Positions 1-64,000 of a stretch of DNA of 64,000 bases are shown here, in pieces (position 1 is the first letter of the stretch; every line of letters begins with the position of its first letter). The notes beneath the pieces were generated by a model. That model was not told the DNA's origin, searched no databases, and saw only the letters and a program-made list of their open reading frames with translations. Both the position numbers and the translations under genes were made by a program. The DNA is from Rhodospirillales bacterium BBD 1991-14 (GTDB taxonomy: Bacteria > Pseudomonadota > Alphaproteobacteria > Kiloniellales > Kiloniellaceae), in NCBI GenBank assembly GCA_001657395.1, contig LYSY01000006.1, forward strand, positions 1 to 64,000. Direction: 5' to 3'.

Positions 1-749
1 GCGAGGTCCTTTACCGCGAGAGCCGGAAGGTGCTCGACGCGCTCGGTCAACTGGGCGGCCTGCTCAGCGATGCGGACCAGGAGGTGACCGGCGCGATCCG
101 CATCGCCATGGCAAGCTACGTCGTGTTTCCGCCGTTCGACCAGCTTCTGGGCCGTTTTCACAGGCGCTACCCGGCGGTGACCTTCACCCTCGACGTGATG
201 CCCAGCGTGGAGGTGATCCGCACCGTGCGAGACGGCCTCTGTTCCTTCGGGATCTGCCTGCTCTCCCATCAGCGCCGCCGGCTCACGACTGAAATGCTGT
301 TCCGCGAGCAGTTCGGATTCTTCTGCGGGTCGGGCCACCCCTTGTTCGGGCGCGAGGACGTCACCGCGGAGGAGATGCGCGACAGCACCTATGTGTCCTT
401 CAAGACCGATCAGCTCACCGATGCCTTGCATCCGGTGGCCGAACTCCGCCGCAGCCTGCAGCTCGGCGAGGAGCCGACCGGCACCTCCTCACACCTGGAA
501 GAGGTGCGCCGGATGATCATGGCGGGCATGGGCATCGGCTCGCTGCCGGTCCACGCCATGGCGCGCGACGTGCGCGATGGCCGGCTCTGGCAACTGCCGC
601 CTTACGAGAGCCTGCCGGCGGTCGACGTTCATATGGTGACCAACGAACGCACGCGTCTGGACCGCGGCGAGCAGATCCTCATCGCGATGCTCCGGGAGTA
701 CATTGCATCCACCGACCCGGCGGAACGCTCCTTTCCCCTGGCAACCTGA
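1..749 (+). CDS. LysR-family transcriptional regulator, 5' end outside window
   Basis: The reading frame is open from the first bases of the window and ends at 749, so the N-terminal winged-helix domain lies upstream and only the end of the linker helix plus the effector-binding domain is seen. The visible part shows the usual LysR substrate-binding fold: a GAIRIAMASYVVFPPF strand near the beginning, then FHRRYPAVTFTLDV, and GMGIGSLPVHA near the end of the second lobe. It probably regulates a gene upstream of the window; nothing downstream is clearly its target, because the next gene is convergent. The effector cannot be told from the sequence. The family assignment is firm, the specificity is unknown. 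Confidence 0.85.
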   Translation, partial: EVLYRESRKVLDALGQLGGLLSDADQEVTGAIRIAMASYVVFPPFDQLLGRFHRRYPAVTFTLDVMPSVEVIRTVRDGLCSFGICLLSHQRRRLTTEMLFREQFGFFCGSGHPLFGREDVTAEEMRDSTYVSFKTDQLTDALHPVAELRRSLQLGEEPTGTSSHLEEVRRMIMAGMGIGSLPVHAMARDVRDGRLWQLPPYESLPAVDVHMVTNERTRLDRGEQILIAMLREYIASTDPAERSFPLAT

Positions 750-848
750 GGCCGCTCTGCGACGATAGAGGGCGCCGGCCGCCCGGCGGGTTTTGACAGC
801 TCTCTTCTGGCTACAGCTGCCTCTCCATCGAGAACTCCGAATGCCGTA

Positions 849-1310
849 TCAGGTCAGGGCCAGCTTCAGGCCCTCGTGGCTGGCTTGGAAGCCGAGGTTT
901 TCGTAGAAGCGAAGCGCCTCGGGGCGGCTCTTGTCGGTGGTGAGCTGGACGAGGCCGCAGCCGCGCCGGCGGCATTCCTCGATGGCCCAGTCGAACATCC
1001 GCCGGCCGATGCCGCCGCCGCGCTGCGCGGCGGCGATGCGAACGCTCTCGATCTGACCGCGCCACATGCCGAGGCGGGAGAGGCCGGGTATGAAGCTGAG
1101 CTGTAGACAGCCGATCACGGTGTCGTCGGTCACGGCCACGGCAAGGTACTGGTTCTGGTCCGACTCGATGGCATCGAAAGCTTCGCCATAGCGTGGGTTG
1201 GGCGGCTGGGCGGGATCCTCGCGGCCGCTGCCCAGCGCGTCGTCGCTCAACAGCGCGACGATTGCCGGCAGATCCGCACGGACGGCGCGGCGGAACGATA
1301 TCTCTGTCAT
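849..1310 (-). CDS. GNAT-family N-acetyltransferase
   Basis: A 153-residue single-domain acetyltransferase that would move an acetyl group from acetyl-CoA to an amine of unknown identity. The acetyl-CoA loop is visible as QRGGGIGRRMFDWAIEECRRRGC around residues 95-117, preceded by the ESVRIA strand, and the C-terminal EALRFYENLGFQ motif around residues 131-142 is typical of the family. The ATG at 1310 is preceded by an AGGAGAG ribosome-binding site about eight bases upstream. It stands alone between the LysR gene and tctA and shows no link to the iron genes. Substrate is unknown. Confidence 0.85.
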   Translation of the reverse strand: MTEISFRRAVRADLPAIVALLSDDALGSGREDPAQPPNPRYGEAFDAIESDQNQYLAVAVTDDTVIGCLQLSFIPGLSRLGMWRGQIESVRIAAAQRGGGIGRRMFDWAIEECRRRGCGLVQLTTDKSRPEALRFYENLGFQASHEGLKLALT

Positions 1311-1535
1311 CGGGGAACTCTCCTGGGAGACTTTGCGTGGCGCCGCCGTTGGCGCAAGGGGAGGAATGGCGGAATGGGATAACAGTCATGGAAACCCGTG
1401 CAGTGGTCAATGTCTGGTGAAGCCGCCTGAACGACTTGGTGCTCTTTGCTGTGGTTTCCCGCCGCTGTCTCGCGTCTCTCCGCCGCCCGGGCAGTCCCCC
1501 GCAAGGCGGGTCGGCCCGGTTCCGGATCAGCGTCA

Positions 1536-3011
1536 TCATCGTCGGTAAGTTCGGCGCAGGATCAGGAACGCGGTTGCACATACGATGATGGCGATGCTGG
1601 TGAGGCTCACCGGATCGCTGAGGAAAACCGAGGGATCGCCGCGGGAGAACAGCAGGGTGCGGCGCAGGTACTCCTCGAAGGCCGGACCCAGGATGAAGCC
1701 CAGGACGATGGGGGTGGGTTCAAGGCCAAGCCGCACCAGCAGCCAGCCGAGGGCGCCGAAGGCCAGCATCAGCCAGACATCGAAAAGCGAGTTCTGTACC
1801 GAGTAGACGCCGATCAGGCTGAAGACGATGATAAGCGGCACGAGTTTCGGAAAAGGCACCCGCAACAGCGATGCCCAGAGGCCCGCGAGCGGCAGGTTCA
1901 AGACCACAAGGATCACGTTGCCGACGACGAGGCTGGCAATCAGCGCCGCGAAGAGATCGGGATTGCTGTCGATGAAGCTCGGCCCCGGCGCGATGCCGTG
2001 AATCATCAAGGCTCCGGCCAGGACGGCGATCACCGGATTGCCCGGAAGACCGAGCGTCAGGAGCGGGATCAGGGCGCTTTGCGCCGAGGCGTTGTTGGCC
2101 GCCTCGGGCGCCGAAACCCCGGCAACGGCGCCCTCGCCAAGCGGCCGGTCCGGGGTCCTGAAGGCGCGTTCCAGTCCACGGGCGGCGAGGGCCGACATGA
2201 CGGTGGTGACGCCGGGGATCACGCCGAGGATACCACCGATGCCGGTGCCGCGCAGGGTCGGCAGGGCGGCGGCCTTGAGGTCGGCCCGCGTCGGCCATGG
2301 CAGGCCCAGCGGGGCAATGCGTTGCGGCCGGCTGCCGCTTTCGAGGGCGCGGATGAGTTCGGCGATGGCGAAGAGGCCCATGACCAGGGGCATGAACCCG
2401 ATGCCGTCGCGCAGCTCGGTGATGCCGAGGGTGAAGCGCGGCATGCCGCCGCCCGAATCCGTGCCGACAAGGCCCAGGCAGGCGCCGAACAGGATCAGGG
2501 TCAGGGCCGCCAGCGGCTTGCCCGGCGCGATGATGGCGGCGGCGAACAGCCCAAGGGCGATCAAACCGGCGAGGCCCGCCGGGGCTATCAGCAGCGACCA
2601 CTGCGCTATGGGGCCGGCCACCAGCGCGATGAACACGGCTGAGGCAAGGCCGGCAAAGAGCGACGACAGGGCGGCGATCGCGATGGCCGGCCCGGCCCGG
2701 CCGGCCAGGGCCATGCGATGCCCGTCGAGGGCAGTCACGACGCCGGAGGACTCACCCGGCAGGTTCAACAGGATGGCGGTGGTCGAGCTGCCGTACTGCG
2801 CGCCGTAATAGATTGCCGCCAGCATGATGAGCGCACCGGCGGGGTCGAGCGTAAAGGTAAGCGGCAGAAGAAGGGCCAGGGTGGCCGCCGGCCCGATACC
2901 CGGGAGGACGCCGACGACAGTGCCAACGAGCGCGCCGGTGAAGCAGAGCAGCAGGTTCTGCAGCGTCAAAACCCCCGCGAAGTCTGCGGCCCAGTTCACG
3001 ACAGCATCCAT
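1536..3011 (-). CDS. tctA: Tripartite tricarboxylate transporter large permease TctA
   Basis: The 491-residue integral membrane subunit of a TctABC secondary transporter, which takes up carboxylates such as citrate with the help of a periplasmic binding protein. The N-terminal GVLPGIGP motif and the YYGAQYGSSTTAIL...PGE segment are family signatures, and the length is normal. Many hydrophobic segments run through the protein. It lies one base after tctB and is divergent from tctC, with a Fur-box-like palindrome in the shared upstream region. Iron-regulated uptake of a citrate-type iron ligand is my inference; the transported compound is unknown. Confidence 0.93.
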   Translation of the reverse strand: MDAVVNWAADFAGVLTLQNLLLCFTGALVGTVVGVLPGIGPAATLALLLPLTFTLDPAGALIMLAAIYYGAQYGSSTTAILLNLPGESSGVVTALDGHRMALAGRAGPAIAIAALSSLFAGLASAVFIALVAGPIAQWSLLIAPAGLAGLIALGLFAAAIIAPGKPLAALTLILFGACLGLVGTDSGGGMPRFTLGITELRDGIGFMPLVMGLFAIAELIRALESGSRPQRIAPLGLPWPTRADLKAAALPTLRGTGIGGILGVIPGVTTVMSALAARGLERAFRTPDRPLGEGAVAGVSAPEAANNASAQSALIPLLTLGLPGNPVIAVLAGALMIHGIAPGPSFIDSNPDLFAALIASLVVGNVILVVLNLPLAGLWASLLRVPFPKLVPLIIVFSLIGVYSVQNSLFDVWLMLAFGALGWLLVRLGLEPTPIVLGFILGPAFEEYLRRTLLFSRGDPSVFLSDPVSLTSIAIIVCATAFLILRRTYRR

Positions 3012-3012
3012 C

Positions 3013-3492
3013 TCAGAAAGCCGCCCAGGGCCAGAGGCGGGTGGCGGGCGGCAGCAGCGTCAGCCCGATGGCGAGTGTCGCCGCGCCGGCAAACAAACCG
3101 GATAAGGCGAGGGCGCGCCAGTGTCGGTCACCGGCGCCCCAGCCGGTGATGAGCGCCGTTGCGACACAGGCGGCGACCAGGCCGGTGAGCGGCAACATCA
3201 GAATGAAAACGAGAACGCCGCTCAGCAACGCGAGACCCGGTCCAAGGGGTCTGGAAGAAGGCGCGCTTTCTCCCTCGCTGCGCCCTCCAGGCGGCCCTAA
3301 GGCAGCCAGTGCAGCCCATAGCAGAGACAGAGCGACAACCCCCTTGGAGAGCCACTGCGCGAAGAGGCCCGGCCCAACCCTGCCGTCAATCCAGGCCGGC
3401 TGGGTATATGCCAGAAGCAGCATCACAAGGCCCAGCGCGCACAAGACAGCCGGGGGCTTGAGGACGGAGAACAGGCGGGAGCGCGTTGCCAA
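3013..3492 (-). CDS. tctB: Tripartite tricarboxylate transporter small subunit TctB
   Basis: A 159-residue, four-helix membrane protein that pairs with TctA. Hydrophobic stretches near residues 13-29, 47-65, 85-118 and 129-148 match the usual TctB topology, though the sequence itself is weakly conserved as in all TctB proteins. The frame opens with TTG at 3492; the next in-frame ATG would remove the first helix, so the TTG start is preferred although its ribosome-binding site is weak. It ends one base before tctA starts, which points to co-translation. Identity rests mostly on topology and on the neighbour. Confidence 0.85.
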   Translation of the reverse strand: MATRSRLFSVLKPPAVLCALGLVMLLLAYTQPAWIDGRVGPGLFAQWLSKGVVALSLLWAALAALGPPGGRSEGESAPSSRPLGPGLALLSGVLVFILMLPLTGLVAACVATALITGWGAGDRHWRALALSGLFAGAATLAIGLTLLPPATRLWPWAAF

Positions 3493-3534
3493 GATTAAGA
3501 ATTCTCTAAAGCAAAGAATAACTTGCAGTTTTAT

Positions 3535-3555
3535 TGACAGTGATTCTCATTTGCA
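3535..3555. promoter_or_regulatory. Fur-box-like operator between tctBA and tctC
   Basis: An AT-rich, partly palindromic element with core GTGATTCTCATTTGCA lies in the 142-base divergent tctB/tctC region. It matches three other elements in the window (near 5774, 7213 and 10079), all sharing a CATT(T/C)GCA right half. The form resembles the classical Fur box. Binding by Fur, or by another alphaproteobacterial iron regulator of the family, is inferred. Confidence 0.65.
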
Positions 3556-3634
3556 ATATCCAGTTTTCCCGTACCTCCCGGTTTGCCGTCGCTGGACACG
3601 GTGGGCCTTTCCACAGCGAACAAAGGATTGTCCC

Positions 3635-4627
3635 ATGATTACGAGACGCGCGTTGGTCGGTTCCGCCCTGGCCGCCCCCTTGGTCATCACCGCCTCACGG
3701 TTCAGCTTTGCCGATGACTGGCCCAAAGCCGGCCCCATTCGTTTGGTGGTCGCTTCCGGCGCCGGTGGTAATGCCGATGTCGTGACGCGTATTGTCGCCG
3801 CCGAGCTGGAGACCGCGCTTGGACAGAGCATCGTCGTCGAGAACCTCTCGGCGGCGTCCGGTATGCAGGCGACGGAGGCCGTGAGCCGCGCCGATCCGGA
3901 CGGCTACACCTTCCTCGTCGGAACCTCATCCCAGCTTGTGCACAACATCGCGCTGTTCGACCCGCTGCCGGTCGACATCACCACCACCCTGCGCGGCGTT
4001 GCCATGATGAACGAAGTCCCGATGGTCATGTGCATAAACAATGACGATCCGGCGGGTAATCTGGAGGACTTCATCGCGCGTCTGCGTGCGGCACCGGAGG
4101 ATTTCCAGTATGGCTCCGGCCCGACCGGCACCACGACCCACATCACCGGTGCCCTTTTCCTGTCCGAACTCGGCCTCGATGTCGTGCACGTTCCCTATCC
4201 GAAAAGCGGCGAAGCGCTGCGCGATCTTATCGCTGGCCGCCTGAGCTTTGTCTTCAATCCCTCCCTGACGGCGGTGCCCCAGGTGCGTGACGGTGCCGTG
4301 CGCGGCTTGGGCGTATCGGCGCCCGAACGCCTCGTCGCCATGCCGGATCTGCCCACCGTGTCGGAAGCGGGCCTGCCCGGGTTCGTGTCGCAGACCTGGA
4401 ACACTTTCGCGGCGCCGGCGGACACGCCCGAGGAGATCGTCGTCCGGCTCAACGAAGCGGTCAACGCCATCGTCCAGTCGGATGCGATACGCAGCCAGCT
4501 CGTCGATCTCGGCTCGATCGTGCCGCCAAGCAAGACGCCCCAGGAGGTCGATGCCTACTATGCGCGGCAGAGGGAGATCTGGATTCCCGTGGTGCGCGGC
4601 ACCGGCGCCACCCGCAGCGCGGGCTGA
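3635..4627 (+). CDS. tctC: TctC/Bug-family periplasmic solute-binding protein
   Basis: A 330-residue exported binding protein that delivers a carboxylate-type ligand to TctAB. The ATG at 3635 gives MITRRALVGSALAAPLVITA, a twin-arginine-like signal ending near SFA-DDW. The mature part shows the Bug-family pattern: IRLVVASGAGGNADVVTR at the start, VENLSAASG, ADPDGYTF and YPKSGEALRDLIAGRLSF. The longer open frame upstream runs through the tctB promoter and is ignored. It is divergent from tctBA, with the Fur-like box about 80 bases upstream, which suggests iron-responsive expression. Ligand unknown; ferric citrate or free citrate are candidates only. Confidence 0.9.
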   Translation: MITRRALVGSALAAPLVITASRFSFADDWPKAGPIRLVVASGAGGNADVVTRIVAAELETALGQSIVVENLSAASGMQATEAVSRADPDGYTFLVGTSSQLVHNIALFDPLPVDITTTLRGVAMMNEVPMVMCINNDDPAGNLEDFIARLRAAPEDFQYGSGPTGTTTHITGALFLSELGLDVVHVPYPKSGEALRDLIAGRLSFVFNPSLTAVPQVRDGAVRGLGVSAPERLVAMPDLPTVSEAGLPGFVSQTWNTFAAPADTPEEIVVRLNEAVNAIVQSDAIRSQLVDLGSIVPPSKTPQEVDAYYARQREIWIPVVRGTGATRSAG

Positions 4628-4732
4628 CATCAACGGTCAGTCTGTGATTGCAGGGACGGGGTGCAGGGAAGGGCGCAGAGTCGCTTTCGCGTCGGCTTTC
4701 CCCCTGACCGGGCCTTGAAACAAAGCTGATGC

Positions 4733-5785
4733 TTATCGGTTGCCGCTCTGCGCCTTCAGGAAGTCGGTGATGCTGTCCAAGACCCCTGGCGCCAGCGGCA
4801 GGTCCGGGTCGGTGTAGGCGGCCTGGTTCACGGCACGGTCGGGGCTGCGCACTTCCTTGAGGACGTGGTTGGTGTCGGCCAGCAACCTGAGCGTCGCTGC
4901 AGGCGCGCTGGCGCTCAGCCGCCGGGCGTCCGCTTCGCTCACCTGGATATCGCGCGCGCCCTGCAGGATCAGAACGGGGCCGCTATAGAGGTGCAGTAGC
5001 GCGGCGGGATCGTAGGCGAAGAGATCCATCAGGTAGCCCTGGACCGAAGGGTGGAACAGGGGCAGGAGGGCGGGGTCCATGCTTCGCGTATCGATGCGCC
5101 GGCCCGCTTCCAGCACGCCCACCGCCCGCAATGCCTCGTCCAGAACGGCTGCATTGTGCGGATTCGCCATCAGCTGTTCCTTCAGCACCTCGGCAAAGGG
5201 CCGCCCGTGGGTCGCCGCCAGGATCAGGCCGCAGAAGTCGTCGGCGGTTTGCTCTACCGCTGCCAGGGCGACCAGTCCGCCTTCGCTGTGGCCCAGCAAC
5301 CATGTGCAGGCCGCCCCGGTCCGCTCCTGCAGGACCGCTGCCCAGGCCCGAACATCGTCGGCGTAGTCGGCAACGGTCACGGCGTTCGGGTCCGCGAGCG
5401 CCGCCCGGCTGGCGAACATGCCGCGTTTGTCGATGCGCAGACTGGCGATTCCGGCATCAGCCAGCCCTTCGGCCAGGAGGCGATAGGTGGCGGCCCGGAC
5501 GCCGTAGGGGCTGTTCCCGTTGCGGTCGGTCGGCCCGGAGCCGGGGATGATGAGCACCACTTGGCCCGCGCCCTCTGCGGGTTTCAGCAGGGTTCCTTCC
5601 AGCAGACCCTCCGGGCCCGGCGCCGTAAGGATCGTTTCCACGGGTTCAGCCGAGACCGCCGGCATGAGGGAACACGCGAGGGCGGTCGCGATCAGGTATC
5701 TGGCTAGGGTCGCGATGGTGCTGATCCATGCTCGGGGAAGCCCATAACACCGGCACAGTATATCGCGAATGCGTCGCATTTGCAT
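4733..5785 (-). CDS. Exported alpha/beta hydrolase
   Basis: A 350-residue serine hydrolase with an N-terminal signal sequence (hydrophobic core IATLARYLIATALACSL, likely cleavage after VSA). The oxyanion strand reads VVLIIPGSGPTDRNG, the nucleophile elbow is GHSEGG, a later acid is in the LILQGARDIQV segment, and the histidine is in ADTNHVLKEV. Small-molecule esterase or peptidase activity in the periplasm is likely, but the substrate is unknown. Both candidate ATG codons (5785 and 5779) fall inside a Fur-like palindrome, so either the true start lies slightly downstream or the operator overlaps the start. In an iron locus, release of iron from an ester siderophore is one possible role, unproven. 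Confidence 0.8.
   Translation of the reverse strand: MQMRRIRDILCRCYGLPRAWISTIATLARYLIATALACSLMPAVSAEPVETILTAPGPEGLLEGTLLKPAEGAGQVVLIIPGSGPTDRNGNSPYGVRAATYRLLAEGLADAGIASLRIDKRGMFASRAALADPNAVTVADYADDVRAWAAVLQERTGAACTWLLGHSEGGLVALAAVEQTADDFCGLILAATHGRPFAEVLKEQLMANPHNAAVLDEALRAVGVLEAGRRIDTRSMDPALLPLFHPSVQGYLMDLFAYDPAALLHLYSGPVLILQGARDIQVSEADARRLSASAPAATLRLLADTNHVLKEVRSPDRAVNQAAYTDPDLPLAPGVLDSITDFLKAQSGNR
5764..5784. promoter_or_regulatory. Fur-box-like palindrome between hydrolase and methyltransferase
   Basis: The 19-base element at 5765-5783, core AATGCGTCGCATT, is nearly a perfect inverted repeat with flanking GCG and TGC arms. It belongs to the same set as the elements at 3535, 7203 and 10069. 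It sits at the start of the leftward hydrolase gene and about 220 bases before the rightward methyltransferase, so it could control either or both. Confidence 0.6.
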
Positions 5786-6005
5786 TGACGAAGTTTCGGG
5801 GACTGGCCATCCTGGTTTCTTGCGGCTGGTCCGGTATCGGCACGGAGGAGGGCTTCGTGAGTATGACGCTAGTGCCTAACGTCGCTAGAGATCAGGGGAG
5901 CGCGGATACGAAATGGGCCGCGCCTGCACTCTGTGACGGTTGCGGAGCTCGGCGCACACCGCAATGGCTTCAGGCCTTTGCCGATATCGTGGAGGCGGGA
6001 CGGCC

Positions 6006-6875
6006 ATGACGCAGAACCAAGCCCTGCATCAGACGCCCGCTCCGACAGAGGCACATGCCGTCGATCTTTCCGGCGTCCCGGAAACCATGCTTTGGACGTT
6101 GTGGAACCGCGCCTGCGAAGTGCGCCGCGCCGACCGCTTGATCGAGGACCCGATGGCGGCCGATCTGGTGGCGCGGATCGACTACGACTTCGCGGGCCGC
6201 TTCGGCAGGCCCTCCGTTTTTCACCCGGTTCGGTCCCGCTACAGCGACGACCTGGTCCGCGCATACTTGAAGTCCATCACCGAAGATCCTGTTGTCGTTG
6301 CCTTGGGGGAGGGCCTGGAGACCCAGCTCTGGTGCGTTGACGACGGTCGCGTGCGCTGGGTCAGCGTCGACCTGCCGGAGGCGATGGCCGTGCGCCGGCA
6401 ACTGCTGCCGGAGCATCCGCGCGGCGCTCTGGTCGAAGCCTCCGCACTGGATCCGTCGTGGATGGATGCGGTGCCGAGGAAAGTGCCTCCTTTCATCACC
6501 GCGGCGGGACTTCTGATGTACTTCGAGGAGGCGGAGGTGGCCGCGTTGCTCTGCCGGATTGCCGAGGCCTTTCCCGGTGCGCAGATCTTCTTCGATGCCA
6601 TGCCGCCGGTCTTCTCGCGTAAGACACTGCGGGGCCTCAGGGTGACGAGGCGTTATACAGCGCCGCCGATGCCCTGGGGCATTTCGATCGACGACCTCCC
6701 GGCTTTCATCCGGCGGATTCCCGGACTCGAAGTCCGCTCCGTGCAGAGCTATGCCGATCCGTTTCCGCGGCGGACCCGTCTCTACCGGACGTTGTCCCGC
6801 ATTCCCGCCCTGCGCCGCCGCTTCGCGGCCAGTCTTGTGCATCTTCGCTGCGGCGATCGAAGCAGCCAGGCCTGA
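6006..6875 (+). CDS. LCM-family (TcmP-like) SAM-dependent O-methyltransferase
   Basis: A 289-residue class I methyltransferase of the leucine carboxyl methyltransferase/TcmP family, which methylates carboxyl or hydroxyl groups with S-adenosylmethionine. Visible landmarks are the N-terminal RADRLIEDPMAADLV segment, PVRSRYSDDLVRAYL, the SAM-binding VVVALGEGLETQLW, the acidic strand end WVSVDLPEAM and the conserved AAGLLMYFEEAEV. The ATG at 6006 is chosen over upstream in-frame codons because a GGAGG ribosome-binding site lies at 5991-5995. It is placed between iron-regulated genes. This family occurs next to TonB receptors and may modify a siderophore or related small molecule, but the substrate here is unknown. 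Confidence 0.85.
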   Translation: MTQNQALHQTPAPTEAHAVDLSGVPETMLWTLWNRACEVRRADRLIEDPMAADLVARIDYDFAGRFGRPSVFHPVRSRYSDDLVRAYLKSITEDPVVVALGEGLETQLWCVDDGRVRWVSVDLPEAMAVRRQLLPEHPRGALVEASALDPSWMDAVPRKVPPFITAAGLLMYFEEAEVAALLCRIAEAFPGAQIFFDAMPPVFSRKTLRGLRVTRRYTAPPMPWGISIDDLPAFIRRIPGLEVRSVQSYADPFPRRTRLYRTLSRIPALRRRFAASLVHLRCGDRSSQA

Positions 6876-7202
6876 CGACACCGGCTTCGAACAATGCCGG
6901 ACACCCTGCCGCGGTGCCGAACGCAGAGGCGGCTTTCGGGTGCTGTTCGACCCGGATGTAGCCGGCAAGACCAGCCTCAAGGTCTTTGATATCCGGGATC
7001 TGCCGTGTGATCGCCTGGGCCGTGTGCTGCTGAACGATGTGATGGCCTGTGGCGACCAAAGCCGCCCACGCGGCGATTGCCTGGCCCTGATCCAAGCGGC
7101 GGCCCGCGCACCACTGTCCCTAATCAAGGAGCGCATGCATCAAAGAGCGAAGCTCGGCGCCCCGGGGGCGTTAAGTGCCTTGAAACGGCAGCTGGAATAT
7201 GA
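6876..7202. other. Stretch without a recognised gene
   Basis: About 330 bases between the methyltransferase stop and the Fur-like box. Open frames cross it on both strands (for example 6706-7095 on the minus strand and the continuation of a plus frame to 7227), but none has a recognisable domain, a ribosome-binding site or a clear start. I read it as an untranslated or decayed stretch with no assignable content. Confidence 0.4.
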
Positions 7203-7223
7203 TGAAAATGAGTCGCATTCGCA
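7203..7223. promoter_or_regulatory. Fur-box-like operator upstream of exbB
   Basis: The element at 7203-7223 has core AATGAGTCGCATTCGCA and is an imperfect palindrome of the same type as those near 3545, 5774 and 10079. It lies about 70 bases before the chosen exbB start, a suitable position for iron-dependent repression of the exbB-exbD-exbD-tonB operon. Confidence 0.65.
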
Positions 7224-7290
7224 CTAAGATGTTCGCTTGGCGAAGGCTCCGTGCTGCGCAAAGACCAAAACAAGAGAGAGATCCGCGTCG

Positions 7291-8073
7291 ATGAGTGACG
7301 ATACGCAGACCGCCATGGAGGCGGATGCTGCTCCCGGTTTCCTTGCCGGCGATTCTGCGACCATGACCGAGCGCGGGCTGGACCTGCTCCTGACCGGCGG
7401 ACCGGTGGTGGCCATTCTTCTGGTCATGTCCGTGATCGCGCTGACTATCGTCATCTTGAAAGTCGGGCAGTTCGGCGCGGCGCGTGTCGGTGAACGCCGG
7501 ACGGCGCGCGAGGCCCTGCGGCTTTACCGCGCCGGCAGGTCTGATGAGGCTCTGTCCCTGATGGCGGATGCACGAAGCCCGGTAGCGCAGGCCCTGGCGC
7601 AGGCCATTCGCGGGCAACGGCGGGGAGTCGACGAAAGCATGGTGCGCGAGGAGGTGCTGCGCTTTGGCGGCGATGTCCTGGAGTCCCTGCGAAGCGGGTT
7701 CCGGCCGCTCGAGGTGATCGCTTCCCTGGCGCCGCTCCTGGGGCTGTTCGGCACGGTCCTGGGGATGATCGAGGCGTTCCGTCAGCTGGAGCAGGCCGGC
7801 AGCCAGGTGAACCCGGCCATTCTCTCCGGCGGCATCTGGGAAGCGCTCCTGACCACGGCCGTCGGTCTTGCGGTGGCCATTCCGGTGGTCGTGCTGCTCA
7901 ACTGGCTGGAGCGCAGAGTGGACGGCCTGGCGCACGAAATGGACAGCATCGTCACCCAGGTCTTTACGGAAGATCTCTCAGGAAGCTTCTCGGCGCCGCT
8001 CTCCGGCTATGCCGAGGAAGGGAAGCACCATGGTTCGAACCGCCTGTCTTCAGCCGCGGCGGCGGGCCGCTAG
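7291..8073 (+). CDS. exbB: ExbB-type proton channel subunit (MotA/TolQ/ExbB)
   Basis: A 260-residue inner-membrane subunit of the TonB energising complex; ExbB pentamers surround an ExbD dimer and use the proton gradient to drive TonB. A first membrane segment lies near residues 33-53 (VVAILLVMSVIALTIVILKVG), and the conserved channel helices appear as LEVIASLAPLLGLFGTVLGMIEAF and LLTTAVGLAVAIPVVVLLNWL. The start at 7291 (MSDDTQ) is preferred because it follows a GAGAG-rich purine tract; an upstream in-frame ATG at 7237 is closer to the operator. The gene overlaps the first exbD by 44 bases. Confidence 0.92.
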   Translation: MSDDTQTAMEADAAPGFLAGDSATMTERGLDLLLTGGPVVAILLVMSVIALTIVILKVGQFGAARVGERRTAREALRLYRAGRSDEALSLMADARSPVAQALAQAIRGQRRGVDESMVREEVLRFGGDVLESLRSGFRPLEVIASLAPLLGLFGTVLGMIEAFRQLEQAGSQVNPAILSGGIWEALLTTAVGLAVAIPVVVLLNWLERRVDGLAHEMDSIVTQVFTEDLSGSFSAPLSGYAEEGKHHGSNRLSSAAAAGR

Positions 8074-8452
8074 ATCCGGGCGCCGCCGCGCCCTGGTCAG
8101 CCTGACGCCCCTTATCGACGTGGTCTTCATCCTCCTGGTGTTCTTCATGCTGGCCTCGAGCTTCCTGGACTGGCGTGCCATCGATCTCAGCACGCCTGCC
8201 CGGACCTCAGCAGACACTGTGATGGAAGGGGCAATTCTCGTGGAGGTCTTGCCGGCACGGCTTCGGCTCTCCGGGGAAGCCCTTTCGATAGAGTCGCTGG
8301 CGACGCGGGTCACCGCGCAACTGCGCGAGCGGCCGGACCAGCGGGTTTTGGTCAGGCCTGCTGAAGGCGTTGCCCTGCAACGGGTGGTGCAGATCCTCGA
8401 CCGGCTGGCGGCGGCAGGGGCGACGGATGTTTCTCTCATCCGGGCGCGCTGA
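8030..8452 (+). CDS. exbD: ExbD-type proton channel subunit, canonical Asp copy
   Basis: A 140-residue protein with one membrane helix near residues 26-44 (TPLIDVVFILLVFFMLASS) followed by a periplasmic domain. Asp30 occupies the position of the single essential transmembrane Asp of ExbD/TolR that carries protons. The ATG at 8030 follows a GAGGAAGGG ribosome-binding site inside the end of exbB, giving a 44-base overlap and suggesting coupled translation. It is followed eight bases later by a second exbD-like gene with a different residue at this position. Confidence 0.9.
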   Translation: MVRTACLQPRRRAARSGRRRALVSLTPLIDVVFILLVFFMLASSFLDWRAIDLSTPARTSADTVMEGAILVEVLPARLRLSGEALSIESLATRVTAQLRERPDQRVLVRPAEGVALQRVVQILDRLAAAGATDVSLIRAR

Positions 8453-8460
8453 GACAGCAG

Positions 8461-8865
8461 ATGCAGTTTCAGCCGCCGCGCCCGCGAAACGACGATGAGC
8501 GAATCCTCCCGCTCATCAACATCGTTTTCCTGCTGCTGATCTTCTTCATGCTTGCGGGACGTTTTTCTGCCACCGATCCGTTCCGGATCACGCCGCCTCA
8601 GTCGGTGAGCGAGGGACCGGCGGCAACGCAGGATCTCGTTGTTCAGATGGCGGCTGACGGACGCCTGGCTGTGAACGGCGGGCTCCTTGACGAGACTGCC
8701 CTGAAGGCGCAGGTGGCGCAGCGTCTTGCCGGTGCAGCGGGCTTGCAGGTTCGGCTGAAAGCGGACGGCGGGGCCACTGCCCTGCAGGTCGTCGCGGTGA
8801 TGGAACTGCTGCGCGAAGCGGGGGTCGAGCAGCTGCAGCTTTTGACCGTGGGGTCGGAGCCGTGA
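8461..8865 (+). CDS. ExbD-like subunit with Asn replacing the channel Asp
   Basis: A 134-residue ExbD-family protein with an N-terminal membrane helix (ILPLINIVFLLLIFFMLAG, residues 15-33) and a periplasmic domain. Aligned on the P-L-I-[D/N] pattern with its neighbour, residue 20 is Asn (codon AAC) where ExbD and TolR have the essential proton-carrying Asp. The rest of the helix is well conserved, so the gene does not look decayed. It may form a mixed ExbD dimer in which only one chain carries protons. It overlaps tonB by four bases. Family membership is clear, the functional effect is inferred. Confidence 0.88.
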   Translation: MQFQPPRPRNDDERILPLINIVFLLLIFFMLAGRFSATDPFRITPPQSVSEGPAATQDLVVQMAADGRLAVNGGLLDETALKAQVAQRLAGAAGLQVRLKADGGATALQVVAVMELLREAGVEQLQLLTVGSEP

Positions 8866-9992
8866 TGCGGGTCGCGAAACGGCACTGGGCCTTTGCGCTC
8901 TCGGCGGCCTTGCTGCTGCACCTGGGTCTTGCCGCCGCGATCCTCTGGCAGATGCCGACGTCCGGCGCGCGGGGGAGCGGTGTCGGCGGCATCGCGGTTT
9001 CCCTCGGTCAGGCCGGCGGGGCGCCGGGCAGCCCGATGCCTGCGGAGGCCGAACTGCCGGAGGCAGAGACGGCGGCCAGTCCCGAGGAGGCTGCCGCCGT
9101 ACCGGCGGAGCTCGCCGCGGAGGTCCCACCCCAAGCGGCGCCCGAACCCGTGATCGAAGCGGTCGAGGTCGACGACGCGCGACCCGAAGAGACCGTAACG
9201 TCAGCGGAGCCGGTTGCGGATTTGAAAGGCGTGGAAAGCGTCGACGTACCGACCGAGGTCGCGGCAGTCCCTGTCGAGGCCGCAGAGACCTCGCCCCCGC
9301 TCGAAACCGCGGAAGCCGCAGCGGCGCCCGTCGCCGTGGAGGAAGCTGCGCCCCTTGAAGCCCAAAGCGTTGAACCACAACAAGAAGCACTGGCCGCTGC
9401 TGTCGCCGTGCCGCCGAAGCCGCAGCGCAAGCCTGTGCCGCCACAGCGTGCCGCCAGGGAGCCGGTGCCGGCGAAGAGCGTCCAGGCGGTGCAGTCTCAG
9501 GCGGCGCAGTCTCAGGTTGCCCGGTCGCCGGCATCTCCGGTAAGTCAGGCTGTGCGGAAAACGGAAACGGCCGCTCCTCCGAAAGCGAACACCGCCGCAG
9601 ACACTGCAACGACGGCACCGGCAGGCGCGGGCGGCCGCTCGGGGACCCAGGCAAGCCCGGACGCCGGCGATGCAACAGCCGCCAGCGCCGGCGGCCAGCC
9701 GGCCGCAACCCCTGACTACATGGCCGAGCTTCTGGCCTGGCTGGAGCGGCACAAGAAGTATCCGCGCCGTGCCCGTCTGCGAGGGCAGGAGGGGACGGCA
9801 TTTCTCTACTTCGTGGTGGACCGCGACGGCCGGGTCCTCGATTTCAGCATCAAGCAGACCTCCGGGCACACAGTGCTGGACCGGGAGGCGAAGGACATGA
9901 TCGAGCGGGCCCAGCCCCTGCCGCGGTTCCCGGACCACATGGCCGGCGCCCTGCTTGCCCTGGTGGTGCCGGTGGATTTCTCCCTGCGCTGA
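8862..9992 (+). CDS. tonB: TonB energy-transducing protein
   Basis: A 376-residue TonB that links the ExbB/ExbD motor to outer-membrane receptors. A cytoplasmic/membrane anchor lies near residues 8-30 (FALSAALLLHLGLAAAILW). Residues about 60-280 form a low-complexity Ala/Pro/Glu/Val-rich spacer that becomes Gln/Lys/Pro-rich, long enough to cross the periplasm. The C-terminal domain begins near residue 288 with YMAELLAWLERHKKYPRRAR and contains GTAFLYFVVDRDGRVL and DREAKDMIERAQPLPRFP. The start is GTG 8862 or ATG 8865, overlapping the preceding stop. It most likely serves the heme receptor just downstream. Confidence 0.93.
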   Translation: MMRVAKRHWAFALSAALLLHLGLAAAILWQMPTSGARGSGVGGIAVSLGQAGGAPGSPMPAEAELPEAETAASPEEAAAVPAELAAEVPPQAAPEPVIEAVEVDDARPEETVTSAEPVADLKGVESVDVPTEVAAVPVEAAETSPPLETAEAAAAPVAVEEAAPLEAQSVEPQQEALAAAVAVPPKPQRKPVPPQRAAREPVPAKSVQAVQSQAAQSQVARSPASPVSQAVRKTETAAPPKANTAADTATTAPAGAGGRSGTQASPDAGDATAASAGGQPAATPDYMAELLAWLERHKKYPRRARLRGQEGTAFLYFVVDRDGRVLDFSIKQTSGHTVLDREAKDMIERAQPLPRFPDHMAGALLALVVPVDFSLR

Positions 9993-10068
9993 GCCGGGGT
10001 GGATCAGGCAGCGCTTTGAATGATCGCGTAAGGATGCGGAACAGGTCTCTTACAATCGCAAGGCGTTA

Positions 10069-10089
10069 TGAGAATGAGAGTCATTTGCA
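10069..10089. promoter_or_regulatory. Fur-box-like operator upstream of hemP and heme receptor
   Basis: An imperfect palindrome with core GAATGAGAGTCATTTGCA at 10069-10089 and an AT-rich surround, the best Fur-box match of the four in this window. It lies about 78 bases before hemP and is positioned to control hemP, the receptor and probably hmuTUV. Confidence 0.7.
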
Positions 10090-10166
10090 AATATGGAGAA
10101 GATGCGCTATTAGCCTTTGTTCATCAAAGACTTTCCGCCGCTTGGTCGAGGGGGAAGCCGGAGTTC

Positions 10167-10367
10167 ATGGGGCAAAGCAAGGACCCAACGCAGAAGCCAG
10201 GAGGGCAGGTGCCGATGACGCGCTCAGTGCCGGGAGGCCGCTTTGCGGTCCGGCGCGTGTCCAGCAGCGATCTCTTTGCCGGCGCCAAGGAGGTCATCGT
10301 CACGCACGGCGGTGAGGACTATCGCCTGCGTCATACCAGCAAGGGAAAACTGATTCTGACGAAGTAG
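10167..10367 (+). CDS. hemP: HemP-family heme-uptake protein
   Basis: A small 66-residue protein whose C-terminal half carries the HemP signature: VSSSDLFAGAKEVIVTHGGEDYRLRHTSKGKLILTK with the final RxTSxGKLILTK typical of the family. Members are found next to heme receptors and are needed for, or regulate, expression of heme uptake in some alpha- and betaproteobacteria (HmuP/HemP). The ATG at 10167 is preceded by a GGGGGAAG tract; the longer upstream frame would read through the operator. Position between the Fur-like box and the receptor fits a role in receptor expression. Confidence 0.88.
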   Translation: MGQSKDPTQKPGGQVPMTRSVPGGRFAVRRVSSSDLFAGAKEVIVTHGGEDYRLRHTSKGKLILTK

Positions 10368-10542
10368 CACCTGAACAGAGAACAAAGCTCATAACCACGA
10401 AGACAGCCCGGGACGATAGCGAGTCCGCCATGCGGTTGTTGAGAGATATGACAGAGGTCCAAGCCAGCCACCGAAAGTCGCTCCGGCGCATGGCAGCCAG
10501 CCAGGACGCACCTTCGCAAAGAAGGCAGCAGAGGGGGTTGGA

Positions 10543-12723
10543 ATGGCATTGCCAAGGACGAGCTGCGCGGTGGCAGCACTTTTACTTGCGGTTACGAACC
10601 CGACGGCGGTGATGGCCCAGACGGGTGAGGAGGCGGCGGCCTCGCCAGGCGAGGCCGCAACGGGCGAGACGCCAGCGGGTGAGACGCCAGCGGGTGAGAT
10701 GGCGGAAGGAACGACAGGTCAGCCGGTGCAGATGGATGCGATTTCGGTGACGGCAACGCGCAATCCGATCCGTGCTTTCGAGTATCCGGGCATGGTGACG
10801 GTGATCGACCGCGAGCAGATTCAAACTCTGCAGCCTTCGACGCCCGACGACGTCCTGCGCTTCGTGCCGAACGTCGAGTTCACCGGCGGCCCCCGCCGCA
10901 CCGGCGAGGTGCCCAGCATTCGCGGCTTCGACGGTCCCGATGTGGTGGTTCTCTTCGATGGCGCGCGGCAGAACTTCGGATCGGCGCACGACGGACGTTT
11001 TTTCATCGACCCCAGTCTGCTAAAGCAGGTCGAGGTTTTGCGGGGGCCGGCCTCCTCGCTTTACGGCAGCGGCGGCACCGGCGGCGTTATTGAGTTCCGC
11101 ACGGTGGACGCGGGCGACCTGCTGGCACCCGGCGAAACTCTCGGCGCCTCCGTCTCCGCCGGCTACCAGAGCGTCAACCGGGAACAGCTGGGAACCTTCA
11201 CGGCCTACACCACCCCGATGGAGGGGCTGGATCTCATCGGCAGTATCACCAGGCGCGATTCCGGGTCCATCGAACTCGGCGACGGAAACGAACTCGATGC
11301 GACGGACGACGAGATCATTTCCGGCCTCGTGAAGGGCAGCTACGGCTTTGCCGACCATCACCGCGTCGAGGGCTCTGTCGTTGCCTTCAACAACGATGCG
11401 CAGGAGCCGAACAACGGCCAGGATCCGGACGCCGACGATGTGGTCGACAAGGACATTCGCTCGACCACCTACCGCGCGGCCTACAGCTACAAGAACCCGG
11501 ACGATAACCTTTTCGATCTGGATTTCCTGACCTACTACACGGACTCCCAGGCCGACGAGGTTCGTCTCGACGAGCTGGGCCTGGGGCCGACCGGCGAAGT
11601 GCTGAAACGCGATGTCGACACCATCGGCTTCCGCCTCGACAACCGCTCCCGGGTGGAGTTCGCCGAAGACATCGTCACCACCTTCACCTACGGCGGGGAG
11701 TTCTATCGGGACGAACAGGACGGCGCGGCGGGTTCCGGGGAGCGTGACGGCGTTCCCGATGCCGACGCGGACTTTTACGGCATCTATGCGCAGGCCGAGA
11801 TCACGGTGACCGAGCCTTTCGGTGTCATTCCCGGTGACCTGCTGATCATTCCCGGCATCCGCTACGACGACTTCAGCGTATCGAGCTCGGTTGCTGATGG
11901 TGACACCAGCGAAGACGAGATCTCGCCGCGTATCGGTGTCAGCTACCTGCCGAACGACTGGCTGATGGTCTTCGCCAACTACGCCCATGCATTCCGTGCG
12001 CCGACCTTCGACGAGCTGTTCCTGACCGGTGTGCACTTTCGAATCGGTCCGGGCGTCAATCGGTTCATCCCCAACCCAGACTTGAAGCCACAGACGACCC
12101 GCACCGTCGAATTCGGCGGCGGGCTGGATTTCGATAGGGTTTTCACAAGGAACGACCGCTTCCAGGTGAAGGCCTCGCACTTCCGCATCTGGGGTGATGA
12201 CTTCATCGATCTGTCGGTTAATCAGCCGGCATTCCCCGCGTGTCTGGGAGCCGGTCCCGGCGGCTGCGACGGCACGACGGAGGTGGACAATGTCTCCGAG
12301 GCGGAGCTCTGGGGCACGGAGGTCGAGGCCTCCTACGAGATCGACCGCTTCCTGTTCTCTTTCGGCTTCTCCACCATCGACGGAGAAGACGCGGATACAG
12401 GCGACAAGCTGGGTTTGCTGACGCCCGACCAGTACACCCTGAATACGGCGGTCAAGCTGCCGGAGATCGATTCCATCGTCGGCTGGCGGCTGCTGGTGGC
12501 CGACACCTTCGACAAGGTTGATAACCCCGATGAGGAGCGTTCCGGCTATGCCGTCAACGACTTCTACTTCGCCTGGCAGCCTTCCGACGGACTGCTTCAG
12601 GGGCTTCGGCTCGACCTCGGCGTCGACAACGCCTTCGACAAGAACTATTCGCGGGTCTTTACCGACTCGAAGGAGGCGGGCCGCAGCTTCAAGGGTTTGG
12701 TCAGTTACTCCCTCAACTGGTGA
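10543..12723 (+). CDS. hmuR: TonB-dependent heme/hemoglobin outer-membrane receptor
   Basis: A 726-residue outer-membrane receptor. Residues 1-26 form a signal peptide (cleavage near VMA-Q), followed by an unusual PAGETPAGE-rich linker, a TonB box near MDAISVTATRNP, a plug domain (VTVIDREQIQTLQPSTPDDVLRFVPNV, then VLRGPASSLYGSGGTGGVIEF) and a beta-barrel ending in ...LVSYSLNW with a terminal aromatic residue. The FRAP motif near residue 484 and the NPDLKP motif near residue 510 flank a His in TGVHFRIG, the arrangement of bacterial heme receptors. It precedes hmuTUV. Heme rather than siderophore as ligand is well supported by context and motifs. Confidence 0.9.
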   Translation: MALPRTSCAVAALLLAVTNPTAVMAQTGEEAAASPGEAATGETPAGETPAGEMAEGTTGQPVQMDAISVTATRNPIRAFEYPGMVTVIDREQIQTLQPSTPDDVLRFVPNVEFTGGPRRTGEVPSIRGFDGPDVVVLFDGARQNFGSAHDGRFFIDPSLLKQVEVLRGPASSLYGSGGTGGVIEFRTVDAGDLLAPGETLGASVSAGYQSVNREQLGTFTAYTTPMEGLDLIGSITRRDSGSIELGDGNELDATDDEIISGLVKGSYGFADHHRVEGSVVAFNNDAQEPNNGQDPDADDVVDKDIRSTTYRAAYSYKNPDDNLFDLDFLTYYTDSQADEVRLDELGLGPTGEVLKRDVDTIGFRLDNRSRVEFAEDIVTTFTYGGEFYRDEQDGAAGSGERDGVPDADADFYGIYAQAEITVTEPFGVIPGDLLIIPGIRYDDFSVSSSVADGDTSEDEISPRIGVSYLPNDWLMVFANYAHAFRAPTFDELFLTGVHFRIGPGVNRFIPNPDLKPQTTRTVEFGGGLDFDRVFTRNDRFQVKASHFRIWGDDFIDLSVNQPAFPACLGAGPGGCDGTTEVDNVSEAELWGTEVEASYEIDRFLFSFGFSTIDGEDADTGDKLGLLTPDQYTLNTAVKLPEIDSIVGWRLLVADTFDKVDNPDEERSGYAVNDFYFAWQPSDGLLQGLRLDLGVDNAFDKNYSRVFTDSKEAGRSFKGLVSYSLNW

Positions 12724-12760
12724 TCAGGAGGCGGCGGGTTTGCGCCGGAACGGTGTCCAT

Positions 12761-13672
12761 ATGAGCATAGACGTCCTGCGTCGTGGTTTTCTCCGGGCGG
12801 GCTTCGCATCCCTTGTGCTGTTTCTGGCGGCACTGCCCACGCAGCCGGTCTTCGGAGAGGCAGGGGCGGAGGATGGCAGCCGTGTTGTCTCCGTCGGCGG
12901 CTCGATCACCGAGATCATCTACGCGCTGGGGGCGGGGGACAGGCTGATCGCTGTGGACAGCACCAGCCTGCATCCGCCGGAGGCGCGTGAGCATCCGGAC
13001 GTCGGCTACATGCGCCGGCTTTCCGCTGAGCCGATCCTCGCCATGAAGCCGACCCTGCTGCTGGCCGTCGAGGATGCGGGACCTGCCACTGTCCTCGACC
13101 AGCTTCGCGCCGCCGGCACCGAGCTGGTCATCGTACCGGACGACCCCTCGCCCGAAGGCGTACTGAAGAAGATAAACGTCATCGCAGAAGCCCTCGATCT
13201 CGAAGAAGAAGGTCGGGCGATTTCCGATCGCCTGCGGCAGGATCTCGTGCGTCTCGGCGAGGCTCTCGAAGATGTCGAACGCACGCCCTCGGTGCTCTTT
13301 CTGCTCTCCATCGGGCGGGGCGCACCGCTGGCGGCCGGGCAGGACACCTCGGCGGCCAGCATCATCGGCCTCGCCGGCGGCCGCAACGCGATCGATGCCT
13401 TCGAGGGCTATAAGCCCCTCTCTCCGGAGGCTATGGTCGGTGCCGAACCGGATTTTCTTCTGGTGACGGATCGCACTCTGGATCTGCTCGGCGGGACGCA
13501 GGAGTTGCTCTCGCGGCCTGAGATCGCGGCGACGCCCGCCGGTCGCGAGGCAAGGCTGATCACCATGAACGGCCTGCTCCTTCTGGGCTTCGGGCCCCGC
13601 ACGCCTGAGGCCATCCGCAATCTCGCGGCCGGTCTGCATCCGGAGTTGTCGATTCCTTCGTCAGCCAACTGA
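12761..13672 (+). CDS. hmuT: Heme ABC transporter periplasmic binding protein HmuT
   Basis: A 303-residue binding protein of the helical-backbone (cluster A-II) type that carries heme through the periplasm. The start at 12761 gives a signal peptide (LRRGFLRAGFASLVLFLAALPTQPVFG-EA). The two lobes are visible, beginning with RVVSVGGSITEIIYALGAGDRLIAVDSTSLHP and later LLSIGRGAPLAAGQDTSAASIIGLAGGRNAI. The Tyr in DVGYMRRLSAEPILAMKP sits where HmuT proteins carry a heme ligand. It lies between the receptor and permease genes, with short spacers. Confidence 0.9.
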   Translation: MSIDVLRRGFLRAGFASLVLFLAALPTQPVFGEAGAEDGSRVVSVGGSITEIIYALGAGDRLIAVDSTSLHPPEAREHPDVGYMRRLSAEPILAMKPTLLLAVEDAGPATVLDQLRAAGTELVIVPDDPSPEGVLKKINVIAEALDLEEEGRAISDRLRQDLVRLGEALEDVERTPSVLFLLSIGRGAPLAAGQDTSAASIIGLAGGRNAIDAFEGYKPLSPEAMVGAEPDFLLVTDRTLDLLGGTQELLSRPEIAATPAGREARLITMNGLLLLGFGPRTPEAIRNLAAGLHPELSIPSSAN

Positions 13673-13678
13673 CGCTCC

Positions 13679-14770
13679 GTGGCGATGGATGTAGCGGTCG
13701 ATATCGGCCAGGCAGCGGAACGGCAGACGCGGCGGTCGAGATACGCCCTCACCGCCTTCGCCACCGTTCTGCTGGCCGCGTTCTTCTTCGCGGTGGGCTA
13801 CGGCGCCGTTGCCATCGCGCCATTGGAGACGTTCGCCATTTTTCTGAGCCAGATCGGCCTCGACGTCTTGGGCGGCTACGAAGGGGTACAGGAGATGGTG
13901 CTGCTGGCCATTCGTCTGCCCCGGGCGATCCTGGCCCTCCTGGCCGGTGCGGCCTTGGCTGTTGCCGGCGCCGCGCTGCAGGGGCTTTTTCGCAACCCCC
14001 TGGCCGATCCCGGCCTTATCGGCGTCTCCACCGGCTCGGCGCTTGCCGCGGGTACGGCCATCGTGTTTGGCGGTGCGCTGCTGGGTGTTCTTCCGGTCTG
14101 GCTGAGCGCGGCGATCCTGCCGCTGGCCGCCTTTCTCGGCGGTCTCGCCACGACCCTGGTGGTCTACCGCATCGCCAGCCGTGACGGCCGCACCGAGGTC
14201 GCCACCATGCTGCTGGCCGGTATCGCGCTCAACGCGCTGGCGGCAGCGGGGATCGGCATGCTGGTCTTTGTGAGCGACGACCAGCAGCTCCGCGATCTGC
14301 AGTTCTGGCTGCTCGGCGGTCTTGGCGGTGTGACCTGGAACAGCCTGCTCTCGGCGGCCCCCCTGATCCTGGTGCCGACACTTCTCCTCGCGCTGTTTTC
14401 ACGTCAGCTGAACGCGCTCCTTCTCGGCGAAACGGAGGCCACCCACCTCGGCTTCGACGTGGAGCGCACCAAGCGCTTGATCATCGTGCTGGCGGCTCTT
14501 GCCGTCGGGGCCTCGGTGGCTCTGACCGGGGTCATCGGCTTCATCGGCCTGGTGGTGCCGCATCTGGTGCGCCTGATGATCGGCCCGGACCACCGCACCC
14601 TGCTGCCGGCATCGATCCTCTTAGGCGCGGCGTTGCTGCTGCTGGCCGATCTGGTTGCGCGGACCATTGTGCTGCCGGCGGAACTGCCCGTCGGTATTCT
14701 GACGAGCTGCATCGGCGGACCGTTCTTTCTCTGGCTGCTGATCCGCCGTCGCGGCCTGGGGATGTGGTGA
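13679..14770 (+). CDS. hmuU: Heme ABC transporter permease HmuU (FecCD family)
   Basis: A 363-residue inner-membrane permease of the BtuC/FecCD family that forms the heme channel. About ten hydrophobic segments are visible, with family motifs RLPRAILALLAGAALAVAGAALQGLFRNPLADPGLIGVSTGSALAAG and, near the C-terminus, GFIGLVVPHLVRLMIGPDHRTLLPASILLGA. The frame starts at GTG 13679 or ATG 13685, six bases after hmuT, and its stop overlaps the hmuV start, so the three genes are likely translated together. Confidence 0.93.
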   Translation: MAMDVAVDIGQAAERQTRRSRYALTAFATVLLAAFFFAVGYGAVAIAPLETFAIFLSQIGLDVLGGYEGVQEMVLLAIRLPRAILALLAGAALAVAGAALQGLFRNPLADPGLIGVSTGSALAAGTAIVFGGALLGVLPVWLSAAILPLAAFLGGLATTLVVYRIASRDGRTEVATMLLAGIALNALAAAGIGMLVFVSDDQQLRDLQFWLLGGLGGVTWNSLLSAAPLILVPTLLLALFSRQLNALLLGETEATHLGFDVERTKRLIIVLAALAVGASVALTGVIGFIGLVVPHLVRLMIGPDHRTLLPASILLGAALLLLADLVARTIVLPAELPVGILTSCIGGPFFLWLLIRRRGLGMW

Positions 14771-15576
14771 TGCTGAGCGCCTCGGCCCTGCGATACCGCT
14801 ACGGATCCAAGCCGATCCTCTCCGGCGTTTCCCTCTCCGTCCGGCCCGGCGAGGTGCTCGCCATCATTGGCCCGAACGGCGCCGGAAAGTCGACCTTGCT
14901 GCATCTGCTGTCCGGCGCCACGAAGCCGCAGGACGGCGACGTCAGCCTCGACGGGCGGCCCCTGCGGCAGTGGCGGCCGGCGGCGCTGGCCCGGCGGCGG
15001 GCCGTCCTGCCCCAGGCGCCGCTCCTGAGCTTTCCCTTCCGCGTGCTCGACGTGGTCATGCTGGGCCGCAGTCCCTATGCCGGACAGGTGGAGCGGCAGG
15101 AGGACCTGCGGATCGCGGCGGCGGCTCTGAGGGAGGCCGATGTCGAACACCTGGCCGAGCGCATCTATCCGACGCTTTCCGGTGGGGAGCGGCAGCGGGT
15201 GCAACTGGCCCGCGTGCTCGCCCAGGTCTGGCCGGCCGGCGCGGAAGGGCGCACGGATGAGCCAGAGGGCCTCCGCAGCCGTTATCTGCTGCTCGACGAG
15301 CCCACCAACAACCTCGACATCGCCCACCAGCAGACGGCGCTGGCCGCGGCCCGACGCCTGACCGGCCACGGTCACGGCGTACTGACCGTCCTGCACGATC
15401 CCAACCTGGCCGCGCTCCACGCCGACCGCATCTGCATCCTGCAGGGCGGGGCGATCGTGGCTGAGGGGGCACCCGATGCCGTCATCACCGAGCGCAATCT
15501 CGAAGCGGCCTTCGGCCTGCGCGTCACGGTGATGCGCCACCCCGCCAACGGCCGTGCCGTCATGGTGCCGGCGTGA
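14770..15576 (+). CDS. hmuV: Heme ABC transporter ATP-binding protein HmuV
   Basis: A 268-residue ATPase that powers HmuU. Walker A is GPNGAGKST near residues 37-45, the Q-loop glutamine lies in VLPQAP, the signature is LSGGERQRV, Walker B is YLLLDEPTNNLD and the switch His is in TVLHDPNLAALHADR. The insert between signature and Walker B (VWPAGAEGRTDEPEGLRS) is a usual HmuV feature. The chosen ATG at 14770 overlaps the hmuU stop; GTG codons at 14764 and 14767 are alternatives. Confidence 0.93.
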   Translation: MLSASALRYRYGSKPILSGVSLSVRPGEVLAIIGPNGAGKSTLLHLLSGATKPQDGDVSLDGRPLRQWRPAALARRRAVLPQAPLLSFPFRVLDVVMLGRSPYAGQVERQEDLRIAAAALREADVEHLAERIYPTLSGGERQRVQLARVLAQVWPAGAEGRTDEPEGLRSRYLLLDEPTNNLDIAHQQTALAAARRLTGHGHGVLTVLHDPNLAALHADRICILQGGAIVAEGAPDAVITERNLEAAFGLRVTVMRHPANGRAVMVPA

Positions 15577-15636
15577 TTGCGGGGTTTCACAGATACCAAG
15601 CACAGCAACCCCTTATCCGGATCACTGGAGGATTGC

Positions 15637-15948
15637 ATGTACATCGCCATGAACCGCTTTCAGGTGCGCCACGGCCACGAAGCCGAATTTGAGGAGGTCT
15701 GGAAAGGCCGCGACAGCCGGCTGAAGGACGTGCCCGGCTTCGTCGAGTTCCACCTGCTCAAGGGACCCGAGCATGAGGATTACCGGCTCTACTCCTCCCA
15801 CACCCTCTGGGCCACGCGCGAGGACTTCGAGGCCTGGACGAAGTCGGAAGCCTTCCGAGACGCGCACCGCTCCGCCGGTGGAAACCGACACATGTACCTC
15901 AACGGCCCCCACTTCGAGGGCTTCGACGTGGTCCAGCATATGAAGTAG
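15637..15948 (+). CDS. IsdG/HmoA-type heme-degrading monooxygenase
   Basis: A 103-residue ferredoxin-like protein of the antibiotic-biosynthesis-monooxygenase superfamily. Asn6 (MNRFQV), Trp67 (EAWTKS) and His77 (RDAHRS) fall at the positions of the IsdG Asn-Trp-His catalytic set, so opening of the heme ring with release of iron is the likely reaction in the cytoplasm. The ATG at 15637 follows a TGGAGGA ribosome-binding site at 15625-15631. It is the last gene of the heme operon and provides the step after HmuTUV import. Alphaproteobacterial relatives are named HmuQ or HmuD; I have not assigned a symbol. Confidence 0.85.
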   Translation: MYIAMNRFQVRHGHEAEFEEVWKGRDSRLKDVPGFVEFHLLKGPEHEDYRLYSSHTLWATREDFEAWTKSEAFRDAHRSAGGNRHMYLNGPHFEGFDVVQHMK

Positions 15949-16002
15949 GAAGCGCCCTACGGTGGATAGGTCAGCCTGTGGGGCGCGGCCTCCTCATCGT
16001 CT

Positions 16003-16215
16003 TCAAAGACCAGGCATCATTGTGCTGGCCAATATGCCGGCGATGGCACGTCGTTGCTCGACCGGGAGAGATTCGATGGCGTTCCACGCCTCCCGCACCA
16101 GATCGGGATCGGCAGCCGCGGCTTGAACGGTGCGGGCGATGGGGTGCCCAACACCGAGAACCTGCTCGATGGCATTGACGATGACTGGAATGTTCGTGGA
16201 ATCGAAGGCTCGCAT
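16003..16215 (-). CDS. Small protein of unknown function, end of zinc operon
   Basis: A 70-residue protein I do not recognise. It is predicted mostly helical, with segments such as IVNAIEQVLGVGHPIARTVQAAAADPDLVREAWNAI and a hydrophobic C-terminus (AIAGILASTMMPGL). There are no Cys residues and one internal His. Its ATG shares a base with the stop of the preceding 85-residue gene, a strong sign that it is translated as the last cistron of the zur-COG0523-nifU-thrS operon. No function is proposed beyond a link to zinc limitation. Confidence 0.6.
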   Translation of the reverse strand: MRAFDSTNIPVIVNAIEQVLGVGHPIARTVQAAAADPDLVREAWNAIESLPVEQRRAIAGILASTMMPGL

Positions 16216-16472
16216 CAGCTTGCTCGTCCTGACGGCGCAGAACTGGTATTCGTTCCACCGGTCTCCTGCTCCGCCTGCTCGAACCAGCCGATTACGCGCG
16301 CAAGATGGGCCTCTCCCCAGGTCGCAATGAACTTCTGCGTGTGGTGGTCAGCCGGGTCGCGAAGCGCCGCGAGACGTTGTTCGACATAGGCCTGGGTGAG
16401 CGGGATGCCGCAAAGCACAGTGATGCAATGCTTCCAGTCGTCGTAAGTCGTCAGAGATTGCATTACGGTCAC
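16215..16472 (-). CDS. Small protein of unknown function downstream of thrS
   Basis: An 85-residue soluble protein with a distinctive aromatic and His-containing middle: [17 protein letters not shown], then [39 protein letters not shown] recall similar small proteins next to alternative threonyl-tRNA synthetases but cannot name a family. It starts at GTG 16472, overlapping the thrS stop by four bases, so it is translationally coupled to thrS. The two Cys (positions about 16 and 21) and the adjacent His residues could bind metal, but this is speculative. Confidence 0.65.
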
Positions 16473-18454
16473 CCTGCCTCCGCTTTTGCAAGCTGCTCCT
16501 TGTCCTCGCTCCGACCCCCGACCGTCGGAAGGTTTACGGGAGAACTTGTGCTGCGAAGTGCTTCGGTTTCGAGCCGAACCATGGCTTCGCGTAACCTCAG
16601 GGTTTCGGTGTCGTTGCGGCCGATCCGGCGGAACGACACGGTGCCTTCTTTCGCCTCGCGTTTGCCCACGATCAGGAGCACCGGGACTTTGGCCAGGCTG
16701 TGCTCGCGGATCTTGTAGCCGATCTTCTCGTTCCTCAGATCGGTCTCGATCCGGAGGCCAAGAGACGTGAGTTGGGCGGCGATCTCGTTGGCATAGGAGT
16801 CGCAGTCGGAGGTGATCGTCGCGACGACAGCTTGGACCGGCGCCAGCCAGATCGGAAGCTTACCTGCATAGTGTTCCAGAAGGATGCCCGTGAACCGTTC
16901 CAGCGAGCCGAAGAGGGCCCGGTGCAGCATCACCGGGGTGTGCTTCTCGCCATCGGCGCCTACGTAGAGGGCGCCAAGCCGCTCAGGCAGATTGAGGTCG
17001 ACCTGCAGCGTGCCGCACTGCCAGTCGCGGCCGATGGCGTCCCGCAGAACGAACTCCAGCTTCGGTCCGTAGAACGCGCCCTCGCCGGGATTGGTGGTGT
17101 AGGCAAGTCCGGTCGCCTCGACCGCCGCCTGCAGGGCTGCCTCGGACTTGTCCCAGATCGCATCCGAGCCAATGCGCTTCTGAGGTCGGTCCGAGAACTT
17201 GACCCGCACGTCTTCGAAACCGAAGTCGCGGTAGATGCTCAGAATGAGTCGGCAAACGATTCGACATTCCTGGGTGATCTGCTCTTCCGTGCAGAAGATG
17301 TGAGCGTCATCCTGAGTGAAGGCGCGCAGGCGCATGAGCCCGTGCAGCGCGCCCGATGGCTCGAACCGGTGAACTTTGCCGAACTCGGCAATGCGCAGGG
17401 GCAGATCGCGGTAGCTCTTGATCCCCTGCTTGTAGACCTGGACCCCGCCGGGGCAGTTCATCGGCTTCAGGGCAAATACACGTTCCTCCTTTGCTTCAGT
17501 GGTGAACATGTTTTCGCCAAACTTATCCCAATGGCCCGACTGCTCCCACAGGCTCCGCTCCATAATGTCCGGCGTGTTGATCTCGACGTAGCCGGCCCTG
17601 GTCTGACGCTGGCGCATGTAGTCGATGAGGGTCTGGAACAGTGTCCAGCCCTTCGGGTGCCAGAAGGCGGCGCCCGGCGCCTTCTCCTGGAAATGAAACA
17701 GGTCCATCTCGCGGCCGAGCTTTCGGTGATCGCGCTTCTCGGCTTCTTCAAGCTGCCGAAGATAGGCATCGAGCTCAGCCTGGTCGCGCCATGCGGTACC
17801 GTAGATCCGCTGCAGCATCGGATTGCGATGGTCGCCGCGCCAATAAGCGCCGGCGACTTTCAGCAGCTTAAAGGCGATGCCGAGCTTGCCGGTCGAAGGC
17901 AGGTGTGGACCGCGGCAGAGGTCGCGGAACTCTCCCTGGCGATAGACGCTCAATGTCTCGGTTTCCGGTATGTCGGCAATAATCTCGGCCTTGTAGCGCT
18001 CGCCCTTGGATTCGAAATAGCGGATCGCGTCGTCGCGCTGCCACTGCTCGCGCTCAATCACCTCGTCCCGCGCGACGATCTCCCGCATGCGTTCCTCGAT
18101 CCGCCCGAGGTCTTCTGGCGTGAACGATGTCTCGCGCGCGAAGTCGTAGTAGAACCCGTTCTCAATCGTCGGGCCGATGGTGACCTGGGTCTCGGGATAG
18201 AGTTCCTTTACGGCCTGGGCCATGACGTGGGCTGCGTCATGCCTCAGCAGCTCGATCGCTTCGGGCTCTTCGTCGATCACGATCTCGACCTCGGCATCGT
18301 CTTCGATCAGCGTGTTGAGATCGCGCAAGGCGCCATTGATCCTCAGAGCCAGTGCCCTGTCAGCGATCGTGCCGCCTACACGGGCCGCGATCTCTGTGCC
18401 ACGAACCGGCCCGTCATGGCTCTGAACGCCGCCTTTCAAGACAATCTGTATCAT
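16469..18454 (-). CDS. thrS: Threonyl-tRNA synthetase, probable zinc-starvation paralogue
   Basis: A full-length 661-residue ThrRS that attaches Thr to tRNA(Thr). In order it has an N-terminal TGS domain (residues 1-62), the editing domain with HDAAH near residue 75, the class II catalytic core and the anticodon-binding domain ([21 protein letters not shown] onward). Motif 3 region GSLERFTG is present. The catalytic zinc ligands are retained: Cys333, His384 and about His510. The usual MNCPGH reads MNCPGG. The gene sits in a Zur-type operon, so it is probably an extra copy used when zinc is scarce; the housekeeping copy would be elsewhere in the genome. Confidence 0.9.
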
Positions 18455-18565
18455 GACAGTGACCTCAAGGGACCGAGAAGACGCTAGGGAGTTGAAAAGC
18501 CGTCAACCTGCGCAGTGTATATCGTCGACGGATCAGCCCGATCACGCCCGAGGACGGGATTTGGG

Positions 18566-19048
18566 TCATGTTCGAATCTCCTGTTGGATACTCGCGACGG
18601 CGGGTCGCTCCCCTGCGCGCTCCAGGCGCAGCTCCGCAATCGCGTGTTGCAGCGCATCGAAGGGAAGCAGTGCCGAGCTATGGCGGCTTCGGAAGTCCGC
18701 CACCGGCAGGAACGGCTCGAGCCCCGCCCAAGGCCCTGGTGTTGGGAACGTCTTTTCCCGGAGAACGGCGCGCATAACCCCTGCGCCCTCGTCCACCTCG
18801 TCGATAGTCAGGCCAACGACGACCCGGGCAACGACGGAGGCGGCCGCTTGCCCGATGACACAGGCTCTAACCTCTTGGGCGTAGTCGGTGATGACATCTT
18901 CATTGAGCCTGAGGTCGATGGTGATCCGACTACCGCAAAGCCGGCTATGCGCGGTTGCTGATGCGTCGGGGGTCGCCAACCTGCCAACCCGAGGTATCGA
19001 CGCGGCAAGCCGCAGGATCTGCTTGTTGTAAAGATCGAGGTCCATCAT
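18566..19048 (-). CDS. NifU/IscU-like iron-sulfur scaffold family protein
   Basis: A 160-residue protein with the N-terminal NifU/IscU-like fold: YNKQILRLAASIPRVGRL then CGSRITIDLRLNEDVITDYAQEVRACVIGQAAASVV. Cys near positions 37, 62 and 65-region segments follow the scaffold pattern loosely; the RACVIGQAAAS segment corresponds to the second Cys block of IscU. The ATG at 19048 is chosen because GGGGGAAG lies just upstream. It is placed between the COG0523 GTPase and thrS. Assembly or transfer of a metal centre under zinc limitation is possible; a true Fe-S role is not shown by the sequence. Confidence 0.75.
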   Translation of the reverse strand: MMDLDLYNKQILRLAASIPRVGRLATPDASATAHSRLCGSRITIDLRLNEDVITDYAQEVRACVIGQAAASVVARVVVGLTIDEVDEGAGVMRAVLREKTFPTPGPWAGLEPFLPVADFRSRHSSALLPFDALQHAIAELRLERAGERPAVASIQQEIRT

Positions 19049-19222
19049 GCGCTTCCCCCGGCAAGGCTGTCCGGGACATGCGCCATGGCGCCTGCGCAAG
19101 TGCGCGCAAGCAGATGCGAGAGACTGCTTGCCCGATGAGGCGAAAGATATTCGCCGAACCAGGTAAGCGGAACGAAGGTCTCGTTCCGGCGTATCGGAGG
19201 GTTGGTTCGGACGAGGGGCATC

Positions 19223-20416
19223 TCACTTCCTGTTCTCCAACTGAGCCATGTCGGCTTGCCCACTGTCCCCTGGACCAAACGGCTGCACCGGCTGCTCCAC
19301 GCTTTCCAGCCCGGCCGTGAATATCTTCAGCGTGTTCCGCAATACCGTCTCGTCGAGATCGCGGGTGATAAAGACGATGCGGGTGCGCCTGTCCTTACCC
19401 GGCCATTTCTTGAGCATGACCGGCGGGTGAAAAATATGCTGTACGCCATGGACCACGAACGGACCTTTCAGGCCCTGGATATTGACGATTCCTTTGACGC
19501 GAAGGACGTCCGGACCCTTGAGCAGCAAGAGCGCTTCAAGCCAGCGATCAAAAGCATCCCCGGGGATCGGATCTTCCAGCGTCAGGCATACGGCTTTGAT
19601 GTGGTCGTCGTGTCGATTTACGTCATGATGGTGGTCGTGACTGTCGGCGCCATGATGGACACTGTGCCCGTGATCGTGATGCGGCTCACGGTGTGTTTCA
19701 TGGTGATGGTGGTCGGTGTCGCTAAAGGCTTCGGCGTTCAGCCAGCGCCGAACATCGAGGCTCTTGGTTTTCGGATTGTACAGTCCGGCATCCAGCAACT
19801 TTGCGGGATCGACCGTGCCGTTGATCGTGCGGATGATCGGCGCGCCCGGGTTCAGCGCACTCAAGCGCTGGACCAGCGCCGCGACAGCATCGGGTTCGAC
19901 AAGATCAGTCTTCGTCAGCAGCAGCCGATCGGCCACGGCCGCTTGCTTTACGGACTCGACCTGACAGTCGAGCGTTCGCTGGCCATTGGCAGCGTCGATC
20001 GTTGTGATAACACCATCGAGGCGATAGCGGGCGGCGATCAGCGGGTCGGTCATAAGAGTGTGCAAGATGGGCGCCGGATCGGCGAGCCCCGTCGTCTCGA
20101 TGACCACGCGGTCGAATTCGGGGATTTCTCCTCTTACGCGGCGCAGGAACAGGCTGCGCATCGTGTCGATCAGATCGCTGCGGATCGTGCAGCAGAGGCA
20201 GCCGCTCTGCAGCAACACCATGTCTTCGCTGGACCGCTCCACGAGTTCGTGATCGAGGCCGGTCTCGCCGAACTCGTTTATGATGACGAGGGTTTTCGCC
20301 AGCTCAGGCTGTTGCACGAGCTGGTTCAGCACCGTCGTTTTGCCGCTGCCCAGGAAGCCGGTCAGCAGAGAAACTGGTATGCGTTGTTGTGGCGCGGTCG
20401 AATCCCAGCTTTCCAT
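19223..20416 (-). CDS. COG0523 GTPase, putative zinc metallochaperone
   Basis: A 397-residue CobW/COG0523 protein. Walker A GFLGSGKTT lies at residues 20-28, the metal-binding GCLCC motif at 72-76, Walker B as ETTG and the base-recognition motif TKTD follow. Residues about 230-272 form a loop with some 17 His among 40 positions, a typical zinc-binding insert. The C-terminal CobW domain begins near VCLTLEDPIPGDAFDRWLEALL. Members next to Zur supply zinc to selected enzymes (ZagA, ZigA, YeiR type). It starts 21 bases after zur, in the same operon, and likely serves the zinc enzymes encoded around it. Confidence 0.92.
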   Translation of the reverse strand: MESWDSTAPQQRIPVSLLTGFLGSGKTTVLNQLVQQPELAKTLVIINEFGETGLDHELVERSSEDMVLLQSGCLCCTIRSDLIDTMRSLFLRRVRGEIPEFDRVVIETTGLADPAPILHTLMTDPLIAARYRLDGVITTIDAANGQRTLDCQVESVKQAAVADRLLLTKTDLVEPDAVAALVQRLSALNPGAPIIRTINGTVDPAKLLDAGLYNPKTKSLDVRRWLNAEAFSDTDHHHHETHREPHHDHGHSVHHGADSHDHHHDVNRHDDHIKAVCLTLEDPIPGDAFDRWLEALLLLKGPDVLRVKGIVNIQGLKGPFVVHGVQHIFHPPVMLKKWPGKDRRTRIVFITRDLDETVLRNTLKIFTAGLESVEQPVQPFGPGDSGQADMAQLENRK

Positions 20417-20437
20417 GGTACGCTCTCTTCTCTTGAT

Positions 20438-20944
20438 TCAGGCAGCGCCGGCCGCGATGCAATTCGTGCAGGTGCCCTCGACCTCGATCACGCGCCGTGT
20501 TGCGCGGAACCCGATAAGGGCGGCATCCTCGTAGATCAAGCGCTCAAGCCGCTGGTCTTCCAACTCGACCGATGCCCCGCAGTTGCTGCAGATGAAGAAC
20601 AGACAGTCATGCTGGCGCTCCGGATGCGCGCAGGGGACGTAAGCGTTCCGGCTTTCGACCTTCGAGACGAACCCCTGGGACATCAGGAACTCAAGCGCCC
20701 GGTAGACGGTGGGCGGCCCGACCGGGCGGGAGTCCCTCAGCTTCAGCGCTTCGATCAGTTCATAAGCGCCCGTCGGGCGACCACGCTCCCAGAGCAGCTC
20801 CAGGATCTGCCGCCTGAGTGGCGTTAGCCGCGCGCCGCGCGCACCGCAGAGGGACTCTGCCAGCGCAATCCGTTCAGCCGGCGCATGCTGCCCACGGCAG
20901 TTGGAATCGGTGCAGGGCTGGGGCTGGATCGTCGGGAGCGCCAC
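20438..20944 (-). CDS. zur: Zur-like Fur-family zinc-responsive repressor
   Basis: A 168-residue Fur-family regulator. The DNA-binding part reads RLTPLRRQILELLWERGRPTGAYELIEAL, with recognition helix PPTVYRALEFL, and the dimer domain has CAHPERQHDCLFFICSNCG with a final CTNC, giving two CxxC pairs for structural zinc. Assignment to Zur rather than Fur rests on its neighbours and on the adjacent palindrome. The open frame extends to a TTG at 20968, but GTG 20944 is preferred because GGGATAAGG precedes it. It is the first gene of the leftward operon, so it probably represses itself. Confidence 0.87.
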   Translation of the reverse strand: MALPTIQPQPCTDSNCRGQHAPAERIALAESLCGARGARLTPLRRQILELLWERGRPTGAYELIEALKLRDSRPVGPPTVYRALEFLMSQGFVSKVESRNAYVPCAHPERQHDCLFFICSNCGASVELEDQRLERLIYEDAALIGFRATRRVIEVEGTCTNCIAAGAA

Positions 20945-20975
20945 GACCTTATCCCGTCTTGCTTTCAAAGAACGT

Positions 20976-20989
20976 AATGTTATAACATT
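20976..20989. promoter_or_regulatory. Zur-box-like perfect palindrome
   Basis: AATGTTATAACATT is a perfect 14-base inverted repeat in the AT-rich divergent zur/folE region. The TGTTATAACA centre matches the core of known Zur operators. It lies about 32 bases before the zur start and 67 before folE, so one site can control both operons. Confidence 0.8.
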
Positions 20990-21055
20990 GTATTCATAAA
21001 TTACAATAGCCTAGTGCCTCTGAGCGCCTGGCCTGGCTGCAGGAGAGGATTCGAC

Positions 21056-21709
21056 ATGGACGCAGCAGTGGTCGGTACCCGGCCTGCAGAATCAATGCTC
21101 ACTAACGCGGGCCGGCGCCAACGGCCCAGCCAAACAGAGGCGGAAGCGGCAGTGCGGACGCTCATCGAATGGGCTGGTGACGACCCCGACCGCGAAGGCC
21201 TCATAGGGACGCCCAAGCGCGTGGTGCGGGCCTATGAGGAGTTCTTCGCAGGATACAACGAAGACCCAGTCGCGCTGCTTGAGACGACGTTCGAGGAGGG
21301 TGCTGTCTACGACGAGATGATCGTCTTGCGCGACATCCGCCTCGAATCGCACTGCGAGCACCACATCGTTCCTATCCTGGGTAAGGTACATGTCGGTTAT
21401 CTGCCGACGGGCCGCGTCGTCGGGATTTCCAAGCTGGCACGCCTCGTCGAAGTGTTCGCCAAGCGGCTGCAAATCCAAGAGGTGCTGACCTCGCAGATCG
21501 CGGACACCATCCAGGAGGTGCTCAATCCGCACGGTGTGGGCGTCGTTATCGAGGCGGCGCACCAATGCATGACCACACGCGGTGTCCGCAAGCCGGGTGT
21601 CAGCATGGTGACCAGCCGCATGCTCGGCTCTTTTCGCGACGACCCGGCGACCCGCCGGGAGTTTCTCGCCATGATCGGAAGCCCTAGGAGTGGCTCAAAT
21701 GGATCCTGA
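21056..21709 (+). CDS. folE: GTP cyclohydrolase I type IA
   Basis: A 217-residue zinc enzyme that converts GTP to dihydroneopterin triphosphate, the first step of folate and pterin synthesis. Zinc ligands Cys100, His103 (SHCEHH) and Cys171 (HQCMTTRG) are all present, so this is the zinc-dependent type, not the FolE2 type often used in zinc starvation. [17 protein letters not shown] and [14 protein letters not shown] are family motifs. The ATG at 21056 follows AGGAGAGG. It is divergent from zur across the Zur-like box and overlaps hisI, so it is probably an extra copy made when zinc is low. Confidence 0.93.
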
Positions 21710-22199
21710 CAAATCTGTTCCGGCAGCCGCCGCCTTCGCCGCCCGGATGACGGTCGAACAGGTCGAAGAAGGCCTCGCCCTGGCGCCCAAGTTCGACGCC
21801 GACGGACTGATCCCCTGCATCACCACCGAGGCCGATAAGGGCGAAGTACTGATGCTGGGCTACATGAATGGCGAGGCTCTACAGAAAACGATCGCGACCG
21901 GTGAAGCGCACTACTGGAGCCGAAGCCGCCAGTGCCTCTGGCGCAAGGGCTCGACCAGCGGCCTCGTCCAAGAAGTTGTCGAGATGCGCATCGACGACGA
22001 TCAGGACGCCGTCTGGCTGCGCGTCCGGGTCGCTGATTCGGGCGCCAGTTGTCATGTCGGATATCGTTCCTGCTTCTATCGTTCGGTTGAGCTCGGCGGG
22101 CCAACCGATGGACCGGCCCGCCTCGTGTTCACGGAGTCAGGGAAATCCTTTGACCCGAAGGACGTCTACGGTGACGCGCCGAATCCGACGCAGCTTTGA
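21699..22199 (+). CDS. hisI: Phosphoribosyl-AMP cyclohydrolase HisI, probable paralogue
   Basis: A 166-residue enzyme of histidine synthesis that opens the adenine ring of phosphoribosyl-AMP. Motifs present are [30 protein letters not shown], an acidic metal patch near residues 99-103 (DDDQD) and [14 protein letters not shown] with Cys118 and Cys125. The length and domain are those of a stand-alone HisI without the HisE half. The start is ATG 21699, with a TAGGAG ribosome-binding site inside folE; the frame could also open at GTG 21690. Its place after folE and beside zur marks it as part of the zinc-limitation response. Confidence 0.9.
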
Positions 22200-22442
22200 G
22201 GTCGGACGACCGCTTCTACTACTGTCTCATCGAATCGACCAGCATTTCGGAGCCGCTGCCCATGGCGGCCACCCTTAACGCCCGGACGTGTGGGCGAGGC
22301 CGTCCGCCTTGGTCCGAGCAGAGGGCGCTACGCGGCCCCGGCGGCACGATCTGACTCTGTACTAAGTCGATCGCTTCCAATACTGTTGTGTACAGACAAT
22401 CAACGAGGAGTCTGATCGATTTCCGAGCGCGTTTTTGAGCCT

Positions 22443-22880
22443 ATGACCAAGGCGGAAGTCGTCGCCGCGCAGCGTGCTTGGGCCAAGTACGTGACCGAGC
22501 GCGACGTCGACAAACTCTTGGACCTCTACGATTTCGGCGCACCGGACGAGCCGCTCCTTTTCAAGCCGACTTTGGCTGATGTTATTCGGCTCGATCGCGC
22601 TGGAACGCGGTCCTACTTTGTGGGCGGCGATCCGAACTATCCCCACGACCATGGCTTTCTCAACCGAGGTTGGAAGCGCGTGGATTTCCAGAGCGCTGCC
22701 GGACCGATCCTAAAGGCCGGGGGACTCGGCTATAAGGACATGGGGCACTACACCTTCATCGACGGGGACGGCAATGCGACCCGCGCCGACTACACCTTCG
22801 CCTATCACAAGCTAGACGGACGCGTTCTCATCTCGTTGCATCATTCCTCACTCACCTGGTTTCCCCCTCTAGAGGACTGA
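22443..22880 (+). CDS. Iota-class carbonic anhydrase-like protein (COG4337/CaMKII-AD fold)
   Basis: A 145-residue cytoplasmic protein of the NTF2-like superfamily. The pattern GGDPNYPHDHGFLNRGW (residues 61-77), GHYTFIDGDG, ADYTFAYHKLDG and a terminal LISLHHSSLTW with HHSS at 133-136 resembles iota-class carbonic anhydrases, whose members from algae and bacteria have been described as active without zinc. No signal peptide is seen. It lies 243 bases downstream of hisI on the same strand in the zinc-starvation locus; no second Zur-like box is evident. A zinc-free carbonic anhydrase used when zinc is scarce would fit well. The alternative is a generic SnoaL-like protein. Confidence 0.65.
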   Translation: MTKAEVVAAQRAWAKYVTERDVDKLLDLYDFGAPDEPLLFKPTLADVIRLDRAGTRSYFVGGDPNYPHDHGFLNRGWKRVDFQSAAGPILKAGGLGYKDMGHYTFIDGDGNATRADYTFAYHKLDGRVLISLHHSSLTWFPPLED

Positions 22881-22998
22881 GTTCTGCACAATCGTGCCGA
22901 GGGGGAGCGCCTCCGCAGCGGCAACACGCAGAACACGGCGGGCAAATCTGAGACCGATACCCCTTCATCCCGTTCGCCAACGCGGTGGCGGTATCCCG

Positions 22999-24174
22999 CT
23001 ACGCCGCCGTCAGCAGTTCTCGGCAGAGGCGCTCCATCTCAGCACGGTCGAAGTCTCGGCAGCTGACCTCGAACATGGGGCGGTTCTCCGGCGTGTCGCA
23101 GGCCGCGGCCAGGCGCTCCTCGTCGGCGCCGCTCAGGCCGTCACCGGCCAGGCTGATCTCCAAGCCGACCTCACGCAGGAAGGCGTCATAGGCCGCGGGT
23201 AGCGCTGCAGCCAGAGCGGCATCGCTGCGCCCCTGACGCTCGATACCGAAGGCTTCGGCCACCAGCGCATGACGCTCCGGCGTCGCCGCCGCATTGCCGG
23301 CCAAGGCGACGCGCAGCGAGAGACCGACGGCGCGGCCGTGATGCACATGACCCACTGTGCCCAAGGCATGACCCAGGCCATGTGCCACCGCACAGCCATT
23401 GACCGCGATTGCCGCACCGGCAAGGCAGGCCGCGATCTGCACCTGGCCGCGGGCTTCGAGATCGCTACCGTCCGCCACCGCCCTTGGCAGCCAGCGCCGG
23501 ATCAGGCCAATGGCCCGCATTGCGGGAGGGTCGTTCAGGGAATGTGCCTTGCAGTTGGTCATCGACTCGATGGCATGGACCAGAGCATCCACGCCGGTCG
23601 CAGCCGTCAGAGGGGCCGGCAGGCTGGCCGTGATCTCCGGATCGAGCAGCGCCAGCTTGGGAAAGAGCTCCAGTCCCCAGGCCCAGACTTTGGTGCCGTC
23701 GGCGAGCGAAAAGACTGAGACCGCCGTCATCTCCGCCCCGGTGCCCGAAGTGGTCGGGATCGCGATGACCGGCAGGCCATTGCCGGGGAAGGGCTTGATG
23801 GACAGGGCATAGGCCGCCGAGCCTTCCTCCGCGCCGGCGATAGCGGCCGCCAGTTTGCCGACGTCCATGGCCGAGCCGCCGCCAAGCGCGATGATGGCAC
23901 CGGCGCCGAAGTCTCGCGCCGCCTCGGCACAGGCATCAATGTGCCCCTCGCGCGGATCGCTGGCGATGTCGCTGAAGAGCGCCGCCTTGTGGCCGGCCTC
24001 CTCCAAGCCTTGAGTTAGGCGCCCCGCCAAGCCGGAGCTGACGGCGAAGGGATCGGCGACCAGCAGCAAGCGCTGCTCCGGGCCGAGCCGCTCGGCAGCA
24101 AGCTTGCCCAGGTCATTCAGACGACCAAGGCCGAAGGCGACGGGAACGGCCGCGGGTAGATCATAGGACTGCAT
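22999..24174 (-). CDS. Iron-containing (group III) alcohol dehydrogenase
   Basis: A 391-residue NAD(P)-dependent dehydrogenase with the GGGSAMD nucleotide-binding motif near residue 98, the PTTSGTGAE motif near 140, and metal-binding Asp/His residues in TGVDALVHAIES and VAHGLGHALGTVGHVHHG. Substrate is unknown; relatives act on lactaldehyde, 4-hydroxybutyrate or maleylacetate. It lies 200 bases downstream of the TRAP permease gene on the same strand and could finish the pathway encoded by that operon, but could equally be independent. It converges with the carbonic anhydrase-like gene. Confidence 0.88.
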   Translation of the reverse strand: MQSYDLPAAVPVAFGLGRLNDLGKLAAERLGPEQRLLLVADPFAVSSGLAGRLTQGLEEAGHKAALFSDIASDPREGHIDACAEAARDFGAGAIIALGGGSAMDVGKLAAAIAGAEEGSAAYALSIKPFPGNGLPVIAIPTTSGTGAEMTAVSVFSLADGTKVWAWGLELFPKLALLDPEITASLPAPLTAATGVDALVHAIESMTNCKAHSLNDPPAMRAIGLIRRWLPRAVADGSDLEARGQVQIAACLAGAAIAVNGCAVAHGLGHALGTVGHVHHGRAVGLSLRVALAGNAAATPERHALVAEAFGIERQGRSDAALAAALPAAYDAFLREVGLEISLAGDGLSGADEERLAAACDTPENRPMFEVSCRDFDRAEMERLCRELLTAA

Positions 24175-24376
24175 GACATGGATCCTGCTCTGGCCCGACC
24201 TTCGGGTCGGGCAGGTGGCTCAACCGAGATTCCCCAGTTGGCTCCCGGATTCGGTCCGGATGGTAGCCGATCTGGCTCCATTCTGGCACCCTCCGCTGCT
24301 ACGGCAGGTCGGCGCGGTTCGCCGATCCGTCGCAGGCTGTCTGGGTAAGATCTCAGCCTATGCTCCGTACTCGGCC

Positions 24377-25687
24377 CTAGCCGGTCTGTGGCAACCAGGT
24401 TGCGATCGGTGGGAACATGATCAGAAGTGCCACCAGGATCAGCGAGCAAAGGATGAAGGGCATGGCCGAGAGGTAGATCTCGCGCATTGTCGTATCGGAC
24501 GGTGCAACGCCTTTCATCACGAAGAGCAGGAGTCCGAAGGGCGGTGTCGTGAAGCTGATCTCCAGAGCGAGCATCATGATGAGCCCGAACCAGATCGGGT
24601 CGAACCCCAGGCTTGTCGCCAATGGAAAAAAGATCGGGACGGTGAGCAGCATGATCGAGATCTGCTCCATGAACATCCCGAGAATCAGCAGGACCCCGAA
24701 CATGACAAGGAGCATAGCGACGGGATCCAGATCGAAGCCGGTCGCCCAGTTGATCAGACCGCGGGATGCGCCGGAGAAGGCGAGGAGCTGGCTGAAGGTC
24801 GCCGATCCGAAAACGATCAGATAAGCCATAAGCGTCACCCTGAGCGCGCTGCGGACGGAGTTCTTGATGGCGTCCCAGGTGAGGCAGCGGTAGATGACCG
24901 CAAGCAAGAGAACGCCAAGGGCTCCGAAGGCGGCGGCCTCCGACGGGGTGACAATCCCGTTGATCATCATCACGACGATAAGGACCATGAGGCCGATCAT
25001 CGGCACCACATCCCGCAGCAGAAGACCCAGCTTCTCCGCGATGCTTTGTGGGGGAACGTCGTAGGCCGGAGCAGCCTCCGGATCGAGCCGCGTCTGAAGG
25101 TAGATCGTTCCGATATAGAGCGCCGCAAGGATGAGCCCGGGGATGATCCCGGCAATGAGGAGCGCACCAACGTCAATCTGGGCAAGGGTCGCCAGCAACA
25201 CGGCCAGCGCCGATGGCGGAATGATGATCGCGAGTCCGCCGGTGCCGAGGATCGGCCCGATTGACATGTACTTCTTGTAACCGCGCTTGGTCATTTCCGG
25301 GACCATCAGGGATCCCAGGAGGGCGGTGGACCCCATCGATGAGCCGGAAAGCGTCGAAAAGCCTGTGCCGCCCAGGACCGTTACATAGCTCAGCCGCCCC
25401 GGTAGCCGTCCCAGGAGCCTGTCGATGGCCGAGAACATGCGCCCGCCAAGACCGGTGTGAAAGAAGATCTCCCCCATCAGAAGAAAGAGCGGGATCGGTA
25501 CCAGCGCGTACTTCGTCAGCGAGCCCCAGCCGTTGTTCAAGAGCGCAACGACCCCCCGCTCGCCACCCATGAAAATCCATGCGCCAAGGATGTTCGCGGC
25601 GAGGAAAGCCAGGGCCACCGGCATCCCGAGCGCCATCAGAATCAAAATCGAGCCGACGAGCAGCCCCAGCGCCTCGTACCACTCCAT
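24377..25687 (-). CDS. dctM: TRAP transporter large permease DctM
   Basis: A 436-residue membrane protein with about twelve helices, the ion-coupled permease of a TRAP uptake system. Landmarks are VPIPLFLLMGEIFFHTGLG, GGTGFSTLSGSSMGSTALLGSLMVPEM, IIPPSALAVLLATLAQIDVGALLIAGIIPG and EISFTTPPFGLLLFVMKG. The ATG at 25687 overlaps the dctQ stop by one base. The upstream part of the longer open frame belongs to another frame of dctQ and is excluded. The substrate is probably a dicarboxylate or related acid consumed by the LeuCD/HyuAB pathway nearby, by inference. Confidence 0.93.
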   Translation of the reverse strand: MEWYEALGLLVGSILILMALGMPVALAFLAANILGAWIFMGGERGVVALLNNGWGSLTKYALVPIPLFLLMGEIFFHTGLGGRMFSAIDRLLGRLPGRLSYVTVLGGTGFSTLSGSSMGSTALLGSLMVPEMTKRGYKKYMSIGPILGTGGLAIIIPPSALAVLLATLAQIDVGALLIAGIIPGLILAALYIGTIYLQTRLDPEAAPAYDVPPQSIAEKLGLLLRDVVPMIGLMVLIVVMMINGIVTPSEAAAFGALGVLLLAVIYRCLTWDAIKNSVRSALRVTLMAYLIVFGSATFSQLLAFSGASRGLINWATGFDLDPVAMLLVMFGVLLILGMFMEQISIMLLTVPIFFPLATSLGFDPIWFGLIMMLALEISFTTPPFGLLLFVMKGVAPSDTTMREIYLSAMPFILCSLILVALLIMFPPIATWLPQTG

Positions 25688-26208
25688 TATTCGTGAATTC
25701 CCGCTTCGCCCGAGTGCATCAGCTGCGGTCCGAAGACGAAGCGTGCAAACTCGATGGCCATCACGGTAAAGGCGAGGGGGAAGCTGATGGTCAACATCCA
25801 GCGCGGGAAGAAGTAGGCGCGCACGTCGTAGTCGTTGCGTTCCACATTCGTCAGAAAAAGCTCCAACCCGTACCAGGCCAGGATCAGAGAGACGGCGACG
25901 CAGGCTGCGGCAATGAGCCTGCTGACGATCCGCCGAAGTCCGCCGGGAAGCGCCGCCGTCACAAGCTCGATATGGACGTGCCCCTTTTCCCGGACGAGCC
26001 AGGGCGCGCCAAGCATGGTCATGTAGAGAAGCCCGTACTCGGCAGATGTGAATAACCACGCGAAAGGCTGCACCCCCAGGTTTCGCATCGCGACGGAGGT
26101 CACCACTGAAACCATGAGCCAGACGAGCGTCGCTGCCGCGACCAAGGCCATGCCATAGAGCAGCAGGTCATAAAGGCGGACTATCGGGCGCATCTGCTCT
26201 CCGGGCAA
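25687..26208 (-). CDS. dctQ: TRAP transporter small permease DctQ
   Basis: A 173-residue four-helix membrane subunit that joins DctM. The TRAP small-subunit pattern is visible: VWLMVSVVTSVAMRNLGVQPFAWLFTSAEYGLLYMTMLGAPWLVREKGHVHIELV, in which the GAPWLVREKGHV stretch is characteristic. It is translationally coupled to dctM and separated from dctP by 45 bases containing a strong hairpin. Confidence 0.92.
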   Translation of the reverse strand: MPGEQMRPIVRLYDLLLYGMALVAAATLVWLMVSVVTSVAMRNLGVQPFAWLFTSAEYGLLYMTMLGAPWLVREKGHVHIELVTAALPGGLRRIVSRLIAAACVAVSLILAWYGLELFLTNVERNDYDVRAYFFPRWMLTISFPLAFTVMAIEFARFVFGPQLMHSGEAGIHE

Positions 26209-26212
26209 AGGC

Positions 26213-26241
26213 TGGCCCGGACGTTCGCGCCGTCCGGGCCA
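26213..26241 (-). other. Intercistronic stem-loop between dctP and dctQ
   Basis: A perfect ten-base-pair stem (TGGCCCGGAC at 26213-26222 pairing with GTCCGGGCCA at 26232-26241) with a nine-base loop sits just after the dctP stop. No U-tract follows, so it is more likely an RNA-stabilising or attenuating element that raises the ratio of binding protein to permease than a full terminator. Confidence 0.6.
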
Positions 26242-26253
26242 GGCTTCAAGGGC

Positions 26254-27267
26254 TTACTTGTCGGCTTCGGGATCGTAGAAGAGCTCGATCAGCCGGTCGT
26301 AGTTTGCGGTGCCCATCGGGTGCTCGGCCATAAGCCCCTGCATCCGCTCCCAGTTCTTCTCCCGGGCGGCAAGCAGGTAGTTGGCCTTCGCCTCGCCTTC
26401 CAGCGAGACGACCTTCATGCCTTGCGCGTCGAGCGCGGCGAAGTCCTCATCCCGCTTCGTGCGCAGCGCGTTGACGCTGTCGATCTCGTGCTGGATCGCC
26501 ACGTCCTGCACGATCTTCTGGGCCTCCGGGCTCAGCGCGTTCCACCTGTCGAGGTTCACGATCACGCCAAGGTCGGTGGAGAAGAAGCAGGGTTCGATCC
26601 GGTAGTTGAGGAACTCATTCCACTTCAGATCGATCAGGCCAATCTGGGTCCAGCCGGTCGCGTCGACGACACCGCGCTGAAGGGCGGCATAGACTTCACC
26701 GGTCGGCAGGTCGATGACCTGAGCGCCCAGGTAGTTCGCGAAGAAGGCGTTGTAGACGGCATTGCCGCGAAGCTTCAGGCCTTCGACTTCAAGGTTGCCG
26801 TCGGCGTCGAAGCTGGGCTCGTCCCGGGTCCAGAGGTTGTAGCACACACCGCTGTCGAACCAGCCGAGATACTTCAGGCCCATCTTCTCCTGGTGAATCC
26901 GGTCGATCAGTTCGATGCCGCCATTCTGGCGCGTCTCGACAGCGGTCAGGTTCGATGCAACCAGGGCGTCTTTTTCGGGCAAGGCGCCGCCGTAGAACGA
27001 GCCGGGCGTATAGACCATGTCGACGATCCCGTCGCGCACCGCGTCCGGCTGCTGGAACATGCCGATGGCTTCGGGCCCGCCCCGGACTTCGATCTGCACA
27101 ACGCCTGCGCCTGCTTCGTTCACTTTGTCGACGAAGGCCAGGAAGCTCTGGGTGTAAATCAGCGTTTCGGGGAACGCATGGACTGCGGTGATAGTCTCCT
27201 CGGCGTAGGCCACGCTCGCCATGGCGGTGGAGCCGGCGACGAGTCCGGCGATGAGGTTCATCTTCAT
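26254..27267 (-). CDS. dctP: TRAP transporter periplasmic binding protein DctP
   Basis: A 337-residue exported solute receptor for the DctQM permease. The start at 27267 (MKMNLIAGLVAGSTAMASVAYA-EE) has a GAGGAGA ribosome-binding site and gives a clean signal peptide; the longer frame to 27291 is not needed. ITAVHAFPETLIYTQSFLAFVDKVNE and later RGVVDATGWTQIGLIDLKWNEFLNY are in the family style, and LKLRGNAVYNAFF corresponds to the ligand-binding Arg region (GLKLRGN). It lies between leuD and dctQ in a leftward operon begun by the HutC-type regulator. Confidence 0.9.
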   Translation of the reverse strand: MKMNLIAGLVAGSTAMASVAYAEETITAVHAFPETLIYTQSFLAFVDKVNEAGAGVVQIEVRGGPEAIGMFQQPDAVRDGIVDMVYTPGSFYGGALPEKDALVASNLTAVETRQNGGIELIDRIHQEKMGLKYLGWFDSGVCYNLWTRDEPSFDADGNLEVEGLKLRGNAVYNAFFANYLGAQVIDLPTGEVYAALQRGVVDATGWTQIGLIDLKWNEFLNYRIEPCFFSTDLGVIVNLDRWNALSPEAQKIVQDVAIQHEIDSVNALRTKRDEDFAALDAQGMKVVSLEGEAKANYLLAAREKNWERMQGLMAEHPMGTANYDRLIELFYDPEADK

Positions 27268-27319
27268 GGGCGTTGTCTCCTCTTTACCCAATTGGGCAGC
27301 CCTTTGGCCTCCCTGTGAA

Positions 27320-27338
27320 GGGACCGGTCCCCGGTCCC
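27320..27338 (-). other. Intercistronic stem-loop between leuD and dctP
   Basis: GGGACCGG at 27320-27327 pairs with CCGGTCCC at 27331-27338 across a three-base loop, in the 76-base gap between the leuD stop and the dctP start. A compact GC stem without a U-tract; possible processing or stability element that separates enzyme and transporter expression. Confidence 0.5.
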
Positions 27339-27343
27339 CGTGT

Positions 27344-27955
27344 TCATGTGTTTCCCTGCTCGTTCATGAAGGCCCATGGCGCGGCCTCTGCGCGCGCTGC
27401 CCGGAAGGCGGCGATCTGCTGTCGCCTCGCCATGGTCAGATCGATGTCGTCCCAGCCGTTGATGAGTTTTTCCCGCCAGGCGCGATCAATCTGGAAGGAT
27501 CGGGTGATGCCGCCGACCGTCACGGACTGGGAGTCAAGATCCGCCTTTGCGGGCAGCGTCCCGGCGCCCAATGCATGAAGGATCTCGTCCACGCTTTCGA
27601 CGCGCGCAGGCAATAGTCCGTTGTTCACGGCGTTGCTCGCGAAGATGTCCCCAAAGCTCGGCGCGACAACGGCTCGGAAACCGAAATCAACGAGCGCGTA
27701 GACCGCCGCCTCGCGACTGGAGCCGCTGCCGAAATTGCGGCGGCTGACGAGAATGGAGGCTTCCGGGTGCCGGTTGAGCGGGAAGTCCGGGATCGGCGTG
27801 CCGTGGGGGTCGTACCGCAGGTCGTTCAACAGGAAGCGCCCATAGCCTTGCGACCGCGGTGTCATCATGAAACGCGCCGGGATGAGCTGGTCGGTATCGA
27901 CGCCTTCGCGGTCAAGCGCCAAGGCCAGTCCCTCGTGTTCGGTCCATCCGCGCAT
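27344..27955 (-). CDS. LeuD-type small subunit of an aconitase-superfamily hydro-lyase
   Basis: A 203-residue swivelling-domain subunit. Motifs VDTDQLIPARFM near residue 20, NFGSGSSREAAVYALVDFGFRAVVAPSFGDIFASNAVNNGLLP near 75-115 match LeuD and related hydratases. Its partner is the LeuC-type gene immediately upstream; the two overlap by one base. The GSGSSRE loop that reads the substrate is intact. Because the pair sits with a HutC regulator, TRAP genes and a C-C lyase rather than with leuA/leuB, its substrate is probably not isopropylmalate; a substituted maleate or malate is more likely. This is inference. Confidence 0.88.
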   Translation of the reverse strand: MRGWTEHEGLALALDREGVDTDQLIPARFMMTPRSQGYGRFLLNDLRYDPHGTPIPDFPLNRHPEASILVSRRNFGSGSSREAAVYALVDFGFRAVVAPSFGDIFASNAVNNGLLPARVESVDEILHALGAGTLPAKADLDSQSVTVGGITRSFQIDRAWREKLINGWDDIDLTMARRQQIAAFRAARAEAAPWAFMNEQGNT

Positions 27956-29346
27956 CACAGGCTCCTGCCCTCAAGGAGCGGGCGGACGTCGGCCAGGTGA
28001 CCCGTTACGGCAGCAGCAGCGACCATCGCGGGCGACATCAGATGGGTGCGGGCGCCCCGTCCCTGGCGGCCCGGGAAATTGCGGTTCGTGCTTGAGGCGC
28101 AGCGCTTGCCGGGTGCGACGACATCTCCGTTCATTGCCACGCACATGGAGCAGCCCGCGCCAGCCCACTCAAGGCCCGCTTCGATGAAGATCCGGTCGAG
28201 GCCCTCGGCCTCGGCCTGCGCCTTGATGACCTGCGAACCGGGTGACACCAGTCCCGGGACCTTGGACTTTCGGCCGCTCAAGACTGCCGCGGCGGCGCGC
28301 AGGTCTTCGATGCGGGCGTTGGTGCAGGAGCCGATGAAGACCTGGTCGACGGAGACCTCCGAGAGGGCGCGACCCGGGGTCAGGTCCATGTAGTCGATCG
28401 CGGCGCGAACGCGGTCGGCCTTCGCGCCCTCAAGCTTGCTCGGGTCGGGGACCTCCGCGGTGACCGGGAGGGCATCCTCCGGGGATACTCCCCAGGTTAC
28501 GATGGGTGCGATCTCGGCCGCCTCAATCGTCACTTCCCGGTCGAAGGCGGCGTCCTCGTCGGTCGGCAGAGCCGACCAGGCCTCGATGGCCTTGTCCCAG
28601 GCCGCGCCGGAGGGTGCGCAGGGGCGTTCCCTGATGTAGGCAAAGGTGGTCTCATCGGGGGCGACCATGCCGAAGCGCCCACCACCCTCGATGGAGAGAT
28701 TGCAGAGCGTCATGCGCCCCTCCATCGAAAGCGCAGAAACGGCTGCGCCCGCGTACTCGATCGCATGTCCACCTGCGCCGTCGGCGCCAAGCTTGGCGAT
28801 CCATGCAAGGGCCAGGTCCTTGGCGCCGACACCCGGTCCAAGGATGCCGGAGACCGTGATCCGCATCGGCTTGGGTTTCTTCTGCCAGATTGTCTGGGTC
28901 GCCAGGACGTGCGCAACCTCTGTCGCGCCGATGCCGAAGGCAAGCGTCCCGAATGCGCCGTGCGTGGAGGTGTGGCTGTCGCCACAATTGATAAGCAGGC
29001 CGGGCAGCGTCAAGCCCTGCTCAGGGCCGACCACATGGACGATCCCCTGACGGGGATCGCCGAGGCCATAGCACGCAATTCCGTGAGCCGCCGTGTTGCG
29101 CTCAAGCTGGGCGATCATATTCGCGATCCCGGGGTCCCGTGCCGGACCGCGGGTAGGGGCGTAGTGATCGACCACGCCTGTGGTCAAGCCGGGTTCGGCG
29201 ACAGGCAGTCCCCGTTCAGCGATCTTCGCGAAGGCGTGGTGCGATCCCTCGTGCACGAGGTGTCGGTCGACCCACAGAAGGCTTGAACCATCGTCGCGGC
29301 GAAGGATCTCGTGACTGTCCCAGAGCTTGTCGAGCAGGGTCCTCAT
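27955..29346 (-). CDS. LeuC-type large subunit of an aconitase-superfamily hydro-lyase
   Basis: A 463-residue Fe-S hydro-lyase subunit starting MRTLLDKLWDSHEIL at 29346. INCGDSHTSTHGAFGTLAFGIG, QVFIGSCTNARIEDL and GAGCSMCVAMNGD provide the active-site His/Asp and the three cluster-binding Cys. The length is that of LeuC. The start overlaps the stop of the GntR gene by four bases, so regulator, large and small subunits and TRAP genes form one leftward operon. Homologous pairs include isopropylmalate isomerase, maleate hydratase and dimethylmaleate hydratase; the neighbouring lyase favours a maleate-hydratase-like reaction. Confidence 0.88.
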   Translation of the reverse strand: MRTLLDKLWDSHEILRRDDGSSLLWVDRHLVHEGSHHAFAKIAERGLPVAEPGLTTGVVDHYAPTRGPARDPGIANMIAQLERNTAAHGIACYGLGDPRQGIVHVVGPEQGLTLPGLLINCGDSHTSTHGAFGTLAFGIGATEVAHVLATQTIWQKKPKPMRITVSGILGPGVGAKDLALAWIAKLGADGAGGHAIEYAGAAVSALSMEGRMTLCNLSIEGGGRFGMVAPDETTFAYIRERPCAPSGAAWDKAIEAWSALPTDEDAAFDREVTIEAAEIAPIVTWGVSPEDALPVTAEVPDPSKLEGAKADRVRAAIDYMDLTPGRALSEVSVDQVFIGSCTNARIEDLRAAAAVLSGRKSKVPGLVSPGSQVIKAQAEAEGLDRIFIEAGLEWAGAGCSMCVAMNGDVVAPGKRCASSTNRNFPGRQGRGARTHLMSPAMVAAAAVTGHLADVRPLLEGRSL

Positions 29347-30137
29347 TCTTCTCGTGGCCCGATCACCGGCTCCCAATGCCGCGCTTCGTCGGCGCCGACG
29401 CGGGTCAGGCTCATCTCCAGCCTGAACAGGTCGGGCCGGTAAAGCGCGGAGAGATGCTCGACCCCCCGCCCGTCGGCATCTCTCACCACACGGCGCAACG
29501 ACAAGAGAGCCGAACCGACGGACACGCCAAGCGCTTCTGCAACATCCGGTGCGGCCAGCGTGGCCGTAACCGATTGATGAGCACTCTCGACCCGCACGCC
29601 GCTGCGCTCGAGCAGGCGAAAGAGCGGTTGTGTGGCGAGATCGGCTTCGTCGTAATTGCGGGCGATGTCTTCGGGAACATGGGTGGTCAGGTGCGAAAAC
29701 GGCTGCTTGTCGGAGAACCGGACGCGCACCGCGGTCTGTATCTTGCTGCCCTTGGCAAGGCCGAGCGCCGCGGCGACTCCAGCCGGTGCAGGACCGTACG
29801 AGAAGGACAGAAGTCGCGCCGTGGTTCGCTTGTCGAACTCGACGAGTTGGGGGATCAGCGTCGCGAAATTCGCCGCAATCTGTGCATCGGCCCTGTCCCG
29901 CGGCAGAACCATGGAGCCAGCGCCAGTCCGCTTCTCGATCCATCCGTCGTCTGCGAGCGCATCGAGCGCGCGTCGAACAGTAACGCGGCTGACATCAAAC
30001 CTTTCTGCCAGCCGGTGCTCGCCCGGCAGCAGCGCCCCTTCGGAGTAGCGGTCATTGGCGATGTCGTCGCGCAGCAGCAAGTAGACGCGGCGCGCCTTGC
30101 CACCTTCCGGAAGTGTCGATTGCGGGTGGATGGCCAC
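29343..30137 (-). CDS. GntR/HutC-family transcriptional regulator
   Basis: A 264-residue regulator with an N-terminal winged helix (YLLLRDDIANDRYSEGALLPGEHRLAERFDVSRVTVRRALDALADDGWIEKRTGAGS, residues about 19-74) and a C-terminal UTRA ligand domain ending near LSALYRPDLFRLEM. HutC-type regulators sense small metabolites and usually repress their own operon. It is the first gene of the leftward leuCD-dctPQM operon and is divergent from the tautomerase-hyuBA operon, so it probably controls both. An ATATG/CATAT inverted repeat lies in the shared promoter region. Confidence 0.9.
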   Translation of the reverse strand: MAIHPQSTLPEGGKARRVYLLLRDDIANDRYSEGALLPGEHRLAERFDVSRVTVRRALDALADDGWIEKRTGAGSMVLPRDRADAQIAANFATLIPQLVEFDKRTTARLLSFSYGPAPAGVAAALGLAKGSKIQTAVRVRFSDKQPFSHLTTHVPEDIARNYDEADLATQPLFRLLERSGVRVESAHQSVTATLAAPDVAEALGVSVGSALLSLRRVVRDADGRGVEHLSALYRPDLFRLEMSLTRVGADEARHWEPVIGPREE

Positions 30138-30249
30138 CGCCGCATTCCTCCCTTTGCATGCCGTGCGCTTAGCGTTGACGGCGCATCGGCAAGCCTACCT
30201 GCCCAGTCCTCGGTAATTATTTTGACCTTTGCATAGCCCAAAACCTGTT

Positions 30250-30266
30250 ATATGGAAAGAACATAT
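30250..30266. promoter_or_regulatory. Inverted repeat, possible GntR operator
   Basis: ATATG at 30250-30254 and CATAT at 30262-30266 form an inverted repeat with a seven-base spacer, just upstream of the tautomerase ribosome-binding site and within the divergent regulator region. It is a candidate operator for the HutC-type regulator; the half-sites are short, so confidence is low. Confidence 0.4.
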
Positions 30267-30282
30267 TTCTGGGAGGATGAAA

Positions 30283-30843
30283 ATGCCGGTTGTCGAGGCT
30301 CATATTCTCGAAGGATACGGCGATGGGGAAAAAGCCCGGCTGACCTCGGCCCTGACCGACGCGGTCCGCTTTGTCGTTCCGGCACCGGACGACGCGATCA
30401 CGGTCTTGCTTCACGAGTATCCTGCAGAGGCCTATGCCCGCGGGGGGCGCCATCGTCAGCCCGCCCCTGCGGCTCCTGACCCAACGGTGCTTGTGAAGAA
30501 CTACCTTGCTGCGATGGAAGCAAGGGACCTCGCAGCAGCCCAGGCGTTCCTGGGCGACGAATTCGAGACTGTCTTTCCGGGCAGCCAGCCGATGAAGTCC
30601 CTTACGGAAGTCGTTGACTGGGCGAAAGGCAGATACCGCTTCGTAAAGAAGAAAGGGGAAGTCATCGAAGCCTTTCATAACGGACGCGTTTCGGTCGTTT
30701 ACGTCCGCGGCGTCCTTTTCGGGGAATGGCCGGATGGAAGCCCCTTCGACGGCATTCGCTTCATTGACCGCTTCGAGGTGAGGGGAGGCCGGATCGCCAG
30801 GCAGGATGTCTGGAACGACATCGCGGAGGTGCGCGCGCAATGA
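30283..30843 (+). CDS. Tautomerase-like domain fused to an NTF2/SnoaL-like domain
   Basis: A 186-residue two-domain protein. The ATG at 30283, with GGGAGGA six bases upstream, puts Pro directly after Met, as needed for the N-terminal catalytic Pro of 4-oxalocrotonate tautomerases; the in-frame ATG at 30277 would bury it. Residues 1-62 look like a tautomerase domain (PVVEAHILEGYGDGEKARLTSALTDAV, then ITVLLHEYPAEAYARGG). Residues about 68-186 form a SnoaL-like fold (VLVKNYLAAMEARDLAAAQAFLGDEFE ... GIRFIDRFEVRGGRIARQDVWND). It begins the hyu operon and overlaps hyuB by four bases. Substrate unknown; enol-keto conversion of a pathway intermediate is plausible. Confidence 0.75.
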   Translation: MPVVEAHILEGYGDGEKARLTSALTDAVRFVVPAPDDAITVLLHEYPAEAYARGGRHRQPAPAAPDPTVLVKNYLAAMEARDLAAAQAFLGDEFETVFPGSQPMKSLTEVVDWAKGRYRFVKKKGEVIEAFHNGRVSVVYVRGVLFGEWPDGSPFDGIRFIDRFEVRGGRIARQDVWNDIAEVRAQ

Positions 30844-32534
30844 CCGAGGCCATCGACCCGATCACGCTTGCCGTCCTGGCAGGGCGCATGGAGCAGATTG
30901 CGGATGAAATGGACGCGACGTTGTTTCGTGCCGCGTTCAATCCGATCATTGCAGAGGCACACGACGCCTCCCACGGTCTCTATCATGCAGAATCGGGCGA
31001 TACGCTCGTTCAGGGCAAGTCGGGGCTCCCGATTTTCGTGGGGGTCATGTCCTTTACCGTGAAGGCCGTGATCGACAAGTCCGCCGAGGCGGGCGATCTC
31101 GCCGATGGCGACATCTATATTCTGAATGACGCGCACCTCGGCGGCACGCACCTGTCGGACATGCGGCTCGTCCGGCCCTATTTCCGGGATGGAAAGCTGT
31201 TCTGCTACCTCGCCAGTGTGGGCCATTGGCACGATGTCGGCGGGGCGGTGCCTGGGAACTACAATCCCACGGCAACGGATGCCTTTCAGGAGGCCTTCGT
31301 TCTCCCGCCCGTAAAGCTCGCGCGCAAGGGCGAGATCAATCAGGACATCGTTGACATCCTGCTGCGCAACACGCGCCTGCCGCAGTCGGCAATGGGCGAC
31401 CTGAACGGACAGCTTGGTGCGCTCGATCTGGGCGTGCGGCGGCTTGACGAACTGCTTGACGAATATGGCCCTGATACGGTGAAAGCGGCGCTTGACGCGC
31501 TGGGCGACCGCGCCGAAAAGCTGATGCGGAGCGAACTGGCGTCCTTGCCCGACGGACGCTGGGAGGCTGTCGATTATCTCGACAATGACGGGATCACCGA
31601 CACGGCGCTTCCGATCAAGGTCGCTCTCGAAATCGCCGGCGAGTCCATGACGCTGGATTTCGAGGGCACGGCCCCGGTCACCGCGGGGCCGGTCAACATT
31701 GCCCTGCCCACCGCCGTCGCCACCGCCTATGTCGCAATCAAGCACATCTTCCCGGATCTGCCTGCCAACGCCGGTGTCATGCGGCCCATCGACGTCCGCG
31801 TGCCCGAGGGATCGCTGCTTTCAGCGGAGTTTCCGGCTCCGGTAGGCGGCTACACCGAGACGATCCTGCGGATGATCGACGTCGTTTTCGCGGCGGCGTC
31901 CCAGGCTGCGCCAGAGCGGGTTGTCGCAAACGCCTATGGCACGATCAACGCGCTTTCCATCGCCGGCAAGCGCGCCAATGGTCAGCCCTGGGTCATGTTC
32001 AGCTTCTACGGCGGCGGACACGGCGGCAGCATCGAAAGCGACGGCCTCAACCACGGAAATGCGCCGATATCGACGGCGACGATTCCACCGATGGAAATCC
32101 TGGAGGCGGCCTATCCGGTGATGTTCCGCCAGTGGGCGCTCAGGCCTGACAGTGCCGGTGCCGGGATGCATCGCGGTGGGCTCGGCGCGGTTTACGAGAT
32201 CGAACTCCTCGAAGAAAAAGCGGAAGCGTTCCTCTTTGGCGAGCGCGGGCGGTTTGCGCCGCAAGGAACCGCTGGCGGCGGTGCGGCGGCGATGAACGTC
32301 TTTCACTATGAGCAGTCGGACGGCTGGCACGCGCCGCCGCTCGCATCGAAGATGTTGGGGATCAAGCTTGAGAGGGGGCAGGCCGTTCGGCTCGAAACCC
32401 CAGGCGGCGGCGGTTATGGCGCGGCGGCCGACCGGTCCGCCAAGGCGGTCGCAAAGGACGTGGCGCTTGGCTATCTGACGCCAGAGGCCGCGACCGAGGT
32501 CTACGGCGCGAACTGGAAGGAGTTTGCGCAGTGA
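30840..32534 (+). CDS. hyuB: Hydantoinase B/oxoprolinase-family subunit
   Basis: A 564-residue HyuB-type subunit that works with HyuA in ATP-dependent opening of cyclic amides or carboxylation-type chemistry. PITLAVLAGRMEQIADEMDATLFRAAFNPIIAEAHDAS at the N-terminus, DGDIYILNDAHLGGTHLSDMRLVRP near residue 95 and GGGHGGSIESDGLNHGN near 395 are family motifs, and it ends with the usual ETPGGGGYG segment. Four-base overlaps link it to both neighbours. Known substrates of the family include N-methylhydantoin, 5-oxoproline and acetone/acetophenone; the one here is not evident. Confidence 0.9.
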   Translation: MTEAIDPITLAVLAGRMEQIADEMDATLFRAAFNPIIAEAHDASHGLYHAESGDTLVQGKSGLPIFVGVMSFTVKAVIDKSAEAGDLADGDIYILNDAHLGGTHLSDMRLVRPYFRDGKLFCYLASVGHWHDVGGAVPGNYNPTATDAFQEAFVLPPVKLARKGEINQDIVDILLRNTRLPQSAMGDLNGQLGALDLGVRRLDELLDEYGPDTVKAALDALGDRAEKLMRSELASLPDGRWEAVDYLDNDGITDTALPIKVALEIAGESMTLDFEGTAPVTAGPVNIALPTAVATAYVAIKHIFPDLPANAGVMRPIDVRVPEGSLLSAEFPAPVGGYTETILRMIDVVFAAASQAAPERVVANAYGTINALSIAGKRANGQPWVMFSFYGGGHGGSIESDGLNHGNAPISTATIPPMEILEAAYPVMFRQWALRPDSAGAGMHRGGLGAVYEIELLEEKAEAFLFGERGRFAPQGTAGGGAAAMNVFHYEQSDGWHAPPLASKMLGIKLERGQAVRLETPGGGGYGAAADRSAKAVAKDVALGYLTPEAATEVYGANWKEFAQ

Positions 32535-34594
32535 GCCGCATGATCGGTGTTGATGTGGGCGGCACCTTCACGGATGTCTTCGTGCTGGACGAAGCCAGCG
32601 GATTGGCCGAAGTGGCAAAGGTCTCGACCACCCGCCCGGATCAATCCGGCGGGTTTCTCGAGGGCATAACGCAGCAGGTCGACGATCTTTCATCCGTCGC
32701 CGTCGTTGTGCACGGCACGACCGCGGGCACGAATGCTCTGCTCGAGCGCAAGGGCGCAAAGATCGGCGTCATCACGACCGAAGGCTTGCGCGATGTGCTG
32801 GAAATGCGCCGTCGCGACCGGCCCCGCACATGGGGCCTGCGCGGAGACTTCGATCCGGTGGTCCCGCGCGATCTCCGCCTGGAAGTCCCCGAACGGACGC
32901 TGGCGGATGGCACCGTGCGCACCGCCGTCGACCTGGATGCCGTGCGCGCCGCGGCGGAAGCGCTTCTCGGCAAAGGCTGCCAGGCGGTTGCGATCTTGTT
33001 CGCCAATGCCTACGCCAACCCGGAGAACGAGCAGAAGGCCGTCGCGGCGGTCCGCAAGCTGTGGCCCAATCCCCATGTCAGCGGCTCTTCCGAGATCCTC
33101 CCGGAGATTCGGGAGTTCGAGCGGTTCTCGACGACGGCGCTGAACGCCTATCTCCAGCCCGAGGTGTCAGGCTACATCAACCGCCTGGACTCCGCCCTCT
33201 CCGAGGGCGGCTTCGGGGGCGAGTTCATGATCGTCCAGTCCAACGGCGGCGTGATGGGTACGGAGACGGCCTGCCGCCTGCCGGTCCGGACTGCGCTTTC
33301 GGGCCCGGCTGCCGGCGTTATCGCGGCTGGACACATCGCCCGGACTGCCGGTTTCGACAACGTGATTACCGGAGACATGGGCGGCACGAGTTTCGATGTT
33401 GCCCTGATCTCCGACGGAAAGTCGATGCTCTCGCCCCAGACGTCGATCGACTTCGGAATGGTTGTGCGCACGCCGATGATCGAGATCACGACGATTGGCG
33501 CCGGCGGCGGCTCGATCGCCTGGGTGGACAAGGGAGGACTCCTGAACATCGGCCCCGAAAGCGCGGGTTCTATGCCTGGACCGGTCGCCTATGGGCAGGG
33601 CAACACCCGGCCCACGGTAACCGACGCCAATGTTGTCCTTGGCAGGATCGATCCCGATAGTCCCATTGGCGGCACGCTTGATCGCCTGGATGTCCAGGCC
33701 GCTGCAGAGGCCATAGACACCCATGTCGGGGCGAAGCTCGGCCTCACGACCACCGAGGCGGCGGAGGCGATCCTTCGTGTGGCCAACTCCCGCATGGCCG
33801 GCGCGATCCGGCTGGTCAGCATCGAGCGCGGCTTCGACCCCAAGCGCTTTGCATTCATGCCGTTTGGCGGCGGTGGTGCGCTGCACACCGGCGCGATACT
33901 GGGCGAGGTGGGCATTGGCCGCGCAGTTGTGCCCCGCTATCCGGGCGTGACAAGTGCCATGGGCTGCGTGATTGCGGACATGCGGCAGGATTTTGTCCAG
34001 ACCATCAACACATTGACGACTGCCTTGGACGTTGGCGCGCTGGCCGCGGTGATGCAGCGGCATGTGGACGACGGGCTCGCCCTGCTGGATGCGGCCCAGT
34101 CCCGCTTCGACGCCCGGGAAACGGTTTTCGAGTTCGACATGGCCTATGTAGGGCAAACCCACACGGTTTCGGTCCCGGTCGATGTCGCGGTGCGCAGGAA
34201 CCGTGTTCAGGCGCTCACCATTTCCGACATCGAGAAGGCCTTCGACGCTGCCTATCACGCGACCTATGGCCGGCTTCTGAACAACGGCGTAAGGCGCGTG
34301 ATGAACCTGCGCAGCGCGGTCATCGGCCGGCGTCCCAAGTTCGACCTGACGGCCCTGGCCCCCCGCGGCGGGAGTGTCGATTCAGCCCGTACCGACACGC
34401 GCCGCGTCCACTTCGGCGAGGCATGGCACGAAACGGCGATATTTGACCGGCTGGCTCTTCCGGTCGGCGCTGAAATCTCGGGCCCGGCCATATTGGTACA
34501 GCCGGATACCACCGTGCTGATCGACCCCGGCCTTACCGGGCGAGTCGACGCTTTCGGCAACACAATCATCGAGGCTGACGGGGCCCAAGCATGA
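32531..34594 (+). CDS. hyuA: Hydantoinase A/oxoprolinase-family subunit
   Basis: A 687-residue subunit of the ASKHA ATPase superfamily that phosphorylates the substrate. The N-terminal phosphate loop reads GVDVGGTFTDVFVLD, followed by HGTTAGTNALLERKG, and the second loop is TGDMGGTSFDVALI; PFGGGGALHTGAILGEVGI follows near residue 440. Length is normal. It overlaps hyuB and the next gene by four bases each, so all products are made together. Paired with HyuB it likely catalyses ATP-driven ring opening or carboxylation of a pathway substrate. Confidence 0.92.
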   Translation: MSRMIGVDVGGTFTDVFVLDEASGLAEVAKVSTTRPDQSGGFLEGITQQVDDLSSVAVVVHGTTAGTNALLERKGAKIGVITTEGLRDVLEMRRRDRPRTWGLRGDFDPVVPRDLRLEVPERTLADGTVRTAVDLDAVRAAAEALLGKGCQAVAILFANAYANPENEQKAVAAVRKLWPNPHVSGSSEILPEIREFERFSTTALNAYLQPEVSGYINRLDSALSEGGFGGEFMIVQSNGGVMGTETACRLPVRTALSGPAAGVIAAGHIARTAGFDNVITGDMGGTSFDVALISDGKSMLSPQTSIDFGMVVRTPMIEITTIGAGGGSIAWVDKGGLLNIGPESAGSMPGPVAYGQGNTRPTVTDANVVLGRIDPDSPIGGTLDRLDVQAAAEAIDTHVGAKLGLTTTEAAEAILRVANSRMAGAIRLVSIERGFDPKRFAFMPFGGGGALHTGAILGEVGIGRAVVPRYPGVTSAMGCVIADMRQDFVQTINTLTTALDVGALAAVMQRHVDDGLALLDAAQSRFDARETVFEFDMAYVGQTHTVSVPVDVAVRRNRVQALTISDIEKAFDAAYHATYGRLLNNGVRRVMNLRSAVIGRRPKFDLTALAPRGGSVDSARTDTRRVHFGEAWHETAIFDRLALPVGAEISGPAILVQPDTTVLIDPGLTGRVDAFGNTIIEADGAQA

Positions 34595-35196
34595 CCGACA
34601 CGATCGATCCAAATCGCACGGCGCTTCTTACGATCGACCTGCAGAACGACTTTCTGCACCCGGAGGGCGCGTATGGCCGGGCGGGTCAGACGTCTGCGAT
34701 AATCTCGGGCCTTCCAACGCGGATTAAGCCGCTCGCGGAGGCGCTCCGCGCCAAGGGCGGTGTATACATCAGCGCTCAGTTCACACTGGTTCCGGGACCG
34801 GGCGGAGAGCCCCTGATCGCGCCACATCTCAAGAAACTGCGCCCATTCCTCGGCAAGGGCGACTTCGCGCCGGGTGCCTTTGGCCATGCGCTGGTCGATG
34901 AACTGGCGCCGGCCGACTACACGGTCGAAAAGGTCGCCTACTCCGCCTTCTACCAAACGCGGCTCGAGTACATTCTGCGCGCCTTGGACATCGACAGCCT
35001 GATCATCGGCGGAATCGTCACGAACGGGGGCGTCGCCAGCACGGTGCGGGATGCGCACCTTAGAAACATCCACACCGTCTTGCTGTCGGACGGCTGCGCA
35101 GCTTTCAAGCAAGAGGTGCATGACGCAACGCTGATCTCGCTTGGATCGGTCACTCCGGTTCGAACCTGCGCCGAGGTTCTGGAGGATCTGACATGA
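34591..35196 (+). CDS. Isochorismatase-fold hydrolase lacking the catalytic Cys
   Basis: A 201-residue Rossmann-like hydrolase of the isochorismatase superfamily. Asp16 (LLTIDLQND) and Lys114 (TVEKVAYSAF) of the family triad are present. In the third motif, where amidohydrolases such as N-carbamoylsarcosine amidase read TSGCV or TNVCV, this protein reads TNGGV, so position 147 is Gly, not the nucleophilic Cys. True isochorismatases of the PhzD type also lack this Cys and cleave a vinyl ether with the Asp. The enzyme is therefore unlikely to be a Cys-dependent amidase despite its hyuAB neighbours. It overlaps both neighbours by four bases. Confidence 0.85.
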   Translation: MTDTIDPNRTALLTIDLQNDFLHPEGAYGRAGQTSAIISGLPTRIKPLAEALRAKGGVYISAQFTLVPGPGGEPLIAPHLKKLRPFLGKGDFAPGAFGHALVDELAPADYTVEKVAYSAFYQTRLEYILRALDIDSLIIGGIVTNGGVASTVRDAHLRNIHTVLLSDGCAAFKQEVHDATLISLGSVTPVRTCAEVLEDLT

Positions 35197-36053
35197 GCCT
35201 GCGATCCAGACTTCAGGACAAGAGCATACTGGTCGCCCCTGGTGTCTATGACGGGCTGACGGCGGCGATTGCCGAAGACGCCGGGTTCGAGGCTCTCTAT
35301 CTGTCCGGCGCTGCTATTGCCTATACCCGCCTCGGGCGTCCCGACATCGGCCTGACGTCGGTCTCCGAGATGGCCGATACGATGGCGCTGATCCGTGACC
35401 GCGTGTCCCTGCCGGTTATCATCGACGCGGATACAGGCTTCGGCAACGCCCTGAACGCGCAACGGACGATGCGGCTTTACGAACGTGCAGGGGCGAGCGC
35501 GCTGCAGGTCGAGGATCAGACATTCCCCAAGCGCTGCGGACATTTGTCGGACAAGTCGCTGGTCCCGGTCGGCGAGATGGCGGGAAAGATCGCGGCGATG
35601 GCCGACGCCCGCGCGTCCGAGGAGACGTTGGTCATTGCCAGGACGGATGCGATCGCGGTCGAAGGATTTGACCAGGCAATCGCACGCGCGGAGGCCTATG
35701 TCGCAGCGGGCGCCGACGTCCTTTTCGTCGAGGCGCCGCGATCCGGCGACGAGCTGCAGAAGGTGTCCAGCCATTTCGGTGATCGCGTTCCATTGCTGGC
35801 CAATATGGTCGAGGGTGGAGCCACGCCTCTGCAGAGTGCGACCGACCTCGAAGCGCTCGGCTATTCCATCGTCATCTTTCCAGGCGGCATCGTTCGGGCT
35901 TTGGCCAGGACGGCCGGCGACTACTATGCCAGCCTCCGTGAAAACGGGTCGAACCGACCATTCGCCGATCGGATGTACGACTTCGACGGCTTGAACCAGC
36001 GGATCGGAACCGAGGCGATGCTGGCCCTTGGCAGGCGATACGAGTCGGGCTGA
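35193..36053 (+). CDS. Isocitrate lyase/PEP mutase-superfamily C-C lyase
   Basis: A 286-residue beta/alpha-barrel enzyme. The N-terminal VAPGVYDGLTAAIAEDAGFEALYLSG, the metal-binding VIIDADTGFGN, and QVEDQTFPKRCGH with catalytic Cys115 identify a lyase rather than a mutase. Relatives split methylisocitrate or 2,3-dimethylmalate into pyruvate plus an acid, or decarboxylate oxaloacetate. Together with the LeuCD-type hydratase across the divergent promoter, a hydratase-then-lyase route resembling dimethylmaleate breakdown is possible. The exact substrate cannot be told. It overlaps the previous gene by four bases and is followed closely by the flavoprotein gene. Confidence 0.87.
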   Translation: MSLRSRLQDKSILVAPGVYDGLTAAIAEDAGFEALYLSGAAIAYTRLGRPDIGLTSVSEMADTMALIRDRVSLPVIIDADTGFGNALNAQRTMRLYERAGASALQVEDQTFPKRCGHLSDKSLVPVGEMAGKIAAMADARASEETLVIARTDAIAVEGFDQAIARAEAYVAAGADVLFVEAPRSGDELQKVSSHFGDRVPLLANMVEGGATPLQSATDLEALGYSIVIFPGGIVRALARTAGDYYASLRENGSNRPFADRMYDFDGLNQRIGTEAMLALGRRYESG

Positions 36054-36055
36054 GA

Positions 36056-37450
36056 ATGTGCGTCCGTCCGACCCCTGAAACAGGCTTTGATCTTGAAGTG
36101 CCTGTTCTGATCATCGGTGCAGGGGCCTGCGGCATGGTTGCGGCCCTTTCGGCCCTGGACACCGGCGGCGAGATCCTTGTTGTCGAGGCCGACGCGGCGC
36201 CATCCGGCTCAACCGCGCTTTCGGCGGGCCTCATACCCGCGGCGGGCACCCGGATTCAGGCGGCGGCAGGGATCGATGACAACGCCGACCTCTTTGCCGG
36301 TGACATCCAGAAAAAGGCCAAAGGCGAGAACCCTCAGGAGCTGGTGGATCTGCTCGCCTCGAACGCGGGGCCGGTTGTCGATTGGCTGGCCGATCGGTTC
36401 GACTTTCCCTTCTCTGTCGTGACGGATTTCGACTATCCGGGCCATTCCCGACGCCGCATGCATGGCCTGCCGACCCGGGCCGGGCGCGAGCTGGTGGATC
36501 GCCTGCGTGCCGCCTGTGAAGCCAATGGGATCGACATCGTCTGCAAGCGGCGCGCAGTGACCCTTTTTCGAGAGAGCGACCGTATCACCGGCGTCGAGGT
36601 CGAGGGGCCGGAAGGCCCTGAGCGGATCGGCTGCGAGACACTGATCCTTGCGTGCAACGGATTTGGCGGCAACCGCGAGATGGTGGCCCGGTTCATGCCG
36701 GAGATCGAAACCGCCCTTTGGTTCGGACACGACGGCAACAAGGGTGACGCGGTGATCTGGGGCGAAGCGCTGGGTGCCGATTGCCTGCATCTCGGCGCCT
36801 ATCAGGGGCACGGGAACGTCGCAACCCCGCACGGGATCCTGATTACCTGGGCCGTGATCACCGAAGGCGGCGTTCAGGTGAACATCGAGGGCAAGAGGTT
36901 CTGGGACGAAAGCCAGGGGTATTCCGAAGCGGCCCGGGCGGCCCTCAGCCAAGCGGACGGCATCGCCTGGACGATCTTCGATGCACGCATTGCCGGCGTT
37001 GCGCGCCAGTTCCAGGACTTCAAGGATGCCGAGGCGGCGGGTGCGATCAAGACGGCCGAGACACCCGAGGCGCTGGCGGAAGCCTGCAGGCTTCCGGCAT
37101 CGGCGCTAGGGAAAACACTCGCAGCGATCCCAAGCGACGGCACCGACGCGTTTGGCCGGACCTTTGCCGGTGCGCCGCTCAGCGCTCCCTATTACGCGGT
37201 CAAGGTCACGGGCGCGTTGTTTCACACGCAAGGCGGGCTGAATGTGACGCCGGAGGCCCGCGTCAAACATACCGACGGCGCGGCCTTTCCCAATCTGTTT
37301 GCCGCCGGCGGCGCTGCCGTCGGTGTCTCGGGCACAGGCGATAGCGGCTATCTCTCGGGCAACGGTTTGCTGTCGGCGGTTGTGCTCGGGTTCATCGCCG
37401 GCCAGCGGGCGGCGCTCGACACGAAAAAGCGGCTTTCCGTTGCGCCTTAG
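36056..37450 (+). CDS. Fumarate reductase/TcuA-like FAD-dependent oxidoreductase
   Basis: A 464-residue flavoprotein of the FRD/SDH family. The FAD-binding PVLIIGAGACGMVAALSALDTGGEILVVEADAAPSGSTALSAG lies at residues about 15-60, and the C-terminal FAD segment is HTQGGLNVTPEARV followed by LFAAGGAAVGVSGTGDSGYLSGNGLL. No heme or flavin-attachment domain or signal peptide is visible, so it acts in the cytoplasm on a dicarboxylate- or tricarballylate-like substrate with an unknown electron partner. It is the last gene of the rightward operon and overlaps the convergent Ldh-family gene by four bases. Confidence 0.88.
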   Translation: MCVRPTPETGFDLEVPVLIIGAGACGMVAALSALDTGGEILVVEADAAPSGSTALSAGLIPAAGTRIQAAAGIDDNADLFAGDIQKKAKGENPQELVDLLASNAGPVVDWLADRFDFPFSVVTDFDYPGHSRRRMHGLPTRAGRELVDRLRAACEANGIDIVCKRRAVTLFRESDRITGVEVEGPEGPERIGCETLILACNGFGGNREMVARFMPEIETALWFGHDGNKGDAVIWGEALGADCLHLGAYQGHGNVATPHGILITWAVITEGGVQVNIEGKRFWDESQGYSEAARAALSQADGIAWTIFDARIAGVARQFQDFKDAEAAGAIKTAETPEALAEACRLPASALGKTLAAIPSDGTDAFGRTFAGAPLSAPYYAVKVTGALFHTQGGLNVTPEARVKHTDGAAFPNLFAAGGAAVGVSGTGDSGYLSGNGLLSAVVLGFIAGQRAALDTKKRLSVAP

Positions 37451-38520
37451 TCAGCAGCGTCGCCCGGAAAGGGCGGTGCCAGCCCGCAATCGGCGGCCAG
37501 CGTGTTCAAGTCCCGGCAAAGGGCTGGGTTGAGCGTCACCCCATTGCGGCGGCGCGCTTCGGCAGCGGCTGCTTTGCCGTCGCCCGGCAAACGCACCGGA
37601 TCGTGACCGGGCAGGGGGGGCGAAGCGCGCATCTCGGCAAAGACCCGCGCCGCGGCCTCGGCGAAGCCGTCGCCTATGCCAAAGGCGGCAGGATCGAGCG
37701 CCATGACGAACTGCCCGGTATTGGTGGGCGACGTCGTGTCGGAGGTGAAATCGACCACGTCGGACCCGAAGGCGGCGCCGTTCAGAACCCCGGCCATGAG
37801 GCCGATGGCGACCGAAAGGCCGAACCCTTTTGGCCCGCCGATGGGCAGAAGAAACCCTTCGGATTTGCGGGCCGGGTCGGTCAGGGGTTGGCCGTCGCGC
37901 CCGACCATCCAGCCCTCGGGCATCGGCTGCCCCTGCTGCAGAAGGGTCTTGATCTTGCCCATCGCGGCCACGGTGGTCGCCATGTCGAAAACGAAGGGGT
38001 CGGGCCCGGTGGCAGGGGCCGAGAAGGCGATCGGATTGGTGCCGAGCAGCAGGTCCGTACCGCCATAGGGCGGCACATGGTTGGCGCTGCCCACGGCGGC
38101 GGCGATGCCGAGCATTCCGGCCTCGGCCTGCGGTCGGACATAGAGTGCAAGCGGGCCCGCATGGTTGCCCCGCCGCACGCCGACCCAGCCGATCCCGGCC
38201 GCGCGCGCCTTCTCGATGGCCAGATCGCGGGCGGCGGCCATGGCGAGGTGGCCGAGGCCGTTGTCGCCGTCGATCAGCGCGGTGGCGGCGGTCTCGTGGG
38301 CCACCGTGATCGCCGGTCTGGGGTTGCACCCGCCCCCCGCAAGACGTGCCAGATATTGCCGCAGGCGAAAGACGCCATGCGTGCCGTAACCGTAGATGTC
38401 GGCCTCGACCATGAGGGACGCGACCTTGGCCGCGTCGGTCTCCGGCACCCCGCGCGATTGCAGCGCATGCGTGACGAAATCGCGCAGGATATCGGCGGCA
38501 ATGGCGGCCTTGTCAGCCAT
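37447..38520 (-). CDS. Ldh-family (malate/L-lactate-type) NAD(P)-dependent dehydrogenase
   Basis: A 357-residue member of the YlbC/ComC/MDH2 family, unrelated to ordinary Rossmann lactate dehydrogenase. Family motifs are DIYGYGTHGVFRLRQYLARL with the His of the active site, GVRRGNHAGPLALYV, GTNPIAFSAP and FLLPIGGPKGFGLSVAIGLMAG. It oxidises a 2-hydroxy acid or reduces a 2-keto acid or imine; the exact substrate is unknown. The ATG at 38520 overlaps the permease stop by eight bases, making it the last gene of the leftward FAH-ABC operon. Confidence 0.9.
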   Translation of the reverse strand: MADKAAIAADILRDFVTHALQSRGVPETDAAKVASLMVEADIYGYGTHGVFRLRQYLARLAGGGCNPRPAITVAHETAATALIDGDNGLGHLAMAAARDLAIEKARAAGIGWVGVRRGNHAGPLALYVRPQAEAGMLGIAAAVGSANHVPPYGGTDLLLGTNPIAFSAPATGPDPFVFDMATTVAAMGKIKTLLQQGQPMPEGWMVGRDGQPLTDPARKSEGFLLPIGGPKGFGLSVAIGLMAGVLNGAAFGSDVVDFTSDTTSPTNTGQFVMALDPAAFGIGDGFAEAAARVFAEMRASPPLPGHDPVRLPGDGKAAAAEARRRNGVTLNPALCRDLNTLAADCGLAPPFPGDAAD

Positions 38521-39376
38521 CGTAGGCGCCCACACGTTCCTTGTGCCAGAACACGAACTTGCGCTGTGTCCAGGTCACCAGCACGTAGAGCGCCAGCCCC
38601 ACGAGGCTGAGGTAGAGAATCAGCGAAAAGACGCGCGGCGTGTTGAGCTGTGAGGCTGCGACCCGGATCAGTTCGCCGAAGCCCTTGCCACCGCCCAGGA
38701 ACTCGCCCGTTATCGCACCTGCCATCACGCCGACGGCTCCGATCTTGAGCCCGGTGAAGATTTGCGGCAGGCCGGTGGGCAGTTTCATCTTGATCAGCGT
38801 CTGCATCCGGCTCGCCCCCATCGTCTTGAACAGCATCCGGGCGTTTTCATCGGCCGAATGGAGCCCGGCGGCGGTGCCCACCACGATGGGGAAAGTCGCG
38901 ATGAAGGCTGCGAGCGCCACCTTGGATTCGATCCCGAAGCCCAGCCATGCCACGAACAGCGGTGCAAACGCCACCTTGGGCATGGTGTCGATGGCGACGA
39001 GGTAGGGCATCACAGCCCTCTCGCCAAAGGCTGTCTCGCCCACGAGCACGCCCAACGAGAACCCGATCGCGATGGCCAGCGCAAAGCCGTAGATCACCTC
39101 CTTGATGGTGATCCAGAGCGACCCAAGCATGTAGCCGCCGGTCATGAGGTTCTGGCCGACGAAGATCATGTCCGTCAGCGTTTCCAAAGGGGTGGGCAGG
39201 ATGATCGGCGAGACAAGGCCGAGGCTTGTCACCAGTTGCCAAGAGCCGACGAAAACCAGGAATACGAAGCTCATGGCCAGCCACCGCGGAACGGAGTCGA
39301 TGAAGGCGACTTCCTGCACCCAGACGGTGTCCTGCGTGTCTTCGGCTGAAGACGGATGTACCTGAGCGTCGGTCAC
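38513..39376 (-). CDS. ABC transporter permease (SsuC/TauC type)
   Basis: A 287-residue inner-membrane permease with about six helices. The cytoplasmic coupling motif appears around AAGLHSADENARMLFKTMGASRMQTLIKMKLPTGLPQIFTGLKIGAVGVMAGAITGE, the standard form for nitrate/sulfonate/taurine-type and NMT1-type importers. It lies in a chain of four-base overlaps between the ATPase and the Ldh-family gene. The transported compound is not known. Confidence 0.92.
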   Translation of the reverse strand: MTDAQVHPSSAEDTQDTVWVQEVAFIDSVPRWLAMSFVFLVFVGSWQLVTSLGLVSPIILPTPLETLTDMIFVGQNLMTGGYMLGSLWITIKEVIYGFALAIAIGFSLGVLVGETAFGERAVMPYLVAIDTMPKVAFAPLFVAWLGFGIESKVALAAFIATFPIVVGTAAGLHSADENARMLFKTMGASRMQTLIKMKLPTGLPQIFTGLKIGAVGVMAGAITGEFLGGGKGFGELIRVAASQLNTPRVFSLILYLSLVGLALYVLVTWTQRKFVFWHKERVGAYDG

Positions 39377-40182
39377 ATGTCTTCTCCCTTGTCCAGAAGG
39401 CCACGGATGTGGTCCACAATTGCGCCGAACTTCGGCGTGGTCATCATGTCGAGCGTGCGCGGCCGCGGCAGGTCGACCTCGACGATCTCGGCCAGCCGCC
39501 CGGGGCGCGGCTTCATGACGACGATCTCGTCGGACAGGATCACGGCCTCCTGAATCGAGTGCGTGACGAGGAAGGCGGTTGCGTGCTGTTCACGGCAGAT
39601 CCGCTGCAGTTCCATGTTCATCATGTCACGCGAGAGTTCGTCGAGCGCGCTGAAGGGTTCGTCCAACAGCAGCACGGCCGGTTCCGTGATCAGCATCCGG
39701 CAGATCGAGGCACGCTGCGCCATGCCGCCTGAAAGCTCGTTCGGGTAGACGTTTTCGAACCCCTTCAGGCCCACGATCTCCAGAAGCTCGTGCGCCTTGT
39801 CCATGGCTTTCTTGGCGGCCGCCTTGCCGTCTCGGATTTCGATCGGCAGAACGATGTTTTCCACCGCGGTCTTCCACGGAAACAGTGTCGCCTGCTGAAA
39901 CATCATTCCGATGTCCCGGCGAGGGCCGGTGACAGGTTTGCCTTGCAACACCACCCGCCCTTTGCTGGGCGGGATCAGGCCTGCCATGATCTTGAGCAGC
40001 GTCGACTTTCCACATCCGCTCGATCCGATGACAGAGGTGAAGCTTCCCTTTCGCAGGGTAAGACTGACGTCCTCCAGGGCTACCACTTTGTTGCGGGCGT
40101 AGGTCTTGCTGACATGGGTCAGCTCGTAGACCGGCGCGCCCAGGGGCGCGCCGGAATAATCCTGCGCCACGGCTGCGCTCAT
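39373..40182 (-). CDS. ABC transporter ATP-binding protein (SsuB/TauB type)
   Basis: A 269-residue ATPase. Walker A is GSSGCGKST, the Q-loop is MMFQQATLFPWKT, the signature LSGGMAQRASICRML, Walker B AVLLLDEPFSALD and the switch His is in FLVTHSIQEAVILSD. The start MSAAVAQ at 40182 overlaps the stop of the binding-protein gene by four bases; the longer frame is a read-through of that gene in another phase. It energises the adjacent permease. Confidence 0.93.
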   Translation of the reverse strand: MSAAVAQDYSGAPLGAPVYELTHVSKTYARNKVVALEDVSLTLRKGSFTSVIGSSGCGKSTLLKIMAGLIPPSKGRVVLQGKPVTGPRRDIGMMFQQATLFPWKTAVENIVLPIEIRDGKAAAKKAMDKAHELLEIVGLKGFENVYPNELSGGMAQRASICRMLITEPAVLLLDEPFSALDELSRDMMNMELQRICREQHATAFLVTHSIQEAVILSDEIVVMKPRPGRLAEIVEVDLPRPRTLDMMTTPKFGAIVDHIRGLLDKGEDM

Positions 40183-41207
40183 CCGCCGATGGCCTTGTTC
40201 CCGATGGCGGCGAACTCGTTGGTCCAGGCTGCGCCCAGATCGTCGAGCGGTCCCGAGATCTCGCCTCCGGCCACAAGCGCATCCTGCCATTCCTGCCAAA
40301 CCGCTGCCGGGTACCAGCCCAGGCCGTTGCTCATGTCGGTCGGAATGGTCTTGGAGCGCACCGCGTCGAACAGCGCGGACTGGAACGCCTTGTCTTCGCC
40401 TTCCTGCGGGTTGCCGGCGGCCAGATGTGCCAGCACGGCGTCGCGGTTGGCATCGTCCAGCGCGAAGGCGTGACCGCGGGCAAAGGCGCGGCTCCAGCCT
40501 TCGACGAGCTGCCGGTCTTCGCGGATGGTGGCGGCCATTGTCGCAATTCCGTTGCCGAAGAAGCGCGCAAAGTCGGCTGGCGTGATGTCACGCACCGCCA
40601 TACCGCGCTGGTTCAAGATTGCCGCATCCGCCGTCGACGAGGAGTAGGCGTCGATCTCACCGTTAAGGAAGGCTGCTGTTGCCGGACCGCCGTCGCCAAC
40701 GGTCAGGAACTCGTAGTCTTCGCCTTCTTTCATCCCGGCGCCGGTCATCACGTTGCGGGCAAAGCCCACTTCTGCCCCATCGGCGGTGCCTGTGCCGATC
40801 ACCTTCCCGCGCAGCCCCTCGATGTCCTGAACATCAGAGCCTTCCTGCACCACGATGCCAAAGTTGCTGCGAGCGGCGACGTTATAGATGTGGACCGCAT
40901 CCACGCCGCGCGAACGGGCTGCAATCAGGGGGCCAGGTCCGGGGCGCCCGAAATGCGCCTGCCCCGCTGACAGCGCCTGAAGCACCGCGCCCGATCCGTT
41001 GATCGCCTCGACCCGCACATTCAGGCCCTCTTCCTCGAAGAAGCCCTCGCCGATGGCGACGAAGACGGGGAACGAGTTGATGGCCGACGGGCTCGGCTGC
41101 ACAAAGGTGATATCGCGCATGCTCTGTGCAAAGCCCTTTGTTCCCAGCAGGCCTGCAGCCGGAATCGCCGAGAGTAATGAGGCGGTGAATGTTCTTCTGT
41201 TCATCAT
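40179..41207 (-). CDS. NMT1/THI5-like ABC substrate-binding protein
   Basis: A 342-residue exported binding protein with a twin-arginine-like signal (MNRRTFTASLLSAIPAAGLLG-TKGFAQS). The mature domain starts ITFVQPSPSAINSFPVFVAIGEGFFEEEGLNVRVE and continues with GSGAVLQALSAGQAHFG and LRGKVIGTGTADGAE, the usual layout for sulfonate-, pyrimidine- or aromatic-acid-binding relatives. It heads the ABC part of an operon begun by the FAH-fold gene 63 bases upstream. Ligand unknown, but probably the precursor of the FAH substrate. Confidence 0.9.
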   Translation of the reverse strand: MMNRRTFTASLLSAIPAAGLLGTKGFAQSMRDITFVQPSPSAINSFPVFVAIGEGFFEEEGLNVRVEAINGSGAVLQALSAGQAHFGRPGPGPLIAARSRGVDAVHIYNVAARSNFGIVVQEGSDVQDIEGLRGKVIGTGTADGAEVGFARNVMTGAGMKEGEDYEFLTVGDGGPATAAFLNGEIDAYSSSTADAAILNQRGMAVRDITPADFARFFGNGIATMAATIREDRQLVEGWSRAFARGHAFALDDANRDAVLAHLAAGNPQEGEDKAFQSALFDAVRSKTIPTDMSNGLGWYPAAVWQEWQDALVAGGEISGPLDDLGAAWTNEFAAIGNKAIGG

Positions 41208-41270
41208 GATCGTTTCTCCTCCCTCTTATGTTTTGGCCTCTGCGCCACGGTGTTCTGCGGTGGAGGCCTT

Positions 41271-42197
41271 TCAGACGGCGCGCACGGGGTTCCGGAGCGT
41301 GCCGATCTCTGACACTTCGCAAACCACTGTGTCGCCGTCCTTCAGGAAGCAAGGCGGTTCCATCGCATAGCCGACACCCGACGGAGTGCCGGTAGCGATG
41401 AGGTCGCCGGGCTCCAGCGTCAGCCCTTCGGACACAGAGGCGATCAGGGTCGGAATGTCGAAAATCATGTCCGACGTGTTGCCGTTCTGACGCTGCTCGC
41501 CATTGACCGTAAGGCCGATCGACAGGGCGTGCGGATCGCTGATCGCGTCGGCGGTCACGATACTCGGGCCAAGCGGGCACGACCCATCCAGGCCCTTGCC
41601 TTTGAAATACTGCCCGCCGTGGCGGCGCTGGATATCCCGGGCTGTGATATCGTTCAGGATGGTGTAGCCGAAGACGTGATCGTAGGCATCGGCTTTCGCG
41701 ATGTTGCGCCCCGGCTTGCCGATCACAACCGCCAGTTCGACCTCGTAGTCGATGGCCTCGGAGACCGAGGGAAAAATCAGTACGTCGCCGTCGGGCGGCA
41801 CGATGGAGGTCGGCGGCTTGGTGAAAAACACCGGGTGCTCGGTCACACCGACGTTCTGCTTCTGCGCCCGGTCACCCTCTGCAATATGCTCGGCGTAGTT
41901 GCGCCCGACACAGAACACGTTCTTGCGCGGGACGGGTATCGGTGCGAGCAGCGGTGCGTTCGCGGGAGCTATCGCGTCGGCATGTTTGCCTGTCTCGGCC
42001 TCCGCCACGAGGCTGCGCAGCGCTTCCAGTGAGCCCGCGCCGCCCTCAATCAGGTGTTGCATCGAACCGGCGCGCAGCGCGTCACCAGCGGGGCCATGCA
42101 GGTCCTGTGCGGCACGGGCAACATTCAACATACGGCCGTCGTTCAGGATTGCGACGCAAACGGCGCTTCCGTCCACGGAAATCGTTGCCAGTTGCAC
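41271..42197 (-). CDS. Fumarylacetoacetate hydrolase (FAH)-family enzyme, first copy
   Basis: A 308-residue FAH-fold enzyme that hydrolyses C-C bonds, decarboxylates or isomerises 2-keto acids with a divalent metal. Conserved residues appear in VFCVGRNYAEHIAEG, FFTKPPTSIVPP, the metal-binding YEVELAVVIGKPGRNI, GYTILNDITARDIQ, KGLDGSCPLGP and LIATGTPSGVGYAM. The start is set at GTG 42197 because GGGAGGAG lies seven bases upstream and the protein then begins with the usual QLATI strand; ATG 42215 lacks such a site. It is first in the leftward operon with the ABC transporter and Ldh-family genes and is divergent from a GntR gene. Confidence 0.9.
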   Translation of the reverse strand: MQLATISVDGSAVCVAILNDGRMLNVARAAQDLHGPAGDALRAGSMQHLIEGGAGSLEALRSLVAEAETGKHADAIAPANAPLLAPIPVPRKNVFCVGRNYAEHIAEGDRAQKQNVGVTEHPVFFTKPPTSIVPPDGDVLIFPSVSEAIDYEVELAVVIGKPGRNIAKADAYDHVFGYTILNDITARDIQRRHGGQYFKGKGLDGSCPLGPSIVTADAISDPHALSIGLTVNGEQRQNGNTSDMIFDIPTLIASVSEGLTLEPGDLIATGTPSGVGYAMEPPCFLKDGDTVVCEVSEIGTLRNPVRAV

Positions 42198-42269
42198 CCG
42201 GTGCTCCTCCCTCATGCTTCGCGGCGGTCGTGGCGTTCCAGCCTGTCGCTTCGCTGCGACCGTTCCCTT

Positions 42270-42325
42270 TTCATTGATTTTTTGCCGACTTATTGCTTCG
42301 ATCAATGAACCAATCACCAAATTGG
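42270..42325. promoter_or_regulatory. Nested inverted repeats in divergent FAH/GntR promoter
   Basis: A perfect nine-base inverted repeat (TTCATTGAT at 42270-42278 and ATCAATGAA at 42301-42309) is followed by CCAAT at 42310-42314 and ATTGG at 42321-42325. All lie between the two divergent starts. These are candidate operators for the adjacent GntR regulator and would serve both operons. Confidence 0.5.
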
Positions 42326-42333
42326 GTGAACTC

Positions 42334-43014
42334 ATGAGCGAAACGGGCGACCTCGCGCAAAGACTGCGCGATCTGATCGACAACACCGGATACCGGCACA
42401 ATGACCGTGTGCCGCCCGAACGCGAACTGTGCAAAGCGCTTGGCACCACGCGCAACCAACTGCGCGGGGCTTTGGCCGAGCTCGAGGCGCAGGGGCGTAT
42501 CTGGCGGCATGTGGGCCGCGGCACTTTTGTCGGGTCGCGGCCGGTCCTGAATCTGAAGGACGTCACCTACCTGCGCGATCAGATCAAGCCCGCGCAAGTC
42601 GTGGCGGTCCGCTTCACCATCGAACCGGAACTGTGTCGGCTGGCTGCGCGCCACGCGACCCGTTCGGACCGCGAGCAGATGAAGCTCTGCGCCGGCCGCT
42701 GCCGGTCTGCCGAGGACTGGCGTACCTACGAGGCATGGGACAACAATCTGCATCACGCCATCGCGCGCGCCACGCGCAACCAGCTTTTCCTTTACTTTTT
42801 CGAGACGCTGAACTCGGTCCGGCGATCCATCGTCTGGGGGCAGCCGCGCGAGACCCGCAAGCCGGCGATCGATTACTCGAGCTTCAGCGAACACGATGCC
42901 ATCGTGGCGGCCATCGCCGCGGGAGACGGCGATCTGGCCGCGGCTGCGATGATCCGTCACTTGAAGTCGGTCTATTCGCGTCTCTTGCCGGAAAGCATTC
43001 CGGCCGACGTCTGA
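42334..43014 (+). CDS. GntR/FadR (FCD)-family transcriptional regulator
   Basis: A 226-residue regulator with an N-terminal winged helix (LIDNTGYRHNDRVPPERELCKALGTTRNQLRGALAELEAQGRIWRHVGRGTFVG, residues about 14-67) and an all-helical FCD ligand domain carrying the metal-binding Asp/His pattern (WDNNLHHAIARATRN and SEHDAIVAAIAAGD). The ATG at 42334 is chosen since the longer frame overlaps the FAH gene in antisense. It is divergent from the FAH-ABC-Ldh operon and just upstream of the second FAH gene, so it is probably the local repressor. Confidence 0.9.
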   Translation: MSETGDLAQRLRDLIDNTGYRHNDRVPPERELCKALGTTRNQLRGALAELEAQGRIWRHVGRGTFVGSRPVLNLKDVTYLRDQIKPAQVVAVRFTIEPELCRLAARHATRSDREQMKLCAGRCRSAEDWRTYEAWDNNLHHAIARATRNQLFLYFFETLNSVRRSIVWGQPRETRKPAIDYSSFSEHDAIVAAIAAGDGDLAAAAMIRHLKSVYSRLLPESIPADV

Positions 43015-43208
43015 CGCCACGTTGCACGTCGACCAATTCGAGAAATGGTTGGGATCGGATAAGACCGAAACTCTTGCAAATCAGGAGAAAACGTCGCGAT
43101 TTCTCTCACGGCGGCTGCGTCTGGCCATGAGGGGCGCGGCATAGGGCGCATCGAGTCCGTCCGATCCGAAACCAGGCCCTTGGCTGTCAAGCGCTCAGGA
43201 GGAGAGCA

Positions 43209-43892
43209 ATGTCCGATCATGTCATCCCCGCGCCGCAGGTGCACGTCATCCCCACCAGCGGTGGCGGTGCGTTCCCGGTTCGGCGGGTCTATTGCATCGG
43301 CCGCAACTTCGCGGCCCACGCCGTGGAGATGGGCCACGATCCCAACCGCGAGCCGCCGTTCTTCTTTCAGAAGAACCCCGACAACCTCGATGCATCGGGC
43401 GAGTTTCCCTATCCGCCGCATTCCGCGGACGTGCACCATGAGCTGGAACTGCTCGTCGGGCTGAAATCCGGTGGCACGAACATTCCGGTAGACAAGGCAC
43501 TCAATCATGTCTGGGGTTATGGCGTTTCGCTCGATATGACCCGTCGCGATCTGCAAGGCGAGGCGAAGAAGATGGGCCGTCCCTGGGAGATCGGCAAGGC
43601 ATTCGAACGCTCGGGCCCGGTCGGAACGCTGCTGCCTGTCTCCGAGGTCGGTCACCCCGACCATGGGCGCATCGCGCTGGTTGTGAACGGCGATTTGCGT
43701 CAAGAGGGTGACCTGAACCAGATGATCTGGAAGGTCCCCGAGATGATTTCTTACCTGTCGGAGTATTTTGAGCTTCGTGCCGGTGACGTGATCATGGCCG
43801 GCACGCCGTCGGGCGTAAGTGCCGTGGAGCGGGGCGACACCATGGAGGCGACCATCGAGGGGGTGGGGTCGTTGACCGTCAAAGTCGTTTAA
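43209..43892 (+). CDS. FAH-family hydrolase, second copy (fumarylpyruvate hydrolase-like)
   Basis: A 227-residue, single-domain FAH protein, shorter than the first copy because it lacks the N-terminal extension. VYCIGRNFAAHAVEMG, FFFQKNPDNLD, the metal ligands in HHELELLVGL, WGYGVSLDMTRRDLQ, KAFERSGPVGTLLP and VIMAGTPSGVSAVERGD are visible. The pattern is close to fumarylpyruvate hydrolases of gentisate-type ring-cleavage pathways, but no ring-cleavage dioxygenase is present here. An AGGAGGAGAGC ribosome-binding site precedes the ATG. It follows the GntR gene on the same strand. Confidence 0.9.
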   Translation: MSDHVIPAPQVHVIPTSGGGAFPVRRVYCIGRNFAAHAVEMGHDPNREPPFFFQKNPDNLDASGEFPYPPHSADVHHELELLVGLKSGGTNIPVDKALNHVWGYGVSLDMTRRDLQGEAKKMGRPWEIGKAFERSGPVGTLLPVSEVGHPDHGRIALVVNGDLRQEGDLNQMIWKVPEMISYLSEYFELRAGDVIMAGTPSGVSAVERGDTMEATIEGVGSLTVKVV

Positions 43893-44214
43893 TCCACACG
43901 CAAATCCGGGCCGGTCAATGCTGCAGGCCCGGCCGCGTCATTCGCATTGACGTTTCGGCTGGGCTCTGTCCGCGCATCTGCCCGCAGCGAAAGCATGAGA
44001 TCTGGCTTTTGTGTGCGGTCATGTTGGCAGGATCGCCCGCACTCGTCGGTGTGCGGGCGTGCATCGGCAGTCCAGGTTCTGCGAAGGTGGCCTGGATCGC
44101 ACTCGCGAATTGAAGCTGGCAAGAATCAGGCACCAGCAACATCGTTATCACGTGATTCCCACGAAAGAACAACTGTCCAGAAGCGGCGAAGTGCGGCAGT
44201 GGTCTGGCTTAGGT
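43893..44214. other. Convergent intergenic stretch, no recognised content
   Basis: About 320 bases between the ends of the second FAH gene and the MFS gene. Short open frames occur on both strands but show no domain or ribosome-binding site. I see no clear terminator hairpin with a T-tract. Confidence 0.4.
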
Positions 44215-45456
44215 TCAGTCTCTCGATTGCGTCCGTTCCGGAGCGCGTTGCAAGAGTCCGAGAAGCAGCGCGGCGGTTGCAAGACCCAGGCCTCCACAGA
44301 TCGCCCACGTCAGTGCGGACCCCAGAGCGCCGAAGGACCAGACCCCGGCGATTGGGCCGACCGCCCGGCACGTCGATGTGACCGCAAAGAGAAAGCCCAT
44401 GGATCGCCCACCGGCTCCCTGCCGGGACCAGTTGTACACGAGGGTGACGATCGATGGCATGAAGAAGATCTCCCCTATGGTCATCACGACGCAGGTGAAG
44501 ACCGCAAAAGCCAAGCTGTTGCCAAGCGGCAGAAGGGCGAAGCTTCCACACAGCAGCAAAGACCCGAAACTCGCGACGAAGCGCTGGTCGACTTTCTTGA
44601 GCCAGTCCGTTACCAGAACACCGAATGCCGCAATCAGAAGACCGTTGAACATGAGCAGGGCGCCGAACTCGGAGGGATAGAGCCCATAGTCGGTCGAAAG
44701 GTAGAGGGGATAGATGGAGAGACGTTGGTTGACGACGCAGTAATTCAGAAGAGCGACAAGGAACAGTACGGCAAGGGGCCAGTTGATGCCCTTCCCCTGG
44801 CCCCTGGGGTCGTCGCGCGGACCTCCGTCCAAGACGCTGCTTGCGCGTCCGGACATAAGGCAAAAAAGCAGTAGAGCGGCGAAAAGGCTGGTGCCGCCAT
44901 CCACCCAGAAGATAAGCGAGAAGTGGATTTCGGCGAGAAAGCCACCGAGAACGGCCCCGATCGCGTAACCAAGGTTGAGGGATGTCTGAAACAACGCATA
45001 GCATCGTGTCCGGTCGTCTGCTGGGACCGAGTCCATCAGCAGCAACATCACCGGAGGCCGAAACATGCCTTCGAAAATGGCGCCGATAAAGATCAACACC
45101 GTGAACTGTATGGCATCTTCGACAATCGAAAGGCAGAAGAAGCTGAAACCCAAGAAGACCAGGGCAGCGAGAATGAGCCTGACCGGGTGAACATGAGAAC
45201 AGAGCAAACCGCCGCCGAGCGCACCGAGAACAGCACCGGATCCGTAGGCGGTGACGATGAATCCGATCCACTGCTCTGAAAGCGCGAGCTCGGTGAACAG
45301 GTAAACAGCCAGAAAGGTCGAAACCATCCGCCCGGCGTTGTGAACGAATACCACCGTGGCCAGAACCCAGGCTGTTCGGGGAAGATTCCTGTAGCTCTTC
45401 TGGTATCTGCTCAGCAGTCCGGGAAAAACTTCGACAACAAGAGACTTGCTGCTCAA
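44215..45456 (-). CDS. Major facilitator superfamily transporter
   Basis: A 413-residue protein with about twelve membrane helices in two halves of six, separated by a polar loop near residues 205-225 (GRASSVLDGGPRDDPRGQG). The motif-A-like loop between helices 2 and 3 is CSHVHPVRLI and a GRMVSTFLAVYL segment starts helix 1; the organisation is that of drug or metabolite exporters (DHA1-like). It lies at the far end of the leftward peptide/tricarboxylate locus, 435 bases beyond prpF, with its own palindromic promoter element. Export of a product or toxic analogue is possible; the substrate is unknown. Confidence 0.88.
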   Translation of the reverse strand: MSSKSLVVEVFPGLLSRYQKSYRNLPRTAWVLATVVFVHNAGRMVSTFLAVYLFTELALSEQWIGFIVTAYGSGAVLGALGGGLLCSHVHPVRLILAALVFLGFSFFCLSIVEDAIQFTVLIFIGAIFEGMFRPPVMLLLMDSVPADDRTRCYALFQTSLNLGYAIGAVLGGFLAEIHFSLIFWVDGGTSLFAALLLFCLMSGRASSVLDGGPRDDPRGQGKGINWPLAVLFLVALLNYCVVNQRLSIYPLYLSTDYGLYPSEFGALLMFNGLLIAAFGVLVTDWLKKVDQRFVASFGSLLLCGSFALLPLGNSLAFAVFTCVVMTIGEIFFMPSIVTLVYNWSRQGAGGRSMGFLFAVTSTCRAVGPIAGVWSFGALGSALTWAICGGLGLATAALLLGLLQRAPERTQSRD

Positions 45457-45891
45457 GTCGGTCGTCTCTCCGAGATGGGCGGTGTTGACGCAGCCATAGA
45501 GGCATCCGGCTGGCGAATATGGAACTGAATGTTTTGGCGTATATGTGCCAATATTCGATCTGCTTTCCCCGTTCAGGTACCTCTCAGGCAGGGCTAACCG
45601 CGCCGGTCCCGCGGGGAACTCTTGGCGAAGCCGGATCGGGGTGGCTGTTCCTTCTCAGGGGTCCTTGTCGGCTGAGGATTGCCCAGGTCGATGTTCAGAG
45701 CCGAGGAACGGCAGCGGTGCCAGAGATTCTTGCTTTGCAAGGTATTGCCTTATCGACCGCTGGGCGCCGGCGTTCGCCCACCACCGTGGCCGATATGGCT
45801 TGGATGTGGGAGGTCGGATTTTCATGGCTGTGCACTGCCGGACAGGTCTGCTGCGCTCGAAGCCGCAGACCGCAGATCGCAGGCGGCCAGG
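45457..45891. other. Intergenic stretch upstream of the MFS gene
   Basis: About 435 bases between the prpF stop and the MFS start. It contains the nested inverted repeats listed separately near 45514-45557. The open frames that cross it have no recognisable domain, and I see no small gene with a ribosome-binding site. Confidence 0.45.
45514..45557. promoter_or_regulatory. Nested inverted repeats upstream of the MFS gene
   Basis: TTGGC at 45534-45538 and GCCAA at 45547-45551 flank an AT-rich centre, and CGAATAT at 45514-45520 pairs with ATATTCG at 45551-45557. The 18-base TTGGCGTATATGTGCCAA block looks like a dimeric-regulator operator about 80 bases before the MFS start. The regulator is unknown; it differs from the GAATAC-type element used further right. 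Confidence 0.5.
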
Positions 45892-47016
45892 CTAGGAGCG
45901 TGATCCGCTCGGGAGGTCTCCCGGGCTTCGCCGGCCGTTCCAAATACGGCTGGGTACGAAGACCATGCCCTCGAAGAGCTTGCGGCAGGTCCGTGTCACT
46001 GTCGCTTCCTGCAGTTGGAGCCGGCCGTCTTGCATCTGTCCTGCGACCTGCACATCAATCGAGCCGCTCGGGTGCTCGATGGAGACAGCCCGTGAGCGCA
46101 TCGATGGGCCCGCGAGTACGTCCTGAGGTACAGATCCCGGCAGGAGGCAGGCGGTCGCAAGGGCTACGGCCCCGGTTACGGAGAATGCAGCATGACAGTT
46201 GTACGGCACAAAGTCGCGCGCAGCCAAGGTGCCGCCTTGCCGTGGGGCAGCGACAATGATCGGTTTGGGGATCAGATCTTGGCGGCCGGGATCTATCCCC
46301 ATACGCATTCCTGCTTCGAGGCGGACCGACTCAAGCCTGGCGATCAGGTCCGAGTCAGCGTCCAGCTGGGCTTTGGCTTCGTGTCCTGTCTTCCCAAGGT
46401 CCGCCGCGCGCAGGATAACGGCCGGCACGCCGGCATCCAGGCAGGTCACCTCGACACCTTCGATCTCTTCTCGGGCCCTGCCGCTCGGCAAGAGAGCGCC
46501 TGTGCCGCTCCCGACGCTCCCTGCAAAGTTCTGCTCGATGCGCGCTGCCGTCCCCGCGACCCCATCAATCGCTGTCGTGCCTTCGTAGGTGACCTGTCGC
46601 CCGGGCGTCTCGATGCGCGCGATTATGATGCTGTCGGTGTTGAGGTTGTGTATCCGGATGGATGTCTCGCTCCCGGCCGCACGGACCAGGCCTTTTTCGA
46701 CAGCGAACGGCCCAACGGCGCTCAGCATGTTTCCGCAGTTCGACTCGAAGTCCACGATCCCACTGGCCGGAGTCACCTGTGCAAAGAGGTACTCGACGTC
46801 GGAACCCGGTCGTGACGATCGCCCCACGATGGCGACCTTGCTGGTGAGTGACTCTGCACCGCCCAGGCCATCGATCTGTCGAGGATGCGGTGATCCCATG
46901 ACGGCCAGGAGGACGCGGCTCAGCTGCTCGCGGCACTTGGGCAAGTCCGTTGCGAGGAAGACCGGTCCCTTGGATGTCCCGCCGCGAAACAGACAACAGG
47001 GAATGGCGGTCTGCAT
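45892..47016 (-). CDS. PrpF-family isomerase (aconitate/oxalomesaconate type)
   Basis: A 374-residue protein of the diaminopimelate-epimerase-like PrpF fold. AIPCCLFRGGTSKGPVF at the N-terminus, DGLGGAESLTSKVAIV, the active-site segment VDFESNCGNMLSAVGPFA near residue 100 and KPIIVAAP are typical. Members shift double bonds in aconitate-type acids (methylaconitate isomerase PrpF, 4-oxalomesaconate tautomerase). The ATG at 47016 follows a GAGGA ribosome-binding site; the GTG at 47055 is an alternative. In this locus it may act with the aconitase and citrate synthase encoded further right. Confidence 0.85.
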   Translation of the reverse strand: MQTAIPCCLFRGGTSKGPVFLATDLPKCREQLSRVLLAVMGSPHPRQIDGLGGAESLTSKVAIVGRSSRPGSDVEYLFAQVTPASGIVDFESNCGNMLSAVGPFAVEKGLVRAAGSETSIRIHNLNTDSIIIARIETPGRQVTYEGTTAIDGVAGTAARIEQNFAGSVGSGTGALLPSGRAREEIEGVEVTCLDAGVPAVILRAADLGKTGHEAKAQLDADSDLIARLESVRLEAGMRMGIDPGRQDLIPKPIIVAAPRQGGTLAARDFVPYNCHAAFSVTGAVALATACLLPGSVPQDVLAGPSMRSRAVSIEHPSGSIDVQVAGQMQDGRLQLQEATVTRTCRKLFEGMVFVPSRIWNGRRSPGDLPSGSRS

Positions 47017-47197
47017 CGAGTCCTCAATTGAGGTTCCGGGGAGTGTCTGGGTCACCGCTTGCGGACCCCCTTTCAGGCATCCGGATCAGTCAGTTGAATT
47101 GGATGCTGGTGGGAGCTCCGCCATGGCCGGCAACCATGCCAGAACCGGCTGACCAGTTCCGATCCACCTCAGCAACAGGATAGGGAGCACGCCGTCA

Positions 47198-47923
47198 TCA
47201 CTTGATGATGCGCTCCGCGACTTCGTCGATGGAGTCCAGGAGGTGCGTCTCAATGAGCTTGCGGGCGCGCTCGCCGTCCCCTTCGGTGATGGCCTTGAGG
47301 ATGGCGCGATGTGTTCTCTGGCTGCCCTTCAGTCCACTGATGTAATCCGCCTTGTTTGTCTTCTCCGCTTTTGCCTGATTGAGCAGTGCCGAGCGATAGA
47401 ACATGACGAGCTTGGTGATGGATTGGTAGAGTCCAACGAGATGAGTGTTGCCGCTGAGATCGATCAGATCATTGTAGAAGGTGGTCTTCAGCGAGAAGGC
47501 CTCATCAAGGTCTTCCCGATCGATCGACCGGTCCACCTGCTTCAGGAGCCGGACGAAACGGGCCTCCGCCTTCTTGGTGAATCGTGCCGCCGCTTCTTTT
47601 GCGGCCAGTCCTGCAAGGACGGCCCGGCACTGGTACAGACCCGTGAAGTCTTCGAAGGAGACCGGTCGTACCTGGTAGCCGCCCACCGCGAGAGGCAGCA
47701 GGACGCCTTCCTGCTGCATCTGCCGCATGGCCTCGCGTACGGGTGTCCTGCTGACCCCGAGCTTCCTTGCCCATTCGATGTCTTTCAGCCGCTGACGCGG
47801 TTCGATCTCTCCGGCCAGAATCTTGTTCCAAAGCAGCTCGTGGATCTGCTCGAACAAGGGAGAGGCGCGGGTCGGCCGGCCGGGAGAATTCTCGACGTCG
47901 GCGAGCAGTTCGTTCAAATTCAT
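47198..47923 (-). CDS. GntR/FadR (FCD)-family transcriptional regulator
   Basis: A 241-residue regulator with winged helix KILAGEIEPRQRLKDIEWARKLGVSRTPVREAMRQMQQEGVLLPLAVGGYQVRPVS (residues about 34-90) and an FCD domain including TTFYNDLIDLSGNTHLVGLYQSI and RTHRAILKAITEGDGERARKLIETHL with the conserved Asp/His residues. It lies between the dipeptide transporter operon and prpF on the same strand, about 110 bases after dppF. It is one of three FCD regulators in this region and may control prpF or the transporter. Confidence 0.9.
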   Translation of the reverse strand: MNLNELLADVENSPGRPTRASPLFEQIHELLWNKILAGEIEPRQRLKDIEWARKLGVSRTPVREAMRQMQQEGVLLPLAVGGYQVRPVSFEDFTGLYQCRAVLAGLAAKEAAARFTKKAEARFVRLLKQVDRSIDREDLDEAFSLKTTFYNDLIDLSGNTHLVGLYQSITKLVMFYRSALLNQAKAEKTNKADYISGLKGSQRTHRAILKAITEGDGERARKLIETHLLDSIDEVAERIIK

Positions 47924-48030
47924 CGGGTGTAACCTCAGGAAGTCCAGGAGAGATCTGCCCCTTGCCGTCGTCTGGGCATTGGCGATGGCAACTCTAGCAC
48001 AGCCTTTCCGAAGGGGCGAAGCATGCGCTT

Positions 48031-49029
48031 TTAGCTCACGCCTTCATCAAGGTGGCAGGCCACGTAGCGTTTCGGGGCCACTTCTCTCAGAGGTGGCGCT
48101 TCTTTCTTGCAGACGGCCATGGCGTGTGGGCAGCGTGGGTGGAAATGGCACCCCGTGGGCGGAGCCAGAGGCGAGGGGATTTCCCCCTTGATCGGATGGA
48201 AGCTTCGCTTGCGCTGTCCCAAGCGCGGTAAATCTTCCAGCAGAGCACGTGTATAGGGGTGGCTCGGATCGGCGAGGATGTCGGAGGCGATCCCGCTTTC
48301 GACAACGCGTCCGAGATACATGACAAGCAGGCGGTCAGAGACATGGTGGACGACACCGAGGTCATGGCTGATGAAGACATAGGTGAGGCCAAGGGTCTCC
48401 TGCAGCTCAAGGAACAGGTTCAGGATCTGCGCCTGAATTGAGACGTCCAGTGCGGAGACCGCTTCATCGCACACGAGCACCTTCGGTTTGACGGCCAGAG
48501 CCCGAGCGATCCCGATCCGCTGGCGCTGGCCGCCTGAGAACTGATGGGGATAGCGGGCCTTGTAGCTCGCATTGAGCCCGACCTGCTGCATCAGGCGGTC
48601 GACGTAGTCTTCGTGATCGCTGTCCGGCAAGAGCTTGTGGTAGCGGGCGGCCTCACCAATGATGCTTCCGATGTTCAGTCTCGGGTTCAGCGAAGCAAAG
48701 GGGTCCTGGAAGATCAACTGAATGCCCAGACGCTTTTTCGCATCGCAGTCGGCATAGACATCCTCCTGCTCGTAGAGAATCTGGCCGCTCGTCGGCGGGA
48801 GCACGCCGGCGATAGCGCGACCCAGTGTCGACTTCCCACAGCCCGACTCTCCGACAATTCCGATCACCTCGCCGCGCCCGGCCTGGAAGCTGGCTCCGTC
48901 GACAGCGATCGCTATCTCGTCTTGCGCGCCCAGGCCTGCGAAGCTCAGCGCCTTATCGATGACGCCAGCTTTCCTGACAAAGGCCTTTGAGACGTTTCTG
49001 ACGTCCAGGATCGGTGTGGCCTGTTCCAT
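48031..49029 (-). CDS. dppF: Dipeptide/oligopeptide ABC transporter ATPase DppF type
   Basis: A 332-residue ATPase of the peptide/nickel importer family. Walker A GESGCGKST near residue 58, Q-loop LIFQDPFASLNPRLNIG, signature FSGGQRQRIGIARAL, Walker B LVCDEAVSALD and FISHDLGVVHHVSD are present. The C-terminal CHFHPRCPHAMAVC segment with conserved Cys is the Fe-S-binding extension seen in OppD/DppF proteins. It pairs with the DppD-type ATPase 15 bases upstream. Confidence 0.93.
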   Translation of the reverse strand: MEQATPILDVRNVSKAFVRKAGVIDKALSFAGLGAQDEIAIAVDGASFQAGRGEVIGIVGESGCGKSTLGRAIAGVLPPTSGQILYEQEDVYADCDAKKRLGIQLIFQDPFASLNPRLNIGSIIGEAARYHKLLPDSDHEDYVDRLMQQVGLNASYKARYPHQFSGGQRQRIGIARALAVKPKVLVCDEAVSALDVSIQAQILNLFLELQETLGLTYVFISHDLGVVHHVSDRLLVMYLGRVVESGIASDILADPSHPYTRALLEDLPRLGQRKRSFHPIKGEIPSPLAPPTGCHFHPRCPHAMAVCKKEAPPLREVAPKRYVACHLDEGVS

Positions 49030-49044
49030 ATCGTTCTGTCCCGG

Positions 49045-50046
49045 CTAGTAGCGATGTGGGTGAAAGCAACGAACGGAGTGTGCGGCACCCTGATCGATGT
49101 CTGCGGGTGCCACGGCGCAACTGTTGCTTGCCTGCTCGCAACGATTGCGGAAAGCACAGCCCGAGGGCAGCTCCCAGGGAGCCGGCATGACCCCGGGGAC
49201 CGGCCGCAGCTTTTTGCCTTTTCGCTCTTCGCTTGGCAGAGAGCTGATCAAGCCTCGTGTATAGGGATGCATGGGACGGTCAAGAACCTGGTCTGCGGTT
49301 CCCTGCTCCACGATACGTCCCGCATACATCACGAGGATCCGGTCCGCGATGCTTCCGACGACAGAGAGGTCATGGGTAATCCACAGGAGTGAGAGATTGT
49401 CCTCCAGGCGCAGCTTTTCGAGTTGGTGAATGATTTGAGCCTGAATGGTGACATCGAGTGCCGTCGTCGGCTCGTCAGCGATGATCAGCGACGGCCGATT
49501 TATAATGGCAATTGCGATGGTGACCCGCTGACGCATGCCGCCAGAGAACTGATGAGGATAGGCGTCCAGGCGTTCTTCGGGTGATGGTATGCCGACTCGG
49601 GCGAGGGCGTCGCGTGCGATGCGGCGCGCCTCAACTTTTGTCGTATCACGACGGTGCGCCATCACGGCTTCGATCATCTGCGTTCCTATCCTCAGGACCG
49701 GGTTGAGCGTCATCATGGGATCCTGAAAGATCATCGCGACGGTCGAACCGCGAACACGGCGCATTTCCCTTTCGGAGAGGCCTAGGAGGTTGGTCCCGTT
49801 CAAGCGGATCTCGCCACCCTTTATTTCGCCTGGGCGTTGGATGAGGCGCATGATCGAGAGGCCCGTCATGGACTTTCCCGAACCTGACTCCCCCACGAGG
49901 CCCATGACCTGTCCGCGCGGGATGGTGAAGCTTACGTCGTTGACTGCCTTCACGGCATAGGGACCCTCTCCGAACTGCACCTTCAGTCCGCGGATGTCCA
50001 GTGCGGCCGGTGCCGTCTCTGACCTCGGGAGCGCAGCTTCCATCAT
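49045..50046 (-). CDS. dppD: Dipeptide/oligopeptide ABC transporter ATPase DppD type
   Basis: A 333-residue ATPase. Walker A GESGSGKSM, Q-loop MIFQDPMMTLNPVLRIG, signature FSGGMRQRVTIAIAI, Walker B LIIADEPTTALD and the switch His in LLWITHDLSVVGSIAD are visible, with the C-terminal CAFRNRCEQASNSC segment. Walker A ends in Ser-Met rather than Ser-Thr, which is common in DppD. The ATG at 50046 overlaps the dppC stop by four bases; the longer frame is discarded. Confidence 0.93.
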   Translation of the reverse strand: MMEAALPRSETAPAALDIRGLKVQFGEGPYAVKAVNDVSFTIPRGQVMGLVGESGSGKSMTGLSIMRLIQRPGEIKGGEIRLNGTNLLGLSEREMRRVRGSTVAMIFQDPMMTLNPVLRIGTQMIEAVMAHRRDTTKVEARRIARDALARVGIPSPEERLDAYPHQFSGGMRQRVTIAIAIINRPSLIIADEPTTALDVTIQAQIIHQLEKLRLEDNLSLLWITHDLSVVGSIADRILVMYAGRIVEQGTADQVLDRPMHPYTRGLISSLPSEERKGKKLRPVPGVMPAPWELPSGCAFRNRCEQASNSCAVAPADIDQGAAHSVRCFHPHRY

Positions 50047-50942
50047 CGTTGTAACCTTGGGTTCAGGAGATCGCGAACGCGGTCTCCGGCCATGTTTATG
50101 GACGCAACTGTGATCAGCAACACGACCCCGGGGAAAACACTGATCCAGTAAGCGCCACTGATCATCCAATCGAAGCCGCCGGCGATCAGCATTCCGAGGG
50201 ACGGCTCGGTGACGGGAAGGCCGATCCCGAGAAAGGAGAGGGTCGCCTCCAGGGAGATTGACGCAGCCGTGGCAATGGTGACGACAACCAAGGTCGGGGG
50301 AATGCAGTTGGGAAGAAGATGCCGGAAGACGATCCGCCATCCGCCAAGCTCCAGGCAACGCGCAGCGACCAGGTACTCCTTTTCTCTCTCCACAAGGGCT
50401 GAGGCGCGTGCTGTCCGGGCAAAGTAGGCCCACTGTACGATTACCAGCGCCAGGATGAGGTTCAGAGTGCCGGAACCGAGAACCGAAACGACAACCAAGC
50501 CGATGAGAAGGGCTGGAAAGGAGAGCTGGACGTCGACGATCCGCATGATGAAGCCGTCGACCCTGCCGCCGAAATACCCGGCACAGAGACCGACACAGAG
50601 GCCGACCGACATGGCGATAAAGACGCTCGACAGACCGACGGCCATACTGATTCGCAGTCCGAAGAGGATTGCGCTCAGCATGTCTCGTCCCTGGGAGTCC
50701 GTGCCCAGGAGATGGATCATGCCGCTGCTGCCCACGCTCCCCGGGGGCAGCACGGCGTCTGCGATGCTGATCTCGGCGAGGTCATAGGGGTTCTGAGGCG
50801 AGACCAAGGGCGCCGCAAGCGCCAGAAGAGCCATCAGCGCAAAGATTACAAACCCCGTGAGAGCAAGTCTCGATTGGACAAAGCCGCGCGCAAAGCGCCG
50901 CGTTGGCGTTTCGGCGTAGAAGACCTCGGAGGATGCGCTCAT
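50043..50942 (-). CDS. dppC: Dipeptide/oligopeptide ABC transporter permease DppC type
   Basis: A 299-residue permease with an N-terminal cytoplasmic segment, a first helix near residues 28-48 (LALTGFVIFALMALLALAAPLV) and five further helices. HLLGTDSQGRDMLSAILFGLRISMAVGL and the coupling loop RTARASALVEREKEYLVAARCLELGGWRIVFRHLLPN identify the DppC/OppC family. It overlaps dppB and dppD by four bases each. Confidence 0.92.
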   Translation of the reverse strand: MSASSEVFYAETPTRRFARGFVQSRLALTGFVIFALMALLALAAPLVSPQNPYDLAEISIADAVLPPGSVGSSGMIHLLGTDSQGRDMLSAILFGLRISMAVGLSSVFIAMSVGLCVGLCAGYFGGRVDGFIMRIVDVQLSFPALLIGLVVVSVLGSGTLNLILALVIVQWAYFARTARASALVEREKEYLVAARCLELGGWRIVFRHLLPNCIPPTLVVVTIATAASISLEATLSFLGIGLPVTEPSLGMLIAGGFDWMISGAYWISVFPGVVLLITVASINMAGDRVRDLLNPRLQR

Positions 50943-51919
50943 CGTGCTTCCCTCACAACCAGACGGATTCGTGGGTCGAGAAAGGAGTACAGCAGGTCAA
51001 TGGCGGTGTTCAGAACAATGAAGATGACCACTGTCATCATCAGGTATGCGACGACCACCGGCCGGTCCAGGACGTTGAGAGAGTCAATCATCAGTTTACC
51101 CATTCCTGGCCAGGCAAAGACGGTCTCCGTGACAACGGTCAAAGCCAGCATGGAGCCGAATTCCAGGCCAATCACCGTAACCAGAGGGATTGAGACGTTC
51201 TTCATCACGTGGACCATGAGGATCCTGACCGGATGAAGCCCCTTGGCCCGCGCGAAAGTTATGTAGTCGTTGCTCATGACCTCCTTCACACCAGCCCGCG
51301 TCAGGCGCATGACGAGCGCCAGCTTGTAGGTCGAAAGGTTGATGGCCGGGAGCAGGATATGCTTCCAGCCGTCCAAGGTAAGAAGGCTGGTCTCGAAGCC
51401 CAGGACTTCGACGGTATCGCCGCGGCCGGTCGATGGCAGCCAGCCAAGCGTCACGGCAAAGATCAGGATCAGCATCAGACCGACCCAGAAGCCAGGCACG
51501 CTGAACCCGACGATCGAACTGCCCATGAGGATCCGCGCGCCCATCGCTTCTGGTCGCAGCCCGGCGTAGACGCCCGCCGGGATCCCGATGATAAGAGCTA
51601 TCGACAAGGCGACGACGGCGAGCTCCAGAGTTGCGGGGAAGCGCTGGAGAATGAGGGACAGAGAGGGCTGATTGAAGACAAACGATCGCCCGAGGTCGCC
51701 TTGCAGGGCGTTCGACAGAAACAGCCAGTATTGCTGCCACAGCGGCTTGTCGAGTCCGAAGGCCCGGATGGCACGGTCTATCTCAGCTTGCGAGGCATCC
51801 GGGCTGACGAGGATGTCGGCGGGGCTGCCAATCGCGAAGACGCCAAGGAATACGATAACCGAGACGACCAGAAGCGCGATCATGGCTTGCAGGGTTCTCT
51901 TTATGATAAAGGCGATCAA
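50939..51919 (-). CDS. dppB: Dipeptide/oligopeptide ABC transporter permease DppB type
   Basis: A 326-residue permease with six membrane helices and family motifs GDLGRSFVFNQPSLSLILQRFPATLELAVVALSIALIIGIPAGVYA and RLTRAGVKEVMSNDYITFARAKGLHPVRILMVHVMKNVSIPLVTVIGLEFGSML. It follows the iminopeptidase gene by 43 bases and starts the permease block. The system imports short peptides or a similar amide-linked compound. Confidence 0.93.
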   Translation of the reverse strand: MIAFIIKRTLQAMIALLVVSVIVFLGVFAIGSPADILVSPDASQAEIDRAIRAFGLDKPLWQQYWLFLSNALQGDLGRSFVFNQPSLSLILQRFPATLELAVVALSIALIIGIPAGVYAGLRPEAMGARILMGSSIVGFSVPGFWVGLMLILIFAVTLGWLPSTGRGDTVEVLGFETSLLTLDGWKHILLPAINLSTYKLALVMRLTRAGVKEVMSNDYITFARAKGLHPVRILMVHVMKNVSIPLVTVIGLEFGSMLALTVVTETVFAWPGMGKLMIDSLNVLDRPVVVAYLMMTVVIFIVLNTAIDLLYSFLDPRIRLVVREAR

Positions 51920-51961
51920 CGGCTGTCTCCCTCCGCGGTCGCGACCTCCTGAAACCGCAGG

Positions 51962-52996
51962 CTAGGCATTTCTGCTGCGCGATTCCAGAAGCTTGCTCGG
52001 GCCGGCGATCCAGGTTTTCGCCATTTCGATTTCCTCGACCAAGGCCCCCGCCAAAGGGGCTTCGACGTAAGAATGGCCGGCGCCGTCCACGATCCTCAAG
52101 CGGGCGGCGCCCCAGGCCTCAGCGAGCTGGTAGGCGTTCAAGGGTGGACAGACCACGTCGTAGCGGCCATGCACAATAACGGCAGGGCAGTGAGCGACGC
52201 GGTCGATGTTCGCAAGGACCCAGCCATCCTCCAGGAACGCGTTGTTGACGAAGTAGTGCGCTTCGATCCTGGCCATATCGATTAGCGCTTCTGTCGATGC
52301 ATTCTCGATCTTTCGGGGCAGCGACGGCAGGTGAGAGGAGCAAGCGCCTTCGTAGCGATGCCAGGCAAGAGCTGCAGCGGCACGGACCGTGAAGTCCTTG
52401 CTCTGCAGTCTCTCCTGGTAAGCGGCCAGCAGGTCGCCCTGTTCCGGTTCGGTGACCTGATCGGCGAAGGCCCGCCAGGCCTCGGGGAAGAAGCACCGCA
52501 TGCTGTCGGCCCACCAGCGGTACTCGCTGGCGCGACCCAGGGATATGCTGCGCAACAGAAAGCCCAGGCAGCGCTCCGGATGCGAAACTCCGTAAGCAAG
52601 CGCAAGCGTCGATCCCCAGGACCCGCCGAAGACCATCCAGCTGTCGATCCCCAGGTGCTCGCGCAGCGATTCAATATCACCGATAAGATGCTCAGTGGTG
52701 TTGTCCTGCAAGCTGCCCGCCGGCTGGGAGCGGCCGGCACCGCGCTGGTCGAAGAGTATGATCCGGAAGTGCTCCGGGTCGAAGAACCTTCTGAGGATCG
52801 GTGACGAACCCGTGCCCGGGCCGCCGTGCAACACAACCACTGGAACGCCACTGGCATTGCCCGATTCCTCGTAGTAGAGGCGGTGACCTGACGTCACATC
52901 GAGGTAGGACTGTCGGTAAGGCGCGATTGCAGGATGGAGAACGCCTTCGAGTCCCTGGGCGGAGATTTCTCGGCGGTCCATTTGAAGTCTCTTCAT
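51962..52996 (-). CDS. pip: Proline iminopeptidase (alpha/beta hydrolase)
   Basis: A 344-residue cytoplasmic serine peptidase that removes N-terminal proline or related residues from short peptides. It shows YYEESGNASGVPVVVLHGGPGTGSSP, ILFDQRGAGRSQPAGS, the nucleophile elbow GGSWGSTLAL, the acid in VHGRYDVVCP and the His in DGAGHS, plus the RWWADS cap segment typical of Pip. The start is ATG 52996 or ATG 52981; the frame upstream of these is weak. It sits between the binding-protein and permease genes of the peptide importer, so imported peptides are probably its substrate. Confidence 0.88.
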   Translation of the reverse strand: MKRLQMDRREISAQGLEGVLHPAIAPYRQSYLDVTSGHRLYYEESGNASGVPVVVLHGGPGTGSSPILRRFFDPEHFRIILFDQRGAGRSQPAGSLQDNTTEHLIGDIESLREHLGIDSWMVFGGSWGSTLALAYGVSHPERCLGFLLRSISLGRASEYRWWADSMRCFFPEAWRAFADQVTEPEQGDLLAAYQERLQSKDFTVRAAAALAWHRYEGACSSHLPSLPRKIENASTEALIDMARIEAHYFVNNAFLEDGWVLANIDRVAHCPAVIVHGRYDVVCPPLNAYQLAEAWGAARLRIVDGAGHSYVEAPLAGALVEEIEMAKTWIAGPSKLLESRSRNA

Positions 52997-53245
52997 GTGC
53001 GATCCGTTCGCAAAAGTGTTCCTGGTGGTGTCGGTGCCGGCCCGCCGGTCAGGGGCCGGCAAGTGAGGGCCCTGCTGCCGCTGGCCGCAGTTCTCTCGGG
53101 CCGGGAGCATTTTTCAGTCCGGTGGAGGAGAGCTTCCGTGCGCGGCGAGAAGCACTGGGGCCCTGACGACTCATGACCCCAGTGCTCATCGCATGAAGGT
53201 GTCGGCGACACTGCGATAGGGAAGTGAACTGGCCTTAGGACGGGA

Positions 53246-54829
53246 TCAGTTTGCCGTCACGCCCATGGCCAGCGTCCTCGCGTCGATGCGCCCCTCATAG
53301 GTGAGCCCGGCGCGGGTCGCCCAGACCGTGACCTGATGATACAGGGGGATAATCCCAAGGTCTGACATGACGATCTCGGAAGCTTCCTCGACCATCGCCG
53401 CGCGCTTGTCGGCGTCAAAGGTCTGGAATACCTCCTCAGTGATCGCATCCACTCTCGCGTTGGCGTAGCGTCCGCGGTTGGAGGCGCCCCAACCCGCTTC
53501 CTTGTTCCGCGAATGCAACAGCCACTGAAGTGTCGGCGGTCCGGCATCGAGCCTGAAACCATAGAGCGCGAGGCTGTAGTCGAGCTTGTTCCCGCGCGAG
53601 GAAAAGATCTGCGATGGAAGCGTTTCTACAGTAACGTCAAGCCCGAGGCGCGACAGCATCTGACCCAGGGCCTGTGTGACCTGGGCGTCGTTCAGATAGC
53701 GGCCGTCCGGGCCGTGCAGAGTGACTTTGAAACCCGATGCGAAACCCGCCTCCTCAAGCAGCGCCCGGGCGCCCTCCAGATCATCCGCGTTCGCCGGGAT
53801 GGTGCCCGAGAACCCGGGCATTCCGCCGACCAACGGCTGGTTGGCTTCAACAGCCATGCCGCGCATGACATTCTTCACAATGGCGCCCTGATCGATGGCC
53901 ATAGCGAGAGCCCGGCGCACCTCTGCGATCTTGAGAGGGTTCTTGATCTCCTCACCGTCCTTTGCGACGACATGGGGCGTCACATCTCGATGCTGGTCCA
54001 TCAAGAGGTACACCAGCCGGTCGGAAACCTTTTGCCAGACCGCCACGGAGTCCTGCCGCTGCAGGCGCTGCATGTCCTGCGGCGGCACCAGGTTGATCAT
54101 GTCGACATCACCGGCGAGCAGCGCGGCGACGCGTGAGCCCGAGTTCTTGATCTGCTTGAATGTGACCGTTTCCCACTGTGGGGAGGGGCCCCAGTAGTCG
54201 TCGTTGCGCACCAGCTCGATGGTGTTGTTCGGAAGAAACCGTTTGAACCTGTAAGGGCCGGTCCCGATCGCCAACTTGCCGGAATTGAAGGCATCGTTGT
54301 CCGCTTGCTCGGCGACGTGGGCCGGTGTGATCGAGACCCAATCCATATCTGCCGGAAACAGCGGAGACGGTTTTTCCGAGATGACCCGGAAAGTGTAGTC
54401 GTCCACGGCCACGATCTCCGCAACCCCGACAAAGAACTGAGTGTAGGGGGAAGAGCTGCCCGGAACCTCGCGCATCGCGCGTCTCAGGGAAGCGACCGCG
54501 TCCTTTGCGCGAAGCTCCTTGCCGTCATGGAAGCGCACACCTTTTCGCAGCGTGAACTCCCAGGTCCGCTCGTCGATCGATTCCCAGGACACAGCCAGGC
54601 GAGGCTGCACGTTCTCGTCTGCGTCGTAGGTGATCAGCGACTCATAGATGTGGGAATTGTTGTCGAGTGACGCCGTGTCCAGTGCGAACAAAGGATCCAT
54701 GGACAACGCAAGGCCTTGCGTGCCGATGACGAGATCCTTCGCGATGGCGTTGCTTAAAGCGAGTCCGGATGCGATCACCGCGATCGCACCGAGTCTTATG
54801 GCCCTTACGGGCCATCCGGTCCCAAACAT
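53246..54829 (-). CDS. dppA: Dipeptide/oligopeptide ABC transporter binding protein DppA type
   Basis: A 527-residue exported SBP of the cluster C peptide family. A signal peptide ends near SNAIA-KD. The mature part has LALSMDPLFALDTASLDNNSHIYESLITYDADENVQPRLAVSWESIDERTWEFTLRKGVRFHDGKEL, GTGPYRFKRFLPNN, and VRRALAMAIDQGAIVKNVMRGMAVEANQPLVGG. It is the first gene of the leftward peptide operon, with the perfect 20-base palindrome about 95 bases upstream. Peptide or glutathione-like ligand is likely, but not certain. Confidence 0.92.
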   Translation of the reverse strand: MFGTGWPVRAIRLGAIAVIASGLALSNAIAKDLVIGTQGLALSMDPLFALDTASLDNNSHIYESLITYDADENVQPRLAVSWESIDERTWEFTLRKGVRFHDGKELRAKDAVASLRRAMREVPGSSSPYTQFFVGVAEIVAVDDYTFRVISEKPSPLFPADMDWVSITPAHVAEQADNDAFNSGKLAIGTGPYRFKRFLPNNTIELVRNDDYWGPSPQWETVTFKQIKNSGSRVAALLAGDVDMINLVPPQDMQRLQRQDSVAVWQKVSDRLVYLLMDQHRDVTPHVVAKDGEEIKNPLKIAEVRRALAMAIDQGAIVKNVMRGMAVEANQPLVGGMPGFSGTIPANADDLEGARALLEEAGFASGFKVTLHGPDGRYLNDAQVTQALGQMLSRLGLDVTVETLPSQIFSSRGNKLDYSLALYGFRLDAGPPTLQWLLHSRNKEAGWGASNRGRYANARVDAITEEVFQTFDADKRAAMVEEASEIVMSDLGIIPLYHQVTVWATRAGLTYEGRIDARTLAMGVTAN

Positions 54830-54921
54830 TTTCCCTAGCTCCCCTCATTCAGATCGGTCAGTCGCTGAACCGAGCCAAGCACGTCCGGCCTGCCCGCAGC
54901 GATCTTATTGAAACGCACAGA

Positions 54922-54941
54922 GAATACGGTATACCGTATTC
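54922..54941. promoter_or_regulatory. Perfect 20-base palindrome upstream of dppA
   Basis: GAATACGGTATACCGTATTC is fully self-complementary and lies 93 bases before the dppA start. Related copies occur near 56246, 61572 and 63411. The GTATAC centre is common in operators of FCD-type GntR repressors, three of which are encoded nearby. The rest of the 335-base gap shows no gene. Confidence 0.75.
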
Positions 54942-55164
54942 GAAGTCAATTTCGTGTTGGCATAGGACGCTTGGGAAAGAGGCCTCGGGTCGGACTTTGG
55001 GAAGATGGGTCTGGCTTTGCCTCAGGCGAGTGCCGTGGATGGCCCCTGAAGGCGAGGGCTTGCAGGCTTCTGACGCCGCCAGAGCTTGACGATCGTTCGC
55101 AGGAGCAGCCTCGAAACGGATTAAGCCCGCAGGTCCTGGGTGGCGCGTCGTTGCTGGTTTGGCG

Positions 55165-56148
55165 TCAGTTTGGCGAGGCGGCTGCCGAGGAGGCGGGCTG
55201 GAGGCCTTCTTTGCGGCCAGCGCGTGTCTGCGCGACAAGACAGATGATCTCGTGCACGAGCGACGCGCCGAGAAGTGCGGTGATACCCCTCAGGTCGTAG
55301 GGCGGCGAGACCTCCGTGACGTCGCCGCCAATGACCGCTGCGCCGCTCAATCCGCGCAGGATCCGCTGAGCCTCGTAGCTCGAGAACCCTCCGACGACGG
55401 GGGTTCCGGTCCCCGGAGCGTAGGCCGGGTCGATCCCATCGATGTCGAACGTGACGTAGGTCGGGTGGTGTCCAATGATGCTGCGGGTTTCGCGGATGAC
55501 GGCGTCGATGCCGATGTCGTACATTTCATCGACCGTGAACTGCCGTATGCCCTGCGCGCGGGCCCAGTCCATCCTCTCCATCGATCCCAGCGTCCCTCGA
55601 AGGCCGATCTGCACGAAACGTCTCGGATCAACCAGGCCTTCCTCCACGGCGCGCCGGAAGGGCGTCGACGAGGTAAACCGCGCACCTTCGGGAGAGGCCA
55701 TGGCGGTATCCGCATGGGCATCGAATTGCACCACTGCCAGGGGTGTGGTGCGCCCGATCGCCCGCAGGATGGGAAGCGTGATCAGGTGGTCTCCGCCGAT
55801 CGCAACCGGTGCTGCCCCGCTGTCCCAGAGCTCGGCGAAGAAAGCTTCGATCGCCGCCAGGTTGGCGTCTTGGTCGAAGGGTGCGATCACGACATCGCCG
55901 ACATCGCCAAGGGTGCAGAGATCAAGCGGGGAGAATCCATGCTTCAGGTGAAGCCCATGGAGCAGTTCGGAGGCGGTGCGGATCTGGCGCGGGGCCTGCC
56001 TCGAGCCGACCCGCAGGCGGGTTCCGCCATCGAAGGGCACGCCGGCAATGGCGATGTCCAAGAGCTTGGCGTTGGAGACGAAGGGGAGGCGCAGGAAGGT
56101 CGGAAAGGGCTCAGTGGCGGGGCTGTCTGGCATTTTCTGCGTGTCCAT
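55165..56148 (-). CDS. Ureohydrolase (arginase/agmatinase/guanidino-acid hydrolase family)
   Basis: A 327-residue binuclear manganese hydrolase that removes urea from a guanidino compound. Metal ligands are in GGDHLITLP, VQFDAHADT and FDIDGIDPAYAPGTGTPV, and GLRGT plus GGDVTEVSPPYD complete the family pattern. The specificity (agmatine, guanidinobutyrate, guanidinopropionate or other) is not clear from the sequence. The ATG at 56148 is chosen; a GTG at 56193 would extend the protein. A copy of the palindromic element lies about 100 bases upstream, so it is likely co-regulated with the peptide importer and may act on a guanidino group in the imported compound. Confidence 0.88.
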   Translation of the reverse strand: MDTQKMPDSPATEPFPTFLRLPFVSNAKLLDIAIAGVPFDGGTRLRVGSRQAPRQIRTASELLHGLHLKHGFSPLDLCTLGDVGDVVIAPFDQDANLAAIEAFFAELWDSGAAPVAIGGDHLITLPILRAIGRTTPLAVVQFDAHADTAMASPEGARFTSSTPFRRAVEEGLVDPRRFVQIGLRGTLGSMERMDWARAQGIRQFTVDEMYDIGIDAVIRETRSIIGHHPTYVTFDIDGIDPAYAPGTGTPVVGGFSSYEAQRILRGLSGAAVIGGDVTEVSPPYDLRGITALLGASLVHEIICLVAQTRAGRKEGLQPASSAAASPN

Positions 56149-56245
56149 CGGGTCATCTCTGCTGTCGTTCGTTGTGGGCGTCCTGTCTGCCACCGGTCTT
56201 GCGCGCCCGGGCCGCTTGGCGCTGTGGCCAGCGACGCAGCGTGCG

Positions 56246-56265
56246 GTATTTAGTATACCGTATTC
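56246..56265. promoter_or_regulatory. Copy of the GTATAC-type operator upstream of the ureohydrolase
   Basis: GTATTTAGTATACCGTATTC keeps the right half and centre of the perfect palindrome found at 54922 and differs in the left half. It is about 98 bases before the ureohydrolase start, the same distance as at dppA. Confidence 0.65.
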
Positions 56266-56428
56266 GAAAATTGCTCAAGGCTATGGGGTTCGCGGAGGCC
56301 CACGCAGGGCGACGCTGCTGACGGCCGCAAGGACCGGGGCGCTGTGTTTTCCGGAGAGCGGCGGAATGGGCTGGCCCCCGCCACCGCGGCCACCCTTGCC
56401 GGCGGCCTTGGCGGCCCCCTGGTTCACC

Positions 56429-57577
56429 TCACCGCTGATGGATGGGGATATAGGGTCTGTCCTTGTCTCCGACGTAGAGCAGCAAGGGCCTTATCAGGAT
56501 GTTGTTTTCCTTTTGCTCGAGCACCTGGGCAGCCCATCCGGGCAGACGGCTCACTGCGAAGACGGCGCCGAAGAATTCATCCGGGATTCCGAGGAGCGCA
56601 TAGGAAACGGCGGCGTAGAAGTCGACGTTCACGTTGACCCCATGTCGCATGTAGGGTCGCATCTCCTCGGCGACACGGTCGAGGATCTCCAACCAGGTGT
56701 TATTGCCGGCCATTCGGCTCAGGGTCTGCGCATGTCCGCGCAGATAGCGGGCCCGAGGGTCGGCCGTCCGATAGACGCGGTGTCCAAACCCCATGACCGG
56801 ATCTTTACGCCGATGCCGCTCGGCGATGTAGGCCTGGGTGTTCTCCGGGCTGTTGATCTCCCGTACCATCTGCATGACGCCTTCGACGGCTCCCCCGTGG
56901 GAGGCGCCGGCAAAGCACCCGATGGCCGCTGTGATGCTGGCGTGGAAGTCCGCCCCGGCGCCGGTCACCACCCTGGCGGTGAAGGCAGACGCGTTGGAGC
57001 CATGCTCGGCATGGATGATCATATCCTGGTCAAACAACAGCCCCAGGTCCGGATCAGGCACCTGTCCCTGCAGCATGCTCAGGAAGTTTGCAGCATGGTT
57101 GAGGTGCCGGTTTGAGATCGGCTGGGCCCGTCCCTGCCTGAGTGCCAGATGCGTTGCGACAACGGTCGCGCTCTGTGCAATGAGCCGTGCCGCCTTGCGT
57201 TTGACGGCTTCAGTCGACTCCTCCTCGCGGTCCGGATCGCTTGCTGCCAGGGCCGAAACAGCGCTGCGCAGGACGTCCATGGGATGAGAAGCCTGCATGG
57301 CGGAGATCAGGGCAACGACGTTGTCCGGAAGGCCGCGCGATGCATCAAGGTCCTTCTTGAAGTGCGCCAGCTCCGCCTCGGAGGGCAGCCAGCCGTTGAT
57401 GAGGAGGAAAGCCGTCTCGTCGAACGAGGTGTTTTCAACGAGATCCTCAATCGCGTAGCCTCGATATGATAGTATTCCATTCTTGCCGTCGATCATCGAA
57501 ACCTGGGAGCGGTCAATGTAGACGCCCGCCAGGCCCCGGTGGATTTTCGGGGCCTTGACCTGTTCCTGTACCGTCAT
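56429..57577 (-). CDS. Citrate synthase-family enzyme (short type, citrate or methylcitrate synthase-like)
   Basis: A 382-residue enzyme that condenses an acyl-CoA with a 2-oxo acid such as oxaloacetate. The catalytic His residues are in MIIHAEHGSNAS and VMGFGHRVYRTADPRA and the catalytic Asp is in NVNVDFYAAVSYALLGIP; LSYRGYAIEDLVENTSFDETAFLLING is the N-terminal signature. The length matches short dimeric citrate and 2-methylcitrate synthases rather than the 430-residue hexameric housekeeping type. It follows the ligase-like gene by 64 bases in an operon with aconitase. Acyl-CoA specificity cannot be read from the sequence. Confidence 0.9.
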   Translation of the reverse strand: MTVQEQVKAPKIHRGLAGVYIDRSQVSMIDGKNGILSYRGYAIEDLVENTSFDETAFLLINGWLPSEAELAHFKKDLDASRGLPDNVVALISAMQASHPMDVLRSAVSALAASDPDREEESTEAVKRKAARLIAQSATVVATHLALRQGRAQPISNRHLNHAANFLSMLQGQVPDPDLGLLFDQDMIIHAEHGSNASAFTARVVTGAGADFHASITAAIGCFAGASHGGAVEGVMQMVREINSPENTQAYIAERHRRKDPVMGFGHRVYRTADPRARYLRGHAQTLSRMAGNNTWLEILDRVAEEMRPYMRHGVNVNVDFYAAVSYALLGIPDEFFGAVFAVSRLPGWAAQVLEQKENNILIRPLLLYVGDKDRPYIPIHQR

Positions 57578-57641
57578 GATGTCGTCCTCCCGGAGGTTGT
57601 GCGCGGTGCCGGCGGTGCTTTCGGAACGGGGGCTTCGTCTG

Positions 57642-58541
57642 TCACGTGCCGACCGCCTGAATCCTTCGCTGCTCGCTCAGCTGGGTCAGTGTCTCGATGC
57701 GCGCAATGTTGAGGGACGCGGTGATCCGCTGGGCGTTGTTGCCGAACTTTTCAGCCAGGGCGTGCATCCAACGCTCGATCCCAAAGGCGACGCAGCCGGT
57801 GCTGGCTTCTTGCCCCTCGACGGTGATGGCGCAGCGCTTCCCGAAGAACCGGCGATGATAGTTGATCGAGGCAATGGCAAGCTTGCCGTCATAGACAAGT
57901 TCTTCCTTCGTCGGAAAGATGCGGCCCGCGCGCGCTGCTGTGCTGTTTTTGTCGAAGAACGGGTCTGTCGCCGGTTCGAACGCGACCGGAAGCCCGAGGT
58001 GATTCATGAAGGTCCCGATCAGCATGCGGTAGGCGCTGAGATGAGCCTTGACCGCCTCTGCAGTGCCCACACAGACAATCTCACGCATCGAAAAGCCGCG
58101 CAGGCGCTCCAGGCCGCGGAAGTGGGATTCGCTGCGAAAGCAGCTTGCGACCGTGGTGAAGTACTCGCTGCTGGGGAGCTCGCGGCCGCGAAGGCTGAGG
58201 TAGACGTTGTAGCAGGCCGCCGGAGGTAAGCAGTACTCAGGGTCTCGCAGATGAGTGGCTGGAACGGCCTCGGCGCCGGAGCCTCCCTGCCTGCGCTGGC
58301 CGTAGTGGTCCTGTGCCTCGTCGTGGAGCGTGCAGGCGCACATGACCAATTGAGGGAAATTCCGGAAGTAGTCGAGCGCGTCCAGGTCGCGCACGCGAAC
58401 AAGCGAGGGGTAGCGGACCTCCTGGGCATCACAGTGGCTCGCCCAGTTGAGAAAGAGGTCCTCCAGGCTGTTGAAGACGGCGACGCCGGCCGGTGTGATG
58501 GTGGCCATGCCCTGGGTACTGGAGAAGAACTCGGTGCTCAT
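57642..58541 (-). CDS. Class II aminoacyl-tRNA synthetase-like amino acid:carrier-protein ligase
   Basis: A 299-residue protein made of only the catalytic domain of an atypical seryl-tRNA synthetase. Cys110 (PPAACYNVY), motif 2 as SCFRSE (Arg136, Glu138) followed by GFSMREIVCVG, Cys250 (STGCVAFG) and motif 3 as GIER (Arg257) match the zinc-dependent amino acid:[carrier protein] ligases described in Bradyrhizobium and relatives, which load small amino acids on a phosphopantetheine carrier instead of tRNA. There is no tRNA-binding arm. No carrier-protein gene is visible in the window. It overlaps the aconitase gene by four bases, an unusual partnership. Confidence 0.8.
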   Translation of the reverse strand: MSTEFFSSTQGMATITPAGVAVFNSLEDLFLNWASHCDAQEVRYPSLVRVRDLDALDYFRNFPQLVMCACTLHDEAQDHYGQRRQGGSGAEAVPATHLRDPEYCLPPAACYNVYLSLRGRELPSSEYFTTVASCFRSESHFRGLERLRGFSMREIVCVGTAEAVKAHLSAYRMLIGTFMNHLGLPVAFEPATDPFFDKNSTAARAGRIFPTKEELVYDGKLAIASINYHRRFFGKRCAITVEGQEASTGCVAFGIERWMHALAEKFGNNAQRITASLNIARIETLTQLSEQRRIQAVGT

Positions 58542-61357
58542 CGAAGACTCCTGACGGCAGGTTCATTGGACGGTCGAATGGTCCTCACGCGGTTTGCGGC
58601 AATGGCGGAGGGAAGGTGAGCGCTGGGGGTCGCTGGATCATCGAGCGTCTTTGCCATGACCGGTAGAAGCCCGCCGGCACGATACGTCTCCATCTCGAGC
58701 GCTGTATCGATACGACAGAGGAGGCCAACCGTCTGACCCGAAGACCGAGGCCTCGTGATCGAGAGCACAAGCCTTGCCCGGGGGGAAAGCCCCTCGGGGG
58801 CGCTGATCGACAGGAGCTCACAGCCCTCAAGCCCTAGCGATCGCCACGACAGCCCCTTTGGGAACTCCAAGGGAAGCACGCCCATCGCGACCAGGTTGGC
58901 CCGGTGGATCCGCTCGAAACTCTCGGCGATGACCGCCTTGACACCGAGCAAAGCCGTGCCTTTGGCTGCCCAGTCCCGGCTCGAACCGCCGCCGTAGTCT
59001 CTGCCGGCGACAATCACGAGGGGCGTGTGCGTGCGGCGATAGTGGGAGGCTGCTTCGAAGATGCTCACCTCCCGGCCGCTGGGAAAGATCCGCGTGAAGC
59101 CTCCCTGTCGGCCTGACAGAAGTTCGTTGCGGAGCCTCGGGTTGGCAAAGGCGCCGCGGACCATGACGTCATGGTTGCCTCTGCGGGCGCCAAATGTGTT
59201 GAAGTCGCTGGTCTCGATGCCGCAACCGCGCAGGTAGTCGCCGGCAGGCCCTGCCTCTGGGATCGGTCCGGCCGGCGAGATGTGGTCTGTCGTCACACCG
59301 TCGCCGAGCAGCAAAAGAATGCGGGCGGCGCCGATGCGCCCCAGATCATCGGTGTTGCCGCCCGCGAGGTCCGAGAAGGGGGGACGGCGAATGTAGGTGG
59401 ACCGCCGGTCCCAGTCGTAGGTGGGTCCTGTTCCCCCGCATAGTGCCTGCCAGGCCTTTGTGCCCTCAAAGAGCCGGGCATAGCGTTCCACGAACGACGT
59501 CGGTTGGACCGCCTTTGCCACGGCTGCGCTCACAGCCACGCCGCTCGGCCAGATGTCCCGCAAAAACACGGGCTCTGCGTCGCCGTCGATCCCGATCGGG
59601 TCTTGCCTTAGATCGAGGCAGAGGGTGCCGGCCAGCGCATAGGCGACGACGAGGGCGGGGGAGGCCAGGTAGTTGGCCCGCACGAGCGGGTTTATCCGCG
59701 CTTCGAAGTTTCGGTTTCCGGACAGCACCGCCGCGACGGCGAGGTCATGCTCTGCAATGGTGCTGGCGAGATGGTGGTTCAGCGGTCCCGTGTTGCCCAC
59801 ACAGGCACCGCAGCCAAACGCGGCCACGCGGAACCCGAGCCGGTCCAGGTCATCCTGGACACCCAGATCCTCGAGATAGTCGCTGACGACCGTGCTGCCT
59901 GGGGAGAAGGACGTGGCGACCCAGGGCTTGCTGCGAAGGCCTCGTCTGACAGCATTGCGTGCGAGCAGCCCGGCAGTGACCATCGCAGCGGGGTTGGAGG
60001 TGTTGGTGCAGCTGGTGATTGCCGCCACCACGACGCTGCCGTCCCTGATAGCATACGATTCGGACGCTACCATGTGGGATCGCTCCCTGCGGCCCCCGGT
60101 GCCAAGCCGTTGCTTGAAGTCATCTGCGAGGTCGCCGAGTGTGACACGGTCTTGCGGACGATTGGGTCCGGCGAGCGCCGGTGAGACCGCGCCCAGGTCA
60201 ATGTCGATCGTCCTTGAATACTCTGGGTCAGGCGTGTCCGCGTCGCGCCAGAGCGCCTGAGCCTGGGCGTAGGCCTTGACCTTGTCGACCTGCGCGCTGG
60301 GACGGCCCGTAGCGGTGAGATACCGCAAGGTCTCCGCATCGATCGGGAAGTAAGCACACGTCGAGCCGTACTCGGGCGCCATGTTGGCCAGTGTCGCTCG
60401 GTCGGCCAATGAGAGACTGTCGAGACCTTCGCCGAGAAACTCCACGAAGCTGCCGACTACGCCGGCCTCGCGCAGCTTCTGGGTCAGCATGAGGGCAATA
60501 TCCGTGGCGCCAACGCCTTCCGCGGGGCCGCCGCGGAGCCGCAGACCGACCACCTCCGGCAGGGGCACCTCCAAGGCCCGCCCGAGCATTGCGGCCTCGG
60601 CTTCCAGGCCGCCGACACCCCAGCCAAGAACACCCAGGGCGTTGATCATCGTGGTGTGGCTGTCGGTGCCGATCACACTGTCGGGAAACAGCAACGGGGT
60701 CTCCGGCGACCCTGCACTGGTAACGACCGTGGCGAGGTACTCCAGATTCACCTGGTGGCAGATGCCCTGGCCGGGAGGAACGATCCGCAGATTCTCAAAG
60801 GCGCCTTCAGCCCAGCGCAGGAAACGGTAGCGTTCGGCGTTCCGCTCGACTTCCCTGGCCATGTTGTACTGCAGGGCATCGCCTTCCTGGCTCTTCTCGA
60901 TGATGACGGAATGGTCAACGACAAGATCGGTTGGAAGCGTCGGGTTGACGAGGGAGGGGTCACCGCCCGTGTCCTCCACGCGGTCGCGCAGGCTGGCGAG
61001 GTCAACGAGAGCGGGAACACCCGTGAAGTCCTGCATCAGCACGCGCGCCGGCCGAAACCGCACGGTCGCCCTGCGCCGATGCCGTGGATGCCAGTTCATC
61101 AAGGAAATGACATCGTCAAGGCCCGACCGGCCCTGCGCGTAGGCGCGCAGACTGTTCTCGATCAGCAGCCTCAATGCATAGGGGAGCCGATCGATGCGGT
61201 GCCGCCGGGCATCAAAGGCTTCAAGATCGCCCAGGGCCGAGAGCGCGTAGTAGCTGTAGGAACAGCCGTCTAACTCGAGAAACCGCAGCGGATCAAAGGA
61301 GCGGGAAGGCGCTTGCATCTGTAGTCGCTTGGGCTCAAGGGATGTGCCGGACGCCAC
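58538..61357 (-). CDS. AcnA-type aconitase
   Basis: A 939-residue Fe-S hydro-lyase with the AcnA/IRP domain order. FPDSVIGTDSHTTMINALGVLGWGVGG, AITSCTNTSNPAAMVTAGLLARNAVRRGL and GCGACVGNTGPLN supply active-site residues and the three cluster Cys (the usual GCTTCIGN reads GCGACVGN); GAGRDYGGGSSRDWAAKG-type and SFERIHRANLVAMGVLPLEF segments complete the swivelling domain. It is the first gene of an operon with the ligase-like and citrate synthase genes and may isomerise the product of that synthase. The altered cysteine loop suggests a substrate other than ordinary citrate, but this is inference. Confidence 0.9.
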   Translation of the reverse strand: MASGTSLEPKRLQMQAPSRSFDPLRFLELDGCSYSYYALSALGDLEAFDARRHRIDRLPYALRLLIENSLRAYAQGRSGLDDVISLMNWHPRHRRRATVRFRPARVLMQDFTGVPALVDLASLRDRVEDTGGDPSLVNPTLPTDLVVDHSVIIEKSQEGDALQYNMAREVERNAERYRFLRWAEGAFENLRIVPPGQGICHQVNLEYLATVVTSAGSPETPLLFPDSVIGTDSHTTMINALGVLGWGVGGLEAEAAMLGRALEVPLPEVVGLRLRGGPAEGVGATDIALMLTQKLREAGVVGSFVEFLGEGLDSLSLADRATLANMAPEYGSTCAYFPIDAETLRYLTATGRPSAQVDKVKAYAQAQALWRDADTPDPEYSRTIDIDLGAVSPALAGPNRPQDRVTLGDLADDFKQRLGTGGRRERSHMVASESYAIRDGSVVVAAITSCTNTSNPAAMVTAGLLARNAVRRGLRSKPWVATSFSPGSTVVSDYLEDLGVQDDLDRLGFRVAAFGCGACVGNTGPLNHHLASTIAEHDLAVAAVLSGNRNFEARINPLVRANYLASPALVVAYALAGTLCLDLRQDPIGIDGDAEPVFLRDIWPSGVAVSAAVAKAVQPTSFVERYARLFEGTKAWQALCGGTGPTYDWDRRSTYIRRPPFSDLAGGNTDDLGRIGAARILLLLGDGVTTDHISPAGPIPEAGPAGDYLRGCGIETSDFNTFGARRGNHDVMVRGAFANPRLRNELLSGRQGGFTRIFPSGREVSIFEAASHYRRTHTPLVIVAGRDYGGGSSRDWAAKGTALLGVKAVIAESFERIHRANLVAMGVLPLEFPKGLSWRSLGLEGCELLSISAPEGLSPRARLVLSITRPRSSGQTVGLLCRIDTALEMETYRAGGLLPVMAKTLDDPATPSAHLPSAIAANRVRTIRPSNEPAVRSLR

Positions 61358-61571
61358 CTAAGACCAGGCCAGAGCTATTTGATATTCAATACTGCCGGTT
61401 ATATCCGAGGATATTGCGATGCCGCCAGGGATGCTCAGGTTGGCACCAAGCGGAGAGCCTGCACCAGGGAGACGAGTGCGGAGGAGCCGTCTCAGCGGAG
61501 CGCATTCGCGCCAAGGCAGGGCCGTTACGTTGGCATTGCCCGGGCATACTGAATCTCGAATCACGCAGCGT

Positions 61572-61591
61572 GAATACAGTATGTCGAAATA
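61572..61591. promoter_or_regulatory. Copy of the GTATAC-type operator between aconitase and GntR genes
   Basis: GAATACAGTATGTCGAAAT at 61572-61590 keeps the left half of the palindrome found at 54922. It lies in the divergent region, about 215 bases before the aconitase start and 150 before the GntR gene. The rest of this 380-base gap has no recognisable gene. Confidence 0.55.
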
Positions 61592-61738
61592 TGACAATTC
61601 CTGACCTGGGGTTGTGCCTTTGCGTGCAGGTATGGATACTTTTTCTTGGTCGTCCCAATCACATCAGCAGTGCCGTTGCACCGTGACGGCAGGGGTAACA
61701 CCAAAAGCGGCAGAAGTCGCTGAAAGGGGTGTGTCCGC

Positions 61739-62479
61739 ATGGAACAGGAACACAAGGTCTCCGAGGACCGCACTGTATACGAGAGGATCAAGGAACTCTT
61801 GGTGGGTTATGCGTTCCTGCCGGGTGACAGGCTCCATGTCCCGGAACTGGCCGATCTCCTCAAGGTCAGCGCCACACCGGTCCGCGAGGCTTTGAACCGG
61901 TTCTGTGCAGAAGACCTTCTCACAACGGTCCCGCATCGCGGCTTCTTCGTGAGAAGGCTGGAACAGTCCGAGATCGCCGATCTCCTGGAAATGAAATACA
62001 TGATGCTCAGCTACGCAGCGCGCCGCGGCGTGGGTGACCTTGAACTCGACGAGGCAGAGCTGCATGTCTTGTCAAGTCTGGCCGAGCTCGGCGCCAAGAA
62101 CAGGAAGACCGAGGAGCGTCTGCGTGTATACAGGCGCTGCAGCGTCTCGATGAATGCCATCGTCATGTCGCTCGCGCGAAACCTCTCGATGCTCAAGTGC
62201 CTGGAAAACGTCATGGACCGTCTGCACTTCGTCAGTGAGACGGAGGCCACGATGGAAGGTCAGGTCGAGTCAATCCTGCAGGAGTCGGCAACGATTGCGC
62301 TGGGGCTGATTTCACGCGACGAAAGGACTGTCGTGCAGGCCTTGGAGCGAAGGCATCAACGTGAGCAGTCGCTCCTGCCGGAGGTCATGAAAGAATGTGT
62401 GAACCGTCTCTATCTGCGATGCCGGCCGGTTCCCCAAACAAGGGCGCGCACCCTGCGGCTTGAAGCCCTGCCGGCCTAG
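61739..62479 (+). CDS. GntR/FadR (FCD)-family transcriptional regulator
   Basis: A 246-residue regulator with winged helix YERIKELLVGYAFLPGDRLHVPELADLLKVSATPVREALNRFCAEDLLTTVPHRGFFVRRLE (residues about 13-75) and a C-terminal helical domain that is less typical of FCD, with LEMKYMMLSYAARRGVGDLELDE. It is divergent from the aconitase-ligase-citrate synthase operon, with an operator-like half-palindrome between them, so it is a strong candidate for the local regulator. It converges with the next GntR gene. Confidence 0.88.
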   Translation: MEQEHKVSEDRTVYERIKELLVGYAFLPGDRLHVPELADLLKVSATPVREALNRFCAEDLLTTVPHRGFFVRRLEQSEIADLLEMKYMMLSYAARRGVGDLELDEAELHVLSSLAELGAKNRKTEERLRVYRRCSVSMNAIVMSLARNLSMLKCLENVMDRLHFVSETEATMEGQVESILQESATIALGLISRDERTVVQALERRHQREQSLLPEVMKECVNRLYLRCRPVPQTRARTLRLEALPA

Positions 62480-62520
62480 TGGCTCCGCGGTTGGCTCCGA
62501 GACGGGGGCGGCGCGCGTGC

Positions 62521-63207
62521 TCAAGGAGCGCGCCGCTGATTCTGTCTGAGAACCGCACAGATCAACTGTCCGGTTTCATGCACGTGGCTCTCAAGGAGCC
62601 GCCCCGCCCTGTCGGCGCTTCTAGCCTCGATCGCGGCCAGGATCGCCTGATGCTCTGCAACCGACGCGTCCCAGCGTCCGGCGGAGTGAATGGCGGCGAA
62701 GCGCGCGCGGGTGGCGCTGCTGATCAGCTTGGCATGGAAGTCGATCAGCCTTCGGTTGGCGCTTCCCTCGACAATGGCCCGGTGTATCTGATCGTTGAGC
62801 TCGAAGTAGCGCGCTCGGTCACGTTCGCGGTGGAAGGCATACATCCTTTCGTGAAGCGCTCTGAGCTCAGAGCGCTGGGCCTCGGTCATCCGCCGGGCCG
62901 AGATCTCGCAACAAAGGCGCTCAAGGGCTGCCAAGGCCTCGAACACCTCGGCTGTCTGCTCAACCGTGATCTCCGTGACATAGGTTCTCCTGTGGAGTTC
63001 CATAAGGATCAGCCCCTCCTCCTGCAGGGTCTTCAAAGCCTCGCGAAGGGGCGTGCGCGAAACCTGCAGGGAGCCTGCGAGGTCGCTCTCGTTGATCTTC
63101 TGGCCTGGTTTCAGGCGCCCATGGATGATCATGGACCGCAGTTGCGTGGTCACGGCCGCACCGAGGGGTTCGCGGGAGACCGATTGCGGGTCCGAAGACT
63201 TCGTCAC
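62521..63207 (-). CDS. GntR/FadR (FCD)-family transcriptional regulator
   Basis: A 228-residue regulator with winged helix LRSMIIHGRLKPGQKINESDLAGSLQVSRTPLREALKTLQEEGLILMELHRRTYVTEI (residues about 26-82) and an FCD domain with FELNDQIHRAIVEGSANRRLIDFH and the metal-binding region AEHQAILAAIEARSADRAGRLLESHVHETG. It is divergent from the TRAP binding-protein gene at the right edge; a copy of the GTATAC-type palindrome lies between them. It may control that TRAP system and other genes with this element. Confidence 0.9.
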   Translation of the reverse strand: MTKSSDPQSVSREPLGAAVTTQLRSMIIHGRLKPGQKINESDLAGSLQVSRTPLREALKTLQEEGLILMELHRRTYVTEITVEQTAEVFEALAALERLCCEISARRMTEAQRSELRALHERMYAFHRERDRARYFELNDQIHRAIVEGSANRRLIDFHAKLISSATRARFAAIHSAGRWDASVAEHQAILAAIEARSADRAGRLLESHVHETGQLICAVLRQNQRRAP

Positions 63208-63662
63208 GTGTCAGATCTCCTCTCTAGCGGTCGCGACAAGATCGCGCCTGATTCCGATTGAGCATGCTGTCTGGGGTCTCGTTCCCGCAGGCACAGCGCT
63301 GCGCTTGAAACGCCGGCCCGGTCCAATCGCGTCAGCTGCCAGGGTGCTCTGTCAGGCATCGCATCCTCGGGCCTGAGCGGCTGCAGTCGCCTCCACCCCA
63401 AAAACAGGCGACATTCAGTATACGGTATCCTAAAATATGTCTTTATGAGATTATCGTGTCTTCACAAAAGTTATTCAAGGTTGTATGTGAGGGTTGCCGC
63501 GAAACGGCCTGTGGCTGGCAGGAGGCCGCTCGAGTGTACAGGCGTCACGAGCGTCCTGCCCTCACGGAGGTCGGCGGCGGCGATGAGAGGTCGGGTCAGC
63601 AGAGGGCCGGCCCTCGTTTCGGGAGGTAGGGGCCATAGGCCCAAGCTGAAAGGGAGAGTGAC
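63208..63662. other. Divergent intergenic region upstream of TRAP genes
   Basis: About 455 bases between a GntR gene and a TRAP binding-protein gene. It holds the operator-like element near 63411, an AT-rich stretch after it (about 63425-63480, likely promoter) and a 14-base perfect palindrome GAGGGCCGGCCCTC at 63602-63615 shortly before the ribosome-binding site. No small gene is supported. Confidence 0.5.
63411..63430. promoter_or_regulatory. Copy of the GTATAC-type operator upstream of TRAP dctP
   Basis: ACATTCAGTATACGGTATCC matches the right half and centre of the palindrome at 54922 with two changes in the right half. It lies between the divergent GntR and dctP genes, immediately before an AT-rich promoter-like stretch. 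Confidence 0.6.
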
Positions 63663-64000
63663 ATGAGATCAGGACTGCGCCGACTCCTTGGCATTGCTCT
63701 TTTGGGGCTGCCATTGATTTTCAGCGGCACGCCGGTGTTGGGCGAGACGATCCGGGTCGCCGGCAACTTCGCCGTCGACCACTCGAGCAGCAGAGCCATG
63801 GAGATATTCAAGCAGGAACTGACAGCGCAGAGCGGCGGTGCGCTCAGCGCTGACATCTTCCCGGCCATGCAGCTCGGCGGCGCTCAGGAAAACGTTGACC
63901 AAGTCCGCTCGGGAGCGGTTTTCGCCACCTGGATCGGGATTGCCTATCTTTCCCGCACGGTGCCGGAACTCGAGGCGGTCAGCTTGCCTTTCGCCTTTCC
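63663..64000 (+). CDS. TRAP transporter binding protein DctP, 3' end outside window
   Basis: The first 112 codons of an exported TRAP solute receptor. Residues 1-28 form a signal peptide (LRRLLGIALLGLPLIFSGTPVLG-ET), then TIRVAGNFAVDHSSSRAMEIFKQELTAQSGG, with FPAMQLGGAQENVDQVRSGAVFATWIG and LEAVSLPFAF as in DctP proteins. AGGGAGAG precedes the ATG. The permease genes are presumably beyond the window. A C4-dicarboxylate or related acid is expected; its link to the aconitase/citrate synthase locus is suggested by the shared operator-like element. Confidence 0.85.
   Translation, partial: MRSGLRRLLGIALLGLPLIFSGTPVLGETIRVAGNFAVDHSSSRAMEIFKQELTAQSGGALSADIFPAMQLGGAQENVDQVRSGAVFATWIGIAYLSRTVPELEAVSLPFAF

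Follow-up and report, generated by a model that had tools for sequence, protein, structure and literature searches.

A cytosolic iota-class carbonic anhydrase homologue as a probable zinc-sparing back-up in a bacterial zinc-starvation island

The window, a stretch of 64,000 nucleotides from the marine Rhodospirillales bacterium BBD 1991-14, encodes a homologue of the COG4337-type iota-class carbonic anhydrases (CAs) next to genes for a Zur-like regulator, a COG0523 GTPase and paralogues of zinc enzymes. On balance, we favour the view that this protein is a cytosolic, metal-independent iota-CA and serves as a zinc-sparing back-up within a Zur/COG0523 zinc-starvation island. Judged from the sequence, the assignment to the iota-CA family is firm, as the match lies far above chance, and a function as zinc-sparing carbonic anhydrase is likely.

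Family, fold and catalytic residues

The iota gene occupies 22419..22880 on the + strand and its product comprises 153 amino acids when counted from an ATT start codon; the 145-codon open reading frame at 22443-22880 (+), on which the original prediction was based, is its ATG-to-stop part. This frame contains all four motifs pointed out in that prediction, GGDPNYP, FLNRGW, ADYTF and HHSS, but HHSS is not terminal as had been claimed: nine residues follow, placing it only near the end. In a sequence search of the PDB the best matches were 7c5x (E 2.7e-30) and then 7c5v (E 1.2e-17), whereas the Xanthomonas protein 3h51 matched at 2e-5 only. The cited passages of Hirakawa et al. 2021 (PMC8132391) describe 7c5v and 7c5x as the COG4337-type iota-CAs all2909 and Bn86287, respectively, and those of PMC8425729 describe 3h51 as a Xanthomonas iota-CA. 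The window protein is nearer to the metal-free COG4337 type (7c5x, 7c5v) than to 3h51, a single protein that presumably stands for the COG4875 type. The NCBIfam profile for metal-independent carbonic anhydrase, NF047901, matched with E 3.2e-21 over profile positions 82-203 of 205, with 75.6 bits against a curated cut-off of 350 for equivalog membership. CaMKII_AD was the sole Pfam family at E up to 1 and remained marginal (E 0.18, below cut-off).

An AlphaFold model of the protein (pLDDT 84.5, pTM 0.82) retrieved 7c5v first, followed by 7c5x and 3h51, in a Foldseek search of the PDB (ranks 1-3 with E 4e-11 to 1.4e-10), which places its NTF2-like alpha+beta barrel nearest to 7c5v and 7c5x. Thr106, Tyr124, His197 and Ser199 of 7c5v align with T51, Y66, H141 and S143 in numbering from the ATT (T43, Y58, H133 and S135 in the ATG-start frame), as counted by hand along the pairwise PDB alignment. 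T51, Y66 and S143 are invariant and H141 is found in 90% or more of 81 aligned sequences, namely the window, 79 of 80 relative loci (the truncated L069 was omitted) and the second homologue of the same genome, L002. According to the cited text of PMC8132391, the cyanobacterial enzyme lost its activity when these four residues were replaced by alanine. The window protein shares with all2909 and Bn86287, as described there, the fold, the HHSS motif and the Thr/Tyr/His/Ser set, and like the prokaryotic COG4337 iota-CAs of that account it has a single COG4337-like domain. The iota/COG4337 class proposed in the original prediction is thus backed by sequence matches, by the fold search and by the catalytic residues. 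An unrelated SnoaL or NTF2 family as best match, the outcome named beforehand as speaking against that class, did not appear and is ruled out by the Pfam, NCBIfam, PDB and Foldseek results. In one relative (L060, 9977-10435) Gln replaces the first His of HHSS (VQHSS), one of the catalytic positions in the cyanobacterial enzyme.

A similar fold and pocket could also belong to an NTF2-fold protein that fulfils another role in zinc starvation, for example the binding of another small anion or assistance to the COG0523 chaperone. The model indeed also resembles, among lower Foldseek matches, an NTF2-like protein without assigned function, CaMKII hub domains, a putative ketosteroid isomerase and other NTF2-like proteins; moreover, the NF047901 cut-off was missed and we found no assay of this subfamily in the literature. 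Still, all four residues required for activity in 7c5v are present, three of them invariant in the 81 sequences, and the closest solved relatives are two assayed metal-free enzymes, and we therefore regard this alternative as improbable.

Inspection by eye revealed no signal-peptide-like leader in the iota protein of the window, unlike most bacterial COG4337 members, for which a signal peptide is predicted in the cited passages of PMC8132391. A second iota homologue of the genome on contig 19 (L002:1489-2043) has a signal-peptide-like N-terminus, likewise judged by eye. The genome probably holds both an exported form (contig 19) and a cytosolic form (window) of the enzyme.

A probable ATT start codon

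Translation of the iota gene very probably begins at ATT (22419..22421, +) rather than at the ATG at 22443, which lies 24 bases further on; this reading draws on the bases upstream and on aligned start codons in relatives. An in-frame TGA (22413-22415) stands two codons before the ATT with no ATG, GTG, TTG or CTG between them, and a ribosome-binding site GAGGAG (22405..22410, +) ends 8 bases before the ATT, at a position similar to that in type-A relatives. We read the DNA upstream of the ATG in the 82 loci that carry the query's N-terminus (L003, L008-L087 and, for the window itself, L001). Among 62 type-A loci, with the window's copy counted and L003 omitted as a presumed duplicate of L011, the aligned codon eight codons upstream of the ATG is ATG in 27, ATT in 18, ATC in 4, GTT in 4 and GTG in 4; 5 loci have yet another codon there and a slightly longer or shorter N-terminus. 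In the 19 type-B loci an ATG or GTG lies six codons ahead of the ATG.

The 26 type-A loci (of 62) with ATT, ATC or GTT at the aligned start are nearly all alphaproteobacterial, and most of these codons follow a purine-rich ribosome-binding site. In 12 of the 26, including the window, no in-frame ATG, GTG, TTG or CTG lies between the upstream stop and this codon; the remaining 14 contain one or more, and in L071, the only gammaproteobacterium of the group, a GTG adjoins the GTT. Mean entropies at the three codon positions ahead of the ATG are 0.42, 0.52 and 1.33 in these 26 loci, compared with 1.74-1.78 in the DNA further upstream. Since the variation falls mostly on third positions, unlike in the DNA further upstream, the codons ahead of the ATG look translated. 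Two relatives (L024 and L042) lack an ATG at the position of the window's 22443, and in each a different start further upstream is possible. The start state, canonical or non-canonical, requires 14 or more changes among 75 rows on a tree that was built without these residues and is poorly resolved; in a like tree, 51 of the 78 inner branches are open. In E. coli only two genes, infC and pcnB, are said to start at AUU, and IF3 discriminates against its own AUU there, according to the cited passages of PMC9410913.

The zinc-starvation island and its predicted regulation

On the - strand of the window, one gene run encodes a threonyl-tRNA synthetase (ThrS) paralogue (16469..18454), a NifU/SufU-like protein (18566..19099; Pfam NifU_N 1.8e-7), a COG0523/CobW GTPase with a GCLCC motif and 22 histidines (19223..20416; Pfam cobW 2.5e-47) and a Zur-like regulator of the Fur family (20438..20968; Pfam FUR 1.5e-11). 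The latter matches the NCBIfam Zur profile NF008646 at 1.2e-33 with 116 bits, under the cut-off of 167. Divergently, on the + strand, follow a paralogue of GTP cyclohydrolase I (FolE, 21056..21709), a paralogue of phosphoribosyl-AMP cyclohydrolase (HisI2, 21690..22199) and the iota gene. The grouping of zur and a COG0523 gene with zinc-enzyme paralogues is characteristic of a zinc-starvation island. The genes at 14764-15948 adjoining the island encode the ATPase of a haem ABC transporter and an HmuQ-like haem-degrading protein.

FolE, HisI and ThrS of the island, all identified by profile matches, are considered paralogues because the genome contains further matches elsewhere: two for FolE, one for HisI, and for ThrS one on another contig (65% identity over residues 7-634) plus weaker ones. 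One of the three FolE matches of the genome (L177, contig 10) reads with an internal TGA. In an alignment, HisI2 has DDD where the solved enzyme 1zps has DCD and the other copy of the genome DCDGD, and it thereby lacks one of three cysteines that we take to be zinc ligands. Of the eight HisI copies that relatives carry near the iota gene, seven have lost the same cysteine (L008, L011, L059, L071, L082, L083 and L084, with L072 as the exception), whereas two aligned HisI copies away from the gene (L089 and L131) do not show this loss. FolE retains HCEHH and HQC and ThrS the corresponding positions, which presumably are the zinc ligands of these enzymes. The island is therefore not uniformly zinc-independent, and a scheme in which all of its enzymes work without zinc is ruled out.

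A palindrome resembling a Zur box, GTAATGTTATAACATTGT, lies between zur and folE at 20974..20991 and is the predicted Zur site of the island, supported by a palindrome match to the consensus that we assumed for the site search and by a shuffle test. At a threshold of 14/18 or better, 22 such sites were seen in 81 loci (window's copy included) versus 1.0 expected from shuffles; there was no excess at the laxer threshold of 12/18 (123 versus 120). The 250 bases before the window's iota gene contain no high-scoring Zur box. Within the same distance of the start, one was found in a single relative out of 80 (L049), 42 bases upstream, where it adjoins a divergent cobW and may serve that gene. Eight of the 80 loci reached an empirical p of at most 0.02 for an upstream Zur box, compared with 1.6 expected, mostly with low scores. 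A general rule that a Zur box stands directly before the gene is thus ruled out. The original prediction had placed the enzyme beside Zur-controlled genes: the co-location is real and recurs in a minority of relatives, but an own Zur box of the iota gene was not found, the predicted site lying between zur and folE.

In our preferred reading, Zur would leave this site when zinc becomes scarce, and its release would allow expression of folE and hisI2. The iota gene, 219 bases downstream of hisI, would then be expressed as well, probably by read-through from the folE promoter, which is possible given that neither a terminator-like nor a sigma-70-like site is predicted in the gap; Rfam gave no match to a known regulatory RNA at E up to 1 in 22190-22470. 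In the enzyme, the Thr and Tyr hydroxyls would take the place of a metal in activating the water that hydrates CO2, and bicarbonate would be supplied while the metal-dependent gamma-CA lacks its metal. Our survey of the genome for alpha-, beta-, gamma- and iota-CAs yielded no alpha or beta match, one clear gamma-CA, which is 40% identical to E. coli YrdA and retains HVNH and GHQALIH, and a hexapeptide match that is weak and partial (E 4e-4). That the iota enzyme replaces a zinc carbonic anhydrase when zinc is short, as suggested in the original prediction, is plausible in this genome.

The island resembles sets of Zur-regulated paralogues described before: Zur, COG0523, HisI, ThrS, a GTP cyclohydrolase and a carbonic anhydrase all recur in the cited text of Haas et al. 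2009 (PMC2770081). That account has a gamma-class carbonic anhydrase in place of the window's iota-class one, a FolE2 cyclohydrolase rather than a FolE with HCEHH, and HisI paralogues that are said to keep their zinc-binding residues, whereas HisI2 has lost one Cys. Also unlike those systems, no Zur box directly precedes the carbonic anhydrase gene of the window. The cited passages of PMC6103462 place the carbonic anhydrase genes ytiB of Bacillus subtilis and can of Pseudomonas in Zur regulons; can encodes a gamma-CA, and neither gene is described there as iota-class, in contrast to the window gene. In Cupriavidus metallidurans (PMC11340326) and Burkholderia cenocepacia (PMC10563805) a COG0523 gene is clustered with a carbonic anhydrase gene as it is here. 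According to the same excerpts, these clusters also hold QueD and either FolE2 or a metal-flexible GTP cyclohydrolase, along with further paralogues of zinc enzymes, and are expressed on zinc loss; the C. metallidurans carbonic anhydrase is the gamma-class Cam in the cited text of PMC2770081. We found no report in the open-licence literature that ties an iota-CA to Zur or to zinc limitation, although one may be in print elsewhere. Both the zinc-island context and the ATT start set the window gene apart from all2909 and Bn86287.

If our reading is correct, an iota-class enzyme joins the set of replacement enzymes. Of the cases cited above, those of Haas et al. 2009 and Pseudomonas can are gamma-class, and for ytiB and B. 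cenocepacia the cited passages give no class. Metal-free carbonic anhydrases have been proposed to help cells in metal-poor water, in part on the basis of which cyanobacterial strains inhabit the open ocean (cited passages of PMC8132391). Linkage of a cytosolic iota-CA to Zur and COG0523 genes in several lineages makes this proposal testable: zinc loss should induce the iota gene, and the iota gene should spare zinc.

Relatives and their association with zinc genes

A protein-only scan of genome contigs, which was made without regard to gene context and finds close relatives only, confirmed 86 relative loci, of which the best 80 (74-97% identity) were analysed. Of these loci, 75 are from metagenome assemblies and 5 from isolates, Roseobacter and Tateyamaria isolates (L044 and L058) among them; they belong to Pseudomonadota (67), Planctomycetota (5), Myxococcota (3) and five other phyla with one locus each, binning errors being possible for loci of odd phyla. 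We searched the 1.32 Mb of DNA from these 80 loci, among which neither the window's copy nor L003 is counted, for seven markers: Zur, COG0523, FolE, HisI and ThrS from the window, FolE2 from L072 and CysS from L082. The controls were 60 stretches, each 20 kb long and 1.20 Mb in total: contigs 1 and 19 of the same genome supplied 38 of them, another genus of the family 20 and a congener the remaining 2.

At least one zinc marker was present in 20 of 80 relatives and in 1 of 60 controls (one-sided Fisher p 5e-5), and two or more in 14/80 versus 0/60 (p 2e-4, same test), with the caveats that FolE2 and CysS were drawn from the test loci themselves, that the controls represent few genomes of one family without the genome's own zinc contig 8 while the test loci span many taxa, and that the loci are partly non-independent (the window's kin L008 and L011 are included) and differ in flank length. 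Zur-box-like sites were likewise enriched: the relatives had 21, spread over 17 of the 80 loci, and the 60 controls had a single one (one-sided Fisher p 3e-4). The association with zinc islands, in a minority of loci, is statistically well supported. The neighbouring zinc genes vary between loci (hisI, cobW, folE, cysS or thrS), and the zinc label requires at least 20 changes on the poorly resolved tree, so a single block passed on by descent does not account for the association.

These data also bear on a different explanation, in which the protein is a genuine iota-CA that is blind to zinc, has its own promoter, has spread among marine bacteria to meet general CO2 or pH needs, and has come to lie in zinc islands because these collect transferred genes. 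The available flanks of 60 of the 80 relatives, many of them short, contain no marker, and a high-scoring upstream Zur box occurs in L049 alone. A motif search in 78 sequences identified an element, situated roughly between 71 and 41 bases ahead of the start, that recurs in a minority of them (fitted fraction 0.35-0.45; log-likelihood 178 versus 85 for shuffled sequences, width 24), in alpha- and gammaproteobacterial loci alike, and that is weak when averaged over 61 type-A loci. This recurring element means that the iota gene may have its own, zinc-blind promoter, although no sigma-70-like site is predicted in the gap ahead of the window's gene. Occurrence is patchy as well: among 385 genomes of the class, an orthologue at 88% identity or more was found in 7, own genome included, and within the genus in 2 of 8 genomes. 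Set against this are the enrichment of zinc genes and Zur boxes over controls with neighbours that differ by locus, and the at least 20 changes of the zinc label, which do not fit a single inherited island. We thus hold a zinc-blind iota-CA to be rather unlikely, though clearly less so than another role of the fold. What counts against the back-up function that we prefer is the lack of an own Zur box, the 60 of 80 relatives without a marker, the missed NF047901 cut-off, the possible zinc-blind promoter, the presumed zinc ligands retained by FolE and ThrS of the island and the restriction of the orthologue to 2 of 8 genus genomes.

All other homologues met in the 385 class genomes are 44% or less identical to the window protein, and nothing is listed between 44% and 88%, which sets its subfamily apart. 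With slightly less than even confidence, we propose that this is a discrete, strongly conserved subfamily of cytosolic metal-free carbonic anhydrases that has been recruited repeatedly and across phyla into zinc islands, where it replaces metal-dependent CAs; the AUU, AUC or GUU starts of many alphaproteobacterial members might add translational control.

Identity to the window at third codon positions is 0.83 for L008 and 0.79 for L011, but only 0.37-0.58 for the other 11 of 13 relatives compared, in which protein identity is 76-95%. This pattern indicates old divergence under strong constraint. Recent copying of near-identical DNA across phyla is unsupported in the pairs examined, given the low third-position identity of those 11. 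The flanks of 82 loci, inspected by eye, showed no shared downstream end of the kind that a mobile cassette or insertion element with fixed ends would leave. More distant iota homologues with 34-41% identity (L162-L168) occur in seven 1.4-Mb genomes of the class.
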